Shown: piece after piece, positions 1 through 64,000 of the stretch
How the letters are laid out: each line of letters opens with the position of its first letter
Position numbering within the stretch: the first letter of the stretch is position 1
Source: Georgenia sp. EYE_87
GTDB taxonomy: Bacteria; Actinomycetota; Actinomycetes; Actinomycetales; Actinomycetaceae
Direction: 5' to 3'
Length of the DNA stretch: 64,000 bases
Assembly: GCF_023148685.1 (NCBI RefSeq)
Contig: NZ_JAHXNL010000001.1
Coordinates: 124,001-188,000 of the forward strand
The notes under the pieces: generated by a model
The model's database searches: none
What the model was told of the DNA's origin: nothing
The model's input: only the letters and a program-made list of their open reading frames with translations
Position numbers and translations under genes: made by a program

Positions 1-752
1 CCCCAGACATTGTCGTTGCCGGTCGGCCACTCGGGCTCCACGAGGTCCTCGAGCACCAGTCCGGCCCCGACGACGTCGCGGACGTGATCGCCCAGCGTGC
101 GGTGGTACTCGGCGTAGAGGGGACGGCCGGCGTCGTCGGTCTCGACGTACGGCGAGCGGTCGAAGTACGACCGGGTTACGCGCAGGCCGCGGGCGGTCGG
201 GTCGTCGGGGAACGCCCATCGGACGGGGTGCGACACGGAGAAGACCCAGCGACCACCGGGGCGGAGCACCCGCACCACCTCGCGGTGCACGCGGTTCGGG
301 TCGGGCACGAACGGCAGGGCGCCGAAGGCGGTGAAGACCGCGTCGAAGCTCGCGTCCGCGAACGGCAGTGCCCGCGCGTCCGCGAGCACCGTGGGCACGG
401 TGATCCCGGTCGCCGCGTCGAGCTCGCGGCCCCGGGCGAGCATGCCGGCCGCGACGTCCGTCGCGACCGCGTCGACGCCCTGGCCGACCAGCCAGCGCGA
501 GCACTGGGCCGCGCCGCACCCGACCTCGAGCACGCGGGCACCCCGCAGGTCCCCGACCGGGCCGAGCAGGTGCGCGTCGGTCTCGCGCAGCCCCTCCGGG
601 CACCAGCAGAAGTCCGCCGGCCCGAGGAACTCCCCGTGCTCGGCCAGGTAGCCGGCGGACTCCTCGCTCCACCAGGCGGCGTTGGCCCGCGCGGCGGCCT
701 CGCCGTCGACGGGTCCGTAGCCGGCGCGGGCCGGGACGTGCTGCGGGGACAT
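1..752 (-). CDS. Class I SAM-dependent methyltransferase (3' end outside window)
   Basis: The minus strand reads openly from an ATG at 752 to the window edge, about 250 codons without a stop. The protein has the class I methyltransferase fold: a glycine-rich SAM site VLEVGCGAAQCSRWL near residue 75, an acidic residue after the second strand (VATDVAAGML), DARALPFADASFDAVF, and VLRPGGRWVFSVSHPVRW. This layout is typical of UbiE/Methyltransf_11 proteins. The substrate cannot be told. The C-terminus is missing because the window ends. It is divergent from rpsA, and such a methyltransferase is often found beside rpsA in actinobacteria (recollection). The family is secure, the role is not. Confidence 0.85.
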   Translation of the reverse strand, partial: MSPQHVPARAGYGPVDGEAAARANAAWWSEESAGYLAEHGEFLGPADFCWCPEGLRETDAHLLGPVGDLRGARVLEVGCGAAQCSRWLVGQGVDAVATDVAAGMLARGRELDAATGITVPTVLADARALPFADASFDAVFTAFGALPFVPDPNRVHREVVRVLRPGGRWVFSVSHPVRWAFPDDPTARGLRVTRSYFDRSPYVETDDAGRPLYAEYHRTLGDHVRDVVGAGLVLEDLVEPEWPTGNDNVW

Positions 753-935
753 GTCACCAGTGTGCACACCCGGCCGGGGGCCGCCTGCCGGCGAGTTGGC
801 GACGTCCGTCGGCAGGTGCCCGGGAGCGGGGAGGCCGACGCCCCGCCGGGCCTGCCCCGGACCCGGGAGACCTGCGGCCCGCCGGGCCCAGCCCGGACCC
901 GGGGGGTGAGGCACGTCACGAGGGGGGCGGCGTGG

Positions 936-965
936 TTGCCCGGCCGCACCCGGCGTCGGTAGGAT
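936..965 (+). promoter_or_regulatory. Candidate rpsA promoter in a 313-bp gap
   Basis: The gap 753-1065 carries the divergent promoters of the methyltransferase and rpsA. A sigma-70-like pair TTGCCC (936-941) and TAGGAT (960-965) is spaced by 18 nt. It would give a leader of about 90 nt before the rpsA ATG. No strong Shine-Dalgarno precedes that ATG. I see no other conserved element in the gap. Confidence 0.5.
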
Positions 966-1065
966 CAACCTTTGGTGCAGTTGTGCCTATGCGGCTGCTC
1001 CTGCGTCACCTTTCAGAACAATCCTGTCCGCACTACTTCCTGTCCGCATCGGAGTCCACAGCTCA

Positions 1066-2541
1066 ATGACCACCACTACGCCCACGCAGCCGACGTCCCC
1101 CCAGGTTGCCGTCAACGACATCGGTTCTGAGGAAGACTTCCTCGCCGCGATTGACGCGACCATCAAGTACTTCAACGACGGGGACATCGTCGAGGGCACC
1201 ATCGTCAAGGTCGACCGGGACGAGGTACTCCTCGACATCGGTTACAAGACCGAGGGCGTCATCCTCTCCCGCGAGCTGTCCATCAAGCACGACGTGGACC
1301 CGGACGAGGTCGTCTCCGTCGGGGACAAGATCGAGGCGCTCGTCCTCCAGAAGGAGGACAAGGAGGGCCGGCTGCTCCTGTCGAAGAAGCGCGCCCAGTA
1401 CGAGCGCGCCTGGAGCACGATCGAGAAGATCAAGGAGGAGGACGGCGTCGTCACCGGCACCGTCATCGAGGTCGTCAAGGGCGGCCTGATCCTCGACATC
1501 GGCCTGCGCGGCTTCCTCCCGGCCTCCCTCGTCGAGATGCGCCGCGTCCGCGACCTCCAGCCCTACGTGGGCAAGGAGCTCGAGGCGAAGATCATCGAGC
1601 TGGACAAGAACCGCAACAACGTGGTGCTCTCCCGTCGCGCCTGGCTCGAGCAGACGCAGTCCGAGGTGCGCTCGCACTTCCTGCAGACCCTGCAGAAGGG
1701 CCAGGTCCGCCCCGGTGTGGTCTCCTCCATCGTCAACTTCGGCGCCTTCGTCGACCTCGGTGGTGTGGACGGTCTCGTGCACGTCTCCGAGCTGTCCTGG
1801 AAGCACATCGACCACCCGAACGAGATCGTCGAGGTCGGCCAGGAGGTCACCGTCGAGGTTCTCGACGTCGACATGGACCGCGAGCGGGTCTCCCTGTCGC
1901 TCAAGGCGACGCAGGAGGACCCGTGGCAGGCCTTCGCCCGCACGCACGCCATCGGCCAGGTCGTGCCCGGCAAGGTCACCAAGCTCGTCCCGTTCGGCGC
2001 GTTCGTGCGCGTCGAGGACGGCATCGAGGGCCTCGTCCACATCTCCGAGCTGGCGCAGCGCCACGTCGAGGTGCCGGAGCAGGTCGCCAAGGTCGGTGAC
2101 GACGTCTTCGTCAAGGTCATCGACATCGACCTCGACCGCCGTCGCATCTCGCTGTCCCTGAAGCAGGCCAACGAGGGCGTCGACCCGACCAGCGACGACT
2201 TCGACCCGTCGATGTACGGCATGGCCGCCGAGTACGACGAGCAGGGCAACTACAAGTACCCCGAGGGCTTCGACCCGGAGACGAACGAGTGGCTCGAGGG
2301 TTACGAGGCCCAGCGCGAGGCGTGGGAGAACGAGTACGCCCAGGCGCAGGCTCGCTGGGAGGCCCATAAGAAGCAGGTCGCGGCCGCTCAGGAGGCTGAC
2401 ACCGAGGCCGTCGAGACCGGGACGCCGGGTGCCGGCGCCGCCGGCCCGACCTCCTACAGCTCGGCCCCGGCCGAGGCGGCGGGCACCCTGGCGTCCGACG
2501 AGGCCCTGGCCGCCCTGCGCGAGAAGCTCACCGGTCACTGA
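1066..2541 (+). CDS. rpsA: 30S ribosomal protein S1
   Basis: The 491-residue protein carries four S1 RNA-binding domains at about residues 38-105, 123-188, 209-277 and 294-363. The last two have the classic pattern G-V-V-S-S-I-x-x-F-G-A-F-V-D and G-L-V-H-x-S-E-L. The C-terminal tail of about 125 residues is acidic and Ala/Glu/Gln-rich, as in actinobacterial S1. S1 binds mRNA at the 30S subunit and helps initiation. The ATG at 1066 is followed by the usual short Thr-rich start. A 19-bp hairpin lies directly downstream. The rpsA-coaE-uvrB order is the standard actinobacterial one. Confidence 0.97.
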   Translation: MTTTTPTQPTSPQVAVNDIGSEEDFLAAIDATIKYFNDGDIVEGTIVKVDRDEVLLDIGYKTEGVILSRELSIKHDVDPDEVVSVGDKIEALVLQKEDKEGRLLLSKKRAQYERAWSTIEKIKEEDGVVTGTVIEVVKGGLILDIGLRGFLPASLVEMRRVRDLQPYVGKELEAKIIELDKNRNNVVLSRRAWLEQTQSEVRSHFLQTLQKGQVRPGVVSSIVNFGAFVDLGGVDGLVHVSELSWKHIDHPNEIVEVGQEVTVEVLDVDMDRERVSLSLKATQEDPWQAFARTHAIGQVVPGKVTKLVPFGAFVRVEDGIEGLVHISELAQRHVEVPEQVAKVGDDVFVKVIDIDLDRRRISLSLKQANEGVDPTSDDFDPSMYGMAAEYDEQGNYKYPEGFDPETNEWLEGYEAQREAWENEYAQAQARWEAHKKQVAAAQEADTEAVETGTPGAGAAGPTSYSSAPAEAAGTLASDEALAALREKLTGH

Positions 2542-2571
2542 CCGCCTCCCGCCGCAGGCGGGGGAGAGCAG

Positions 2572-2614
2572 ACGACGAGGCCCGTCGCCCCTCGGGGGCG
2601 ACGGGCCTCGTCGT
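2572..2614. terminator. 19-bp perfect hairpin between convergent rpsA and osmC
   Basis: Positions 2572-2590 and 2596-2614 are perfectly complementary (19 bp) around a 5-nt loop. The hairpin lies 30 nt after the rpsA stop and faces the 3' end of osmC. It is not followed by a strong T-run on either strand, as is common in GC-rich actinobacteria. Confidence 0.75.
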
Positions 2615-2654
2615 GTCAGTGGGCCTCAGGCAGTCAGCGGGGCCTCGGACCAGC

Positions 2655-2714
2655 GAGCCTGCGGCCGGCGAGCCTCAGGTCGCCGAGCCTCAGGTCGCCG
2701 AGCCTCAGACCAGC
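2655..2714. repeat. 15-bp tandem repeat, four copies, entering the osmC 3' end
   Basis: Unit GAGCCTCAGGTCGCC occurs exactly at 2670-2684 and 2685-2699, with degenerate copies at 2655-2669 and 2700-2714. The last copy overlaps the osmC stop codon (2705-2707), so copy-number change could alter the osmC 3' end. Confidence 0.7.
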
Positions 2715-3136
2715 GAGGCCGTCATGGTGATCTCGGTCCCGGCCAGCGCCTTGCTGACCGGGCAGCCCTCCTTGGAGGCCTGGGCGATGCGCTGGAAGTC
2801 CTCCTCCGAGATGCCTTCGACCTGGGCCCTGACGGTGAGGTGGACGCCCGAGATGTGAGCGCCCCCGTCGGTGGAGAAGGTGACCTCGGCGGTGGTGTCG
2901 AGCTGGGTCGGCGGCGTCCCGTTCTGGTCGAGGTCGTTGGAGAACGCCATGGAGAAGCAGCTCGCGTGCGCGGCAGCGATGAGCTCCTCGGGGTTGGTCC
3001 GCGAACGGTCCTCCTCCGTGCGGGCCTTCCACGTCACGTCGAAGGTGCCGAGCCCCGAGCTGTCCATCGTCGTCGTTCCCGAGCCCTGGAACAGGTTGCC
3101 CTTCCAGCTGGTGCTGGCTTTGCTGCTGAGTGCCAT
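2705..3136 (-). CDS. OsmC-family peroxiredoxin
   Basis: The 143-residue protein starts MALSSKASTSWKG at the ATG at 3136, which has a good upstream GAGGAGGAAG. An open frame extends further upstream but lacks this ribosome site. Both catalytic cysteines of the OsmC/Ohr family are present, in AAHASCFSMAFS and KEGCPVSKAL. Such thiol peroxidases reduce organic hydroperoxides in the cytoplasm. The length fits OsmC (about 140). It is transcribed alone, convergent with rpsA. A second OsmC-like gene at 34.4 kb lacks both cysteines, so this is the catalytically competent copy. Confidence 0.92.
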   Translation of the reverse strand: MALSSKASTSWKGNLFQGSGTTTMDSSGLGTFDVTWKARTEEDRSRTNPEELIAAAHASCFSMAFSNDLDQNGTPPTQLDTTAEVTFSTDGGAHISGVHLTVRAQVEGISEEDFQRIAQASKEGCPVSKALAGTEITMTASLV

Positions 3137-3243
3137 GCGACTTCCTCCTCTGCTCGCCCGGGAACCGGGCGTCGTGGGTTTCCCGCCATCCTGCCAGCGG
3201 TCACCAGCCCGCGCGAGGCCCGCGCCACCGCGCCTGCCGCCGC

Positions 3244-3249
3244 TAGGGT
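3244..3249 (+). promoter_or_regulatory. -10 box TAGGGT for a leaderless transcript
   Basis: TAGGGT ends 7 nt before the ATG at 3257, the spacing that places the transcription start on the A of the ATG. It would drive the leader ORF and coaE. Confidence 0.5.
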
Positions 3250-3256
3250 TCCGGGT

Positions 3257-3352
3257 ATGAGCCAGCCCGACGGGTCGCCGGCCCACTTCCTCGGCGGCGG
3301 GGACGTGCCCGCGCTGCCCGTCCCGCTGCTCGGTCGGACGGGGTCCGGCTGA
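3257..3352 (+). CDS. 31-residue leader ORF coupled to coaE
   Basis: A small frame starts [11 protein letters not shown] at an ATG placed 7 nt after TAGGGT and ends in a TGA that shares its A with the coaE ATG (TGATG, 3350-3354). The coaE ATG has no clear Shine-Dalgarno of its own. This suggests that ribosomes enter on the leaderless mini-ORF and reinitiate at coaE. The peptide is Gly/Pro-rich and has no recognised domain. It could be a regulatory or merely enabling leader. Existence is inferred from context only. Confidence 0.5.
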
Positions 3353-4014
3353 TGCTCACCGTCGGCCTCACCGGGGGGATCGGCTCGGGAAAGTCGACCG
3401 CGTCGGCCGAGCTGGCCCGGCTCGGCGCCGTCGTCATCGACGCGGACCGGATCGCGCGCGCCGTCGTCGAGCCGGGCACGCCGGGCCTCGCCGCGGTGGT
3501 GGACGAGTTCGGCGACGGTGTCCTGGCGCCCGACGGCTCCCTGGACCGTGCCGCGCTCGCCGCGCGCGTGTTCGGCGACCCGGCGGCGCTGGCGCGGCTC
3601 GGTGCCATCACCCACCCGCTCGTCGCCGAGGAGAGCCGCCGCCTGCAGGCTGCCGCGCCCGGCGACGCCGTCGTGGTCCACGACGTCCCGCTCATCGTGG
3701 AGAACGGCCTGGCCGACCGGTACGACCTCGTGGTGGTCGTCGGCGCGGACGAGGACACCCGGGTCCGACGGCTGACGGCGCACCGCGGCATGTCGGAGGA
3801 GGACGCCCGCGCCAGGATCCGGTCCCAGGCCGACGACGCCGCCCGTCGCGCCGTCGCGGACGTCTGGCTCGACAATTCTGGGACCCCCGAGGAGCTCCGC
3901 GACGCCGTCGGTCGGCTGTGGCGGGAGCGGCTGGTGCCCGAGCGCGACCGGCGCGCGCGCACCGCCGGGTCGGGCCCCCGTCGTCGCAGCCGCGGAGGTC
4001 GACCGAGCCGGTAG
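3352..4014 (+). CDS. coaE: Dephospho-CoA kinase
   Basis: The 220-residue protein begins [21 protein letters not shown], with the P-loop GGIGSGKS at about residues 7-14. It continues with D-A-D ([10 protein letters not shown]), HPLV, and the lid [30 protein letters not shown], all typical of CoaE. CoaE phosphorylates the 3' hydroxyl of dephospho-CoA, the last step of CoA synthesis. The C-terminus ends in an Arg/Gly-rich tail. The start codon overlaps the stop of a 31-codon leader ORF. The gene is convergent with the ftsH-like gene, with only 14 bp between the stops. Confidence 0.95.
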
Positions 4015-4028
4015 GGCGGCATGCGTCC

Positions 4029-6031
4029 TCAGGAGTCCCGGTGCCCGGGAGAGCCCGCGGGAGCACCCACGAGGTGCGGGTCGGCCGGCCGGCGCTCGAT
4101 GCCGGCGGCGGCGTAGGCGTCGGCCTCGTCGAGGGTCTCGTGCTCCATCAGGGCGGCGACGATGGCCTCGTGCCGGTCGCGGTTCTCGCGGAGGAGACGA
4201 CGCGCCTCCGCGTAGCAGTCGTCGACCAGGGCGCGGACCTCGGCGTCGACGGCCTCGAGGAGAGCCTCCGAGGCGCCGTTCTGGCGGGCGTCGCCGTCGC
4301 TCGGGTAGACCTGGACCGGTCCGATCTTCTCCGACATGCCCCACCGGCCCACCATCTGGCGGGCGATGGCGGTGACGGTCTGCAGGTCGGACTCGGCGCC
4401 GGTGGTGATGACGCCGAAGACCTCCTGCTCGGCGGCCATGCCGCCGAGGGCGCCGATGATGCGGCCGCGCAGGTAGTCGACGTCGTAGCCGTACCGGTCG
4501 GTCTCGGGGGTGGACAGGGTCACGCCCAGGGCGCGGCCGCGGGGGATTTCGAGATCTTCCGGACGGGGTCGGCGCCGGGGCGGAGCATGCCGAGGAGGGC
4601 GTGACCGGCCTCGTGGTAGGCGGTGCGCAGGCGTTCCTCCTCGGGCATGACGACGGCGCGCTCGGAGCCCAGCTGGACCTTCTCGAGGGCGTCCGCGAAG
4701 TCCTTGGCGAAGATCTGGTCCTGGCCCCGCTTGGCGGCGAGCAGCGCGGCCTCGTTGGCCAGGTTCGCGAGGTCCGCACCGGTCATGCCGGGGGTGGACC
4801 GCGCCGCGGCGGCGAGGTCGACGTCGGCCGCGAGCGGCTTGCCCCGGGTGTGCACCGCGAGGATCTGCTCCCGGCCGGCCTGGTCGGGCGGGGAGACGGT
4901 GATCTTGCGGTCGAAGCGGCCCGGCCGGGTCAGGGCGTCGTCCAGGACGTCCGCGCGGTTGGTCGCCGCGAGGACGACGACGCCCTCCGTGCCGTCGAAG
5001 CCGTCCATCTCCGTGAGGATCTGGTTGAGGGTCTGCTCGCGCTCGTCGTTGCCGCCCACCGAGCGGGCGCCGGAGCGGGAGCGGCCGATGGTGTCGATCT
5101 CGTCGATGAAGACGATGGCCGGAGCCACCTTGCGGGCCTCGGCGAACAGGTCGCGCACCCGCTGGGCGCCGACGCCGACGATCATCTCGATGAACTCGGA
5201 CGCGGAGGCGGAGAAGAAGGGCACCTCGGCCTCGCCCGCGGTCGCCCGGGCGAGGAGGGTCTTTCCGGTGCCCGGGCCGCCCTCGAGGAGAACGCCCTTC
5301 GGGACCTTGGCGCCGAGCCGGGTGTACTTCTCGGGGTGCTTCAGGAAGTCCACGATCTCGGCTACCTCGGCCTCGACCTCGTCGATGCCCGCCACGTCGT
5401 CAAAGTTGACCCGAACCTTCTCCGGGTCCACCGGCTTGGCCCTCTTCTGGCTCATCATGCCGCCGAGCATCCCGCCGCCCGCCCTGCGGGCCCGGCGGAA
5501 GAGCCAGACGTAGAACCCCACGAGAAGTGCGAGCGGGAGCAGCGAGATCAGGAGGTTCGGCAGGATCCCGCGCTCCTGCGTGATCGGGGTGGCCCGGACG
5601 ACGGCGTCGCTCGTCTCGAGCTCGGCGAGCAGGTCGTCCTGGGCGAAGGTGGGCCGTTCGGTGACGAACTGGGTGTACGTGCCGCCGTCCCCGGCCGGGG
5701 CCGGGGAGGCACCCTCGGGCAGCTCCGCCGGCTCGGCCAGCGTGCCCTCGATGCTCTGGCCGCGGGAGAAGACCTCCTCGACGTTGCCCTCCTCCACCTG
5801 CTGCCGGAACTCGGTGTACGAGATCGTGGCGACCTGGGAGCTGGCGAGGTCCTGGACCGTGGTCAGGCCGAAGAGCACCAGCCAGCCCATGAGGAGCCAG
5901 GTGACGATCCGGCCCCACCTCGGCGGCTCCGGGGCGCCGCCCTGCGGCGGCACACCCTCCGTGCGCCAGGGCTGGCCTGTCGGCGCCTGCGTCGGCTGCT
6001 CGGCGCGTCGGGCGTCGCGGGAGTCGGGCAC
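4029..6031 (-). pseudogene. FtsH-like AAA+ zinc metalloprotease split by a one-base frame change
   Basis: Reading frame one (GTG 6031 with GGAGG upstream, to 4520; 503 aa) has two membrane segments (about 41-60 and 157-178), Walker A GGPGTGKT (251-258), Walker B IVFIDEID, arginine fingers and the protease motif HEAGH (473-477). It then runs into KSPAAAPWA-stop. Frame two (4029-4523) continues with family sequence TLSTPETDRYGYD, the third zinc ligand in TTGAESDLQ, and the C-terminus. A -1 shift at the CCCCC run (4541-4545) restores a normal 667-residue FtsH of expected length. The pore loop reads EMIVG rather than EMFVG. It could be a decayed gene, a sequencing error or programmed frameshifting. 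It is probably not the housekeeping FtsH, which usually sits near tilS/folE. Confidence 0.85.
4541..4545 (-). other. C5 run at the frame change inside the ftsH-like gene
   Basis: On the minus strand the codons are TCG AAA TCC CCC GCG. Slipping back one base on CCC within the five-C run gives ...P-R-G-R-A-L-G..., the conserved FtsH continuation, with no change in total length. This is where the two frames join. Confidence 0.7.
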
Positions 6032-6052
6032 GCGTGTCCTCCGGGTCTATTC

Positions 6053-6068
6053 GTTGGTGGGTGCCAAC
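6053..6068. promoter_or_regulatory. Inverted repeat GTTGG-N6-CCAAC, ftsH-like promoter side
   Basis: A perfect 5-bp inverted repeat lies 22 bp upstream of the ftsH-like GTG. Its half-site resembles the repeat next to the MarR start, so both may be operators of that regulator. Confidence 0.45.
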
Positions 6069-6108
6069 TAACTGTAGGCGCGGAAGCCCGTGAGTGTCCA
6101 CAGATTGG

Positions 6109-6126
6109 TTGGTGTAACCTCACCAA
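6109..6126. promoter_or_regulatory. Inverted repeat TTGGTG-N6-CACCAA over the MarR start
   Basis: A perfect 6-bp inverted repeat encloses the candidate -10 box TAACCT (6115-6120) and ends 2 nt before the first GTG of the MarR gene. Its position suits autorepression. Confidence 0.5.
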
Positions 6127-6128
6127 TT

Positions 6129-6824
6129 GTGGTGAAAGACACGGGGAACAGCGACGGGACCTCCGAGAGGGACGACCGCGCCGACGAGGCGGGGGTCGGC
6201 CCGCGGGCCGATGGCGGCGCGAGGAGTGACACCGGCACTTCGGCGGCCGACGTCGGCACTTCGGCGGCCGACGCCCGCATTTCGGCGGCCGACGTGGGCG
6301 CCCGCCTGCAGCGCGCCTTCTGGCTGCTGCTGCGCTGGGGCAGCCGTGCGAGCGTTCGCGACCAGTTCCTCAGCTCCGAGCTCGGACGGTCGCTCACGCC
6401 GACCGACGTCTGGATCGTGGAGGTCCTGGGCGAGCGGGGACCGATGCGGCTGACGGCCCTGGCTGCGTGGCAGGGCGTCGACAAGTCGACCGTGACGCCG
6501 CAGGTGCGGCGGCTCGAGCGCGCGGGCCTGGTCGTGCGGACGGCAGACCCGCAGGACGGCCGGGCGGTGCTGCTCTCTCTGTCCGATGAGGGGCTGGCCG
6601 TGCGGGACCGGTTCCGCCGGGCCGGCGCAGCCGTCCTGGAGGACCGGCTGTCCTCGTGGGGCGAGGAGGACCGACGGGTGCTGGCCGACCTGCTCGGCCG
6701 GTTCGTCGCGGGCCTCGACGTCGGCCAGCCCGTGAGCGGGTCGCCACCGTCGGGGAGGTCCGCGACGTCGGCCGGGTCGGCGCCGTCGGCGCAACCCTCG
6801 GCCCCGGAGTCGCCGCAGCCCTGA
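6129..6824 (+). CDS. MarR-family transcriptional regulator
   Basis: The protein is about 231 aa. Residues about 60-190 form a winged helix: SLTPTDVWIVEVLGERGPMRLTALAAWQGVDKSTVTPQVRRLERAGLV and the wing RTADPQDGRAVLLSLSDEG, the MarR signature. GTG 6129 (or 6132) is preferred because TAACCT lies 8 nt upstream; an in-frame GTG at 6090 precedes the -10 box. The N-terminal 55 residues are disordered and hold a three-fold heptapeptide repeat (SAADVGT-like). The C-terminus is Ser/Pro-rich. It is divergent from the ftsH-like gene, and inverted repeats in the shared region suggest that it controls both. The ligand is unknown. Confidence 0.88.
   Translation: MVKDTGNSDGTSERDDRADEAGVGPRADGGARSDTGTSAADVGTSAADARISAADVGARLQRAFWLLLRWGSRASVRDQFLSSELGRSLTPTDVWIVEVLGERGPMRLTALAAWQGVDKSTVTPQVRRLERAGLVVRTADPQDGRAVLLSLSDEGLAVRDRFRRAGAAVLEDRLSSWGEEDRRVLADLLGRFVAGLDVGQPVSGSPPSGRSATSAGSAPSAQPSAPESPQP
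6234..6296 (+). repeat. 21-bp in-frame tandem repeat (x3) in the MarR gene
   Basis: Three 21-bp copies (6234-6254, 6255-6275, 6276-6296) share the core TTCGGCGGCCGAC and encode the repeated heptapeptide in the N-terminal tail. Because 21 is a multiple of 3, copy changes keep the frame. Confidence 0.75.
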
Positions 6825-6866
6825 CCCCCCCGGCGTGATGTCGGTGCCCCGACGTACGGTTGACCC

Positions 6867-8963
6867 ATGCGTCCCGTGACCGACCTGCAGCGCACCGTCG
6901 CCCCGTTCGAGGTGGTCTCCGACTACACGCCGTCGGGCGACCAGCCGACGGCGATCGCCGAGCTCACCGAGCGCCTCAGGGCCGGCGAGAAGGACATCGT
7001 CCTCCTCGGCGCCACCGGCACCGGAAAGTCGGCCACGACCGCGTGGCTCATCGAGCAGGTCCAGCGACCCACCCTGGTGATGGCGCCGAACAAGACGCTC
7101 GCCGCCCAGCTGGCCACCGAGTTCCGGGAGCTGCTGCCCAACAACGCCGTCGAGTACTTCGTCTCGTACTACGACTACTACCAGCCCGAGGCGTACGTGC
7201 CGCAGACGGACACGTACATCGAGAAGGACTCCTCGATCAACGACGAGGTCGAGCGGCTCCGGCACAGCGCCACCAACTCGCTGCTGACACGGCGCGACGT
7301 CATCGTGGTCGCGTCGGTGTCCTGCATCTACGGCCTCGGCACCCCGCAGGAGTACGTCGACCGCATGGTCCAGCTCAAGGTGGGCGACACGGTCGAGCGC
7401 GACGACCTGCTGCGCCAGTTCGTGATGATGCAGTACGTGCGCAACGACATGGCGTTCACCCGCGGCACCTTCCGGGTGCGCGGAGACACCATCGAGATCA
7501 TCCCCGTCTACGAGGAGCTCGCCATCCGCATCGAGCTGTTCGGCGACGAGATCGACGGCCTGAGCACCCTGCACCCGCTCACCGGCGAGGTCGTGCGCTC
7601 GGAGGAGGCGGTCCACCTCTTCCCCGCCACCCACTACGTCGCCGGACCTGAGCGGATGGAACGGGCGATCGCCGGCATCGAGGCCGAGCTCGCCGAGCGT
7701 CTGGAGGAGCTCGAGCGGCAGAACAAGCTGCTCGAGGCCCAGCGGCTGCGCATGCGCACCACCTACGACATCGAGATGATGCGCCAGATCGGCACCTGCT
7801 CGGGCATCGAGAACTACTCCCGGCACATCGACGGGCGCGCCGCCGGGACGGCGCCGAACACCCTCCTCGACTACTTCCCCGAGGACTTCCTGCTCGTCAT
7901 CGACGAGTCGCACGTGACCGTGCCGCAGATCGGTGCCATGTACGAGGGCGACATGTCCCGCAAGCGCACGCTGGTGGACTTCGGCTTCCGCCTGCCGTCG
8001 GCGATGGACAACCGGCCGCTGCGCTGGGAGGAGTTCCTCGAGCGCATCGGCCAGACCGTGTACCTCTCCGCCACCCCCGGGCCCTACGAGCTCAGCCAGT
8101 CCGACGGCGTCGTCGAGCAGATCATCCGCCCCACCGGACTGGTCGACCCCGAGGTGGTGGTCAAGCCGACCAAGGGCCAGATCGACGACCTCCTCGGCGA
8201 GATCCGCGAGCGGGTCGACAAGGACGAGCGGGTGCTCGTGACCACCTTGACCAAGAAGATGGCCGAGGACCTCACCGAGTACCTCCTCGAGCGCGGCGTC
8301 CAGGTGCGCTACCTGCACTCCGACGTCGACACCCTCCGCCGCGTCGAGCTGCTGCGGGAGCTCCGGCTCGGGCAGTTCGACGTCCTGGTCGGCATCAACC
8401 TCCTCCGCGAGGGCCTCGACCTGCCGGAGGTCTCCCTCGTCGCCATCCTGGACGCCGACAAGGAGGGCTTCCTGCGCTCGTCGACGTCCCTCATCCAGAC
8501 CATCGGCCGTGCCGCCCGCAACGTCTCCGGCCAGGTGCACATGTACGCCGACCGGATCACCGACTCCATGGCGCACGCCATCGAGGAGACGACCCGCCGC
8601 CGCGAGAAGCAGGTGGCGTACAACGAGGCCAACGGGATCGAGCCGACGGCGCTGCGCAAGCGGATCGCCGACGTCACCGACATGCTGGCGCGCGAGGACC
8701 TCGACACGGCCGAGCTCCTCGAGGGCGGCTACCGCGGCGCCGGCAAGGGGCCCGGCGGGAAGGACCGCCGCAAGGCGGGGGAGTCGGTCCGCGAGAAGCT
8801 GGCCGGGGCCGCGGCGAGCGACCTCGCCGAGCTCATCCAGGAGCTGTCCGCGCAGATGCACGCGGCGGCGGAGGAGCTCCAGTTCGAGCTCGCCGCCCGC
8901 CTGCGGGACGAGATCGCGGACCTGAAGAAGGAGCTGCGGCAGATGACGGCCGCCAACGCCTGA
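6867..8963 (+). CDS. uvrB: Excinuclease ABC subunit B
   Basis: At 698 residues it matches UvrB in length. It has Walker A GATGTGKS near residue 48, the DNA-gripping beta-hairpin ([21 protein letters not shown]), the helicase motif [11 protein letters not shown], motif [12 protein letters not shown], and a C-terminal UVR motif ([19 protein letters not shown]) that contacts UvrC. UvrB verifies DNA damage and loads UvrC in nucleotide excision repair. TACGGT (6855-6860) lies exactly 6 nt before the ATG, so the mRNA is probably leaderless. uvrA and uvrC are also in this window but about 22-28 kb away. Confidence 0.98.
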
Positions 8964-8965
8964 CC

Positions 8966-8989
8966 GCCCGCCGTGCCCGTGCGGCGGGC
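8966..8989 (+). terminator. GC hairpin after uvrB
   Basis: GCCCGCCG (8966-8973) pairs with CGGCGGGC (8982-8989) around an 8-nt loop, 2 nt after the uvrB stop. There is no T-run. Confidence 0.55.
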
Positions 8990-9117
8990 CCGTACCGCGG
9001 CGCTCGTTCCGCGGCACCGGCCCACGGGATCGGGCCCGACATGTCCGGGTCTGTGACGTCGGTCGTCGCCGGCCGCGACGGTCGCGCTCGGGTTTGGCGT
9101 GACGTATCGTTGCCGCT

Positions 9118-9290
9118 GCGGAGGGGAGTATTCCCCGAACAGTGATGCCGTCATCACGGTGGGCGACGTCGTCCGCTCGGTGTCACTGGCCCGGACCACG
9201 ACGGTCGTCCCAGCCTCGGCAGCATCGGGGCCGGGGACAGCCCGGACCAGGCGGAAGAGACCTCCGGTACCCGTCCCTACGTACCGGAGG
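9118..9290 (+). ncRNA. yybP-ykoY (Mn2+) riboswitch controlling terC
   Basis: The 5' strand GGAGGGGAGTA (9120-9130) and the 3' strand GAAGAGACCTCC (9254-9265) match the conserved P1 ends of the yybP-ykoY aptamer (GGGGAGUA ... AAGACC). P1 pairs GGAGG (9120-9124) with CCTCC (9261-9265). An internal arm, CAGTGA ... TCACTG, encloses GCCGTCATCACGG, like the conserved GUCGUCA element. The expression platform is visible. CCTCCGGTAC (9261-9270) can instead pair perfectly with GTACCGGAGG (9281-9290), hiding the terC Shine-Dalgarno. Metal-stabilised P1 would free it, giving a translational ON switch. A -10 box TATCGT (9105-9110) puts the start near 9117. terC/alx genes are known targets of this class. 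This fills most of the 331-bp gap. Confidence 0.85.
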
Positions 9291-9294
9291 CACT

Positions 9295-10380
9295 GTGGAA
9301 GTCCACGCCCTTGGTTGGATCGCGCTCGCTGCGATCATCGTCGTCATGATCGTGGTCGACATCGTCGGCCACGTCCGGAACCCGCACGCGCCCTCCATGA
9401 AGGAGGCGGCCTGGTGGTCGGTGGCCTACGTGGCCATGGCCATCATCTTCGGCTTCATCGTCTGGGGCGTCTACGGCACCCAGTACGGCACGGAGTACTT
9501 CGCCGGGTACGTCACGGAGAAATCGCTCTCCGTCGACAACCTGTTCGTCTTCGTCATCATCATCGCGGCCTTCAAGATCCCCCGGAAGTACCAGCAGGAG
9601 GTCCTGCTGGCCGGCATCATCATCGCGATCGTCCTGCGCGGCGTCTTCATCGCCCTCGGCGTGGCCGTGATCGAGAACTTCTCCTGGGTGTTCTACCTCT
9701 TCGGCGCGTTCCTCATCTACACGGCCATCGCGCAGGCGCGTCAGGGTGTCGAGGACCCCGACGAGCACGAGGAGTACCACGAGAACGGGTTCGTCCGCCT
9801 CGTCCGGCGCTTCGTGCCGGTGACCCCGGGCTTCGTCGGCGGCAAGCTGGTCCACCGCCACCACGGCAGGACGATGATCACGCCGATGCTGCTCGCCATC
9901 ATCGCGATCGGCAGCGCGGACATCCTCTTCGCCGTCGACTCCATCCCCGCCATCTTCGGCCTCACCAAGGAGCCGTACCTCGTCTTCGCGGCGAACGCCT
10001 TCTCGCTCCTCGGTCTGCGCCAGCTCTACTTCCTGATCGACGGCCTGCTCGACAAGCTCGTCTACCTCCACTACGGCCTCGCGGCGATCCTCGGCTTCAT
10101 CGGGGTCAAGCTGGTCATCCACGCCCTGCACGAGAACGAGCTCTCGTTCATCAACGGCGGTGAGCACTGGACCGCGATCCCCGAGCCGTCGATCGTGGTG
10201 TCCCTGCTCTGGATCGTGGGCGTGCTCGTCATCACCGTCGTGGCCAGCCTGCGCAAGAACAAGAAGGACGCGCGCATCGCTGCCGCCGAGGCGGCGCTGC
10301 TCCACGCCGGCGAGCGGGAGGACGAGCGCCGTCCGACCATCCCGCCGGGCGAGCCCGCGAAGCGCAGCTCCGACGACTGA
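9295..10380 (+). CDS. TerC/Alx-family membrane protein (Mn2+ export type)
   Basis: The preferred start is GTG 9295, giving 361 aa, because it follows GGAGG (9286-9290) by a few bases and lies after the riboswitch. An upstream in-frame extension to 9142 would translate the riboswitch itself. The protein has about eight hydrophobic segments. It holds the two family motifs with conserved aspartates, VDNLFVFVIIIAAFKIP and FAVDSIPAIFGLTKEP. TerC/Alx proteins act in metal homeostasis, chiefly Mn2+ export, and some help metallate secreted enzymes. The Mn2+ riboswitch upstream supports a manganese role. The C-terminal 40 residues are charged and cytoplasmic. Confidence 0.92.
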   Translation: MEVHALGWIALAAIIVVMIVVDIVGHVRNPHAPSMKEAAWWSVAYVAMAIIFGFIVWGVYGTQYGTEYFAGYVTEKSLSVDNLFVFVIIIAAFKIPRKYQQEVLLAGIIIAIVLRGVFIALGVAVIENFSWVFYLFGAFLIYTAIAQARQGVEDPDEHEEYHENGFVRLVRRFVPVTPGFVGGKLVHRHHGRTMITPMLLAIIAIGSADILFAVDSIPAIFGLTKEPYLVFAANAFSLLGLRQLYFLIDGLLDKLVYLHYGLAAILGFIGVKLVIHALHENELSFINGGEHWTAIPEPSIVVSLLWIVGVLVITVVASLRKNKKDARIAAAEAALLHAGEREDERRPTIPPGEPAKRSSDD

Positions 10381-10421
10381 CGCCGGCGTCAACGGCCGCG
10401 CAGGCCGCGGCCCCGCCGGCA

Positions 10422-10450
10422 CCGCCCGGCCCCGGACGGGGGCCGGGCGG
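10422..10450 (+). terminator. 12-bp GC hairpin after terC
   Basis: CCGCCCGGCCCC (10422-10433) pairs perfectly with 10439-10450 around a 5-nt loop, between the terC stop and the leaderless promoter of the next gene. Confidence 0.65.
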
Positions 10451-10477
10451 TCGCGCGTCCGGCGGTAGCATGCCCCG

Positions 10478-11335
10478 ATGCGTGCGAGCGACGACGACGG
10501 AGGCGCCGCCGTCGGCACCCCCGCCGGCGGCGACGCGGGCGCGGAGACGGACGGGGCGGGTCGCTCGCCGGAGATCATCCGCTCCCTGGCGCGGGGCCTG
10601 TCGGTCGTCCGGGCGTTCGACGCGGCGCACCCGCGCCTGACGCTGAGCGAGGTCGCCGTACGCGCCCGCATGCCGCGGGCCGGTGCGCGGCGCGCGCTCC
10701 ACACCCTGGTCGAGCTGGGTTACGCCACCCGGTCCGGCCGCGAGTTCACGCTGCGGCCCAAGCTGCTCGAGCTCGGGTTCGAGCAGCTCTCCGGCCTCTC
10801 GCTCGCCGATGTCGTCACCCCGCACCTGCAGGCGCTCTCCGCGCGGCTCGACGAGTCCGTCTCGGCCTCGGTGCTCGACGCCGGCCAGATCGTCTACGTC
10901 GCGCGCGTCGCCACCCGCCGGGTGATGCGCGTCCAGATCCGGGTGGGCGCGCGCTTCCCGGCGGAGTCGACCGCCATGGGCCGCGTGCTCCTCGCGGCCC
11001 GTTCGCCCGAGTGGATCGAGGGCTTCGTGGAGTCGGTGCGGGTGGAGCGGCGGTCCCCGTACACCACCACGGACACCGCGCGGCTGCGGGCGATCCTCTC
11101 CCGGACCCGGGCGCAGGGCTGGGCGCTGGTCGACCAGGAGCTCGAGGAGGGGCTGCGGTCGGTGGCGGTGCCCGTGCACGACGGCGAGGGCAACGTGATC
11201 GCCGCGGTCAACGTCGCCACCACGGTCATCCACGACGAGCCGGCCGCGTTCCTCGAGCGGGTCCTGCCCTCCCTGCGGCGGACGGCCGCCGCGATCGACG
11301 CCGACCTCGTCCCCCTCGGGCACGTCGACTCGTGA
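10478..11335 (+). CDS. IclR-family regulator (PcaR/PcaU type)
   Basis: The 285-residue protein has an N-terminal winged helix (about 28-85: SLARGLSVVRAFDAAHPRLTLSEVAVRARMPRAGARRALHTLVELGY) and an IclR effector domain with FPAESTAMGRVLLAA and QGWALVDQELEEGLRSVAVPV. This is the style of the PcaR/PcaU group that senses beta-ketoadipate or related acids. TAGCAT (10466-10471) is 6 nt before the ATG, so the mRNA is probably leaderless. It lies directly upstream of pcaL and is its likely regulator. A second IclR gene follows pcaL. Which one acts as activator or repressor cannot be told. Confidence 0.88.
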   Translation: MRASDDDGGAAVGTPAGGDAGAETDGAGRSPEIIRSLARGLSVVRAFDAAHPRLTLSEVAVRARMPRAGARRALHTLVELGYATRSGREFTLRPKLLELGFEQLSGLSLADVVTPHLQALSARLDESVSASVLDAGQIVYVARVATRRVMRVQIRVGARFPAESTAMGRVLLAARSPEWIEGFVESVRVERRSPYTTTDTARLRAILSRTRAQGWALVDQELEEGLRSVAVPVHDGEGNVIAAVNVATTVIHDEPAAFLERVLPSLRRTAAAIDADLVPLGHVDS

Positions 11336-11395
11336 GAGTCCCGGGTCGGTAGCCTGGCAGGGCCGGGAGGCCGGCACCCCAGCTGAAGGAGAACG

Positions 11396-12565
11396 ATGCA
11401 CGACGACGCGCGACCGACCCTCGCCCACGCCGTCGACGGCCCCGAGGACGCCCCGGTGGTCGTCCTGGGGTCCTCGCTCGGCACGGACCGCCACATGTGG
11501 GACGCCCAGGTGCCGGTGCTGGCCCGGCGGTACCGCGTGGTCCGGTACGAGCTGCGCGGGCACGGCCGCTCCGCGTCGCCGCGCGCCGAGGGCCCGGTCA
11601 CCATCGCCGACCTCGGCTCCGACGTCCTGCGCCTCATGGACCAGCTCGGCATCGCCTCCGCCCACCACGTCGGGCTCTCGATCGGCGGGATGGTCGCGCT
11701 GTGGCTCGCCGAGCGGCACCCCGAGCGCGTCGAGCGCCTCGCCGTCGTGTGCTCCGCGCCGTACCTGCCGCCCGCCGAGGGCTGGCTGACCCGGGCCGCG
11801 ACCGTACGCCGCGAGGGCATGGGCGCGGTGGTGGACGCCGTCATGTCGCGCTGGTTCACCGAGACGTACGACGACGAGGAGCGCCGCGCCGCCCTGCGCG
11901 CCTCGTTCCTCGCCGTCGACCCGGAGGGCTACGCGCAGTGCTGCGAGGCGATCGCGGGCATGGACCTGCGGCCCGAGCTGCCCAACGTCTCCGCCCCCGT
12001 GCTGCTCGTGGCGGGCGACCGCGACGCGGCCACGCCGCCGGAGCTGTCCGCCGCGACCGCGGAGACCCTGCGGGCCGCCGGGGCGGAGGTCCGGTTCGAG
12101 GTGGTCCCCGACGCCGCGCACATCAGCGCCGTCCAGCAGGCGCCAGCCGTCACCCGGCTGATCCTCGAGCACCTCGACGCCCAGGACCCCGTGCGAGCGG
12201 CCGGCACGCGCGTGCGCCGGGACGTGCTGGGCGACGCCCACGTGGACCGGGCGCAGGAGCGCACCACGCCCTTCACCGCCGACTTCCAGGACCTCATCAC
12301 CCGCTACGCCTGGGGCGACGTCTGGACCCGGCCCGGGATCGACCGGCGCATGCGCAGCGCGATCACCCTGGCGGTGCTCGCCACGCTCGGGCACGACGGC
12401 GAGTTCGCCATGCACGTGCGGGCCGCGCTGCGCAACGGCCTGACCGTCGACGAGATCCGCGAGGTGCTGCTGCACATCTCGGTCTACGCGGGGGTGCCGG
12501 TCTCCAACCACGCCTTCGCCCTGGCGCAGCAGGTGCTCGACGACGTCGAGCGGGAGCGCCCGTGA
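11396..12565 (+). CDS. pcaL: Fused 3-oxoadipate enol-lactonase / 4-carboxymuconolactone decarboxylase
   Basis: This 389-residue protein is a PcaD-PcaC fusion. Residues 1-255 are an alpha/beta hydrolase with nucleophile GLSIGG, acid GDRDAATPP and His in DAAHIS. Residues about 275-385 are a carboxymuconolactone decarboxylase with FQDLITRYAWGDVWTRPGIDRR and AMHVRAALRNGLT. PcaL enzymes are known from streptomycetes and rhodococci. They turn carboxymuconolactone, through the enol-lactone, into 3-oxoadipate. A clear AAGGAGAA precedes ATG 11396. No pcaGH or pcaB lie in this window, so the decarboxylase half serves genes elsewhere or is idle. The stop overlaps the next gene's GTG (GTGA). Confidence 0.93.
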   Translation: MHDDARPTLAHAVDGPEDAPVVVLGSSLGTDRHMWDAQVPVLARRYRVVRYELRGHGRSASPRAEGPVTIADLGSDVLRLMDQLGIASAHHVGLSIGGMVALWLAERHPERVERLAVVCSAPYLPPAEGWLTRAATVRREGMGAVVDAVMSRWFTETYDDEERRAALRASFLAVDPEGYAQCCEAIAGMDLRPELPNVSAPVLLVAGDRDAATPPELSAATAETLRAAGAEVRFEVVPDAAHISAVQQAPAVTRLILEHLDAQDPVRAAGTRVRRDVLGDAHVDRAQERTTPFTADFQDLITRYAWGDVWTRPGIDRRMRSAITLAVLATLGHDGEFAMHVRAALRNGLTVDEIREVLLHISVYAGVPVSNHAFALAQQVLDDVERERP

Positions 12566-13362
12566 GCGACGAGGGTGAGCCGGAGGGCCTGCAGTCCCTC
12601 GCCCGGGGGCTCGGCGTCCTGCGGGTCCTCGCGGCCGCGGACGGCCCGCTCACCCTCGCCGAGGTGGCGCACGCCGCGGCGCTGAACCGGGCGGTGGCGC
12701 GCCGGGTGCTGCTCACCCTCGTCGACGTCGGCTACGTGCTCGCGCGCGGGCGCGAGTTCAGCCTGCGGCCGCGCGTGCTGGAGCTGGGGGAGGCGTACCG
12801 CGCGAGCCTGCGCCTGCCCGCCCTCGCGCTGCCCGCCATGCGACGGCTCTCCGCCGCCACCGGCCAGTCCATCTCGCTCGGCGTCCTCGACGGAGCCGAG
12901 GTCGTCTACGTCCAGCGGGTCGTAGGGGCCCGGATCGTGGACGTGGTCCTCGACGTCGGCACCCGGGTGCCCGCGCACGCCACCGCGATCGGCCGGGTGC
13001 TGCTCGCGGACCTCGGGCCCGACGAGCGCGCGGCCGTCCTCGGGGCGGGCCCGCTCGGGGCCCTCACGCCGACCACCGTGACCGACCCCGCCCGGCTGGG
13101 CGAGGTGCTCGACCGGGTGCGTGCGCAGGGCTACGCCCACATCGACGAGGAGTTCGAGCCCGGGCTGACCACGCTCGCCGCGCCCGTGGTGGACGACGGC
13201 GTGGTCGTGGCCGCGGTGAACCTCCCGCTGAGCACGGCGTCCCTCCCGCCCGGGGGCGTGGGACCGGACCTCGTCGGGGCGGTCGTCGCCGCGGGGCGGG
13301 AGATCAGCGCCGCCGTCGCCGAGGCGGCCGGCCGGGCTGGTGCACCGCCCGGCCGCGGCTGA
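12562..13362 (+). CDS. Second IclR-family regulator
   Basis: Starting at GTG 12562, which overlaps the pcaL stop, the protein is 266 aa. It has the same plan as the first IclR protein: a winged helix in SLARGLGVLRVLAAADGPLTLAEVAHAAALNRAVARRVLLTLVDVGY, and an effector domain with VPAHATAIGRVLLADLG and YAHIDEEFEPGLTTLAAPV. It is probably cotranslated with pcaL. It is convergent with pcaF, with a gap of only 31 bp. The two IclR proteins are clearly related, and duplication is likely. The targets may be pcaL and the divergent pcaIJF promoter. The effector is unknown. Confidence 0.87.
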   Translation: MSDEGEPEGLQSLARGLGVLRVLAAADGPLTLAEVAHAAALNRAVARRVLLTLVDVGYVLARGREFSLRPRVLELGEAYRASLRLPALALPAMRRLSAATGQSISLGVLDGAEVVYVQRVVGARIVDVVLDVGTRVPAHATAIGRVLLADLGPDERAAVLGAGPLGALTPTTVTDPARLGEVLDRVRAQGYAHIDEEFEPGLTTLAAPVVDDGVVVAAVNLPLSTASLPPGGVGPDLVGAVVAAGREISAAVAEAAGRAGAPPGRG

Positions 13363-13393
13363 TCCGCCGGAGGGGCTGTCCCGGAGGGCTGCC

Positions 13394-14563
13394 TCAGGCC
13401 TCCAGCACGACGGCGAGCCCCTGGCCCACCCCGATGCAGATCGCGGCCACGCCGATGCCGCCGCCGCGCGCCCTGAGCGCGTGGGCGAGGTGGCCGACGA
13501 TGCGGCCGCCGGACGCGCCGAGCGGGTGCCCGATCGCGATCGCGCCGCCGTCGACGTTGACCTTCTCGGGATCGAGGTCGGGCCAGAGCTTGAGGCAGGC
13601 GAGCGACTGGGAGGCGAACGCCTCGTTGAGCTCGACGAGGTCGACGTCCTCCCACGTCTTCCCGGCCCGCCTCAGCGCGATGTTGGCCGCCTCGACCGGC
13701 CCGACGCCGAAGATCTGCGGCTCGAGGGCGGAGACGCCGCGCGAGACCACCCGGGCGAGCGGCTCGCCGTCGAAGTCCTCGCCCGCCAGGAGGACGGCGG
13801 AGGCGCCGTCGGTCAGCGGGGAGGCGTTGCCGGCCGTGACGGAGCCCTTGTCGGGCGACCGGAAGGCCGGCTTGAGCCGGGCCAGGGACTCCAGCGAGCT
13901 GTCCCGGCGGATGTTCTCGTCGCGGTCGAGCTCGACGCCGGGGACGGTCACGAGCTCGGCGTCGTAGCGGCCCTCGTCCCAGGCCTGCGTCGCCAGCTGG
14001 TGGCTGCGCAGCGCGAACGCGTCCTGCTCCTCGCGGGAGATCTGGTGCTGGTCGGCGAGGATCTCGGCGCCCTCGCCGAGGGCGACGGTCCACTCCTTCG
14101 GCATCCTCGGGTTGACCAGGCGCCAGCCGATGGTGGTCGACGCGAGGGTCTGGTCGCCGGCGGGGAACGCGCGCTCGGGCTTGAGCAGCACCAGCGGCGC
14201 TCGGGACATCGACTCGGTGCCGCCCGCCAGGATGACGTCCGCGTCGCCGGTCTCGATGGCCCGCGAGCCCTGGATGACCGCCTCGACGCCGGAGCCGCAC
14301 AGGCGGTTGACGGTGACGCCGGGCACCGTGACGGGCAGCCCGGCCAGGAGCGTGGACATGCGGGCGACGTCGCGGTTCTCCTCGCCGGCGCCGTTGGCGT
14401 TGCCGAAGATGACGTCGTCGATGCGGGCGGGGTCCAGCGTGGGGTTGCGCTCGACCACGGCCTTGATGACCGTCGCGCCGAGGTCGTCGGGGCGGACGCC
14501 GGCGAGGGCCTTGCCGTAGCGGCCGAAGGGGGTGCGGACGGCGTCGTAGATGAAGGCGGACAT
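13394..14563 (-). CDS. pcaF: 3-oxoadipyl-CoA thiolase
   Basis: The 389-residue thiolase starts MSAFIYDAVRTPFGRYGKAL. It has the nucleophilic cysteine in NRLCGSGVEAV (about 90), NEAFA, the general base His in GHPLGASGGR, and the second cysteine in CIGVGQG near the C-terminus. The start VRTPFGR and the context, last in pcaI-pcaJ-pcaF, fit PcaF. PcaF splits 3-oxoadipyl-CoA with CoA into succinyl-CoA and acetyl-CoA, ending the beta-ketoadipate pathway. A general acetyl-CoA acetyltransferase is the alternative. The pcaJ stop is 8 nt upstream. GAGGAGAACC precedes the ATG. Confidence 0.92.
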   Translation of the reverse strand: MSAFIYDAVRTPFGRYGKALAGVRPDDLGATVIKAVVERNPTLDPARIDDVIFGNANGAGEENRDVARMSTLLAGLPVTVPGVTVNRLCGSGVEAVIQGSRAIETGDADVILAGGTESMSRAPLVLLKPERAFPAGDQTLASTTIGWRLVNPRMPKEWTVALGEGAEILADQHQISREEQDAFALRSHQLATQAWDEGRYDAELVTVPGVELDRDENIRRDSSLESLARLKPAFRSPDKGSVTAGNASPLTDGASAVLLAGEDFDGEPLARVVSRGVSALEPQIFGVGPVEAANIALRRAGKTWEDVDLVELNEAFASQSLACLKLWPDLDPEKVNVDGGAIAIGHPLGASGGRIVGHLAHALRARGGGIGVAAICIGVGQGLAVVLEA

Positions 14564-14571
14564 GGTTCTCC

Positions 14572-15240
14572 TCAGCGGGCGGGGACGGTGCCGGGCACGG
14601 TGGCGTCGACCAGCGGCAGACCGGTGGTCTCACGAAGCGACCCGACGGTGGCGTCGCCGTAGGTCTCGGTGACGGCCACGCCGTCGTCGGTGATGTCGAA
14701 GACCGCGAGGTCGGTGTAGACGCGTGAGACGCAGCCGACGCCCGTCAGGGGGTAGGTGCACGCCTCGACCAGCTTCGAGTGCCCGTCGCGAGTGAGCAGC
14801 TCCATCATCACGAAGGTCTGCTTGGCGCCGATCGCCAGGTCCATCGCGCCGCCGACAGCGGGGATGGCGCCCGGCTTGCCCGTGTGCCAGTTGGCCAGGT
14901 CGCCGGATGCGGAGACCTGGAACGCGCCGAGCACGCACAGGTCGAGGTGCCCGCCGCGCATCATGGCGAAGGAGTCGGCGTGGTGGAAGTACGAGGCGCC
15001 CGGCAGCTCGGTGACGGGGATCTTGCCGGCGTTGATGAGGTCGAGGTCGACCTCGTCACCGCTGGCCTCGGGCCCCATCCCCAGCATGCCGTTCTCGGTG
15101 TGCAGGGTGACGTGGCGCTCCGGCTCGAGGTAGTCCGAGACCTTGGTGGGCATGCCGATGCCGAGGTTGACGTAGGCGCCCTCCGGGATGTCCTGCGCCA
15201 CGCGCGCGGCGATCTGGTCGCGCGTCAGGGGCTCGCTCAC
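14572..15240 (-). CDS. pcaJ: 3-oxoadipate CoA-transferase, beta subunit
   Basis: From GTG 15240, which overlaps the pcaI stop by GTGA, it encodes 222 aa. It shows the beta-subunit signature YVNLGIGMPTKVSDYL and the catalytic glutamate in HTENGMLGMGP (about 49). GGHLDLCVLGAFQVS and GGAMDLAIGAKQTFVMMEL follow. With PcaI it moves CoA from succinyl-CoA to 3-oxoadipate. Longer upstream reading in this frame is a shadow of pcaI. Other succinyl-CoA:3-ketoacid transferases look alike; the neighbours decide for PcaJ. Confidence 0.92.
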   Translation of the reverse strand: MSEPLTRDQIAARVAQDIPEGAYVNLGIGMPTKVSDYLEPERHVTLHTENGMLGMGPEASGDEVDLDLINAGKIPVTELPGASYFHHADSFAMMRGGHLDLCVLGAFQVSASGDLANWHTGKPGAIPAVGGAMDLAIGAKQTFVMMELLTRDGHSKLVEACTYPLTGVGCVSRVYTDLAVFDITDDGVAVTETYGDATVGSLRETTGLPLVDATVPGTVPAR

Positions 15241-15926
15241 TGTCCCTCCTCGGGGTCGGGCCTGACCGGGTCCACGCGGACCACGCGGTCGACGTAGATG
15301 CCCGGGGTGACGACCACCTCGGGGTCGATCGCGCCGGTCTCGACGATCTCGTTGACCTGGACGATGGTGGTGCGGGCGGCGGCCGCCATGACGGGACCGA
15401 AGTTGCGGGCGGTCTTGCGGTAGACGAGGTTGCCGACGCCGTCCGCGCGCAGGGCCTTGACGAGCGCGAAGTCGGCGCGGATCGGGTACTCGAGGACGTA
15501 GTCGCGCCCGTCGATGCGCCGCGTCTCCTTGCCCTCTGCGAGGAGGGTGCCGTAGCCGGTCGGCGTGAAGAACGCGCCGATGCCGGCGCCCGCGGCCCGG
15601 ATCCGCTCGGCGAGGTTCCCCTGGGGGACCACCTCGAGCTCGATCTCGCCGGCGCGGTACTTCTCGTCGAAGTGCCACGAGTCCTTCTGCCGCGGGAAGG
15701 AGCAGATGATCTTCCGCACGCGCCCCAGCGCGACGAGCTGCGCGAGTCCGACGTCGCCGTTGCCGGCGTTGTTGTTGATGACTGTCAGGTCGCTCGCGCC
15801 CTGGTCGATGAGAGCGTCGATCAGCTCGACCGGCTGGCCCGCGGGACCGAACCCGCCGATCATGACGGTCGCCCCGTCGCTGATGCCCTCCACCGCCTCG
15901 TGGAGATTCTCGGTGATCCGCAGCAT
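15237..15926 (-). CDS. pcaI: 3-oxoadipate CoA-transferase, alpha subunit
   Basis: The 229-residue subunit carries the glycine-rich CoA-transferase motif MIGGFGPAGQPVELIDAL and NNNAGNG. It continues with SFPRQKDSWHFDEKYRAGEIELE, the FTPTGYGT stretch, and YRKTARNFGP. It pairs with PcaJ. ATG 15926 is used because the family homology begins there, although its Shine-Dalgarno (AAGGAG) lies rather far upstream. It is the first gene of pcaIJF. Its promoter region is shared with the divergent LysR gene and holds direct and inverted GCAC/GTGC repeats that could bind an IclR protein. Confidence 0.92.
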   Translation of the reverse strand: MLRITENLHEAVEGISDGATVMIGGFGPAGQPVELIDALIDQGASDLTVINNNAGNGDVGLAQLVALGRVRKIICSFPRQKDSWHFDEKYRAGEIELEVVPQGNLAERIRAAGAGIGAFFTPTGYGTLLAEGKETRRIDGRDYVLEYPIRADFALVKALRADGVGNLVYRKTARNFGPVMAAAARTTIVQVNEIVETGAIDPEVVVTPGIYVDRVVRVDPVRPDPEEGQ

Positions 15927-15960
15927 CGCCGCCGCTCACACTCCTTGTTGTTCGGTATAC

Positions 15961-15976
15961 GCACAGGTGCGCGCAC
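15961..15976. promoter_or_regulatory. GCAC-N2-GTGC-N2-GCAC repeat in the pcaI leader
   Basis: Alternating half-sites GCAC (15961-15964), GTGC (15967-15970) and GCAC (15973-15976) lie just downstream of the pcaI -10 box, where a bound repressor would block transcription. The regulator is not known. Confidence 0.4.
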
Positions 15977-15984
15977 TTAGAACT

Positions 15985-16013
15985 ATCATCCGCGTCATGG
16001 TCGCGCGGGTCAA
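15985..16013 (-). promoter_or_regulatory. Candidate pcaIJF promoter
   Basis: On the minus strand TTGACC (16013-16008) and GATGAT (15990-15985) are separated by 17 nt. The start would lie about 50 nt upstream of the pcaI ATG. Confidence 0.5.
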
Positions 16014-16087
16014 GGTCGGACACCGCCACAGGCCGAAGTTGCGGCACGCGGGTCCCTCCGCCAACTTATAGGTCTGACGTCTCAATC

Positions 16088-16104
16088 GGAGCAGTGATTG
16101 CTCC
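16088..16104. promoter_or_regulatory. Inverted repeat GGAGCA-N5-TGCTCC beside the catR-type promoter
   Basis: A perfect 6-bp inverted repeat directly abuts the -35 box of the LysR gene and lies about 75 bp upstream of the pcaI -35. It contains a T-N11-A core, as LysR-family operators do, and may be the LysR binding site. Confidence 0.5.
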
Positions 16105-16133
16105 TTGTACGGATCAATGTCCGGTCATACGCT
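16105..16133 (+). promoter_or_regulatory. Promoter of the LysR-catB-catA operon
   Basis: TTGTAC (16105-16110) and TACGCT (16128-16133) are separated by exactly 17 nt, upstream of the LysR ATG at 16173. This is a good sigma-70-type promoter. Confidence 0.6.
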
Positions 16134-16172
16134 GACCGGGCACGGCGACGAGGCTGAGGAGGCGACGGACGG

Positions 16173-17071
16173 ATGGAGCTGCGGCACCTGCGGTACTTCG
16201 TGGCCGTGGCCGACCACCGGCACTTCGGCCAGGCGGCCGAGCACCTCCACATCTCCCAGCCGCCGCTGTCCCACCAGATCCGCCAGCTCGAGCGCGAGCT
16301 CGGCACCGTGCTGCTGACCCGCACCACGCGGCGCGTGGAGCTGACCGAGGCGGGCCGGGCGTTCTACGACGACGCGGTCAGGATCCTCGCCGACGTCGAC
16401 GCGGCCGCCGCCCGCGTCCGGACCCTCGCCGAGGGGTGGACCGGCCGGCTGCGGGTGGGCTTCACCGGCTCGGCCTCCTACCGCCAGCTGCCGCAGGTGG
16501 CGCGCCTGCAGCGGGTCCACCTGCCCGACATCGAGCTCCAGCTGTTCTCCGAGATGCTCACCCCCGCCCAGGAGCAGGCGCTCGTGGAGCAGCGTCTCGA
16601 CATCGGCGTGCTCCGCCCGCCGGTGGGGACGCCCGGCCTCGCCACGCGGACGATCGCCGTCGAGCAGCTCACCCTGGCCGTGCCCGCGGGCCACCGCCTC
16701 GCCACCGCCCCGGCGCCCCGCCTCGCCGACCTGACCGGCGAGGTCCTCCTGACCTACCCCGGCCGGGCCCGCTCCGTGGTGCGTGCCGCCGTCGAGCAGG
16801 AGCTGCGCCGTGCCAGCGCGGTCGTGGCCCGCACGCAGGAGGTGGAGCAGACGTCGTCGATGATGGCGCTCGTCGGCGCCGGCCTCGGCGTGGCCCTCGT
16901 CCCCGACTCGGCCCGCGCGCTCCGCCTGGACGGCGTCGTCCACCGCGAGATCGCCGGCGCCCCCAGCGTCGAGCTCGCGCTGGCCTGGCGGGAGGACGAC
17001 ACGTCGGCCGCCACCCGCCGCTTCGTCCGCATGCTCGTCGACCACCTCCCGACCGCACCGAGCGAGGCCGC

Positions 17072-17075
<4 letters not shown>
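16173..17075 (+). CDS. LysR-family regulator of catechol genes (CatR/CatM-like)
   Basis: The 300-residue protein begins MELRHLRYFVAVADHRHFGQAAEHLHISQPPLSHQIRQLE, a LysR winged helix (about 1-60) with the CatR/BenM-type start. A periplasmic-binding-like effector domain follows (about 88-295), with RLRVGFTGSASYRQLP and TSSMMALVGAGLGVALVP. LysR proteins of this branch respond to cis,cis-muconate. The ATG follows a distant GAGGAGG. The stop overlaps catB (ATGA), so it is the first gene of a catR-catB-catA operon. It is divergent from pcaIJF. A role in controlling both sides is likely but inferred. Confidence 0.9.
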
Positions 17076-19118
<2,043 letters not shown>

Positions 19119-19136
19119 GCGACCCTCGACGCACGC

Positions 19137-19168
19137 ACGGCGCCGCGCCCCACGGGGGCGGCGCCGTC
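19137..19168 (+). terminator. Hairpin after catA
   Basis: GGCGCCGCGCCCC pairs with GGGGGCGGCGCC around a 3-nt loop with one bulge, 20 nt past the catA stop. It is bidirectional between catA and the convergent BASS gene. Confidence 0.6.
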
Positions 19169-19235
19169 GTCGTACCCGTCGGGTCGTCGGGCCGGGCCGT
19201 CGTCGCGCCGCCCGGATCGTCGTCGCGGCCGGGTC

Positions 19236-20198
19236 CTACGCCGCGCGCCGGGCGAGGTGGCGGGCGAGGACCGCGCAGACGACGAGCTGCAGCTGGTGGA
19301 AGACGATCACCGGCACGGCCACCGTCGCGGCGGTCGCCGCAGGGAAGAGCACCGCCGCCATCGGCAGCCCGGTGGCCAGCGACTTCTTCGAGCCGCACAT
19401 GAGCAGGGCGACGCGGTCGGGCAGGTCCATGCCGAGGGCGCGGCCGCCCCACCACGTGGCCGCGAGCATGATCGCCAGCAGGACGGCGCACAGGCCGAGC
19501 AGCGCCACCACCATCGTCCAGGAGACCGCGTCCCACACGCCCGAGGCGGTCGCGGCGGTGATCGCCCCGAGGACGACGATCAGGATGGTGCCGCGGTCCA
19601 CGCCCAGCGTCAGCCAGCGGCGTGCGCGCACCCAGCCTCCGGCGAACGGCTGGAGGAGCTGGCCGACGACGAACGGCAGCAGCAGCTGTAGCAGCACGTC
19701 GCGCACGCCGCCCAGCCCGACGACGCCGGAGCGGTCCATCAGGACGAGCACCAGCAGCGGCGTGAGCACCATGCCGAGGACGTTCGAGACCGTCGCCGCG
19801 CAGATGGCCCCGGCGACGTTCCCCCGGGCGATCGAGGTGAACGAGACCGAGGACTGCACCGTCGACGGCAGCAGCGTGACGTAGAGCAGCCCGGTGGCGA
19901 GCGCCGACCCGACGAGCGAGCCGGTGAGGGCGTGCAGGGCCAGCCCGAGGAGCGGGAAGAGCACGTAGGTGGACGCGAGGATCGCCCCCTGCAGGCGCAC
20001 GTTGCGCAGGCCGGCGAGGACCTCGCGCGTGGACAGCCGCATGCCGTAGACGAGGAAGAGCACCGTGACCGCGACGTCGCCCGCCACCGAGATCGCGTGC
20101 CGCAGCGGCGCGGGCACGGGAACCACCAGGCCGACCACCATCGTGATGATCAGCGCGACGACGAACGGGTCGACCCAGGTGCGAAGCACCCGGCCCAT
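19236..20198 (-). CDS. BASS-family (bile acid:sodium symporter) transporter
   Basis: The chosen ATG 20198 overlaps the stop of the upstream YCII gene (TGATG) and gives 320 aa. A longer open frame upstream is low-complexity and out of keeping with the family. The protein has about nine to ten hydrophobic segments beginning right after MGRVLRTWVDPF, plus GTPASE-free family stretches such as LLPSTVQSSVSFTSIARGNVAGAI and CGSKKSLATGLPM. These match the SBF-like (PF13593) subgroup. Such proteins import organic anions with Na+. Beside catechol genes it may carry an aromatic or dicarboxylic acid, which is inference only. Confidence 0.85.
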   Translation of the reverse strand: MGRVLRTWVDPFVVALIITMVVGLVVPVPAPLRHAISVAGDVAVTVLFLVYGMRLSTREVLAGLRNVRLQGAILASTYVLFPLLGLALHALTGSLVGSALATGLLYVTLLPSTVQSSVSFTSIARGNVAGAICAATVSNVLGMVLTPLLVLVLMDRSGVVGLGGVRDVLLQLLLPFVVGQLLQPFAGGWVRARRWLTLGVDRGTILIVVLGAITAATASGVWDAVSWTMVVALLGLCAVLLAIMLAATWWGGRALGMDLPDRVALLMCGSKKSLATGLPMAAVLFPAATAATVAVPVIVFHQLQLVVCAVLARHLARRAA

Positions 20199-20485
20199 CA
20201 GCCGAGCGAACCGACGACCGGGCTCCAGGCGCGGGCGGTGCGCCGCACGATGAGGTGGGCGCGGTGGAACGGGTCGGAGTCGAGCAGGTGGATCGCGGCG
20301 TCGTGGTTGTCCGCCCGCACCAGCAGGAGCGCACCGGGGGCGGCGGCGTCCTGCCACGGCCCGGACGCGAGGAGGGAGCCCGCCTCGTGCAGCCCACCGA
20401 GGAACGCACGGTGCTGCGGTCGGAGCGTCTCCAGGTCCTTCGTCCGGTTCTGGTCGTAGACGTACTCGACGGCGAAGAGGGTCAT
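20198..20485 (-). CDS. YCII-domain (YciI-like) protein
   Basis: The 95-residue protein starts MTLFAVEYVYDQ. It has the YCII pattern: R-P-Q-H-R-A-F-L near residue 22, an LLASGPW segment, and DSDPFHRAHLI, holding the conserved His and Asp-Pro-Phe. The fold is a ferredoxin-like dimer. Most members have no known activity. TACTCT (20493-20498) is 7 nt before the ATG, suggesting a leaderless start for this gene and the BASS gene. It is one of two YCII proteins flanking catD. Confidence 0.82.
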   Translation of the reverse strand: MTLFAVEYVYDQNRTKDLETLRPQHRAFLGGLHEAGSLLASGPWQDAAAPGALLLVRADNHDAAIHLLDSDPFHRAHLIVRRTARAWSPVVGSLG

Positions 20486-20513
20486 GCCCGTCAGAGTAGC
20501 GATAGTCGGGGGG

Positions 20514-20546
20514 CCCGCGGGCCGGTGCGTCGCACCGGCCCGCGGG
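20514..20546. terminator. 16-bp palindromic hairpin between catD and the YCII gene
   Basis: 20514-20529 and 20531-20546 are perfect complements around one base. In RNA this makes a stem of about 14 bp with a 5-nt loop. It lies 6 nt after the catD stop and likely ends the atoE-catC-yciI-catD transcript. There is no T-run. Confidence 0.65.
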
Positions 20547-20552
20547 GGTGGT

Positions 20553-21329
20553 TCAGCTGAGGAACCCGAGCACCGCGGCGGTGACCTCCGCCGTCGCCTC
20601 CAGGTTGGAGATGTGGGCGGCGTCGACCTCGACGTACCGCGCGCCCGGCACGCCCTCGGCGATCGCCCGCGTGGCGGCGGGCGGGGTGGGCAGGTCGCCG
20701 CTGGCGCCGATGACGAGTGTCGGCGCCGCGATCGCGCCGATCCGCCCGCGCAGGTCCGTCTCCGCCAGCACGTGGCAGGTGGCTGCGTAGCCGGCGTCGT
20801 CGGTGGCGAGCAGCATCGCCTTGAGCCGGTCCGCGAGCTCGGGGTGCTCCTCGGCGTAGCCCGGGGTCAGCCACTTCTCCACGACGGTGTCCGCGATGGC
20901 GCCCAGCCCGGCGGACTCCACGAGGGCCGCCCGGTCGAGCCACGCCTGCGGCTCGCCGATCTTGGCGGCGGTGTTGGCGACGACGAGGCGGTCGACGCGC
21001 TCGGGGTGCTCGACGGCGAGGTACTGGCCGGTCAGGCCGCCGACGGAGATGCCCACGACGTGCGCCCGGCCGACCTCCAGGTGGTCGAGGAGGGCGACGA
21101 CGTCGCCGGCCAGGTCGCTCATCGTGTACGGGCCGGCGGGGGCGGAGGACCGTCCGTGGCCGCGACTGTCGTAGCGCACGACGTGGAAGCGCTCGGCCAG
21201 TGCGCCGACCTGCGGCTCCCACAGGTCGAGGTTGGTGCCGAGGGAGTTGGACAGCACGATCGTCGGGTTGGCGGCGTCGCCGTCGACCTCGTACCGGATC
21301 GTGACGCCGGGGGTGGTTGCGGTGGGCAT
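20553..21329 (-). CDS. catD: 3-oxoadipate enol-lactonase
   Basis: The 258-residue alpha/beta hydrolase has nucleophile GISVGGLTG (about 95), oxyanion region NSLGTNLDLWEPQV, acid GASGDLPTPP and catalytic His in DAAHIS. It hydrolyses 3-oxoadipate enol-lactone to 3-oxoadipate. It is a second copy of the activity in the first half of PcaL. GGAG lies a few bases before the ATG. It sits in the same operon as catC, so this copy serves the catechol branch. The name catD or pcaD depends on convention. Confidence 0.92.
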   Translation of the reverse strand: MPTATTPGVTIRYEVDGDAANPTIVLSNSLGTNLDLWEPQVGALAERFHVVRYDSRGHGRSSAPAGPYTMSDLAGDVVALLDHLEVGRAHVVGISVGGLTGQYLAVEHPERVDRLVVANTAAKIGEPQAWLDRAALVESAGLGAIADTVVEKWLTPGYAEEHPELADRLKAMLLATDDAGYAATCHVLAETDLRGRIGAIAAPTLVIGASGDLPTPPAATRAIAEGVPGARYVEVDAAHISNLEATAEVTAAVLGFLS

Positions 21330-21336
21330 GGGACTC

Positions 21337-21633
21337 CTACAGGTAGTTCTGGCCGGCCAGGTAGGCCTTGCGCCACCTGGTCACGACCACGCGGTCGAAG
21401 AGGTCGGCCCGGGTGAACGGGTCCTGCGCGATCAGCTGCTCGGCCTCCTCGCGGCTGTCGACGTCGAGAAGGTAGATCCCGCCCGAGGCGGTCCCGCCGT
21501 CGTCGGAGAGCTTCGCCCCGCAGGCGAGGAGCAGCTCGGCGTTCTCGGCGAGGAACTGCAGGTGCTCGTCGCGCACCTGCAGGCGGAGGTCGTGGTGGTC
21601 CGGCTTGTCGTAGGTCTCGACGAGGTACGGCAC
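21337..21633 (-). CDS. YciI-like protein between catC and catD
   Basis: From GTG 21633 it encodes 98 aa. It has the YciI layout: an N-terminal strand MPYLVETYDKPDHHDLRL, a helix with AENAELLLACGAKLSDDGG, and DSREEAEQLIAQDPFTRADLF. It lies 4 nt after catC and 7 nt before catD. YciI proteins and muconolactone isomerases share a small alpha+beta dimer fold, and a chloromuconolactone dehalogenase (ClcF) is known from that group. A role in muconolactone chemistry is therefore possible but unproven. Confidence 0.82.
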   Translation of the reverse strand: MPYLVETYDKPDHHDLRLQVRDEHLQFLAENAELLLACGAKLSDDGGTASGGIYLLDVDSREEAEQLIAQDPFTRADLFDRVVVTRWRKAYLAGQNYL

Positions 21634-21637
21634 GGCG

Positions 21638-21916
21638 CTACCGGATGGACGAGCCGTGCTTGGCCAGGGGGGTGACCTTGATGGTCATCCACCTGTACAG
21701 CGGCAGGCCGGAGAGGATCTCGTGGAGCCGGTCGTGGTTCTCGACGTCGAAGATCGAGTAGTTCGCGTACTCGCCGACGACGCGCCAGATCTCCGCCCAC
21801 TCGCCCGAGCGCTGGAGCTCCTGGGAGTAGGCCTTCTCGCGGGCGATCGTCTCCTGCGCGACGTCGGCGGGGACGGTGTCCGGGATGTCGACGACCATGT
21901 GGACGAGGTACAGCAT
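21638..21916 (-). CDS. catC: Muconolactone delta-isomerase
   Basis: The 92-residue protein starts MLYLVHMVVDIPDTVP and continues with AREKAYSQELQRSGEWAEIWRVVG, YANYSIFDVENHDRLHEILSGLPLY and MTIKVTPLAKHGSSI. These are family-wide CatC features, at the standard length. It shifts the double bond of muconolactone to give 3-oxoadipate enol-lactone. GGAGGCAAC gives a strong ribosome site. It stands apart from catB/catA, with the YciI-like and catD genes downstream and atoE upstream. Confidence 0.95.
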   Translation of the reverse strand: MLYLVHMVVDIPDTVPADVAQETIAREKAYSQELQRSGEWAEIWRVVGEYANYSIFDVENHDRLHEILSGLPLYRWMTIKVTPLAKHGSSIR

Positions 21917-21955
21917 GTTGCCTCCTTGGGCGGTGGGGGATCGGTGGGGCGGCGG

Positions 21956-23353
21956 TCAGCCGAGGAAGCCCCAGAGCAGCGTCGCGCCGCAGTACAGGAC
22001 GCCGACGTAGAACATCATGATGACCGTGTAGCCCATGATGTCCTTGAGCTTCAGCCCGGACAGCGCCAGGGCCGGCAGGATCCAGAACGGCTGCACGAGG
22101 TCGTTCCAGGCGTTGCCGAGCTGGACGGACATGGCGGTCTGGGCGTAGGACGCGTCGAGGGCGGTCGCCGCCTCCATCATGAACGGCCCCTGGATGATCC
22201 AGTGCCCGCCGGCGGACGGCGCGAAGAAGTTGATGACGAAGCTGGAGACGATGCCCCAGAACGGCAGGGTCTCGGCGTCGGAGACGTTGACGAAGAGCTC
22301 GGAGATGGTCACCACGAGGCCCGAGGCCGCCATGATCCCGAGGATCCCCGCGTAGAACGGGAACTGCAGGACGATCCCGGAGGCCGTCTTGATGCCCTCG
22401 CCGAACTTCGCGACGTACCTCGCCGGCGTCCCCATGAGGATGATGCCGAGGAACAGCACGATGAAGTTGATGATGTTGATGTTCAGCGCGCGGCCGTCCG
22501 CGAAGTAGAGGACGACGAAGACAATGCCCAGGACGCCGATCGCGAGCGCGAGGATCCTCGAGTTGTTCAGCTTCGCGGCGACCGTGTTCTCCAGGTCCAC
22601 GTCCGTCCGCACGGCGGCGGCGACGCCGGAGGCGACCCGCTCGCGGTCGATCTCCTTGACGGGCTGGCCGGGCCGGGGGTGCAGCCACGCGTTCAGCAGG
22701 GGCAGCGTGGTGACCGTGACGAGGGCGAGGATGAGCATCGGCGCGGAGAAGATGGTCTCCGACAGCGGGACGACGCCCATCTGGTCCACCAGCGGGTGCT
22801 CCTCGGCGGCGATGGTCACCGGGATGGTCGCCGAGAGGCCCAGGCCGTACAGGGTGAACCCGGAGTAGGCAGACGCGATGATCAGCGGGTGGTGCACGCC
22901 GGGCACGCCCAGCGCGAGCTTCTTGGCGACAACACCGCCGATCATGAGGCCGAAGCCCCAGTTGATGTAGGAGCCGACGGCGCCGACGAGGGTGGCGACG
23001 ATGATCGCCTGCCGCGGGGTCCTCACCCTCGCCACGATGCGGTCGAGCATCCGGTCGGTGACGGGCGCCGAGGCCAGCACGTACCCGGCGACGAGGATGA
23101 CGGCCATCTGCGTGGTGAAGGCCAGGAGGTCCCAGAACCCCGTGCCCCACGCGTCGGCCATGTCGAGGAAGCTCTGCCCCTCGATCGTCACGGCCATGAG
23201 AAGCGTGAGGAGGGTCAGCCCGATCGCGAAGACGAACGGGTCGGGCAGGTACTTGCGCATGAGCTCCGTGAAGAAGCCCGTGACGGACGACATGACGGTG
23301 CGGCGTTGCCGGTCCTGCGTGACGGGGGCACCTTCGGTGGCGACCTTCGACAT
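21956..23353 (-). CDS. AtoE-type short-chain fatty acid transporter family protein
   Basis: ATG 23353 (MSKVATEGAPV) is preferred because AGAGGA lies 9 nt upstream, giving 465 aa. A further 24 codons upstream are also open. The protein has about 10-12 hydrophobic segments. It matches the AtoE/TIGR00366 family, with INWGFGLMIGGVVAKKLA, HHPLIIASAYSGFTLYGLGLS, and FFAPSAGGHWIIQGPF. AtoE is thought to take up short-chain fatty or keto acids. Leading an operon with catC and catD, it may carry muconate, 3-oxoadipate or a related acid. The family is secure, the substrate inferred. Confidence 0.87.
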   Translation of the reverse strand: MSKVATEGAPVTQDRQRRTVMSSVTGFFTELMRKYLPDPFVFAIGLTLLTLLMAVTIEGQSFLDMADAWGTGFWDLLAFTTQMAVILVAGYVLASAPVTDRMLDRIVARVRTPRQAIIVATLVGAVGSYINWGFGLMIGGVVAKKLALGVPGVHHPLIIASAYSGFTLYGLGLSATIPVTIAAEEHPLVDQMGVVPLSETIFSAPMLILALVTVTTLPLLNAWLHPRPGQPVKEIDRERVASGVAAAVRTDVDLENTVAAKLNNSRILALAIGVLGIVFVVLYFADGRALNINIINFIVLFLGIILMGTPARYVAKFGEGIKTASGIVLQFPFYAGILGIMAASGLVVTISELFVNVSDAETLPFWGIVSSFVINFFAPSAGGHWIIQGPFMMEAATALDASYAQTAMSVQLGNAWNDLVQPFWILPALALSGLKLKDIMGYTVIMMFYVGVLYCGATLLWGFLG

Positions 23354-23426
23354 CGTGGTAGGTCCTCTCGGGGGCGCGCCGAGCTCTGCGGGCGCGATGA
23401 CGGGTCCGCGACGACGTTCGGCCATC

Positions 23427-23450
23427 GAACGTTCATCGACTAGGCGAACG
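23427..23450. promoter_or_regulatory. GAAC/GTTC repeats upstream of atoE
   Basis: The palindrome GAACGTTC (23427-23434) is followed by CGAACG (23445-23450), about 75-100 bp upstream of the atoE start. A weak minus-strand -10 (TATTCG) overlaps. GTTCG-type half-sites occur in operators of PcaU/PobR-like IclR proteins, two of which are encoded nearby. Confidence 0.35.
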
Positions 23451-23518
23451 AATATCGCCTGCGTGAGTCGTCCGCGTCACACCGTCTCAGCATGCGGGCG
23501 GGCGGCGGTCCGGGCCCG

Positions 23519-24232
23519 CTACCAGCCGCGCGACCGCCACTCGGCGAGGTGAGGTCGCTCTCGCCCGAGCGTGGTGTCGTCGCCGTGCCCGGGGTAGACC
23601 CGTGCGTCGTCGGGGAACCGGGCGAAGACGCGCGCCTCGACGTCGTCCAGCAGCGTGGTGAAGTCCCCGGGCGCCCACGTCCTGCCGACGCCGCCCGGGA
23701 AGAGGGAGTCCCCGGTGAACAGGTGGACCCGCCCGGGCCGGGGCGCGTCCTCTTCCTCGCGCAGGACGAGCGCGACGGAGCCGGGGGTGTGGCCGCGCAG
23801 TCCGATCACCTCGAGCCGCACGCCGCCGGCGGTGACGACGTCCCCGTGGGCGAGCGGGCGCGTGACGGGCACCGGCAGCTCGGCCGCGTCCTCGGCGCCG
23901 GCCAGGACGGCGGCGCCGGTCGCCTCGACGACGGCGGGCAGGGCCCGGTGGTGGTCCCAGTGGCGGTGGGTGGTGACGACGGCGTCGAGCCGGCCGGAGC
24001 CCTCGGCGACCAGGGCGAGGAGCCGGGTGGCGTCGTCGGCGGCGTCGACGAGTACCTGGCCCCCGTCGTCGGCCGTGAGCAGGTAGGCGTTGTTGTCCTG
24101 CTCCGACACCGAGGCCTTCCGCACGGTCACCCGCCCCAGGCGGTGGACCGCGGCGGGCCCGCCGGGCTCCACGTGGGCGTGGCGGAGGTCGTCGCCCTCA
24201 CGGGCGTCCGCGGGGGAGGGGTGCTCAGGCAT
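23519..24232 (-). CDS. Metallo-beta-lactamase-fold hydrolase (glyoxalase II-like)
   Basis: The 237-residue protein has the MBL zinc motif TTHRHWDHH (about 88-96), a third His in RGHTPGSVAL, the bridging Asp in FTGDSLFPGGVGRT, and the last His in VYPGHGDDT. This order is that of glyoxalase II-like thioester hydrolases. The true substrate is unknown. ATG 24232 overlaps the stop of the upstream GH15 gene by 8 nt, so the two are translationally linked. The first 30 residues are poorly conserved in style and the real start may lie further in. Confidence 0.85.
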   Translation of the reverse strand: MPEHPSPADAREGDDLRHAHVEPGGPAAVHRLGRVTVRKASVSEQDNNAYLLTADDGGQVLVDAADDATRLLALVAEGSGRLDAVVTTHRHWDHHRALPAVVEATGAAVLAGAEDAAELPVPVTRPLAHGDVVTAGGVRLEVIGLRGHTPGSVALVLREEEDAPRPGRVHLFTGDSLFPGGVGRTWAPGDFTTLLDDVEARVFARFPDDARVYPGHGDDTTLGRERPHLAEWRSRGW

Positions 24233-26258
24233 GGGGCTCTCCGTGGGGCAGGTTCGACCGGTGGGCGCTCGGGGTCCGCTCGTGGTGGCGCGTGACGTGG
24301 GCGTGCTCGCCGGCCCGGCGGGGGGCGTGCTCGTGCAGCGGCGCCTGCGCCCCGAGCGGGGTGGGGCTCGCGGCAGCGACGTGCAGGGAGTGGGCCGCCC
24401 GCACGAGCGCGAGGTGGGAGAACGCCTGCGGGAAGTTGCCGGTGAACCGGCGGTTCACCGGGTCGTACTCCTCGGCGAGCAGGCCGACGTCGTTCATCGC
24501 TCCCACGAGCTCGTCCATGTGGCGGCGGGCCGTCGCGACGTCGCCCGTGCGCGCGAGGGCGTCGACGAGCCAGAAGCAGCAGGCGAGGAACGGGTGCTCG
24601 TCCCCGGCCAGGCCGTCCACGCCGGTCTCGGTGCGGTACCGGCGGACCCACGGCCCGTCCGCCAGCTCCTCGCGGACGCGCGCGACGGTGCCCAGGATCC
24701 GCGGGTCGTCGGGCGGGAGGAAGCCCACCTGGACGAGCTGGAGCAGCGAGGCGTCGGTGGTCCTCGCGCCGTAGTACTGGACGAACGAGTTCAGCTCGGC
24801 GTCGAACCCGTGCTCGAGGACGTCGGCCCGGATCTGCCGGCGCGCCTCGCGCCACCGCTGCACCGGTCCGCCGAGGCCCTGGTGCTCCGCGGCCCGGACC
24901 GCGCAGTCCAGCGCCGCCCAGCACATGACCTTCGAGTGCGTGAAGTGGCGCAGCGGGCCGCGGATCTCCCAGATGCCGTGGTCGGGCGTCCGCCAGCGGT
25001 CGAGCATCCCGTTGACCAGGACCCGCTGCAGGGCCCACGCGTCGTGGTCGACCCGCATGCCGGAGCGGCGGGCCAGGTCGAGGGCGAGCATGACCTCGCC
25101 CAGCACGTCGTTCTGGTGCTGGTCGACGGCACCGTTGCCGATGCGGACCGGTGCCGAGCCGGCATACCCGGCGAGGTGGTCGAGGGTGCGCTCGGGCAGG
25201 TCCCGGGAGCCGTCGAGCCGGTACATGATCTGCAGGTTCTCGGGATCTCCGGCGGCCGCCCGGAGCAGCCACTGGCGCCACTCCTCGGCCTCCTCGCGGT
25301 AGCCGACCTCGATCATGGACTCCAGCGTGAGCGCGGCGTCGCGCAGCCACGAGTACCGGTAGTCCCAGTTGCGCCCGCCGCCGATCTCCTCGGGCAGCGA
25401 CGTGGTCGCCGCCGCGGCGATGCCGCCGGTCGGCTCCTGGGTGAGCAGGCGGAGCACGAGGAGCGAGCGGACCACCTGCTCGCGGTACCGCCCCTGGTAG
25501 GTGGTCAGGCGGGCCCAGTCCGCCCAGATCGTCTCGGTCTCCGCCAGCATGGCCGCCGTGTCCGGCATGAGGGCGACCGGCTCCCACGACTTCTGCCAGG
25601 TCATCACCAGCGTGACGGCCTCGCCGGCGGCCACTGTGAACCGGTCGACGTGCCTGCCGCGGTGCCCGCGGGGGAGCCGGTCTCCGGAGAGCGTGAGCGA
25701 GTCCGGACCCGCGACGGCATGGATGACCTCGCGCCCGTCGGCCGCACGCTCGCGATGGATCCACGGCTTCGTGCGGCCGTAGCCGAACCGGACGACCCAC
25801 TCGTGCTCGAAGGTCACCGTCCCGGTCACGCCCTCGACGCGGCGGATGAGGTCGGACCGGCCGTCCGCGAGCGGCATGGCGTCGACCACCCGCGCCGTGC
25901 CGGTGGGCGTGGTCCAGGTGGTCTCGAGGACGAAGCTGTCCCCGCGGTACCTGCGGCTGACCGTGACCTCGCCCGCGCCGTCGGCCGCGCCGCCCCGGCG
26001 GCCCTCGCGCTCGTCGTCGCCGTCGCCGTCGCCATCGTCGTCGTCGACGACGGCGGCCAGGAGCCACCGGCCGTTCTCCGGAGTGCCGAGGAGAGCGGCG
26101 AAGAAGGCGGGGGAGTCCAGCCACGGGAGGCAGAGCCAGTCGACCGAGCCGTGGCGGGAGACGAGCGCGACGGAGTGCGCGTCACCCAGCGCCGCGTAAT
26201 CGCCGATCGGGGTGGGCCCGGGTCGCGGGGGCGTCGCCTGGGGGCTGGGGCTGGTCAC
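24225..26258 (-). CDS. Glycoside hydrolase family 15 (glucoamylase/trehalase-like)
   Basis: GTG 26258 is preferred because homology begins soon after (PIGDYAALGDAHSVALVSRHGSVDWLCLP), giving 677 aa, the usual size. The (alpha/alpha)6 catalytic domain holds GGGRNWDYRYSWLRDAAL, EEWRQWLLRAAAGDP and LAEEYDPVNRRFTGNFPQAFSHLAL, with catalytic glutamates expected in these regions. Actinobacterial members include trehalase and other glucosidases. An Asp-rich insert (DDDDGDGDGDD, near residue 80) splits the N-terminal beta domain and looks like a private addition. No signal peptide is seen. It overlaps the MBL gene. Confidence 0.87.
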   Translation of the reverse strand: MTSPSPQATPPRPGPTPIGDYAALGDAHSVALVSRHGSVDWLCLPWLDSPAFFAALLGTPENGRWLLAAVVDDDDGDGDGDDEREGRRGGAADGAGEVTVSRRYRGDSFVLETTWTTPTGTARVVDAMPLADGRSDLIRRVEGVTGTVTFEHEWVVRFGYGRTKPWIHRERAADGREVIHAVAGPDSLTLSGDRLPRGHRGRHVDRFTVAAGEAVTLVMTWQKSWEPVALMPDTAAMLAETETIWADWARLTTYQGRYREQVVRSLLVLRLLTQEPTGGIAAAATTSLPEEIGGGRNWDYRYSWLRDAALTLESMIEVGYREEAEEWRQWLLRAAAGDPENLQIMYRLDGSRDLPERTLDHLAGYAGSAPVRIGNGAVDQHQNDVLGEVMLALDLARRSGMRVDHDAWALQRVLVNGMLDRWRTPDHGIWEIRGPLRHFTHSKVMCWAALDCAVRAAEHQGLGGPVQRWREARRQIRADVLEHGFDAELNSFVQYYGARTTDASLLQLVQVGFLPPDDPRILGTVARVREELADGPWVRRYRTETGVDGLAGDEHPFLACCFWLVDALARTGDVATARRHMDELVGAMNDVGLLAEEYDPVNRRFTGNFPQAFSHLALVRAAHSLHVAAASPTPLGAQAPLHEHAPRRAGEHAHVTRHHERTPSAHRSNLPHGEPHA

Positions 26259-26411
26259 CGTCCCGATGCTTCCAGGGCGGCGCGGGCGGGGCCAGAGGAG
26301 GCGGCGGCTTCTTCCGGCCTGCGGTGCGGGAGGCGCCCACGCTCCGTCGGTGCTTGACGGCGGCGAGACCTGACCGACGCCGTGCATCCGCACCGAGCAG
26401 CCTGCTGGTGG

Positions 26412-26453
26412 CAACTAATGTTGACGGAGGGTGATCGTCAACTTATGCTGACG
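26412..26453 (+). promoter_or_regulatory. Promoter and 15-bp direct repeat of the HTH-clpN operon
   Basis: TTGACG (26421-26426), a 17-nt spacer and TATGCT (26444-26449) form a near-consensus promoter. The sequence CAACTAATGTTGACG (26412-26426) recurs as CAACTTATGCTGACG (26439-26453), so the -35 and -10 each sit in one copy of a direct repeat with a 27-bp period. GTTGACG/CGTCAAC also form an inverted repeat. These are likely operators of the HTH protein encoded next. Confidence 0.65.
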
Positions 26454-26455
26454 TG

Positions 26456-26692
26456 ATGAGCGAGGAGAGCGAGCTTGTCGACAGCGGCACGAGCAAGGAC
26501 CCGGCGACGGGGCTGCGAGCCGTCGCCGCTCTCCGCCGGCTCGTCGAGCAGCTGGAGGACCTGCAGGTGCGCAACGCGCGCCAGCACGGCTGGTCCTGGG
26601 CGGACATCGCCGCGGTCCTCGGGGTCTCGAAACAGGCCGTCCACAAGAAGCACGCCGGGCGCGTCGGGTCCGGCGAGAGCCGGAGGCAGTGA
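26456..26692 (+). CDS. Small HTH regulator paired with a ClpN protein
   Basis: A 78-residue protein starts MSEESELVDSG at an ATG 6 nt after TATGCT, so it is probably leaderless. A helical segment LRAVAALRRLVEQLEDLQVRNARQHG leads into a helix-turn-helix, WSWADIAAVLGVSKQAVHKKH (about 46-66). The tail is basic. Its stop overlaps the next ATG (TGATG). HTH-plus-ClpN pairs of this kind recur in actinobacteria (recollection). The direct repeats in its own promoter suggest autoregulation. No ligand domain is present, so the signal may come through the ClpN partner. Confidence 0.82.
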   Translation: MSEESELVDSGTSKDPATGLRAVAALRRLVEQLEDLQVRNARQHGWSWADIAAVLGVSKQAVHKKHAGRVGSGESRRQ

Positions 26693-27243
26693 TGTTCGAG
26701 CGATTCACCGACGCGGCGCGCACCGCCGTCGTCCAGGCCCAGGAGGAGGCTCGACGGCTGGGCCACGACCGGATCACCCCCGACCACCTCCTGCTCGGCG
26801 TGCTCGCCGACCCGGAGGGACTCGGAGGGCGCGTGCTGCGCCAGCTCGGGCTGGCGCACGACGCGCTCGCCCGCGAGACCCAGGCACTCGGTTCGGGAGA
26901 CGCTGAGGCGCTGCGCGACATCGGTATCGACCTCGACGCCGTTCGCCGGCACGCCGAGGAGGCCTTCGGTCCCGGAGCTCTGGACCAGCAGCCCCGCCGT
27001 CGCCGCGGCTTCTTCCGCAGGACGGTCGGCCACATCCCCTTCACGGCAGCCGCGAAGAAGGCGCTGGAGCAGTCGCTGCGCCAGGCGCTCGCGCTGGACC
27101 ACCACTACATCGGCACCGAGCACCTCGTCCTGGGTCTCGTCGCCGATGACACCGCACCCGCAGCCCGCACGCTTGACCGGCTCGGCATCGCCCCTGGCCG
27201 CGTCCGCGATCGGCTGCGCGAGGAGCTCGGCAAGGCCGCCTAG
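26692..27243 (+). CDS. Clp N-terminal-domain-only protein (no ATPase)
   Basis: From ATG 26692 (GGAGG upstream) it encodes 183 aa. Two Clp N domains make up almost the whole protein: MFERFTDAARTAVVQAQEEARRLGHDRITPDHLLLGVL (about 1-70) and FTAAAKKALEQSLRQALALDHHYIGTEHLVLGLV (about 110-180). A basic linker (RRRRGFFRR) joins them. There is no Walker motif, so it cannot unfold substrates. It resembles mycobacterial ClpC2/ClpC3-type proteins, thought to bind ligands or peptides that target ClpC1. A role as ClpC adaptor, decoy or sensor is inferred. The second domain keeps the EHLVLGL helix. Confidence 0.87.
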   Translation: MFERFTDAARTAVVQAQEEARRLGHDRITPDHLLLGVLADPEGLGGRVLRQLGLAHDALARETQALGSGDAEALRDIGIDLDAVRRHAEEAFGPGALDQQPRRRRGFFRRTVGHIPFTAAAKKALEQSLRQALALDHHYIGTEHLVLGLVADDTAPAARTLDRLGIAPGRVRDRLREELGKAA

Positions 27244-27288
27244 CCGCGAGCACTGCAAGAGCTGCCTGGTTGCAGACACAACCCGGGT

Positions 27289-28545
27289 ATGCACCAGAAC
27301 ACCCCGGATCCGAGACGCAGCAGGCTCGTCGCCGCCGCGGTTGCGCTCGCGCCCGTCCTCGTCGCCTGTGGCGGGGTCGGTGCCCGGCCCGGCGGCGCGG
27401 GGGACAGCCTGGACGCCGAGCTCGCGGGCAGCCTGTCGGCCGAGGACGCTGCGGCGGCGGCCGACGGCGTCAACGACTTCGGCTTCGTCCTGCACACCGC
27501 CGTCGCGCAGGACGGCGACAACACGGTCACCTCGCCGCTGTCGGCCTCGGTGCTGCTCGCGATGGTGGCCGCCGGCGCCGACGGGGAGAACGCCGAGGAG
27601 ATGATCGAGCTGCTGCGCCTCGACGGCCCGCGGGACACACGGAACGCGGCCCTGCTCGCCGATCTGGTCGACACCGATGACGTCACCCTGTCGATCGCGA
27701 ACTCGCTGTGGGCTGCGGAGGGCTATCCGTTCGAGGACGACTACGTCGCGTTCGTGCAGGACACCTACGGGGCGACGCTCGACGAGGTCGACCTCGGCTC
27801 GCAGGACGCCGCCGACGCGATCGACGCTTGGGTCGGCGAACGCACCGAGGGGCTGATCGACGAGATCGCCAAGGACCTCGAGCTGCCCGACCCGCAGGCG
27901 GTGCTGGTGCTGCTCAACACGGTGTACTTCCTCGGCACCTGGACCACCACGTTCGACGAGGACGACACCCGCGAGGCGCCGTTCACCCTGGTCGGCGGCG
28001 ACGAGGTGGACGTGCCCACCATGCACCGCACGGCCGCCGCGGTGGAGACCTCCTTCGGTGACGGCTTCCAGATGCTCCGCCTGCCCTACGGCGAGGAGGA
28101 GCGCTTCGGCATGGAGGTGCTGCTCCCCGACGAGGACGTGGCCCTCGACGAGCTTCTCGACGACCTCGACGCCGACGCCTGGCGCGACGCGGTCGACCGC
28201 CTCGAGACGGTCACCCTCTCCGAGATCGCGCTGCCGCGCTTCGAGCTCGAGTGGGACGCCAACCTCAACAAGGTTCTGCAGTCGCTCGGCATGGTCTCAG
28301 CTTTCGACGGAGGCGACTTCACCCCGATGTCGGCGAGCAACCCGTTCCTCGACACCGTCGTGCAGAAGACCTACATCCGGGTCGACGAGCAGGGCACCGA
28401 GGCCGCGGCAGTCACGGGCGGAGTCATGGCCGAATCCGCAGGACCGCCGCCGTTCCGGGTCGACCGGCCCTTCGCGTTCACCGTCAGTGACCGCGAGACC
28501 GGCGTCGTGCTCTTCCTCGGCAGCGTTCACGACCCCCGCGGCTGA
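27289..28545 (+). CDS. Serpin-family protease inhibitor, predicted lipoprotein
   Basis: This 418-residue protein has an N-terminal signal with Arg residues and a lipobox LVAC (Cys27), so it is probably tethered outside the membrane. The serpin core follows: NTVTSPLSASVLLAMVAAGA, NTVYFLGTW, and ALPRFELEWDANL. The hinge DEQGTEAAA (366-374) has the small residues needed for loop insertion, so it should be inhibitory. Aligning to the serpin loop puts P1 at Ser383 and P1' at Ala384, pointing to elastase- or subtilisin-like targets. Serpins are uncommon in bacteria. It lies 45 bp after the ClpN gene with no clear ribosome site. Confidence 0.9.
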   Translation: MHQNTPDPRRSRLVAAAVALAPVLVACGGVGARPGGAGDSLDAELAGSLSAEDAAAAADGVNDFGFVLHTAVAQDGDNTVTSPLSASVLLAMVAAGADGENAEEMIELLRLDGPRDTRNAALLADLVDTDDVTLSIANSLWAAEGYPFEDDYVAFVQDTYGATLDEVDLGSQDAADAIDAWVGERTEGLIDEIAKDLELPDPQAVLVLLNTVYFLGTWTTTFDEDDTREAPFTLVGGDEVDVPTMHRTAAAVETSFGDGFQMLRLPYGEEERFGMEVLLPDEDVALDELLDDLDADAWRDAVDRLETVTLSEIALPRFELEWDANLNKVLQSLGMVSAFDGGDFTPMSASNPFLDTVVQKTYIRVDEQGTEAAAVTGGVMAESAGPPPFRVDRPFAFTVSDRETGVVLFLGSVHDPRG

Positions 28546-28632
28546 CCCGCCCGCAGGCTCGGTTGTGCGTCGCAAAGAACGATGCGCGGCGAGCATGGGT
28601 CCGAATCTGCACCGCGACAAGGAGCCGAGGTG

Positions 28633-28823
28633 ATGACGGAGTACACCTCATCTCGTTCCCGAGTGGCGCCATGGTCCTGCCCGAGGGGGATCTGCAGGCA
28701 GTGTCGGACGCGGCGCACGGAGCTGCCCACTCACGAGGCGGCGTAGGTTCGGGGCGCGAAGTCGCGGCCGCCTGCCGCTGGGCGCAGGCGGTGCGTGCGT
28801 TCCAGCACGACCCGGCCAGCTGA
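28633..28823 (+). pseudogene. Remnant of a YCII/DGPF-type gene
   Basis: An AAGGAG site precedes ATG 28633, and MTEY starts a typical YCII-type protein. A 2-nt insertion (TACAC) then shifts the frame. The +2 frame continues LISFPSGAMVLPEGDLQAVSDAAHGA, then jumps to EVAAACRWAQAVRAFQHDPAS-stop, the usual family C-terminus. About 60 residues of the middle are missing. It therefore looks like an inactive copy with both frameshift and deletion. The rest of the gap 28546-28993 shows nothing I can name. The assignment rests on remembered family patterns. Confidence 0.55.
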
Positions 28824-28993
28824 CGGGCGCAGGACCGCGGTTTGCGGAGCTGAGCATCACTCGGCGGGTCGGGACGTCGGGGCATCGTCGACACCGTGCG
28901 GCCGGGGCCGCCCGATCTCCGCGTGCCACGACCTTCTGACATTGCGCGGCATCAGCGGGTGTCGGCAGGCGCGACGCTGATAACTTCCCGGGC

Positions 28994-30337
28994 ATGAGGG
29001 CACCGAGGTGGCTGCCGCAGACAATCGGCATCACCGTGCTCGCCGCCTCCCTGGCCGTGGCCTTCCTGCCGGGCAAGCAGGTGTCCGCGGCCGGCGATCA
29101 CGGACCGGCCAGCCTCCCGGCCCGACTGGCCGACTACTCCTACCTCACCGGTGACGTGTCGGCCTCGCCGCCCGGCCGCGCGGTGGTTCTCTTCCAGCAC
29201 GGCTTCGGCGTAGAGCTCATGGACTTCCCTCAGGCGGTCATGCTCGGCGCCGACGGCGACGTCTACCGTCGAGTGGGCGTGGCGGAGGACCGGGCCGGTC
29301 CCGAGACCCAGGGCGACCCGGCGCCCATGGCGCTGGCCCCGGACGGGACGCGGATCGCCGTCGGCGACTACGACACGACCGCCCCCGACGTGGCCGTGCT
29401 GGACCTGAGCACCGGACGGGTCGAGGTGCATCCGGTGCCCGGCGGGCACAGTGCCATCCCCCTTGCCTGGTCGCCGGACTCGACGCTCCTCGCCTACCTG
29501 AGCACCGCGGAGCCGACCAACCCTCACTCCGGTACAGCGACCACCGGCGACATCGGCGTGCTGGACGTGCGGACCGGCACTGCCGACATCCTGCCCGGCC
29601 GTCCGAACGTGCGGGAAGCCGCGTTCTCCCCGGACGGCACAGAGATGGCGATCCACCGCATCGAGTCCGACGGCGCCTCCCTGGAGATGCTCGGGTACCC
29701 ACAGCTGGGAGGCGGCGCGGTCGACATTGTGGGGCTGGACGGCACGGTCCGCCGGCAGATCGTCCTCCCCTCCGACCAGTACCTCTCGGGACCGAACGCC
29801 TGGTCGCCCGACGGAGCTCTGCTGGCGACCCGTAGGCCGGCGACGGAGTGCATGCTCGCGACCGGCAGGTGGGACGAGGCCGAGTGGCGGAGCTGTCTGG
29901 AGGAGCACGAGGGCACCTTCTTCGTCGACGCCTCGGGACGCGGGGACGCGGTGCCGCCACCTCTCCCGACCGGGCTGGTCGGCGGGCACGGGGTGGTGGG
30001 CTGGACCGACGCCGACGAGGTGCTTGTCCTCGACGACTATCCGGCTCCCGGTGCCTCGGACGACGACACCGAGCTGTACTGGCTGACCGCGGTGCCCCTG
30101 GACGGCGGCGAGCCGCGCCGGCTGAGCGCGGTGCCGGGCGGCGGGAACTTCGGGGTGGGCAGCTTCGAGCTCGCGGCAGCGCTGCTGCCGGACCTGGAGG
30201 TCCGCGAGGCGGGCGAGGCGGATCGGGGCCGGTGGCCGGCGTGGTTGCGCCTCGGGGCCGCTGTGCTGTGCGCCGGTGCCGCGCTGCTCGGGACCCATGT
30301 CGTCGTCCGACGGGTCAACCGGCCGGGCACGAGCTGA
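28994..30337 (+). CDS. Membrane-anchored beta-propeller (TolB/WD40-like) protein, function unknown
   Basis: The 447-residue protein has membrane segments at both ends (about 11-27 and 423-440), with the region between expected outside. That region holds repeated propeller blades marked by LAPDGTRIAVGDYD, WSPDSTLLAYLS, FSPDGTEMAIHRI and WSPDGALLATRR. Two cysteines (CMLATGRWDEAEWRSC) could form a disulfide. TAACTT lies 7 nt before the ATG, so it is probably leaderless. Similar proteins often follow SigE-type sigma factor genes in actinobacteria, but none is here. No catalytic motif is seen; a sensor or scaffold role is possible. Confidence 0.75.
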   Translation: MRAPRWLPQTIGITVLAASLAVAFLPGKQVSAAGDHGPASLPARLADYSYLTGDVSASPPGRAVVLFQHGFGVELMDFPQAVMLGADGDVYRRVGVAEDRAGPETQGDPAPMALAPDGTRIAVGDYDTTAPDVAVLDLSTGRVEVHPVPGGHSAIPLAWSPDSTLLAYLSTAEPTNPHSGTATTGDIGVLDVRTGTADILPGRPNVREAAFSPDGTEMAIHRIESDGASLEMLGYPQLGGGAVDIVGLDGTVRRQIVLPSDQYLSGPNAWSPDGALLATRRPATECMLATGRWDEAEWRSCLEEHEGTFFVDASGRGDAVPPPLPTGLVGGHGVVGWTDADEVLVLDDYPAPGASDDDTELYWLTAVPLDGGEPRRLSAVPGGGNFGVGSFELAAALLPDLEVREAGEADRGRWPAWLRLGAAVLCAGAALLGTHVVVRRVNRPGTS

Positions 30338-30454
30338 GGACCGGGCTGACCGCTCCGGGTCCAGGACTGCCTCACGCCCCAGCGGTCACCGTGTGGCCTT
30401 GGGCTGCCCGCTCCCCGGCGTGCGTCCGGGCTGGTGGTGCGCTGTGCTTGTCCG

Positions 30455-31252
30455 ATGAGCGAGTCGCTCGTCTTCGGCGCGATCGCCTCCAGCGCGCTCG
30501 TCCTCGGATCTCTCCTCGGCGTGCGGTTCGAGCTGCCCAAGAGGGTCCTGGCGGTGCTCCTGTCGTTCGCGGCCGGCTCGCTGATCACCGCCCTGACCTT
30601 CGAGCTCTTCGAGGACGCGCACGAGCGTGGCGGCATCTGGCGGGCGGCGGTCGGCCTGTTCGTCGGCGCGGTCGTCTTCACGCTCCTCAGCGCCCTGCTC
30701 GACCGCTGGGCGCAGGCGCGTCCCGCCGCCGAGGCTGCACCGGCGGACGAGTACCGCGGCAGCGCGAAGCTCGACACCGACGCCGCCGCAACCGAGAAGG
30801 CGCCGGCCGCCGCCTCAGCCCGTGGCGCGGCCGGTCTCGCTCTGCTCGCCGCGGTCACCCTGGACGGCGTGCCGGAGAACCTGGCGCTCGGGGTCTCTCT
30901 CGGCGAGGGCACGGGCGGCCTGGCGCTGCTGGCCGCGATCTTCGTCTCCAACTTCCCGGAGTCGCTGGTCGGCGCGGCGTCCATGCGTTCGCAGGGCATG
31001 CCGCCCTGGCGGGTGGTGGCCCTGTGGCTCGTGTGCGCCGTGCTGCTCGTCGCCGCCGTCGTGGTGGGCGCCGGCCCGCTGTCCGGCAGCGCCGAGGAGA
31101 CCATCTCGCTGCCGCTCGCGTTCGCCGCCGGGGCGGTCATCGCCTCGCTGGCGGACACGCTGATGCCCGAGGCCTACGAGCACGGCGGACCGGCGGTGGC
31201 GCTGAGCACCGCGGCGGGCTTCGTGCTCGCGTACGTCCTCTCGCTCCAGTAG
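30455..31252 (+). CDS. ZIP-family metal transporter
   Basis: ATG 30455 ([22 protein letters not shown]) gives 265 aa with about eight hydrophobic segments and a variable charged loop (about 88-125). The ZIP metal-site motifs are recognisable but altered: [17 protein letters not shown] replaces the usual HxxPEG in helix IV, and [12 protein letters not shown] lies in helix V. The family moves Zn2+, Fe2+ or Mn2+ into the cytoplasm. The His-to-Asp change at the first ligand makes the metal uncertain. The start follows TGTGCT by 6 nt, a weak leaderless signal. It stands alone before uvrA. Confidence 0.82.
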
Positions 31253-31311
31253 GTCCTCACACCTTCGACAGGGGACCGTCCTGCCTCGTCGGGCGGGACC
31301 ACCAGGTGACG

Positions 31312-31355
31312 TCGAACACACGTGCGGCGCGGATGTCAGCGCGGGCGCTTATCAT
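31312..31355 (+). promoter_or_regulatory. uvrA promoter with a candidate LexA box
   Basis: TATCAT (31350-31355) lies 6 nt before the uvrA GTG. GAAC-N4-GTGC (31314-31325) is one mismatch from the actinobacterial SOS box GAAC-N4-GTTC and abuts the -35 region. SOS control of uvrA is plausible. Confidence 0.45.
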
Positions 31356-31361
31356 CGCCGG

Positions 31362-34220
<2,859 letters not shown>

Positions 34221-34280
34221 CCCCGGGCCCGGCCGCTCCTGACCCCCGGCGCGGCCGCTCCTGAGCCACACGGCCCGGCT

Positions 34281-34322
34281 CCGCCGTCGTCCCCACGTCT
34301 CGTCGTTCCGGGACGACGGCGG
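34281..34322 (+). terminator. 13-bp hairpin after uvrA
   Basis: CCGCCGTCGTCCC (34281-34293) pairs perfectly with 34310-34322 around a 16-nt loop. It follows a short direct repeat of GGCCGCTCCTGA. Confidence 0.6.
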
Positions 34323-34387
34323 ACCGTCCCGGGGTGGGGCGTCGGCGAGTCTGCCCACGCCGCACCTGTTGTCGCTAACGTGGGGAC

Positions 34388-34867
34388 ATGGGAGCACTCC
34401 AGACGTACAACGTCACCGTCGACTGGACCGGGGCCGACGAGCGTGGCACGGCGAGCTACGCCAGCTACTCGCGTGACCACGAGGTGCGGGTGGAGGGCAA
34501 GCCCACGCTGCTGGCGACGTCGGACCTCAAGGTCCGCACCGACGTCAGCCGGTACCGGGCGGAGGAGCTGTTCGTCGGCTCGCTGTCCCAGGCCCAGATG
34601 CTCTGGTTCCTGCGCACCGCGGCCAAGCACGACGTCGTCGTCCTCGGCTACGCGGACAAGGCCACCGGCACCCAGCGCGTCGAGGGCGCCGGGTCCGGCC
34701 CGTTCGTCGAGGTCGTGCTCCGGCCGAACGTCACCTACGCCGACCCGATGAGCGAGGAGGCGGCGGCGCGCCTGCACCACGAGGCCCGCGAGTACAACCA
34801 CCTTGCCCGCTCGGTGGGGTTCCCGGTGCTCGTGGAGCCGGTCGCGGTGCCGGTGCCCACGGCCTGA
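34388..34867 (+). CDS. OsmC-like protein lacking both peroxidatic cysteines
   Basis: The 159-residue protein matches the OsmC fold: YNVTVDWTGADERGTASYASYSRDHEV, FVGSLSQAQMLWFLRTAA and a C-terminal EYNHLARSVGFPV. Where true OsmC has a cysteine in each of the last two elements, this one has Gln/Ala and Val/Gly. It contains no cysteine at all, so thiol peroxidase activity is excluded. Such OsmC relatives are common but uncharacterised. TAACGT lies 6 nt before the ATG, so it is probably leaderless. It is transcribed alone between uvrA and uvrC. Confidence 0.87.
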   Translation: MGALQTYNVTVDWTGADERGTASYASYSRDHEVRVEGKPTLLATSDLKVRTDVSRYRAEELFVGSLSQAQMLWFLRTAAKHDVVVLGYADKATGTQRVEGAGSGPFVEVVLRPNVTYADPMSEEAAARLHHEAREYNHLARSVGFPVLVEPVAVPVPTA

Positions 34868-34935
34868 TCCCCGCGCGTCCCGCGGGCGCGGGCCGTCGCG
34901 CATCGGTGTCCCCGCGCTGACGTAGGCTCGAACGC

Positions 34936-37170
34936 ATGGCCGACCCGTCCACGTACCGCCCCCGACCCGGGGAGGTGCCCGACCAGCCGGGCGTGTACCG
35001 CTTCAAGGATCCCTACGGGCGCGTCATCTACGTCGGCAAGGCCAAGAGCCTGCGCAGCCGGCTGAGCAGCTACTTCCAGGACCTCTCCGCGCTGCACCCG
35101 CGCACCCAGCAGATGGTCACCACGGCGGCGTCGGTGGAGTGGACGGTCGTCGGCACCGAGGTCGAGTCCCTGGCGCTCGAGTACGCCTGGATCAAGGAGT
35201 TCGACCCGCGGTTCAACGTCAAGTACCGCGACGACAAGTCCTACCCGTTCCTCGCCGTCACCATGGGCGAGGAGGTCCCACGCGTGCAGGTCATGCGCGG
35301 CGCCAAGCGCGCGGGCACCCGGTACTTCGGGCCTTACACGCACGCCTGGGCCATCCGGGACACCGTCGACCAGCTCCTACGCGTCTTCCCCGTCCGCACC
35401 TGCTCGGCGGGCGTGTACCGGCGCGCGCAGTCCTCGGGCCGCCCGTGCCTGCTGGGGTACATCGACAAGTGCTCCGCGCCGTGCGTCGGGCGGATCTCCG
35501 TGGAGGACCACCGCGAGCTGGCCGAGGAGTTCTGCCGGTTCATGGAGGGCGAGACCGGGCCCCACCTGCGGCGGATCGAGCGGGAGATGAGGGAGGCGTC
35601 CGCCGAGCTGGACTTCGAGCGCGCCGCCCGCCTGCGCGATGACGCGGGCGCCCTGCGCCGCGTCGTCGAGAAGAACGCCGTCGTCCTGCCCGACGGCACC
35701 GACGCCGACATCTTCGGCCTGGCCGCCGACGAGCTGGAGGCCAGCATCCAGGTCTTCCACGTCCGCGGCGGGCGCATCCGCGGCCAGCGGGGCTGGGTCG
35801 TGGAGCGGGTCGAGGACGTCGACGACGCCGGCCTGGTCGAGCACCTGCTGCAGCAGGTCTACGGCGACGCCCGCCCGGAGGTCGCGCCCCACGACGAGCG
35901 CTCCGTGGGCAAGGCGCGCAAGCGCCGCACCGACGGGCAGGCGACCAGCCCCGACGACGTCCGGCACACCCCGACCACGGCGGTCCCCCGCGAGATCCTC
36001 GTGCCCGTCCTGCCGACCGACGTCGAGGGCATGACCGCCTGGCTCTCCGGTCTGCGCGGCGCGAAGGTGCGGGTGCGCGTGCCCCAGCGCGGTGACAAGA
36101 AGAACCTCGCGGAGACCGTCCGCACCAACGCGGAGCAGGCGCTGAACCTGCACAAGAGCCGCCGGGCCGGTGACCTCACCAGCCGGTCGAAGGCGCTGTC
36201 CGAGCTGCAGGACGCGCTCGGGCTGGCCCAGCCGCCGCTGCGCATCGAGTGCTACGACATCTCGCACACCCAGGGCGCCCACCAGGTCGGCTCGATGGTC
36301 GTCTTCGAGGACGGGCTCGCCAAGAAGTCTGAGTACCGCCACTTCATCGTGCGCGGGGAGGACGGCCAGGGCGCCCGGGACGACACCGCCGCCATGGACG
36401 AGGTGCTCCGCCGCCGGTTCCGCCGGTACGTCGCCGAGCGTGACGCTGAGGAGCAGGCCCGCGACGGCGGACCCGCCGACCCCGCCGCGCTCGCCGTGGG
36501 CGCGGCCCTGGCCGGGGACGACCCCGACCGGCCCGAGACCGTCGACCTCGACAACCTCGACGACGACGGCGTCCCGCTCCGCTCCGGTCCGGTGGACCCC
36601 ACCACCGGCCGCGCCCGGAAGTTCGCGTACCCGCCGAACCTCGTCGTCGTCGACGGCGGGCCGCCCCAGGTCGCGGCCGCCCAGCGGGTGCTCGACGAGC
36701 TCGGCGTGGACGAGGTGGCACTGGTCGGCCTGGCCAAGCGTCTCGAGGAGGTCTGGCTGCCGGGCGACGACTTCCCGGTGGTGCTGCCGCGTACCTCGCC
36801 GGCGCTGTACCTGCTGCAGCACCTGCGCGACGAGTCGCACCGCTTCGCCATCACCCACCACCGCTCGCGGCGGGCGAAGGCGATGACCAGGTCCGTCCTC
36901 GACGACGTCCCGGGCCTCGGGCCCACCCGTCAGCGTGCGCTGCTGAAGGCCTTCGGCTCGGTGAAGAACATCCGCGCGGCCACCGTCGAGGAGGTGGCGG
37001 CCGTGAAGGGCATCGGCCCGCACACCGCGAGGGCGGTCCTCACGGCCCTCGGCGCCCCGCCCGGCAGCCCCGCGTCGCCCGCGGGGGAGGTGCCCGCCGA
37101 CGCCACCTCGCCCGCCGAGGTCACCGCGGGGGACGGCGCACCGGCGGACCGTCGACACCTGGCATCCTGA
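34936..37170 (+). CDS. uvrC: Excinuclease ABC subunit C
   Basis: The 744-residue UvrC has the GIY-YIG nuclease domain ([26 protein letters not shown], about 16-45), a UVR motif (about 200-235), and the RNase H-like nuclease ([24 protein letters not shown]). It ends in a double HhH domain ([34 protein letters not shown]). It cuts on both sides of a UvrB-bound lesion. It is longer than E. coli UvrC (610) through a Pro/Asp-rich insert near 520 and an Ala/Pro tail. TAGGCT (34923-34928) lies 7 nt before the ATG. rapZ starts 4 nt after its stop, as in other actinobacteria. Confidence 0.98.
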
Positions 37171-37174
37171 GGGC

Positions 37175-38125
37175 ATGGAGACACCGGGGAACGAGGAGCG
37201 CAGGCCGCCGACGGTGCCGGAGGGGATCCCCCTCCTCGACGAGGAGGCCAGGCTCCCGCAGAACGAGCGGCCCGAGCTCCTGATCATCACGGGGATGTCC
37301 GGCGCGGGCCGCTCCCGCACGGCGGCGGCCCTGGAGGACCTCGACTGGTACGTCGTCGACAACCTGCCGCCGCGGATGCTCGCCGCGCTCGCCCGGATGA
37401 TGACGCCGGCGGAGGGCGGCGTGCACCGCCTCGCCGCGGTGGTCGACGTCCGCTCGCGCGAGTTCTTCGCCGAGCTGGTGACCGTCCTGGACCAGCTGCG
37501 CCTGCAGGGGACCGACTACCGGATCGTCTTCCTCGACGCCGACGACGACGTCCTCGTGCGCCGCTACGAGTCCGTGCGCCGCCCCCACCCGCTGCAGGGC
37601 GACGGGCGCCTGCTCGACGGCATCACGGAGGAGCGGCAGCTGCTCGCGCACCTCCGCCGCCGCGCCGACGTCCTCATCGACACCACCGACCTCTCGGTCC
37701 ACGACCTCGCGCGCAAGGTCCGTGAGGTCGTGGCGGGGGAGTCGGACCGGCCGCTCCGCCTGACCGTGGTCTCCTTCGGCTTCAAGTACGGCCTGCCTCT
37801 GGACGCCGACCACGTGGTCGACGTCCGGTTCCTGACCAACCCGTACTGGGTCTCGGAGCTGCGCCACCTCACCGGGACCGACGAGCCGGTGCGCGACTAC
37901 GTCCTCGGCCAGGACGGCGCCACCGAGTTCGCGGACCGGTACGTCGACGCGCTGGCCCCGGTCCTCGACGGCTACATCGACGAGCTGAAGCCGTTCGTCA
38001 CCATCGCCGTGGGCTGCACGGGCGGGAAGCACCGCTCCGTCGCCATGGCCGAGGCGATCGCACAGCGGCTGCGCGAGCGGGGGCAGTCGGTCCGGACCCT
38101 GCACCGGGATCTGGGGCGGGAATGA
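37175..38125 (+). CDS. rapZ: RapZ-family RNase adapter / nucleotide-binding protein
   Basis: The 316-residue protein shows the RapZ (YvcJ) pattern: P-loop GMSGAGRS (about 39-46), [47 protein letters not shown] and [16 protein letters not shown]. The P-loop lysine is Arg, as is usual in actinobacteria. In E. coli RapZ controls GlmS mRNA turnover. In Gram-positives its role is less clear, with links to cell envelope metabolism. It is the first gene of the rapZ-yvcK-whiA string, and its stop overlaps yvcK (ATGA). CATCCT lies 6 nt before the ATG. Confidence 0.94.
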
Positions 38126-39144
38126 GCCTCATCCCCGACGGCGGCACCCCGCCGCCCAGCCTGCAGCCCGGCGCGCGCGGGCCCGCCGTCGTCGCCCTCG
38201 GCGGCGGCCACGGCCTCGCCGCGACCCTCGGCGCGCTGCGTCACCTCTCGCAGAACCTCACCGCCGTCGTCACCGTGGCGGACGACGGCGGATCCTCCGG
38301 CCGCCTGCGCCACGAGCTCGGCGTCCTCCCGCCCGGCGACCTGCGCATGGCGCTCTCGGCGCTGTGCGACGACGGGGAGTGGGGCCTGACCTGGCGCGAC
38401 GTCCTGCAGCACAGGTTCGTCTCCGACGGCCCGCTCAACAACCACGCCGTCGGCAACCTGCTCATCGTCGCGCTGTGGGAGCTTCTCGGGAACGAGGTCG
38501 CCGGCCTGGACCTGGTCGGGCGCCTTCTCGGCGTGCACGGCCGGGTGGTGCCGATGGCCGCCGTCCCGCTCGAGATCGAGGCCGAGGTGAAGTCGGGCGA
38601 GGGCACGCGGACCGTCTGCGGCCAGTACAACGTGGCCGTGACGCCCGGCCGGGTCGAGCGCATCCGGCTGGTGCCCGACGCCCCGCCGGCGTGCCCCGAG
38701 GCGGTCGCGGCGGTGCGGGCCGCCGACTGGGTGGTCCTGGGGCCGGGGTCCTGGTACACCTCGGTCATCCCGCACCTGCTCGTGCCCGAGCTCGCCGAGG
38801 CGCTGCACACCACCCCGGCCCGGCGCGCGCTGACGGTGAACCTGTCCGCGCAGGTGGGGGAGACCGACGGCATGTCCGCGGCAGACCACGTCCGCAGCCT
38901 CCACGAGCTCACGCCCGGGCTGCGCCTCGACGTCGTCCTGGCGGACCCCACCGCCGTCGAGGACCTGGACGACCTCACCGACGCGGCCCGCGCCTGCGGG
39001 GCCGAGGTGCTGCTCCGGCAGATCGGTGTGGGGGACGGCACAGCACGTCACGATCCGCTCCGGCTGGCCGCGGCGTACCGTGACGCGTTCGAAGGAGTGC
39101 TGGGGGACGTCCACCGCTCCCGGCAGGAAAGCGCGGGGGAATGA
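38122..39144 (+). CDS. yvcK: YvcK/CofD-like gluconeogenesis factor
   Basis: At 340 residues it has the CofD-like nucleotide site [17 protein letters not shown] and [14 protein letters not shown]. It continues with [29 protein letters not shown] and [16 protein letters not shown]. YvcK binds UDP-sugars and steers carbon toward cell-wall precursors during gluconeogenic growth; it is not the F420 enzyme CofD. Start ATG 38122 overlaps the rapZ stop, and its stop overlaps the whiA ATG, so the three are translationally coupled. Confidence 0.94.
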
Positions 39145-40142
39145 GTGCGAAGATGGCCGGCATGTCGTTGACCTCTGCCGTGAAGGACGAGCTTGCCCGG
39201 GTACGGGTGGACAAGATGTCGGCCCGCAAGGCCGAGGTGGCCGCGACCCTGCGTTTCGCGGGCGGGCTGCACATCATCTCCGGGCGCATCGTGGTCGAGG
39301 CCGAGCTGGACGCCGGGATCGCCGCCCGCCGCCTCCGCCAGACGATGCAGGAGGTCTACGGGCACCACTCCGACATCATCGTCGTCTCGGGCGGCGGCCT
39401 GCGCCGGGGCAACCGGTACGTGGTGCGCGTGGTCCGCGACGGCGAGTCCCTCGCCCGGCAGACCGGTCTGCTGGACAACCGTGGCCGGCCCGTCCGCGGG
39501 CTGCCGCCGCAGGTCGTCTCCGCCGGCGTCGCCGAGGCGACGGCGGCCTGGCGCGGCGCGTTCCTCGCGCACGGCTCGCTCACCGAGCCGGGCCGGTCCA
39601 GCTCGCTCGAGATCACCTGCCCCGGCCCGGAGGCCGCGCTCGCCCTGGTCGGCGCCGCCCGCCGCATGAACGTCGCGGCCAAGGCCCGCGAGGTCCGCGG
39701 GATCGACCGCGTCGTGATCCGCGACGGCGACGCCATCTCCGCGATGCTCACCCGAATGGGCGCCCACGACGCGGTGCTGGTCTGGGAGGAGCGGCGCATG
39801 CGCCGGGAGGTGCGGGGGACCGCGAACCGGCTCGCGAACTTCGACGACGCCAACCTGCGGCGCTCCGCCCGCGCCGCCGTCGCCGCCGGGGCCCGGGTGG
39901 AGCGAGCCTTCGAGATTCTCGGCGACGACATCCCCGAGCACCTCGTCGAGGCGGGGCGGCTGCGCCTGGCGCACAAGCAGGCGAGCCTGGAGGAGCTGGG
40001 CCAGCTCTCGGACCCGCCGCTGACGAAGGACGCCGTGGCCGGCCGGATCCGGCGCCTGCTCGCGATGGCCGACAAGCGCGCGCACGAGCAGGGCATCCCC
40101 GACACCGAGGCCACGCTGACCCCGGAGATGCTCGACCTCTGA
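39141..40142 (+). CDS. whiA: WhiA sporulation/cell-division regulator homolog
   Basis: The protein is up to 333 aa. ATG 39141 overlaps the yvcK stop, but ATG 39162 ([14 protein letters not shown]) matches the usual WhiA N-terminus better. The LAGLIDADG-like part includes [17 protein letters not shown] and [11 protein letters not shown]. The C-terminal HTH contains [23 protein letters not shown] and [12 protein letters not shown]. WhiA is a DNA-binding protein of nearly all Gram-positives that controls septation genes such as ftsZ in streptomycetes. The homing-nuclease residues are not expected to be active. Confidence 0.95.
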
Positions 40143-40277
40143 CGGTCGCGCGAGGCGTCCGGCCGTCCCAGGTTCCGTCGTCGTCCGGTATGCACCCGAC
40201 GCCGGCCTCGCCCGGTGTGAGTGCCCTCACAGGGTCCCGGCGGACCATGGTCCCCGGGCGTTTTGTCCCTCCGTGGG

Positions 40278-41417
<1,140 letters not shown>

Positions 41418-41440
41418 CCCCGTAGCTCAGCAGCAGTGAC

Positions 41441-41483
41441 GGACGTCCGCGTGCGCAGCATCCGCTCGCGCACGCGGACGTCC
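41441..41483 (+). other. 16-bp intercistronic hairpin between gap and pgk
   Basis: GGACGTCCGCGTGCGC (41441-41456) is perfectly complementary to 41468-41483, with an 11-nt loop. It could partly terminate, or protect the 3' end of the gap mRNA and so raise gap over pgk. Confidence 0.65.
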
Positions 41484-41548
41484 GCGCGTCGGGGCACGTA
41501 CGGCCCCACCGCGCCCACGACGACGTAGACGACGTAAGGAGCATCTTC

Positions 41549-42739
41549 GTGAAGACCATCGAGGACCTCGGGGAGCTGCGCGGCAAGCGCGTGCTCGTCC
41601 GTTCCGACTTCAACGTCCCGCTGGACGGGACGACCATCACCGACGACGGGCGCATCCGGGCGGCGCTGCCGACGCTGCAGGCGCTGCTGGCACAGGGCGC
41701 TCGCGTGGTCATCACCGCGCACCTGGGCCGCCCCAAGGGCGCGCCGGACCCCAAGTACTCCCTCGCCCCCGTCGCCGAGCGCCTCGGCGAGCTGCTGGAC
41801 GCGAAGGTGACCCTCGCGAAGGACACCGTCGGCGAGGACGCCAGGTCCGTCGTCGCCGGCCTGGCCGACGGCGAGGTCGCCCTGCTGGAGAACGTGCGCT
41901 TCGACGCCCGCGAGACCTCCAAGGACGACGCCGAGCGCGGCGCGTTCGCCGACGAGCTCGCAGCGCTGGCCGACGCGTTCGTCTCCGACGGCTTCGGCGT
42001 GGTGCACCGCAAGCAGGCGTCCGTCTACGACGTCGCGCAGCGCCTCCCGCACGCCGCCGGCAAGCTCGTCTTCAAGGAGATCGAGTCCCTCAGCCGCGCG
42101 ACCGAGAACCCCGAGCGGCCCTACGTCGTCGTCCTGGGCGGATCCAAGGTCTCCGACAAGCTCGGCGTCATCGCGAACCTGCTCGGCAAGGCCGACCGCC
42201 TGCTGATCGGCGGCGGCATGGTCTTCACGTTCCTGGCCGCCAAGGGCCACGGCGTCGGCTCGTCCCTCCTCGAGGAGGACCAGATCGACACCGTCAGGGG
42301 CTACCTCGCCGAGGCGGAGGAGAAGGGCGTCGAGATCGTCCTGCCCACCGACATCGTCGTCGCGCCCGAGTTCAAGGCGGACTCGCCCGCGACCACCGTG
42401 GCCGCCGACGCCATCCCCGCCGACCAGATGGGCCTGGACATCGGCCCCGAGTCGCAGCAGGCGTTCGCCGCGAAGATCGCGGACGCGAGGACGATCGTGT
42501 GGAACGGCCCGATGGGCGTCTTCGAGTTCGAGGCGTTCGCGGCCGGCACGAAGGCCGTGGCGCAGGCCATGTCCGACGCGGAGGGCTTCACCATCGTCGG
42601 CGGCGGCGACTCCGCCGCGGCCGTGCGCACGCTCGGCTTCGACGAGGCCACCTTCTCCCACATCTCCACGGGCGGCGGCGCGTCCCTGGAGTACCTCGAG
42701 GGCAAGACCCTCCCCGGCATCGCCGTACTGGAGGACTGA
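41549..42739 (+). CDS. pgk: Phosphoglycerate kinase
   Basis: The 396-residue protein starts at GTG 41549 after AAGGAG. It has the signature [14 protein letters not shown] (about 14-27), HLGRPKG, and [35 protein letters not shown] and the C-terminal GGGDSAAAV (nucleotide loop) follow. It makes ATP from 1,3-bisphosphoglycerate. The stop abuts the tpiA ATG, so the two are co-translated. Confidence 0.98.
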
Positions 42740-43537
42740 ATGGCCAACGCACGCACCCCGCTGATGGCGGGCAACTGGAAGATGAACCTCGACCACCACG
42801 AGGCCATCTCCCTGGTCCAGAAGCTCGCCTGGACGCTCAAGGACGCCAAGCACGACTACGCCTCGGTCGAGGTCGTCGTGGTCCCGCCGTTCACGGACCT
42901 GCGGTCCGTGCAGACCCTGGTCGACGGCGACAAGCTCGACATCCGTTACGGCGCCCAGGACATCTCGGCCCACGAGTCCGGCGCGTACACCGGTGAGATC
43001 TCCGCCGCCATGCTCGCCAAGCTCGGCGTGAGCTACGCCGTCGTCGGGCACTCCGAGCGCCGGCAGTACCACGCGGAGGACGACGCGCTCGTCGGCGCCA
43101 AGGCGAAGGCGGCGCTCGGCGCCTCGATCACCCCGATCATCTGCGTCGGGGAGGGGCTCGAGGTCCGCAAGGCCGGCGAGCACGTGCGCTACACGCTGGC
43201 GCAGGTCGACGGCGCCTACGACGGGATCACCGCCGAGCAGGCCGCGAGGACCGTCATCGCGTACGAGCCCGTCTGGGCGATCGGGACCGGCGAGGTCGCG
43301 ACCCCGGAGGACGCGCAGGAGGTGTGCGGCGCCATCCGCGGCCGCCTGGCCGAGCTGTACGACGACTCCGTCGCGCAGAGCGTCCGGGTGCTGTACGGCG
43401 GTTCCGTGAAGTCCTCGAACGTCGCGTCGATCATGGCCAAGGAGGACGTCGACGGCGCCCTCGTGGGCGGCGCGAGCCTGAAGGCCGAGGAGTTCGCGGC
43501 CATCGTCCGCTACCAGGACCACCAGGTCGGCCTGTAG
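42740..43537 (+). CDS. tpiA: Triosephosphate isomerase
   Basis: At 265 aa, ATG 42740 directly follows the pgk stop with GGAGG just before it. Catalytic residues are in place: Lys in AGNWKMN, His in VGHSERRQ, and Glu in [20 protein letters not shown] binds phosphate. It interconverts DHAP and GAP. The gene ends the gap-pgk-tpiA unit. A strong hairpin follows 23 nt downstream. Confidence 0.98.
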
Positions 43538-43560
43538 GAACTGCACCCGACCGCCGACGT

Positions 43561-43591
43561 GGCCGCGCGCCAGCACTGCTGGCGCGTGGCC
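43561..43591 (+). terminator. 14-bp hairpin after tpiA
   Basis: 43561-43574 pairs with 43578-43591 (one G-U) around the 3-nt loop ACT. It likely ends the gap-pgk-tpiA transcript. Confidence 0.7.
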
Positions 43592-43610
43592 GCTGTCCGC
43601 ACACGACAAG

Positions 43611-43684
43611 CACCGCTGACGCCCGGCCCCTGTCCGCACACGGAGGGCACCGCTGACGCCCGGCCCCTGTCCGCACACGGAGGG
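43611..43684. repeat. Two exact 37-bp tandem repeats upstream of secG
   Basis: The unit at 43611-43647, beginning CACCGCTGACGCCCGG, is repeated exactly at 43648-43684. Partial copies lie on both sides (GCTGTCCGCACACG upstream, GCACCG downstream). It sits between the tpiA terminator and the secG promoter and encodes nothing evident. Confidence 0.75.
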
Positions 43685-43800
43685 CACCGGCATGCGCAGC
43701 CACGTCCGCGCGCGGGACGGCCCCTCGGACGTTCTCGATCGCTTATCCTTGACGCGGCGCCGAGGCGCTCACCGCACGACACGACGAACGGACAAACACC

Positions 43801-44046
43801 TTGGACGCACTGCGGATCGCCCTGCAGGTGATGCTGGTCATCACCAGCATCTTCCTGATTCTGACCGTCCTCATGCACAAGGGAAAGGGCGGCGGTCTCT
43901 CCGACATGTTCGGCGGCGGCCTCTCGAGCTCTGTGGGCTCCTCCGGGGTCGCCGAGCGGAACCTGAACCGGATCACGGTCGGCGTCGCGGTGGTCTGGGG
44001 GATCACGGTCATGGTGATCGGTTTGATCCAGAAGTTCGAGTTCTGA
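43801..44046 (+). CDS. secG: Preprotein translocase subunit SecG
   Basis: The 81-residue protein begins at a TTG (DALRIALQVMLVITSIFLILTVLMHKGKGGGLSDMFGGG). It has two membrane segments (about 4-24 and 57-76) joined by the conserved KGGGLSDMFGGG loop. The TTG start is used because the full first membrane helix needs it and no ATG or GTG lies between it and the upstream stop in this frame. SecG aids SecYEG in protein export. TATCCT (43744-43749) may be its -10. rbpA follows by 10 nt. Confidence 0.92.
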   Translation: MDALRIALQVMLVITSIFLILTVLMHKGKGGGLSDMFGGGLSSSVGSSGVAERNLNRITVGVAVVWGITVMVIGLIQKFEF

Positions 44047-44056
44047 GGAGATCGTC

Positions 44057-44404
44057 GTGGCTGGTGGAAGTGCTATCCGCGGCTCGCGCGTCGGTGCGGG
44101 CCCCATGGGGGAGACCGAACGCGGCGAGGCCGCGCCCCGCGTCTGGGTGAGCTACTGGTGCTCGAACGGCCATGAGGTGCGGCCGAGCTTCGCCAAGGAG
44201 CCCGACATCGTCATCCCGGAGACGTGGGACTGCCCTCGCTGCGGTCTGCCCGCGGGGCAGGACAAGGAGAACCCGCCGCTGCCGCCCAAGAACGAGCCGT
44301 ACAAGACGCACCTCGCCTACGTGAAGGAGCGGCGGTCCGACGAGGACGGCGCCGCCCTCCTGGACGAGGCCCTCGCCGCCCTCCGCGAGCGTCGCGGCGG
44401 CTGA
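44057..44404 (+). CDS. rbpA: RNA polymerase-binding protein RbpA
   Basis: The 115-residue protein starts at GTG 44057 behind GAGGAG. It has the N-terminal tail, the zinc-binding core (WCSNGHEVRPSF ... WDCPRCG), the basic linker (KTHLAYVKERRS) and the sigma-interaction helix at the C-terminus. RbpA binds group 1/2 sigma factors and stabilises open complexes; it is found only in Actinobacteria. Next to secG, as in many Micrococcales. A 20-bp hairpin follows. Confidence 0.95.
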   Translation: MAGGSAIRGSRVGAGPMGETERGEAAPRVWVSYWCSNGHEVRPSFAKEPDIVIPETWDCPRCGLPAGQDKENPPLPPKNEPYKTHLAYVKERRSDEDGAALLDEALAALRERRGG

Positions 44405-44424
44405 GCCCGCCCGAGGACCGACAC

Positions 44425-44468
44425 GAACAACGCCCCTTCGACCCGTCAGGGTCGGAGGGGCGTTGTTC
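44425..44468. terminator. 20-bp bidirectional hairpin between rbpA and the HNH gene
   Basis: 44425-44444 pairs with 44449-44468 (one G-U) around GTCA. AACAA and TTGTT at the stem ends give short A/T runs both ways, so it should work for both convergent genes. Confidence 0.82.
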
Positions 44469-44568
44469 GTCGCGAGGGGTCGGGATGGTGGCGGCAGCAG
44501 CTGTGGGCCGTGTCGCCGATCGGTGCCGGGAGGTGTCGCGGCGCTTCGCGTGGGGGATCGGCGACGTG

Positions 44569-46470
44569 TCAGAAGGGTGGGTCGTCGTCGGGGCCGGCGC
44601 GCGGCGCGCTCGTGGTCCCGTTGCCTGTGGTGGTCCAGGGGGCGGGGGGTGCGGGGTAGGCGCCGGCTGGGGGATCGGGGGCGCGGCGGTAGCGGTGGCC
44701 GGTGCGGGCGGCGGTCCAGGTGACGGTGCCGTCGGGGTGGAGACGGACGTGCCAGTGCTTGGTGGTCTTGAGGTTGTGGTGGCGCCGGCACAAGGGGTGG
44801 AGGTTGCACTTGCGGGTCTGGACGATCAGGTGCGCGACGGCCGGGTCGTAGGCGATGGCGTGGTCGAGGTCGCAGACGGTGGCCGGGCGGGCGCAGCCGG
44901 GGAAGGTGCAGGTGATGTGGCGGGCCTGGACGGTGCGGGTCAGGTCGGCGCCGGGGCGGTAGCGGGTGGTGCCGAGGTCGGCGAAGGCGCCGTGGGCGTC
45001 GGTGAGCAGGGCGCGCCAGGTTCCGTCCTGGGCGAGCTGGCGGGCGAGGTCGGCGGGGATGGGGCCGTAGCCGCCGAGGTGGGCGGGGCGCTGGTCCAGG
45101 CCCAGGAGGGTGCCGGCGCCGACGGTGACCTGCACGGCGGCGTGGCGGGCGCGGTTGCCCAGGGGGTGGCCGGCGAGGTCGACGCCGCGGTCCAGGACGG
45201 TGGAGAAGAGGTCGACGAAGGCGTCGGCGCGGACCTGGTCCATGGTGCGGGGGTCCGCGGCGCGGTCGTCGAGGTCGGCCAGGGTGGCGTGGGCGAGGGC
45301 GTCGAGGGCGTGCTTGACGTGCTGGGCGTGGTCGGCGCGCAGGTAAGCGGTGACCCAGGTCATCGCGTCCGGGGCCGGGGTGATGGTGACGTGCCGGGCG
45401 GCGTGCTCCTTGGCGTGGCGCTGGGCGGCGGCGGCGGGGTTGAGGGTCAGGGCGGCTTTGCGCAGCCGGGTGCGCAGTTGGGGGCCGGTGAGGCGGTGGG
45501 CGTCGGGGAGCAGGGCGGTGACCACGCGGCGGTGCTCGGCGGTGCTCAGGCCGGGCTCGGTGGTGGTCAGGATGGTGGCCTTGCGGGTGTCGAGACGCCC
45601 GGTGCTCAGGGCGTCGGCGACCTCGGGGTAGGTGTCCAGGGCGGCGGCGAGGCCGACCTTGATCGCCCCGACGGTGGGGGTGGAGCCGAGCCGGGCGCCG
45701 ATCTCCGCGGCGGCGGTGGTGGCGGCGCGGTCGCTGAGGCCGCGCCGGTCGGTCAGCTCGCGGACGAACCGGGCCTGGGCCGCGGCGGCCCAGGAGGTGA
45801 TCCGCTCGAGTCCGGCGATCGCCTCGACCACGGCGGCCTCGCCCAGGGCGCCGGGGGACAGGCCGGCGAGCACGGCGGCCAGGGCGGGCCCGCCGGGGAG
45901 GGCCTCCAGGGCCGAGGCGGCCGCGGCGTCGACCTCGTGGCCGCCGGCGCGGACGTCCTGCCCCGCGGTGAGCGCGGCCAGCACCGTCGCGCCGTCCACC
46001 GCCCCGCCCTCGGGGGTCGGCGCCGCCCCCACCGGCACCGCCGCGTGCGCGGGCACCCCCGCGGGCGTCGGCCTCGCGGGCCCGTCCGACGCGGCCGGAG
46101 CGGGGACGTCGGCGGAGGGGTCGGGGCGGGGACCGGACCTCGCGGCGGAGTCGGAGGCGTCGGGGCGATGGTCGGACGTGGCGGCGGCGTCGCGGCGGTG
46201 CCCCGACGCCGTGGCGGAGGGGCGGCGCCGGCGTGGGTGCCTGCCGGTGGCGGCGTCACGCCCGGCGTGGGGCCGGCGCAGCGTGGCCTGCAGCCGGGGC
46301 GTGAGCAGGACGGTGACCCCGTCCTGGCCCGTGCCCGTGCGCAGCGAGGACCCCGGGGCGGTCGCGGACCGCGCCGCCCGGGTCGCGACCCTGAGCAGCG
46401 TCTCCAACGCGGACACGCCCGGGCCGGCGGCCGCCACGCCGCCGTCCCGGTCACGCCCGTCCTCGAACAT
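44569..46470 (-). CDS. DUF222 / HNH endonuclease family protein (13E12 type)
   Basis: ATG 46470 (MFEDGRDRDGG) is chosen because TATGGT lies exactly 7 nt upstream; it gives 633 aa. A low-complexity Ala/Pro/Asp region (about 30-140) precedes the DUF222 helical domain (about 150-450). The C-terminal HNH site reads CTFPGCARPATVCDLDHAIAYD ... CNLHPLCRRHHNLK. Such genes are multicopy in actinobacteria and resemble the mycobacterial REP13E12 proteins; a nuclease role in mobility is suspected but unproven. It sits where pgl is normally found, between rbpA and opcA. The frame upstream of 46470 is a shadow of opcA. Confidence 0.9.
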   Translation of the reverse strand: MFEDGRDRDGGVAAAGPGVSALETLLRVATRAARSATAPGSSLRTGTGQDGVTVLLTPRLQATLRRPHAGRDAATGRHPRRRRPSATASGHRRDAAATSDHRPDASDSAARSGPRPDPSADVPAPAASDGPARPTPAGVPAHAAVPVGAAPTPEGGAVDGATVLAALTAGQDVRAGGHEVDAAAASALEALPGGPALAAVLAGLSPGALGEAAVVEAIAGLERITSWAAAAQARFVRELTDRRGLSDRAATTAAAEIGARLGSTPTVGAIKVGLAAALDTYPEVADALSTGRLDTRKATILTTTEPGLSTAEHRRVVTALLPDAHRLTGPQLRTRLRKAALTLNPAAAAQRHAKEHAARHVTITPAPDAMTWVTAYLRADHAQHVKHALDALAHATLADLDDRAADPRTMDQVRADAFVDLFSTVLDRGVDLAGHPLGNRARHAAVQVTVGAGTLLGLDQRPAHLGGYGPIPADLARQLAQDGTWRALLTDAHGAFADLGTTRYRPGADLTRTVQARHITCTFPGCARPATVCDLDHAIAYDPAVAHLIVQTRKCNLHPLCRRHHNLKTTKHWHVRLHPDGTVTWTAARTGHRYRRAPDPPAGAYPAPPAPWTTTGNGTTSAPRAGPDDDPPF

Positions 46471-46539
46471 GTGTACCACCATAAGGCAGGCCACCGACAT
46501 CGGCCCGGAGCGAACCCGCACCTGTGGACGAGGAGGCAG

Positions 46540-46588
46540 GAGCGAGGCTCGCTCGGCTCCGCTCAGAGCCCACGAGTGAGCGAGCGAG
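46540..46588. repeat. GAGCGAG/CTCGCTC palindromic cluster downstream of opcA
   Basis: GAGCGAG-G-CTCGCTC (46540-46554) is a perfect palindrome. CTCGCTCG (46548-46555) can also pair with CGAGCGAG (46581-46588). It lies between opcA and the HNH gene and may end the opcA transcript. Confidence 0.55.
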
Positions 46589-46595
46589 ACGGGCG

Positions 46596-47519
46596 CTAGG
46601 CCGTCGCCAGCTCCTTGAGCCCCTTGGTGAGCACGCGCCCGTACGTGAGGTCCGGGTCCAGGCGCCGGAGCTCCTCGATGAGGGTGTTCTCGGTGTCGCG
46701 CTTGGGCAGGTTGACGTGCTGGTCCGGCCGGCCCGGGCGGCTCAGCACGGCCACCGTCGACCCCTGCGGCCGGACGATGCTGATGGCCCCGGAGGCCCGC
46801 TCGAGCACCACCGACTCGATGGCGTCGTGCGCCTCGGGGACCACGGTCACCGGGCAGCCGAGCGAGACGCGCAGCCACGCCGCGAGCAGCTCGACCGACG
46901 GATGGTCTGCCGCCCCGGACACCCGGGCGCTGAGCACCGGCTCGGCCGGCGGCTCGTCCAGCGCCGCCGCGAGCAGCGCGCGCCACAGGGTCAGCCCGCC
47001 CCAGGCAAGGTCGGTGTCGCCCGGCGCGTACCCCTCGGCGAGGGAACGGATCGTCTCCACCGGCTGCGAGCACCGCACGGACTCGGTGATCCGGCGCTGC
47101 GCCATCGCGCCGATCGGGTCGCCGGACGGGTTCGCGGGCGGCGTCGAGGGCCACCACGCCACGATGGGCGCGTCCGGCAGCAGCAGGGGCATGACCAGGG
47201 TGTCCCGCGTCTTGCCCGCCCCGCCGCGCGGACGCAGCACCACGACCTCGGACGCGCCGGCGTGGCCGCCCACCCGGATCTCGGCGTCGAGCCCGGCCGG
47301 CTTGTCGAGGTCGTCGGGCAGCAGGACGATCACCCGCATCGGGTGCTCGTGGGACGCCCCGTTGGCCGTGCGGATCGCCCGCTCGGAGGAGGCCTCGTCG
47401 TCGGGCAGGATCACCAGGGTCAGGACCCGCCCGAGGGCGACGGCGCCGCCCTCGTCCCGCAGGGAGACGAGGCGGGAACCGACCTCGGCGGCGCTGGTGT
47501 TGCGCAGGGTGACGATCAT
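46596..47519 (-). CDS. opcA: Glucose-6-phosphate dehydrogenase assembly protein OpcA
   Basis: The 307-residue protein starts MIVTLRNTSAAEVGSRLVSLRDEGGAVALGRVLTLVI behind AAGGAG. It matches the OpcA family through VMPLLLPDAPIVAWWPSTPP, LAWGGLTLWRALLAAALDEPP and LPKRDTENTLIEELRRLDPD. OpcA is needed for full G6PDH activity in cyanobacteria and actinobacteria. It is the last gene of tkt-tal-pgi-zwf-opcA; the pgl gene that normally follows is missing here. Confidence 0.95.
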   Translation of the reverse strand: MIVTLRNTSAAEVGSRLVSLRDEGGAVALGRVLTLVILPDDEASSERAIRTANGASHEHPMRVIVLLPDDLDKPAGLDAEIRVGGHAGASEVVVLRPRGGAGKTRDTLVMPLLLPDAPIVAWWPSTPPANPSGDPIGAMAQRRITESVRCSQPVETIRSLAEGYAPGDTDLAWGGLTLWRALLAAALDEPPAEPVLSARVSGAADHPSVELLAAWLRVSLGCPVTVVPEAHDAIESVVLERASGAISIVRPQGSTVAVLSRPGRPDQHVNLPKRDTENTLIEELRRLDPDLTYGRVLTKGLKELATA

Positions 47520-47543
47520 CGCTTGCTCCTTGTCAGGGCCGGC

Positions 47544-49061
47544 TCAGGGCCGGCGCCAGGTGCGTCCGTCGCGCGCCAGCATGGCGTCGGCGGAGGAGGG
47601 GCCCCACGAGCCCGGCGCGTACGGCTCCGGCTGACCGCGCCGCGACCAGTGCTCCAGGATCGGGTCGAGGATCTGCCAGGACAGCTCGACCTCCTTCTGG
47701 CGCGGGAAGAGCGGCGGGTCGCCGAGCAGGACGTCGAGGATGAGGCGCTCGTACGCCTCGGGGGAGTCCTGCGTGAACGCGTGCCCGTAACCGAAGTCCA
47801 TCGTGACGTCGCGGACCTCCATGGCGGTCCCCGGCACCTTCGCTCCGAACCGGATCGTCACGCCCTCGTCGGGCTGGACCCGGATGACCAGCGCGTTGGC
47901 GCCGAGCTCCTGGGTGGAGGTGAGGTCGAACGGCAGGTGCGGAGCCCGCTTGAAGACGACGGCGATCTCCGTCACCCGCCGGCCCAGACGCTTGCCGGCG
48001 CGCAGGTAGAACGGGACCCCCGCCCACCGGCGCGTGTCGATGTCGAGCCGCACCGCCGCGTAGGACTCGGTCTCCGAGGTCGGCGGGATGCCGTCCTCCT
48101 CGAGGTAGCCGCGCACCTCCTCGCCGCCCTGCCACCCGCCGGCGTACTGCCCGCGGGCGGTGTGGGAGTCGAGGTCCTCGGGGATCTGCACCGCCGAGAG
48201 GATCTTCTCCTTCTCCGCGCGCAGCGCGTCCGCCTCGAAGGAGACCGGCTCCTCCATGGCGGTGAGGGCGAGGAGCTGCAGCAGGTGGTTCTGGATGACG
48301 TCGCGGGCCGCGCCGATGCCGTCGTAGTACCCGGCGCGGGAGCCGATGCCGATCGACTCGGCCATCGTGATCTGCACGTGGTCGACGTAGTTGGCGTTCC
48401 AGATCGGCTCGAAGAGCTGGTTGGCGAAGCGCAGCGCCAGGATGTTCTGGACCGTCTCCTTGCCGAGGTAGTGGTCGATCCGGAACACCGAGTCCGGCGG
48501 GAAGACCTCGGAGACGACGGCGTCGAGCTCGCGCGCCGAGGTCAGGTCATGCCCGAACGGCTTCTCGATGACGACGCGGCGCCAGCTGTCCGGCTCCGAC
48601 CCCGACAGCCCGGACCGGGCCAGCTGGCGCAGCACCAGCGGGAAGGCGTTGGGCGGCACCGACAGGTAGAACGCGTGGTTGCCGCCGGTGCCCTGCTCGG
48701 TGTCCAGGGCGGTGACGGTCCGCGCCAGCTCGTCGAACGCGGCGTCGTCGTCGAACTCACCCTGCACGAACCGGAAGCCCGTGGAGAGCTGCTTCCAGGT
48801 GCGCTCGTCGAAGGGGGTGCGGGCGTGCTCGCGCACGGCGTCGTGCACAACCTGGGCGAAGTCCTCGTCGCTCCAGGACCGCCGGCCGAAACCGGTCAGC
48901 GCGAACGACGGCGGAAGCAGGCCGCGGTTGGCGAGGTCGTAGACCGCGGGCATGAGCTTCTTCTTCGCCAGGTCACCGGTGACGCCGAAGATGACCAGGC
49001 CCGACGGTCCGGCGATACGGGGCAGCCGCCGGTCGAGCGGGTCGCGGAGCGGGTTGGTCAT
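47544..49061 (-). CDS. zwf: Glucose-6-phosphate 1-dehydrogenase
   Basis: ATG 49061 overlaps the pgi stop (ATGA) and gives 505 aa. The nucleotide site is IFGVTGDLAKKKLMPAVYDL (about 25). The active-site signature is RIDHYLGKETVQN. RKIANG-like contacts and DVLLGDPPLFPRQKEVELSWQ follow near the end. It oxidises glucose-6-phosphate with NADP+, opening the pentose-phosphate pathway. Sequence upstream of 49061 in this frame is a shadow of pgi. Confidence 0.97.
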   Translation of the reverse strand: MTNPLRDPLDRRLPRIAGPSGLVIFGVTGDLAKKKLMPAVYDLANRGLLPPSFALTGFGRRSWSDEDFAQVVHDAVREHARTPFDERTWKQLSTGFRFVQGEFDDDAAFDELARTVTALDTEQGTGGNHAFYLSVPPNAFPLVLRQLARSGLSGSEPDSWRRVVIEKPFGHDLTSARELDAVVSEVFPPDSVFRIDHYLGKETVQNILALRFANQLFEPIWNANYVDHVQITMAESIGIGSRAGYYDGIGAARDVIQNHLLQLLALTAMEEPVSFEADALRAEKEKILSAVQIPEDLDSHTARGQYAGGWQGGEEVRGYLEEDGIPPTSETESYAAVRLDIDTRRWAGVPFYLRAGKRLGRRVTEIAVVFKRAPHLPFDLTSTQELGANALVIRVQPDEGVTIRFGAKVPGTAMEVRDVTMDFGYGHAFTQDSPEAYERLILDVLLGDPPLFPRQKEVELSWQILDPILEHWSRRGQPEPYAPGSWGPSSADAMLARDGRTWRRP

Positions 49062-50737
49062 GACACAGGGCCCGCGAGCACACCGGCCAGCCAGGCCAGC
49101 GCGTCGCGGTTGGTCACGTGCAGGCGCAGCACGGGCCGGCCCGTCTCGGCCAGCACACGTGCGTCCCCCGCCGCCTGCGCGGAGATGAGCGTGGCGAAGT
49201 CGAAGTCCCGCCCCGGGATCTGCACGGCGGCCGTCGGGGTCCCGGTGATCTGCAGGAAGACCCCGTTGGCCGGGCCGCCCTTGTGGTACTGCCCCGTCGA
49301 GTGGAGGAACCGCGGTCCCCACCCGAAGGTGACCGGGCGGCCGGTGCGCCGGGCGAGGCCGTCGCGCACGCCGTCGAGGATCTGGCCGGCACGGCCCTCG
49401 CGGTCGAGGTACGCCATCACGGCGAGATACCCGTCCTCCCCGAGCTGGGACAGAAGGCGCTCCACCGCCTCGTCGACGGAGGTGACGCCGTCGAGCAGGC
49501 CGGCGGAGGCGCGCACCTCGATGCCGGAGTCGGCGAACACGGGCGGCTGCGGCGCTGGGGTGGAGTCGAGCAGGCCGCGCGCGGCGTTCTTCGCGGACTC
49601 GACGTTGGGCTGGTCGAAGGGGTTGATCCCCAGCAGCCGGCCGGCCACGGCGACGGCGTGCTCCCACAGGAGCATGGTGCCGCCGAGCGTGCCGGAGACG
49701 GTCACCTCGGTGCGGGAGGCGTCCTCCTCCGAGGTGTCCTCGCCGTCGTCCGTCAGCGGGGTGAGGATGACGGGCAGGACGTCGCCCGCGACGTCGGTGA
49801 GCTCGGGGGCCCGCGGCCCGACGACGACCGGCAGCAGGCCGGTGCCCTCCTTGCCCGTGGACTCCGCGACCAGCTGCTCCGCCCAGTCGCCGAAGTGGAA
49901 GAGCCCGGACCCGGCGTCGCGGATGACGATCTTGTCGCGCAGCGGCTCGGTGCCCGCCAGCGCGGCGCCCAGCACCAGGGCGGGGTTCGCCTCGGAGTCC
50001 TCGGCGAAGAACTCCGCCACGGCATCGGCCTCGTCGAGGAGCTCCTCGACGTCGACCCCCGCCAGCGCGGCCGGCACCAGGCCGAAGGCGGTCAGCGCGG
50101 AGAAGCGCCCGCCGACGGTCGGGTCAGCCTCGAAGACGGCGCGGTAGCCGGCCTTCGTCGCGGCGTCCTGCAGCGGGGAGCCCGGGTCGGTGACGACGAC
50201 GATGCGGCTGGCCGCGTCGATGCCGGCGGAGGTGAACGCCGCCTCGAAGGTGCGGCGCTGCGAGTCGGTCTCCACGGTCGAGCCGGACTTCGAGGAGACG
50301 ACGACGACGGTCGACCGCAGATCGCCCTCGAGCGCCCGGTGGACCTGGTCGGGGTGGGTCGAGTCCAGCACCACGAGCTGCTCGCCGGACGTGCCGGCGA
50401 TGACCTCGGGGGCCAGGGAGGACCCGCCCATGCCGCAGAGGACCACGCGGTCGACGCCCTCCGCCACCAGCTCCTCACGGAGCTTGCGCAGCGGCTCGAG
50501 CAGCGGCCGGGACGTCTCGTGCAGCCGGGTCCACCCCAGGCGGACCGACGCCTCGGGCTCCGCGGCCTCGCCCCACAGCGTGGGGTCCTGGGCGGAGAGC
50601 CGGCTGGCGACCTTGTCCTCGACCAGCCTGGGGAGGTGGGCGCTGACGGCGCGCGCGGCGTCGCCCGTCGCGCTCACCTCGATGAGCGCACCCTCCTCGG
50701 GGCCGGCCCAGGCGATCGTGGCGGCCGACGCGCTCAC
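49058..50737 (-). CDS. pgi: Glucose-6-phosphate isomerase
   Basis: GTG 50737 overlaps the tal stop (GTGA) and gives 559 aa. SIS-type sugar-phosphate motifs are [29 protein letters not shown] and [22 protein letters not shown] late [15 protein letters not shown] follows. It interconverts glucose-6-P and fructose-6-P. This is the divergent, acidic form (HHHxSSN-like loops absent) typical inside actinobacterial tal-pgi-zwf operons. The reading further upstream in this frame is a shadow of tal. Confidence 0.93.
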
Positions 50738-51873
50738 TTGGCGGCCTCCTGCGTGGCGGTGCGGCCCTGGAGCGCGGCCTCGACGGTCTCGAGGAGCTCC
50801 GTCCAGCTCGTCTCGAACTTCTCCACGCCCTCGGCCTCGAGCACCTCGGTGACGTCGGTGTAGGACACGCCGACGCGCTCGAGCTCGTCGAGGATCTGCC
50901 GCGACTCGGCGTAGGTGCCGTGCACGGTGTCCCCGCGCAGGTCGGCGTGGTCGGCCGCGGCCCGCATGGTCTTCTCGGGCATGGTGTTGACGACGCCGCC
51001 GACGACGAGCTCGTCCACGTACATCGTGTCCGGGTAGGTGGGGTCCTTCACGCCGGTGGACGCCCACAGCGGTCGCTGCGGGTGCGCACCCGCCGCCGCG
51101 AGCTCCTCCCAGCGCGGCGTGGAGAAGATCTCCTCGTACGCCTCGAAGGCGAGCCGGGCGTTGGCGATGCCGGCCTTGCCCTTCAGGGCCTTCGCCTCGT
51201 CGGTGCCGATGGCGTCGAGGCGCTTGTCAAACTCCGAGTCCACGCGGGAGACGAAGAACGAGGCCACCGACCGGATCGTGCTCAGGTCGATGCCGGCGGC
51301 GTGGGCGCGCTCGAGGCCGTCGAGGTACGCGGCGGCCACCGCGCGGTAGCGGTCGAGGGAGAAGATCAGCGTCACGTTCACACTGATGCCCTCGCTGATC
51401 GCCTGCGTGATGGCAGGCAGGCCCTCCATGGTGGCCGGGATCTTCACGAAGAGGTTCGGACGGTCCACGGTCTGCCACAGCACCCGGGCCTGCTCGATCG
51501 TCCTGTCGGTGTCCTTGGCCAGGCGCGGGTCCACCTCGATGGACACGCGCCCGTCCTCCCCGCCGGTGGCGTCGTAGACGTCACGCAGCAGGTCGCAGGC
51601 ATGGCGCACGTCGTCGGTCGTGACGGCGATGACCGCCTCGTCCACGCTGATCCCCTGCTCGGAGAGGGTGGCCATCTGCTCGTCGTAGGCCGAGCCCTGG
51701 GAGAGGGCGCCGGCGAAGATCGTGGGGTTGGTGGTCACGCCCACCACGTGCTGCTCGTCGACCAGGGTCCGCAGACCCCCGCCGGTCAGACGCTCGCGCG
51801 AGAGGTCGTCGAGCCAGACGGAGACGCCGAGCTCGCTGAGCTTGCCGAGCCGGTCGGTGCTGCTGTCACTCAT
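50734..51873 (-). CDS. tal: Transaldolase
   Basis: ATG 51873 ([29 protein letters not shown]) is preferred because GAGGAGC lies just upstream; 379 aa. It has the signature [10 protein letters not shown] (about 40), the Schiff-base lysine in [30 protein letters not shown] and [16 protein letters not shown]. It transfers dihydroxyacetone units in the non-oxidative pentose-phosphate pathway. It lies 44 bp after tkt. Confidence 0.96.
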
Positions 51874-51917
51874 TGCTGCTCCTCGTTCGTGGAAGGTGCG
51901 GTGGGCGTGACCGGCGG

Positions 51918-54101
51918 TCACTTGGGAAGGTCGCCGGTGCCCGCCTGCGTCGGGACCTGCTCCGCCTGCGGCGCGGCGTCGCCCTGCGCGGCGGCGATGG
52001 ACTCCTTCGCCGCGGCTGCGACGGCCTCGGCCGTGATGCCGAACTTCTCGTAGATGACCTTGTAGTCGGCGGACGCGCCGTAGTGCTCGAGCGAGACGGC
52101 CCGGCCGGCGTCGCCGAGGAGGTGGTGCCAGCTCATCGCGATCCCGGCCTCGACGGAGACCCGGGCGCGCACCGAGGAGGGGAGCACCTGCTCACGGTAG
52201 GCCTCGTCCTGCTCGGCGAACCACTCCTGGCTCGGCACGGAGACCACCCGCGCGGCGATGCCCTCGGCGGCGAGCTGCTCGCGGGCCGCCAGGGCCAGCT
52301 GCACCTCGGAGCCGGTGCCCATGAGGATGACGTCCGGCTCGCCGCCGGTCGCCTCGGCCAGGACGTAGGCGCCGCGGAGGGTGCCCTCGGCGCTGGCGAG
52401 CTGCTCGCCGTCGGCCGCGCCGTCGCCACGCTCGGGGTTCGGCACGTCCTGACGGGTCAGGATGATGCCGGCGGGGCGGTCGGTGCGCTCGAGGATGCCG
52501 CGCCAGGCGTAGACCGTCTCGGCGCCGTCGGCCGGGCGGACGACGTCGAGACCGGGGATGGCGCGCAGGGCGCTGAGGTGCTCCACGGGCTGGTGCGTCG
52601 GGCCGTCCTCGCCGAGACCGATGGAGTCGTGCGTCCACACGAAGGTCGCCGGGGCGCCCATGAGTGCCGCGAGCCGCACCGCGGGGCGCATGTAGTCGGA
52701 GAAGGTGAGGAAGGTGCCGCCGTACGGGCGGGTGAGGCCGTGGAGCGTGATGCCGTTGAGGATCGCGCCCATGGCGTGCTCGCGGATGCCGAAGTGGAGC
52801 GTGCGGCCGTACTCGTGGCCGGGGAACATCTTGGTGGAGCGCTCCACTGGGTGGAAGGACGGCTCGCCCTTCATGGTGGTGTTGTTCGACCCGGCGAGGT
52901 CGGCGGAGCCGCCCCACAGCTCGGGCAGGGCGCCGGCCAGGCCGGAGAGCACCTCGCCGGAGGCCTTGCGGGTGGAGACCGCCTTGCCGCCCTCGAAGAC
53001 GGGCAGGGCGTCGGCCCAGCCCTCGGGCAGCTCGCGGTTGCGCAGCCGGTCCAGCAGCGCGGCGGCCTCGGGGCTGGCGGTGCGCCAGGCCTGGTAGGCG
53101 CCGTCCCACTGCTCGTGCGCGGCGGCCGCGCGGGAGGCGGCGTTGGAGCGGGTGTGCTCCAGGACCTCCGGGGCCACCTCGAAGTCCTTCTCCGCGTCGA
53201 ACCCGAGGACGCCCTTGAGTGCCTTGACCTCGTCGGCGCCGAGGGCCGAGCCGTGGATTGCGCCGGTGTTCTGCTTGGTGGGGGAGGGCCAGCCGATGAT
53301 GGTCCGCAGGGAGATGATCGACGGGCGCCTGGTCTCCGCCGTCGCCGCCTGGATCGCGGAGTAGAGGGCGTCGACGTCCTCCTGGTACTCCGTGCCGCCC
53401 TGGGTCCAGTCGACCCGCTGCGTGTGCCAGCCGTAGGCCTCGTAGCGGGCGAGGACGTCCTCGGTGAAGGCGATGTTGGTGTCGTCCTCGATCGAGATGT
53501 GGTTGTCGTCGTAGATGACCACGAGGTTGCCGAGCTGCTGGGTGCCGGCGAGCGAGGAGGCCTCGGACGTCACGCCCTCCTGCAGGTCGCCGTCGGAGGC
53601 GATGACGAAGACGTGGTGGTCGAACGGGCTCGCGCCGGGGGCGGCGTCGGGGTCGAGCAGGCCGCGCTCCTTGCGGGTGGCGTACGCCATGCCGACGGCG
53701 GAGGCGAGGCCCTGGCCGAGCGGGCCGGTGGTGATCTCGACACCCTTGGTGTGGCGGTACTCCGGGTGGCCCGGCGTCTTCGAGCCCCAGGTGCGCAGCG
53801 CCTGGAGATCCTCGATCTCGAGGCCCATGCCGGCCAGGTACAGCTGGATGTACTGGGTCAGCGAGGAGTGACCGGCCGAGAGCACGAACCGGTCACGGCC
53901 GAGCCACTGGTCGTCCGCGGGGTCGAGCCGCATGACCTTCTGGAACAGCAGGTACGCGGCCGGGGCCAGCGACATCGCCGTGCCGGGGTGCCCGTTGCCG
54001 ACCTTCTGGACGGCGTCGGCGGCGAGCACGCGGGCGGTGTCGACCGCCCGCTGGTCGAGCTCGGACCACTCGAGCGCGGTGGCGTCTGTCGTTACGTTCA
54101 C
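51918..54101 (-). CDS. tkt: Transketolase
   Basis: The 727-residue enzyme starts at GTG 54101 behind ACGAGGA. It has the thiamine site [19 protein letters not shown] and [18 protein letters not shown] ... [13 protein letters not shown], where the DGDxQEG form binds Mg-TPP. It also has the catalytic acidic centre in [13 protein letters not shown] and the domain II stretch [16 protein letters not shown]. It is the first gene of the pentose-phosphate operon. The Pro/Gln-rich C-terminal 30 residues extend past the usual end. Confidence 0.97.
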
Positions 54102-54437
54102 GAATCCTCGTTTCCGTCCCGGTGGGACCCGGGACCTCGTCGGACGGTGGCTCCGCTCGTCCGGCAGACGGCAGGCATCACGATCTGTACCCCGGCGACT
54201 TTACCGGGGTGCGGGGCGTGAGGCCCTGGGTGGCCATCCGTTGCCCCGCGCGCGGACAGGCGCGTGAGATACGCCACCCGTCGGCGCACTCCGCCGTCGC
54301 CGGCGTGACCGCCCAGACATGCCAGGATGGCCGGTTTCCGGACCGGTCCACGTACCATGGGGGCCGGAGGACGGGCGGCACACGCCCGCCGTCAGGAGCC
54401 GGTGCGCCCACCGGCGGAGCAGGAGCGAGAGATCCGC
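54102..54437. promoter_or_regulatory. 336-bp divergent promoter region of tkt and ctaB
   Basis: For tkt, minus-strand TAAAGT (54203-54198) is the best -10, inside a CCCCGG...CCGGGG hairpin (54190-54209). For ctaB, TACCAT (54353-54358) is the best -10. Neither has a clear -35. No small gene or known RNA element is seen. Confidence 0.45.
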
Positions 54438-55415
54438 GTGCACAGTGCCCAGCCAGCCGCGAGCGACCCCGTGGCCCCCGCCACCCCCGCCGGGGCCGGT
54501 TCGCCGGCGGGCCCGCTGCACCCGGCGGCCGGGCGGCGGTCGCGCTGGCGGGCGTACCTCGCCCTGACGAAGCCCCGGATCATCGAGCTGCTGCTGGTCA
54601 CCACGGTGCCGACGATGATCCTCGCCGCCGACGGCTGGCCGGGCACGTGGCTGCTGGTCGCGACGCTCGTCGGGGGCTCCTTCGCGGCCGGCTCGGCCAA
54701 CGCGTTCAACATGTTCCTCGACCGCGACATCGACCGGCTGATGAACCGCACCAAGCAGCGGCCCCTGGTGACCGGGGAGCTCAGCGACCGCCAGGCCCTC
54801 GTCTTCGCGACCGCCCTCGGCGCGATCTCGATCGCGTGGTTCGCCGCGCTGGTCAACTGGGCGTCCGCGTGGCTGGCGCTGGCCGCGATCCTCCTCTACG
54901 TGGTCTTCTACACGATCCTGCTCAAGCGCCGGACCTCCCAGAACATCGTCTGGGGCGGGGTGGCCGGCTGCATGCCGGTGCTCATCGGCTGGGCCGCCGT
55001 GACCGGCACCGTGGCGTGGGCGCCGGTGGTGCTCTTCCTCGTCATCTTCTTCTGGACACCCCCGCACTACTGGCCACTGTCCATGAAGTTCCGCAAGGAC
55101 TACGCGCGGGCCGGGGTCCCGATGCTGCCCGTGGTCGCCGACGACGTGCGCGTGGCCCGCCAGATCCTGATCTACACGGTCGCGATGATCGCCTGCACGC
55201 TCGCCCTGATCCCCGTGGGGGGGATGGGCTGGCTGTACACCGTGACGGCGCTGGCCGCCGGGGCGTGGTTCCTCGCCTCGTGCGTCAGGCTCTACCGCCG
55301 TGCGCTGCACCCCGAGCGGGGCAAGCTCGCCGCGATGAAGGTGTTCCACGGCTCCATCACCTACCTGTCCGTGGTGTTCCTCGCCGTGGCGGTCGACCCG
55401 TTCCTGCCGTTCTGA
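54438..55415 (+). CDS. ctaB: Protoheme IX farnesyltransferase (heme O synthase)
   Basis: GTG 54438 ([14 protein letters not shown]) gives 325 aa. An open frame starting at 54327 is also possible but crosses the likely promoter. It is a UbiA prenyltransferase with about nine membrane segments. The two Asp motifs are [20 protein letters not shown] (about 100) and the loop with [26 protein letters not shown] (about 205-230). It attaches farnesyl to heme b for aa3-type cytochrome oxidase. ctaB divergent from tkt is the usual actinobacterial order. Confidence 0.95.
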
Positions 55416-55425
55416 CGCCGCGGCG

Positions 55426-56358
55426 ATGACGTCGGGGCTCGAACGCGCGCGGGCGGAGTACCTCGCCCATCTTGCGGTCGAGCGCGGCGTCAGCGACCAC
55501 ACCCTCACCGCCTACACCCGGGACCTCGAGCGGTACTGCGAGTTCCTCGCCACGCGCGGCCGGGAGGGCCTGGACGAGGTGGGCGAGGGCGACGTCGTCG
55601 CCTACCTCGAGGCCATCCGCACCGGGGAGGACGGCGGATCCGTGCTCGCGCCGTCGTCGGCCGCCCGGGCGGTCACCGCCGTGCGGGGGTGGCACCGCTT
55701 CGCCCACGCCGAGGGGACGACGGCGCAGGACCCGAGCGCCGCCGTGCGGCCGCCGTCGAGCTCGCGCCGCCTGCCGAAGGCGATCCCGGTGGACCGGGTC
55801 GAGGCGCTGCTGGAGGCGGCGTCGCTGGGGGAGGGGCCGGTCCCGCTGCGGGACCGGGCGCTGCTCGAGGTGCTCTACGGCACCGGCGCGCGGATCAGCG
55901 AGGCCGTCGGCCTCGCGGTCGACGACCTGGACCTCGACGGCGACGTCGCCGCCGTGCGCCTGTTCGGCAAGGGCCGCCGGGAGCGCGTGGTGCCGGTGGG
56001 CAGCTACGCGGTGGAGGCGCTGGAGGCCTACCTGGTGCGCGGGCGGCCGGAGCTCGCGCGGGCGGGCCGCGGCAACGCCGCCGTGTTCCTCAACACCCGG
56101 GGCAACCCGCTGAGCCGCCAGAGCGCGTGGGCCGTGCTGCAGACCGCCGCGGGTCGCGCGGGGCTCACCGAGCACATCTCGCCGCACACGCTGCGGCACT
56201 CCTTCGCCACCCACCTGCTCGCCGGCGGTGCGGACGTGCGCGTGGTGCAGGAGCTGCTCGGCCACGCGTCCGTGACCACGACGCAGATCTACACGCAGGT
56301 CACCGCGCAGACCATGCGCGAGGTGTACGCCGCCGCGCACCCCCGCGCGCTGGGCTGA
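55426..56358 (+). CDS. xerD: Tyrosine recombinase XerD
   Basis: The 310-residue protein has a SAM-like core-binding domain (about 5-100) and the catalytic domain. All active residues are visible: Arg in [11 protein letters not shown], Lys in [12 protein letters not shown], His-x-x-Arg in [14 protein letters not shown], His in [11 protein letters not shown], and Tyr in QIYTQVT. It resolves chromosome dimers at dif with XerC. The context before parA-scpAB matches M. tuberculosis xerD. No integrated element surrounds it, so a phage integrase is unlikely. Confidence 0.95.
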
Positions 56359-56424
56359 CACGCGGCCCTGCGGCGGGCTCACCGCCCGGCGCGCGCCGGC
56401 TGCCCCCGCGCTCCGTGCGCCGTG

Positions 56425-57810
56425 CTACTGCCGGGCCGTCCCTTCGGTGTCCTCCAGTCCGGGCGCGATCGGCGACTCGTCGTGCTCGTAGACGTCGGGG
56501 ATGCCGTCGGCGTCGGCGTCGAGGCGCTCCTCGGCCTCGAGGGCGCGATAACGCTTGTTGCGGGCGACCAGGATGACGGAGGCGAGCAGGGCGGCCAGGA
56601 CCGAGGCCGCCAGGATGCCGACCTTGGCGTGGTCGTTGCTTTCCCCGCCGACCGTGAAGCTGAGGTCCGCGATGAGCAGGGAGACGGTGAAGCCGATGCC
56701 CGCCAGCAGCGCGATGCCGGTCAGGTCCACCCAGCGGAGCGATCTGTCCAGCTCGACGGGCGTGAGCCTGGTGAGCAGCCAGGTTGTGCCGACGATGCCG
56801 ATCGGCTTGCCGACCACCAGACCGAGCACGATGCCGATGGTCAGCGGGTCCCGGGCCGCCGAGGCGAGGCCCTCGGCGCCCCCGACGGCGACGCCGGCGG
56901 AGAAGAACGCGAACACGGGGACCGCGAAGCCGGTGGAGAGCGGGCGGAAGCGGTGCTCGAAAATCTCGGACAGGCCGGGGCCGGCGGTCGGACCGCCGCT
57001 CGCCTGGCTCCGGATCACCGGGACGGCGAAGCCGAGCAGCACCCCGGCGATGGTGGCGTGGATGCCGGAGGCGTGCACCAGGGCCCAGGCGACGAACCCG
57101 ATCGGCAGCAGGATGAACCACGCGGCGGCGGGCCTGAGCCCGAAGAAGCGGCGGTACTTCTGCGCGAGGAACGTGTACGCGGCCAGCGGCACGACCGCCC
57201 AGAGCAGGGGCGTGAGCTGGAGATCGTCGGTGTAGAACACCGCGATGATGGTGATCGCGATGAGGTCGTCGATCACGGCCAGCGTGAGCAGGAAGATGCG
57301 CAGAGAGCTTGGCAGGTGCGAGCCGACGATCGCGAGCACGGCCACCGCGAACGCGATGTCCGTCGCCGTGGGGATGGCCCACCCTCCGAGGTTGTCGGGG
57401 TGGGAGGCGTTGACGCCCGCGTAGATCAGGGCGGGGACGATCACGCCGCCGACGGCGGCGGCGATGGGGACGACGGCGCGTCCGGGGCTGCGCAGGTCGC
57501 CGGCCACGATCTCCCGCTTGAGCTCGAGCCCCACGAGGAAGAAGAAGATCCCGAGCAGGCCGTCCGCGGCCCAGGCCCCGAGGCTGAGGTTGAGGTGCCA
57601 GGGCTCGTAGCCGAGGCGGACGTCCCGCAGGGCGAAGTAGCTCTCGGCCGCGGGCGAGTTCGCCCACACGATCGCGATCGTCGCGGCGACGACGAGGATG
57701 ATCCCCCCGACGGTCTCCTTGCGGAGGATCTCGCCGATGCGCAGCGCCTCGCCGTAGCTGCCGTGGCCGACGGCGGGGCGTCTGGGCGTGGGACGGGACG
57801 GATCACTCAT
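56425..57810 (-). CDS. nhaA: Na+/H+ antiporter NhaA with a calcium-loop-like tail
   Basis: ATG 57810 ([20 protein letters not shown] upstream) gives 461 aa with about 11-12 membrane segments. The transport aspartates are seen in [13 protein letters not shown] and [17 protein letters not shown]. NhaA swaps internal Na+ for H+. The 40-residue cytoplasmic tail carries [12 protein letters not shown] (431-442), an exact DxDxDGxxDxxE EF-hand/TSP3-type calcium loop. It is read against the surrounding genes and interrupts the xerD-to-parA order. TAGCGT about 70 nt upstream may be its -10. Confidence 0.94.
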
Positions 57811-58030
57811 GGCGGCTCCTGGTTCTGCGGTCGACGACGTGACAATGCCGACCAGGCTTCCCGGCTCACCGAGGTCCCACGCTATCGGTGGTGACCGCGG
57901 GCTGCGACCGGGGCCGCCCCGGGCGCTCGTGGCGGTCCTCGGCGCCGGGACGAACGCAGGTGGCAGTGAGATGACGCCACGCCCCGCGTGATGTTGGGGC
58001 GCCCGCGCCGCGTCGACTAGCGTGGCGAGG

Positions 58031-58906
58031 GTGAGTAGCGAGCAGCCAGGCCTGATCCCGGAGGGCGCCGTGGGCACCATGCCCGACGCCGACGCCGACT
58101 TCCCGGTCCCCGCCCCGCTCGACGGTCACGGGCCGGCCCGCGTCATCGCCATGTGCAACCAGAAGGGCGGCGTCGGCAAGACCACCACCACGATCAACCT
58201 CGGTGCGGCGCTGGCCGAGTACGGCCGCCGTGTGCTCATCGTCGACTTCGACCCCCAGGGCGCCGCCTCGGCCGGCCTCGGCATCAACGCCCACGAGCTC
58301 GACCGCACCATCTACAACCTGATGATGGAGCCGCGCGCCGACGTGCGGGAGATCATCGAGCACACCGACGTCGAGGGCCTCGACGTCGTGCCGGCGAACA
58401 TCGACCTCTCCGCCGCCGAGGTGCAGCTGGTCTCCGAGGTCGCCCGCGAGCAGGCCCTCGCCCGCGTGCTGCGCCCGGTGCTCGACGACTACGACGTCAT
58501 CCTCATCGACTGCCAGCCCTCGCTCGGCCTGCTCACCGTCAACGCGCTGACCGCGGCCCACGGCGTCCTCATCCCGCTCGAGGCCGAGTTCTTCGCACTG
58601 CGCGGCGTCGCACTGCTGGTGGAGAGCATCGAGCGCGTGCAGGACCGCATCAACCCGCGGCTGCGGATCGACGGCATCCTCGCCACCATGGTCGACCTGC
58701 GCACGCTGCACTCGCGCGAGGTCATCGACCGCGTCCGCGAGGCGTTCGGGGACAAGGTCTACAACACGATGATCTCCCGCACCGTGAAGTTTCCCGACGC
58801 CTCGGTGGCGACCGAGCCCATCACCACCTACGCCCCGACCCACCCCGGGGCGGAGGCGTACCGGCGCCTGGCTCGCGAGCTCGTCGCGCGCGGCGACTCG
58901 GCCTGA
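58031..58906 (+). CDS. ParA/Soj-family ATPase next to scpAB
   Basis: GTG 58031 ([12 protein letters not shown]) is chosen because TAGCGT (58018-58023) lies 7 nt upstream; 291 aa. An in-frame GTG at 58022 overlaps the -10 box. The deviant Walker A is [17 protein letters not shown] (about 44-60), with [14 protein letters not shown] and [15 protein letters not shown]. This ParA paralog heads the parA-scpA-scpB-rluB-cmk string known from M. tuberculosis (Rv1708-Rv1712). It probably helps position or load the SMC-ScpAB complex, which is inferred. It is not the oriC-linked parA. Confidence 0.93.
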
Positions 58907-58914
58907 CCGCCACC

Positions 58915-59901
58915 ATGCCGCCCGTCGACCCGGCGGCGCCCGAGGGCACGCCCGTCGACGCGGCGCCCGTCGCCGGGCCGGCCGTGGCCCCGAGCCCCGT
59001 CGTCGACGCGGCGCCCGCCGTCACCCGGGCCGGCGCGGGCACGTTCGCGGTCACCCTCGCCAACTTCGAGGGCCCGTTCGACCTGCTGCTCTCCCTGATC
59101 GCCAAGCACCGGCTGGACATCACCGAGGTCGCCCTGGCCGAGGTCACGGACGAGTTCATCGCCCACATCTCCGCCCACGCCGACTGGGACCTGGGCCAGG
59201 CGAGCGAGTTCCTCGTCATCGCCGCCACCCTCCTGGACCTCAAGGCCGCCCGCCTGCTGCCACGCGGGGCCGTCGAGGACGACGACGACCTCGAGCTCCT
59301 CGAGGCCCGGGACCTGCTCTTCGCGCGCCTCCTGCAGTACCGCGCGTTCAAGGAGGTCGCCGCCTACCTCGGCCACGAGTGGGACACCAACGGCCGCTCC
59401 TACCCCCGCAGCGTCCCGCTCGAGCCCCAGTTCGCGGCGCTGCTGCCCGAGCTCGTCATCCAGGTCGGCCCGGACGAGCTCGCGCGGCTCGCCGCCGGGG
59501 CCCTGGCGCCCCGGCCGGGGGCGCCGACGGTGGAGCTGTCCCACCTGCACAACCCGGTCGTGCCCGTGCGCGAGCAGGCCACGATCATCGTCGACCGGCT
59601 GCGGCGGGTGCGCAGCGCCACCTTCCGCGCCCTGACCGAGGACGCCGCGAGCACCGCCGTCGTCGTCTCGCGGTTCCTGGCCCTCCTCGAACTCTTCCGG
59701 GAGGGGGCCGTCTCCTTCGAGCAGGCCGAGGCGCTCGGCGAGCTCACCGTGCGCTGGTCCGGCACGGAGGAGGGGGACATCGCCGTCGGGGACGACTTCG
59801 ACGACCCGCCTGAGGTGCCGGACGACGACGCGGCACGTGAGAAGTCCCACGGCACGGACCCGGACCCGGGCGGACCGCCAGCGAGCGAGGAGAACCAGTG
59901 A
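58915..59901 (+). CDS. scpA: Segregation and condensation protein A (kleisin)
   Basis: ATG 58915 gives 328 aa. An Ala/Pro/Val-rich start (about 1-40) precedes the N-terminal kleisin domain FAVTLANFEGPFDLLLSLIAKHRLDITEVALAEVTDEFI. Next is FLVIAATLLDLKAARLLP, and the C-terminal winged helix is VVVSRFLALLELFREGAVSFEQ...LGELTVRW. It bridges the SMC heads with ScpB. Its stop overlaps the scpB GTG. The C-terminal tail is acidic. Confidence 0.95.
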   Translation: MPPVDPAAPEGTPVDAAPVAGPAVAPSPVVDAAPAVTRAGAGTFAVTLANFEGPFDLLLSLIAKHRLDITEVALAEVTDEFIAHISAHADWDLGQASEFLVIAATLLDLKAARLLPRGAVEDDDDLELLEARDLLFARLLQYRAFKEVAAYLGHEWDTNGRSYPRSVPLEPQFAALLPELVIQVGPDELARLAAGALAPRPGAPTVELSHLHNPVVPVREQATIIVDRLRRVRSATFRALTEDAASTAVVVSRFLALLELFREGAVSFEQAEALGELTVRWSGTEEGDIAVGDDFDDPPEVPDDDAAREKSHGTDPDPGGPPASEENQ

Positions 59902-60515
59902 GCGAGCACGAGCCGGGGGAGACGCGCTACGAGCCGGTCCCCGACGACGCCCTGCCCGAGCAGCACCTCACCGCCCTCGAGGCGGTGCTCATGGTGGTCG
60001 ACGAGCCGGTCCCGGCCGCCGATCTCGCCAGCGTCATGGGGCTGCCCACCGGCCAGGTCGCCGAGCTGCTCACGGAGCTGGCCGCCGAGTACCGGGGCGA
60101 GCGGGGCGGGCGCCGCCGCGGGTTCGACCTGCGCGAGGTCGGCGGCGGCTGGCGGATATTCTCCGCCCCGGCCCACGCCGACGTCGTCGGCCGGTTCGTC
60201 CTGGACGGGCAGACCGCCAGGCTGACGCAGGCCTCTCTCGAGACCCTCGCCGTGATCGCGTACCGCCAGCCCGTCACGCGCGGCCGCATCTCCGCCATTC
60301 GTGGCGTGAACGTGGACGGCGTGGTGCGTACGCTGCTGGCGAGGGGCCTGGTCGAGGAGGCCGGGCACGACGAGGAGGGCGGTGCCATGCGGTACCGGAC
60401 CTCCGCATACTTCCTCGAGCGGATGGGGCTGACCTCCCTGGAGGACCTGCCCCCGCTCGCCCCCTACCTGCCCGACATGGGCAGCCTTGACGACGTCGAC
60501 GGAGAGTTCAGATGA
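59898..60515 (+). CDS. scpB: Segregation and condensation protein B
   Basis: The 205-residue protein starts at GTG 59898, overlapping scpA. Two winged-helix domains are visible: LTALEAVLMVVDEPVPAADLASVMGLP...LLTELAAEY, and LTQASLETLAVIAYRQPVTRGRISAIRGVNVDGVVRTLLARGLVEE. YFLERMGLTSLEDLPPLAPYLP closes it. It dimerises and binds ScpA in the condensin complex. It overlaps rluB by ATGA. Confidence 0.95.
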   Translation: MSEHEPGETRYEPVPDDALPEQHLTALEAVLMVVDEPVPAADLASVMGLPTGQVAELLTELAAEYRGERGGRRRGFDLREVGGGWRIFSAPAHADVVGRFVLDGQTARLTQASLETLAVIAYRQPVTRGRISAIRGVNVDGVVRTLLARGLVEEAGHDEEGGAMRYRTSAYFLERMGLTSLEDLPPLAPYLPDMGSLDDVDGEFR

Positions 60516-61255
60516 CAGACCAGCACGTGCCCGAGGGCGTCCGCCTGCAGAAGGTCCTGGCGGGTGCGGGCCTCGGGTCCCGGCGCGCGTGCGAGGACAT
60601 CATCGCCGCCGGCCGGGTGACCGTGAACGGTCACCAGGTCCGCGAGCTCGGTACTCGCGTCGACCCGCGCACGGCCGTGATCCACGTCGACGGGCTGCGC
60701 GTCCAGCTGGACGACTCCGTCGTCACGCTCGCGCTGAACAAGCCCGAGGGCGTGGTCTCCACGATGGACGACGAGCACGGCCGCCCCTCCCTCGCCCAGT
60801 ACGTCGCCGACCGGCCCGAGCGGCTCTTCCACGTCGGCCGCCTCGACGCCGAGACCTCCGGCCTGCTCCTGCTGACCAACGACGGCGAGCTCGCCCACCG
60901 CCTCACCCACCCCTCCTACGAGGTCCTCAAGACCTACCTGGCCACCGTCGAGGGTCGCGTGTCCCGCGGGCTCGTCAAGCAGCTCCAGGCCGGCGTCGAG
61001 CTCGAGGACGGGCCCGTCCGGGTGGACTCCTTCACCGTCAAGGAGGTCCTCCCGGACCAGTCGCTGGTCGAGGTGGTGCTCCACGAGGGGCGCAACCACA
61101 TCGTCCGGCGGCTCATGGCCGAGGTCGGCCACCCGGTCATCAAGCTGACCCGCACCCGGATCGGGCCCATCGTCCTGGGAAACCTCCGGCCGGGCAGCAC
61201 GCGGGTGATCGGCGGCGCCGAGCTCGGCTCGCTGATGAAGGCCGTCGACATGTAG
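60512..61255 (+). CDS. rluB: 23S rRNA pseudouridine synthase (RluB family)
   Basis: The 247-residue protein has an N-terminal S4 RNA-binding domain (VRLQKVLAGAGLGSRRACEDIIAAGRVTVNG) and the RsuA/RluB catalytic core, with the essential Asp in GRLDAETSGLLLLTNDGELAHRLTHP. EGRNHIVRRLMAEVGHPVIKL follows. It makes pseudouridine in 23S rRNA (or a related site, if RluE/F-like). ATG 60512 overlaps the scpB stop. An 18-bp tandem repeat lies immediately after it. Confidence 0.94.
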   Translation: MTDQHVPEGVRLQKVLAGAGLGSRRACEDIIAAGRVTVNGHQVRELGTRVDPRTAVIHVDGLRVQLDDSVVTLALNKPEGVVSTMDDEHGRPSLAQYVADRPERLFHVGRLDAETSGLLLLTNDGELAHRLTHPSYEVLKTYLATVEGRVSRGLVKQLQAGVELEDGPVRVDSFTVKEVLPDQSLVEVVLHEGRNHIVRRLMAEVGHPVIKLTRTRIGPIVLGNLRPGSTRVIGGAELGSLMKAVDM

Positions 61256-61270
61256 GTGCCGCCCTCGGCG

Positions 61271-61360
61271 GGGCGCACCGATCCGACCGGGCGCACCGAT
61301 CCGACCGGGCGCACCGATCCGACCGGGCGCACCGATCCGACCGGGCGCACCGCTGTGAGC
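61271..61360. repeat. 18-bp minisatellite, four exact copies plus a variant
   Basis: GGGCGCACCGATCCGACC is repeated exactly at 61271-61288, 61289-61306, 61307-61324 and 61325-61342. A degenerate fifth copy (61343-61360) and a partial sixth follow. It fills the gap between rluB and the tyrA promoter, is outside coding sequence, and should vary in copy number between strains. Confidence 0.92.
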
Positions 61361-61415
61361 GGGCGCACCCGCGCCCGGTCCGGGGCGCCGCCCGCGGTGG
61401 CGGTACCCTCGCCTG

Positions 61416-62543
61416 GTGCCTGAGAACGCCCACACCAGCCCCGTCGCGACGACGGGACCGGTGAAGGTCGTCGGCACCGGGCTGCTGGGCGCGAGCCTCG
61501 GCCTGGCGCTGCGCGCGGCCGGCGTCCCCGTCCAGCTCGCCGACGCCTCGCCCACCGCGCTCGCCCTTGCCCGCGACGTCGGGGCCGGCACGCCCGCCGC
61601 CGACGGCGACCCCGAGCCGACCCTCATCGTCGTCGCGACCCCGCCCGACGTCGCCGCCGAGACGGTCGTCGCGGAGCTGGCCCGCCACCCGCGGGCCGTG
61701 GTGACCGACGTCGCCAGCGTCAAGGCCGTCATCGCCGAGGAGGTCGCCCGGGACGCGGGCGCCCACGTCGACCGCTACGTCGGCTCCCACCCCATGGCCG
61801 GCCGGGAGCGCTCCGGCGCCGCCGCCGCCGACGCCGACCTCTTCGTCGGCCGCCCGTGGGTGGTCGTCCCCGGCCCGCACGCCTCGCCCGCCGCGGTGCT
61901 CGCCGTGCGGTCCCTGGCCACCGACGTCGGCGCCAGCCCGGTCACCCTCGGGGCGCAGGAGCACGACGACGCCGTCGCCCTGGTCTCCCACCTGCCCCAG
62001 CTCGCGGCTTCCCTGGTGGCCGCCCGCCTGCGTGAGGCGCCCGAGGCGGCGCTGGGCCTGGCCGGCCAGGGGCTGCGCGACGTCACCCGCATCGCCGCCT
62101 CCGACCCGCAGCTCTGGGCCGCCATCCTGGTCGGCAACGCCGGCCCGGTCGCCCGCGCCCTCCGCGAGGTGCGCGAGGACCTCGACTCCGTCGTCGCCGC
62201 CCTCGACCGCGCCGCCCAGGACGGCCCCCTCGCCCCCGGCTCGACCGGTCCGCTCGCCCACGTCGTCGCGGCGGGCCGCACCGGTGTCGGGCGGATCCCG
62301 GGCAAGCACGGCGGCGCCCCGCGGCGTTACGGCGAGGTCACCGTCCTCATCCCCGACGAGCCGGGCGAGCTCGGCAGGCTGTTCAGCGAGGTCGGCGAGG
62401 CCGGGGTCAACATCGAGGACCTCCAGCTCGAGCACTCCGCGGGGCAGGCGGTGGGCCTGGCGATCCTGTCGGTGCTGCCGTCCGCGGTGGAGCCGCTGGA
62501 GGAGGAGCTCGACCGGCGCGGCTGGCGCGTGGTGGCCCGGTGA
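61416..62543 (+). CDS. tyrA: Prephenate dehydrogenase with ACT domain
   Basis: GTG 61416 follows TACCCT (61404-61409) by 6 nt, so it is probably leaderless; 375 aa. The Rossmann motif is VVGTGLLGASLGLAL, with VTDVASVKAVI, SHPMAGRERSGA (active His) and SHLPQLAASLVA. A C-terminal ACT domain (VTVLIPDEPGELGRLFSEVGEAGVNIEDLQLEHS, about 302-370) likely gives tyrosine feedback. It makes 4-hydroxyphenylpyruvate. It overlaps cmk by GTGA. Confidence 0.95.
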   Translation: MPENAHTSPVATTGPVKVVGTGLLGASLGLALRAAGVPVQLADASPTALALARDVGAGTPAADGDPEPTLIVVATPPDVAAETVVAELARHPRAVVTDVASVKAVIAEEVARDAGAHVDRYVGSHPMAGRERSGAAAADADLFVGRPWVVVPGPHASPAAVLAVRSLATDVGASPVTLGAQEHDDAVALVSHLPQLAASLVAARLREAPEAALGLAGQGLRDVTRIAASDPQLWAAILVGNAGPVARALREVREDLDSVVAALDRAAQDGPLAPGSTGPLAHVVAAGRTGVGRIPGKHGGAPRRYGEVTVLIPDEPGELGRLFSEVGEAGVNIEDLQLEHSAGQAVGLAILSVLPSAVEPLEEELDRRGWRVVAR

Positions 62544-63328
62544 GCACGCGGCAAGGATCCGGAACGACGACGCACGGCGCCGAGGCGCGGCAGGAGGACA
62601 GCGTGGAGCAGGGCAGGCAGGACCGCGGGATCGTGGTCGCGATCGACGGGCCGTCGGGCTCCGGGAAGTCCACCGTCTCCCGCCGCCTCGCGCGCGAGCT
62701 CGGCCTGGCCTACCTGGACACCGGCGCGATGTACCGGGCCGCCACGTGGTGGTGCGGGCGCAGCGGGGTCGACCTCGACGACGTCCCCGCGGTCGCGGCC
62801 GCCGTGCGCGCGATGCCGCTGACGATGGTCACCGACCCCCGCGACCCGCGCGTGGTGTGCGACGGCGTCGACATCACCGACGCCATCCGCGAGGCGGCGC
62901 TGACCGCCGTCGTCTCCAAGGTCGCCACGAACCTCGACGTGCGCGCCGAGCTCAAGCGGCTCCAGCGCGCGATCATCGAGGACGCCGCGGCAGGGGCGGA
63001 GCACCGGGCGCCGCGGGGGATCGTGGCCGAGGGCCGCGACATCACCACCGTCGTGGCGCCCGACGCGGACGTCCGTATCCTCCTCCTCGCCGACGAGCAG
63101 GCCCGCCTCGCCCGGCGCGCGAAGGAGCGCCACGGAACCGCCGACGCTGGGACCATCGAGGCCACCCGTGACGAGGTGCTGCGCCGGGACGCCGACGACT
63201 CCACCGTCTCCACGTTCCTGACCGCCGCCGACGGCGTCGTGACCGTGGACTCCTCGGCGTACGGGGTCGACGAGACGTTCGCCGCCGTGCTCGCCGTGGT
63301 CACCGAGGCCGAGGAGGCACGCCGGTGA
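62540..63328 (+). CDS. cmk: Cytidylate kinase
   Basis: From GTG 62540 it encodes 262 aa. The first 30 residues are a charged extension. The P-loop GPSGSGKST (about 37-45) and YLDTGAMYRA follow, with VAEGRDITTVVAPDADVRILL and DDSTVSTFLTAADGVVTVDSS. It phosphorylates CMP/dCMP. It overlaps tyrA upstream and the acyltransferase downstream (GTGA). The GTPase gene der usually follows this string and may come after the window. Confidence 0.95.
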   Translation: MSTRQGSGTTTHGAEARQEDSVEQGRQDRGIVVAIDGPSGSGKSTVSRRLARELGLAYLDTGAMYRAATWWCGRSGVDLDDVPAVAAAVRAMPLTMVTDPRDPRVVCDGVDITDAIREAALTAVVSKVATNLDVRAELKRLQRAIIEDAAAGAEHRAPRGIVAEGRDITTVVAPDADVRILLLADEQARLARRAKERHGTADAGTIEATRDEVLRRDADDSTVSTFLTAADGVVTVDSSAYGVDETFAAVLAVVTEAEEARR

Positions 63329-64000
63329 CCGGCACGACGGGGCGGCGGAAGACTCCCAGCCGCGGCCAGCGGGTGCGCCCCGAGGACATCTATCGCTGGG
63401 GGCCGATCTGGGCCCGCCAGGTGGGCCGGTTCCTCAACCACGTCTGGTGGGACACCACGGTGCACGGTGCCGAGCGCGTGCCCGCCGAGGGCCCGGTCAT
63501 CATCGCCTCCAACCACGTCGGCATCGTCGACGGCCCCGTGGTGTTCGGGGCGGTGCCGCGCGGCTCGCACTTCCTCGTCAAGCAGGAGTTCTTCGACTCG
63601 AGGATCGGCTTCCTCATGACCTGGGCCGGGCAGATCCCGGTGGACCGGGCGTCCGGGCGGGCGGCCCTGGCCGTCGGGAAGTCCATGCTCGAGGAGGGCC
63701 GCGTGGTCGGCATCTTCCCCGAGGGCACCCGCGGCACCGGTGACGCCAGCTCCGTGCGCGCCGGCGTGGCCTGGCTCGCCGTCAACACCGGCGCCCCCGT
63801 GGTCCCGGCGGCCTGCCTGGGCACCCGTCTGCCCGGCGACAGGCGAGGTCACGTGCCCGGGCCGCGCTCGAAGCTGCACGTGGTGTTCGGCGACCCCCTC
63901 ACGCTCGACATGCCGGAGGGCACCAGCCGGCGCGACCGGATGAACGGCGCCATGGATCGCATCGGCACGGGCCTGGCGGCCCACGTGCGTGACGCCGTCG
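63325..64000 (+). CDS. PlsC-type 1-acylglycerol-3-phosphate acyltransferase (3' end outside window)
   Basis: GTG 63325 overlaps the cmk stop, and 225 codons are open to the edge. The acyltransferase motifs are SNHVGIVDGP (NHx4D, about 62), GQIPVDRASGRAA, GIFPEGTRGTG (about 128) and APVVPAACLG. Such enzymes acylate lysophosphatidate in membrane lipid synthesis. No strong membrane helix is seen at the start. The C-terminus is missing. Confidence 0.9.
   Translation, partial: MTGTTGRRKTPSRGQRVRPEDIYRWGPIWARQVGRFLNHVWWDTTVHGAERVPAEGPVIIASNHVGIVDGPVVFGAVPRGSHFLVKQEFFDSRIGFLMTWAGQIPVDRASGRAALAVGKSMLEEGRVVGIFPEGTRGTGDASSVRAGVAWLAVNTGAPVVPAACLGTRLPGDRRGHVPGPRSKLHVVFGDPLTLDMPEGTSRRDRMNGAMDRIGTGLAAHVRDAV

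Follow-up and report, generated by a model that had tools for sequence, protein, structure and literature searches.

Introduction

The yybP-ykoY riboswitch class, its response to Mn2+ and the role of TerC as a Mn exporter are already known, as described in PMC9603457 and PMC13274385. In E. coli, Mn2+ elicits a response from reporters of both alx and mntP, and alx is also sensitive to alkaline pH (PMC9603457); alx is described as a TerC homologue (PMC13274385). The nucleotides of the Mn2+ site, A41/A48, are given in PMC6754395 and PMC9190785. For the Actinobacteria, the leader of C. glutamicum cg2157 (terC) was annotated as yybP-ykoY in 2013 on the basis of an Rfam prediction of 49.13 bits (PMC3890552). 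A survey from 2013, whose sampling included Corynebacteriaceae and Mycobacteriaceae, reports the class in over 75% of the taxonomic groups covered (PMC3766115). Our full-text literature search, with most subscription papers outside its coverage, returned no title on a Mn riboswitch in Actinobacteria among the matches listed.

The locus described here lies in a stretch of 64,000 nucleotides from Georgenia sp. EYE_87 (contig NZ_JAHXNL010000001.1, positions 124,001 to 188,000), which is referred to as the window; coordinates are window positions unless another locus is named. A first-pass annotation, made from the letters of the sequence, had read the region ahead of terC as a Mn2+ (yybP-ykoY) riboswitch that hides and releases the ribosome site. 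The sequence observation behind that annotation was confirmed. With a probability of roughly 0.88, the terC leader belongs to the yybP-ykoY class of Mn2+ riboswitches, in a form that lacks helix P2 and resembles alx, and acts as a translational ON switch. This leader is a clean and readily testable candidate for a translational Mn2+ switch in Actinobacteria, a group in which the literature search listed little beyond Corynebacterium annotations.

Layout of the terC leader

The leader fills the gap between uvrB (6867-8963) and terC, which begins with GTG and occupies 9295-10380 of the plus strand. The terC product matches PF03741 (E 5.8e-52) and has a Georgenia protein as its nearest named relative, at 82% identity; membership in the TerC family suggests that it would serve as a Mn exporter in Georgenia sp. 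EYE_87. Elsewhere in the window, an ftsH-like gene on the minus strand (3300-4700) loses its frame near 4520-4560, shortly after the HEAGH motif. The remainder reads on in another frame, which reflects either a real break or an assembly error.

The predicted yybP-ykoY-type Mn2+ aptamer spans 9120-9265 of the plus strand, with GCCGTCATCACGG at 9147-9159 and GGAAGAGACCTCC ending at 9265. Helix P1.1 is formed by GGAGG (9120-9124), whose letters are identical to those of the ribosome site, and by CCTCC (9261-9265). The 5' part of the internal loop L1, GGAGTA (9125-9130), is followed by the P1.2 strand TTCC (9131-9134), which pairs with GGAA (9253-9256). A linker of five nucleotides, CCGAA (9135-9139), then stands at the expected place of P2, which is absent. 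Helix P3.1 consists of 11 pairs between CAGTGATGCCG (9140-9150) and CGGTGTCACTG (9178-9188), and is found in the minimum-energy fold as well as by covariation. The 7-nt bulge L3, TCATCAC (9151-9157), separates P3.1 from the P3.2 hairpin (9158-9177), which is also present in the minimum-energy fold. The P4 arm (9189-9252) has a GCC/GGC closure and a variable interior, and the 3' part of L1, GAGA (9257-9260), leads into the 3' strand of P1.1. All letters that the first-pass annotation had named for the P1 ends and the internal loop are present, and both L1 and L3 match the features of the class.

Comparative support for the fold

Single-sequence folding provides weak proof of this structure. The fold of 9112-9300 was mildly better than that of its shuffles (z -1.92, 7/200), and the case is therefore carried by conservation. 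The motif pair GGGGAGTA and CGTCA..AC was found upstream of terC in 95 of 103 terC loci, a set that includes the window itself (L075) and near-identical pairs. It is missing in the remaining eight (L045, L068-L072, L099 and L101), among which L069-L072 come from records titled as other phyla. The tandem second terC genes in L008, L013, L014, L089 and L094 are also without it. Because the 95 leaders were picked by the letters GGGGAGTA...CGTCA, conservation of those letters was tested only on the set found by a covariance model, R1. This model was built only from 40 actinobacterial-type terC leaders, one of which (L035) sits on a contig filed under a proteobacterium. After de-duplication, 110 leaders were available, 68 of them chosen by letters and 42 taken from R1 loci. 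The contig carrying L035 is filed as Stenotrophomonas maltophilia, yet its terC and leader are of actinobacterial type, and it is probably contamination.

Pairing was assessed in two alignments. The first, A1, is blind to structure and holds 40 of the 68 letter-chosen leaders; the 28 that it omits are mostly from Corynebacterium and include all six with a longer linker. The second, A2, was fitted to R1 and is biased towards it. Its 48 sequences are 46 of the 58 R1 loci, the E. coli test region L172 and the window, the other 12 loci having been omitted by choice. In A1, 88.5% of cells are paired, whereas shuffles reach 75.7% and slid versions no more than 54.1%, and two-sided changes occur in 24 of 30 pairs (0/500 shuffles). 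Five covarying helices, P1.1, P1.2, P3.1, P3.2 and P4, are supported by this alignment. For P1.1, 98.5% of cells are paired and three of five pairs show two-sided changes. Two-sided changes were also seen in three of the four P1.2 pairs, where terC leaders carry TTCC/GGAA, CCCC/GGGG, CTCC/GGAG, CTTC/GAAG and ATCC/GGAT, and in 8 of the 11 P3.1 pairs. All seven P3.2 pairs vary in this way (78.4% of cells paired), as do all three closing pairs of P4 (73.1% of cells paired in A1 and 95.1% in the model-fitted A2). Placing the P3.1 register by pair maximisation was rejected and excluded from the counts, because the 3' end came out in the wrong place in several leaders from Corynebacterium; the pair counts rest on the structure-blind A1.

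In A2, where alignment to the model favors agreement, 94.5% of cells are paired and the loops of the Mn site are nearly invariant. Columns of L1 are identical in 45-48 of the 48 model-aligned sequences: 47-48 for each column of GGAGTA, which is also identical in E. coli alx, and 45, 48, 48 and 48 for the G, A, G and A of the 3' part. In L3, the T is found in 47/48, the C and the A each in 48/48 and the last C in 47/48. By its position, the A of TCA in L3 (9153) would correspond to the Mn2+-sensing A41/A48. Together with the PF03741 match of terC, the comparative evidence bears out the assignment to the Mn2+ yybP-ykoY class and the identity of the gene.

Probable promoter and start of the RNA

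A -10-like box, TATCGT (9105-9110, plus strand), lies nine bases before P1. The first-pass annotation had placed such a box about 12 nt upstream; the box itself is there, but the distance is shorter. A consensus scan gave neither a sigma-70-type nor a full promoter match. Among the 110 de-duplicated leaders, 84 have TANNNT at -24 to -16 from GGGGAGTA; an equally wide control window upstream contains it in 2. This conserved position supports the earlier proposal that the RNA starts adjoining the aptamer, and a transcription start at about 9117-9118 is predicted. In C. glutamicum, the terC start maps at 2,043,151 and the Rfam leader start is given as 2,043,157 (PMC3890552).

A proposed switch between P1 and the ribosome-site hairpin

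The strand CCTCC (9261-9265) is both the 3' strand of P1.1 and part of the 5' arm of a hairpin that hides the ribosome site. This hairpin, formed by CCTCCGGTAC (9261-9270) and GTACCGGAGG (9281-9290), is a perfect helix of 10 pairs. The terC Shine-Dalgarno sequence GGAGG occupies 9286-9290, 4 nt ahead of the GTG. The double role of CCTCC had been pointed out in the first-pass annotation and is present in the sequence as described. Pairing of CCTCC with GGAGG at 9120-9124 and pairing with the arm at 9281-9290 are mutually exclusive, so that P1 is a covarying switch helix that excludes the expression platform, as in other members of the class.

With 7 as the minimum stem score, the hairpin between the P1 3' strand and the ribosome site was found in 90 of 110 leaders and missing in the other 20; among 2200 shuffles, 4.1% reached this score. 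In ligand-free minimum-energy folds, 96 of 110 leaders had the switch strand paired downstream (counted when at least four of its five bases were so paired). It was paired to the P1 5' strand in 2 leaders and to neither partner in 12. The best fold thus left it unpaired downstream in 14 leaders. Forcing P1 cost a median of 8.7 kcal/mol across the 110 leaders and 12.3 kcal/mol in the window, but the energy model omits L1-L3 docking and the size of the gap therefore means little. As P1 is disfavored without ligand, metal binding would have to pay for it, which is expected for an ON switch. The claim that the competing helices can be read from the sequence is supported by the hairpin in 90 of 110 leaders and by the covariation of P1.1.

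The proposed mechanism is as follows. At low Mn2+, CCTCC (9261-9265) would be held in the 10-bp hairpin with the ribosome site and terC would be left untranslated. As Mn2+ rises, L1 and L3 would dock around the metal and stabilize P1. P1 would then reclaim CCTCC by means of GGAGG at the 5' end of the RNA, which duplicates the ribosome site. This would release the ribosome site, and TerC, the presumed Mn exporter, would be made. The homology, the helices, the competition between strands, the gene context and the place of the promoter are shown by the comparisons; we infer metal binding, as well as the direction and the size of this response.

A Mn2+ aptamer could also act through transcription attenuation or Rho rather than through hiding of the ribosome site. 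Some bacterial Mn2+ riboswitches use terminators (PMC6754395), and T-runs follow the hairpin in some Corynebacterium leaders. In the window, however, no T-run follows the hairpin and a scan of 8960-9330 gave no terminator-like site, which makes control of translation the better reading. The hairpin arm is also the ribosome site itself, 4 nt before the GTG. Furthermore, the arm tracks the P1 3' strand: GAA-type arms occur in 9 of 17 leaders with CCTTC as compared to 1 of 86 with CCTCC (seven of the 110 have other P1 3' strands), a contrast that is biased upward because the arm was chosen as the best complement. Attenuation or Rho control is therefore unlikely here, and translational control by the ribosome-site hairpin is preferred.

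Rfam RF00080 and the link to E. coli alx

The first-pass annotation had proposed a search with Rfam RF00080, with the lack of a covariance-model hit to count as refutation. The search was run and gave no covariance-model match in the window. No Rfam family reached its cut-off anywhere in the window, and RF00080 (Rfam 15) had no match at E <= 10 on the 291 bases of 9040-9330. The genome of Georgenia sp. EYE_87 contained no RF00080 match over the cut-off and one match of 8.4 bits elsewhere, and no Rfam family reached its cut-off at the corresponding loci of 15 relatives. Of 296 genomes from the taxonomic class, none (0) had an RF00080 match over the cut-off; at E <= 1, some match was seen in 36 of them. 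Among 14 control genomes, 9 had a match at E <= 10, including C. glutamicum, and 2 had one over the cut-off.

The same model also fails on proven members of the class. Nothing was found over the RF00080 cut-off in the E. coli K-12 mntP and alx test regions (L171 2462-2558 and L172 3377-3499): mntP scores 41.6 bits against a cut-off of 45, and the alx leader has no match at E <= 10. Because these Mn2+-responsive leaders are missed, the negative result is not decisive; RF00080 was rejected as an arbiter, and the lack of a covariance-model match is a poor refutation criterion. The printed RF00080 consensus marks no P1 pairs and shows a 3-pair hairpin at the position of P2.

The window RNA was instead linked to a proven member by R1. 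This model matched the whole of the E. coli alx leader with 53.3 bits (E 9.8e-12 in 78 kb); aside from the window's own aptamer, the next-best match in that 78 kb had E 0.042. A conserved ribosome-site hairpin or protein-binding site with no metal aptamer would be in keeping with the missing RF00080 match. This explanation is extremely improbable, however, since R1 matches alx and since the features outside the hairpin include five covarying helices and the L1 and L3 loops, which hardly vary.

The spacing from GGAGTA to L3 is 20 nt both in the window and in alx, too short for P2 in either, and the form found in the window is therefore alx-like. In 104 of the 110 leaders this spacing is 18-23 nt. 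The other six (five from Corynebacterium and one from an Actinomycetales MAG) have 28-44 nt, which leaves room for a P2 hairpin. A P2 hairpin and a four-way junction were not found in the window, where the 5-nt linker takes their place. The window RNA, as read from its sequence, is a predicted three-way junction without helix P2, unlike the textbook four-way junction. Two observations lead us to regard P2 as accessory: alx leaves no space for this helix, and a three-way junction is mentioned for pneumococcal mgtA in a review (PMC9495176). For the same reasons, loss of P2 was rejected as a novelty.

Distribution and gene context

At E <= 0.001, R1 matched 179 of 296 genomes of the taxonomic class and, with the strict filters used, gave no match in the other 117. 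A draw from the phylum gave matches in 38 of 198 genomes, 24 of them labelled outside the class. The best 30 loci from the taxonomic class were examined for the gene that follows, and 29 of them encode TerC downstream on the same strand. In the 30th (L174, genome G258) the motif precedes and partly overlaps an ORF that resembles a P-type ATPase; this ORF is up to 1586 aa long, carries the P-type motif FDKTGT and has a long extension at its N-terminus. Among 28 loci newly fetched in the phylum draw, some from class genomes, 16 had TerC and 8 had ORFs bearing DKTGT, the P-type ATPase signature; two of these eight were checked with Pfam and both were E1-E2_ATPase. The rest were one GDT1 antiporter, one Na/Ca exchanger, one M50 protease and one contig end. 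The motif is thus located ahead of genes of Mn-exporter type, mostly TerC or P-type ATPases, as in the class. A further R1 match, of 68.3 bits, lies in the genome of Georgenia sp. EYE_87 itself, immediately upstream of a second terC.

Several individual loci were noted. The leader of the second terC paralogue (L173, G000:C7:3300-5300, aptamer from about 459) is of the same kind and forms a hairpin, CCTCCGGTC/GACCGGAGG, upstream of the start codon. R1 matches also precede a gene of the Na/Ca-exchanger family (L154, aptamer 1501-1586) and a GDT1 divalent-cation antiporter gene (L170, aptamer 1501-1604, minus strand). In L167 (aptamer 1501-1585) the match lies ahead of a gene for a CBS-domain membrane protease of family M50 and is accompanied by a CCTTCGGC/GCCGAAGG hairpin. 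To our knowledge, an M50/CBS protease is an unusual gene for the yybP-ykoY class.

The leader might instead sense mainly alkaline pH or another divalent metal, with the Mn2+ response being secondary. The response of alx to alkaline pH (PMC9603457) is in line with this, as is the pneumococcal mgtA aptamer, which according to the review PMC9495176 binds Ca2+ more tightly than Mn2+. The conserved letters of the Mn-site loops and the prevalence of Mn-exporter types among the downstream genes argue against it, and make it unlikely as compared to a Mn2+ sensor.

A routine database search would overlook this regulator, given RF00080 in 0 of 296 class genomes as compared to R1 in 179 of 296, and many genes of Mn exporters would gain an annotation from a replacement model. 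The odds are about even that these leaders form a large P2-less, alx-type Mn2+ branch across much of Actinobacteria. Such a branch would be invisible to RF00080, would free the ribosome site by means of a copy of it at the 5' end of the RNA and would have a regulon beyond exporters (e.g. the M50/CBS protease of L167); its affinity or pH dependence may differ from those of P2-bearing aptamers.

Comparison with known systems

The window RNA is an ordinary, well-supported member of a known riboswitch class. Its P2-less form is not new, but it is common in Actinobacteria; that the standard model, RF00080, misses this branch is the useful addition. The closest system is the E. coli alx leader, which shares P1.1, L1, P1.2, P3.1, the 7-nt L3, P3.2 and P4 with the window, as well as a TerC-family gene downstream. 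It differs in most helix letters, in its longer and different expression platform and in its lower G+C.

The C. glutamicum cg2157 leader resembles that of the window in its class, its terC gene and a start mapped at the aptamer (PMC3890552), a comparison made by annotation only. Other Corynebacterium leaders differ from the window in their helix sequences, and a minority of them have room for P2. The P2-bearing members (E. coli mntP, L. lactis yoaB and X. oryzae) share L1 GGGGAGTA and AGACC with the window, along with an L3 that contains the Mn-sensing A and the use of P1 as the switch helix. By analogy, the switch proposed for the window would also resemble them in its ON response, as described in PMC6754395, PMC9190785 and PMC9603457. 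These members have P2 and a four-way junction, which are missing in the window, and those of X. oryzae and L. lactis act by transcription antitermination, unlike the translational control proposed for the terC leader of Georgenia sp. EYE_87.
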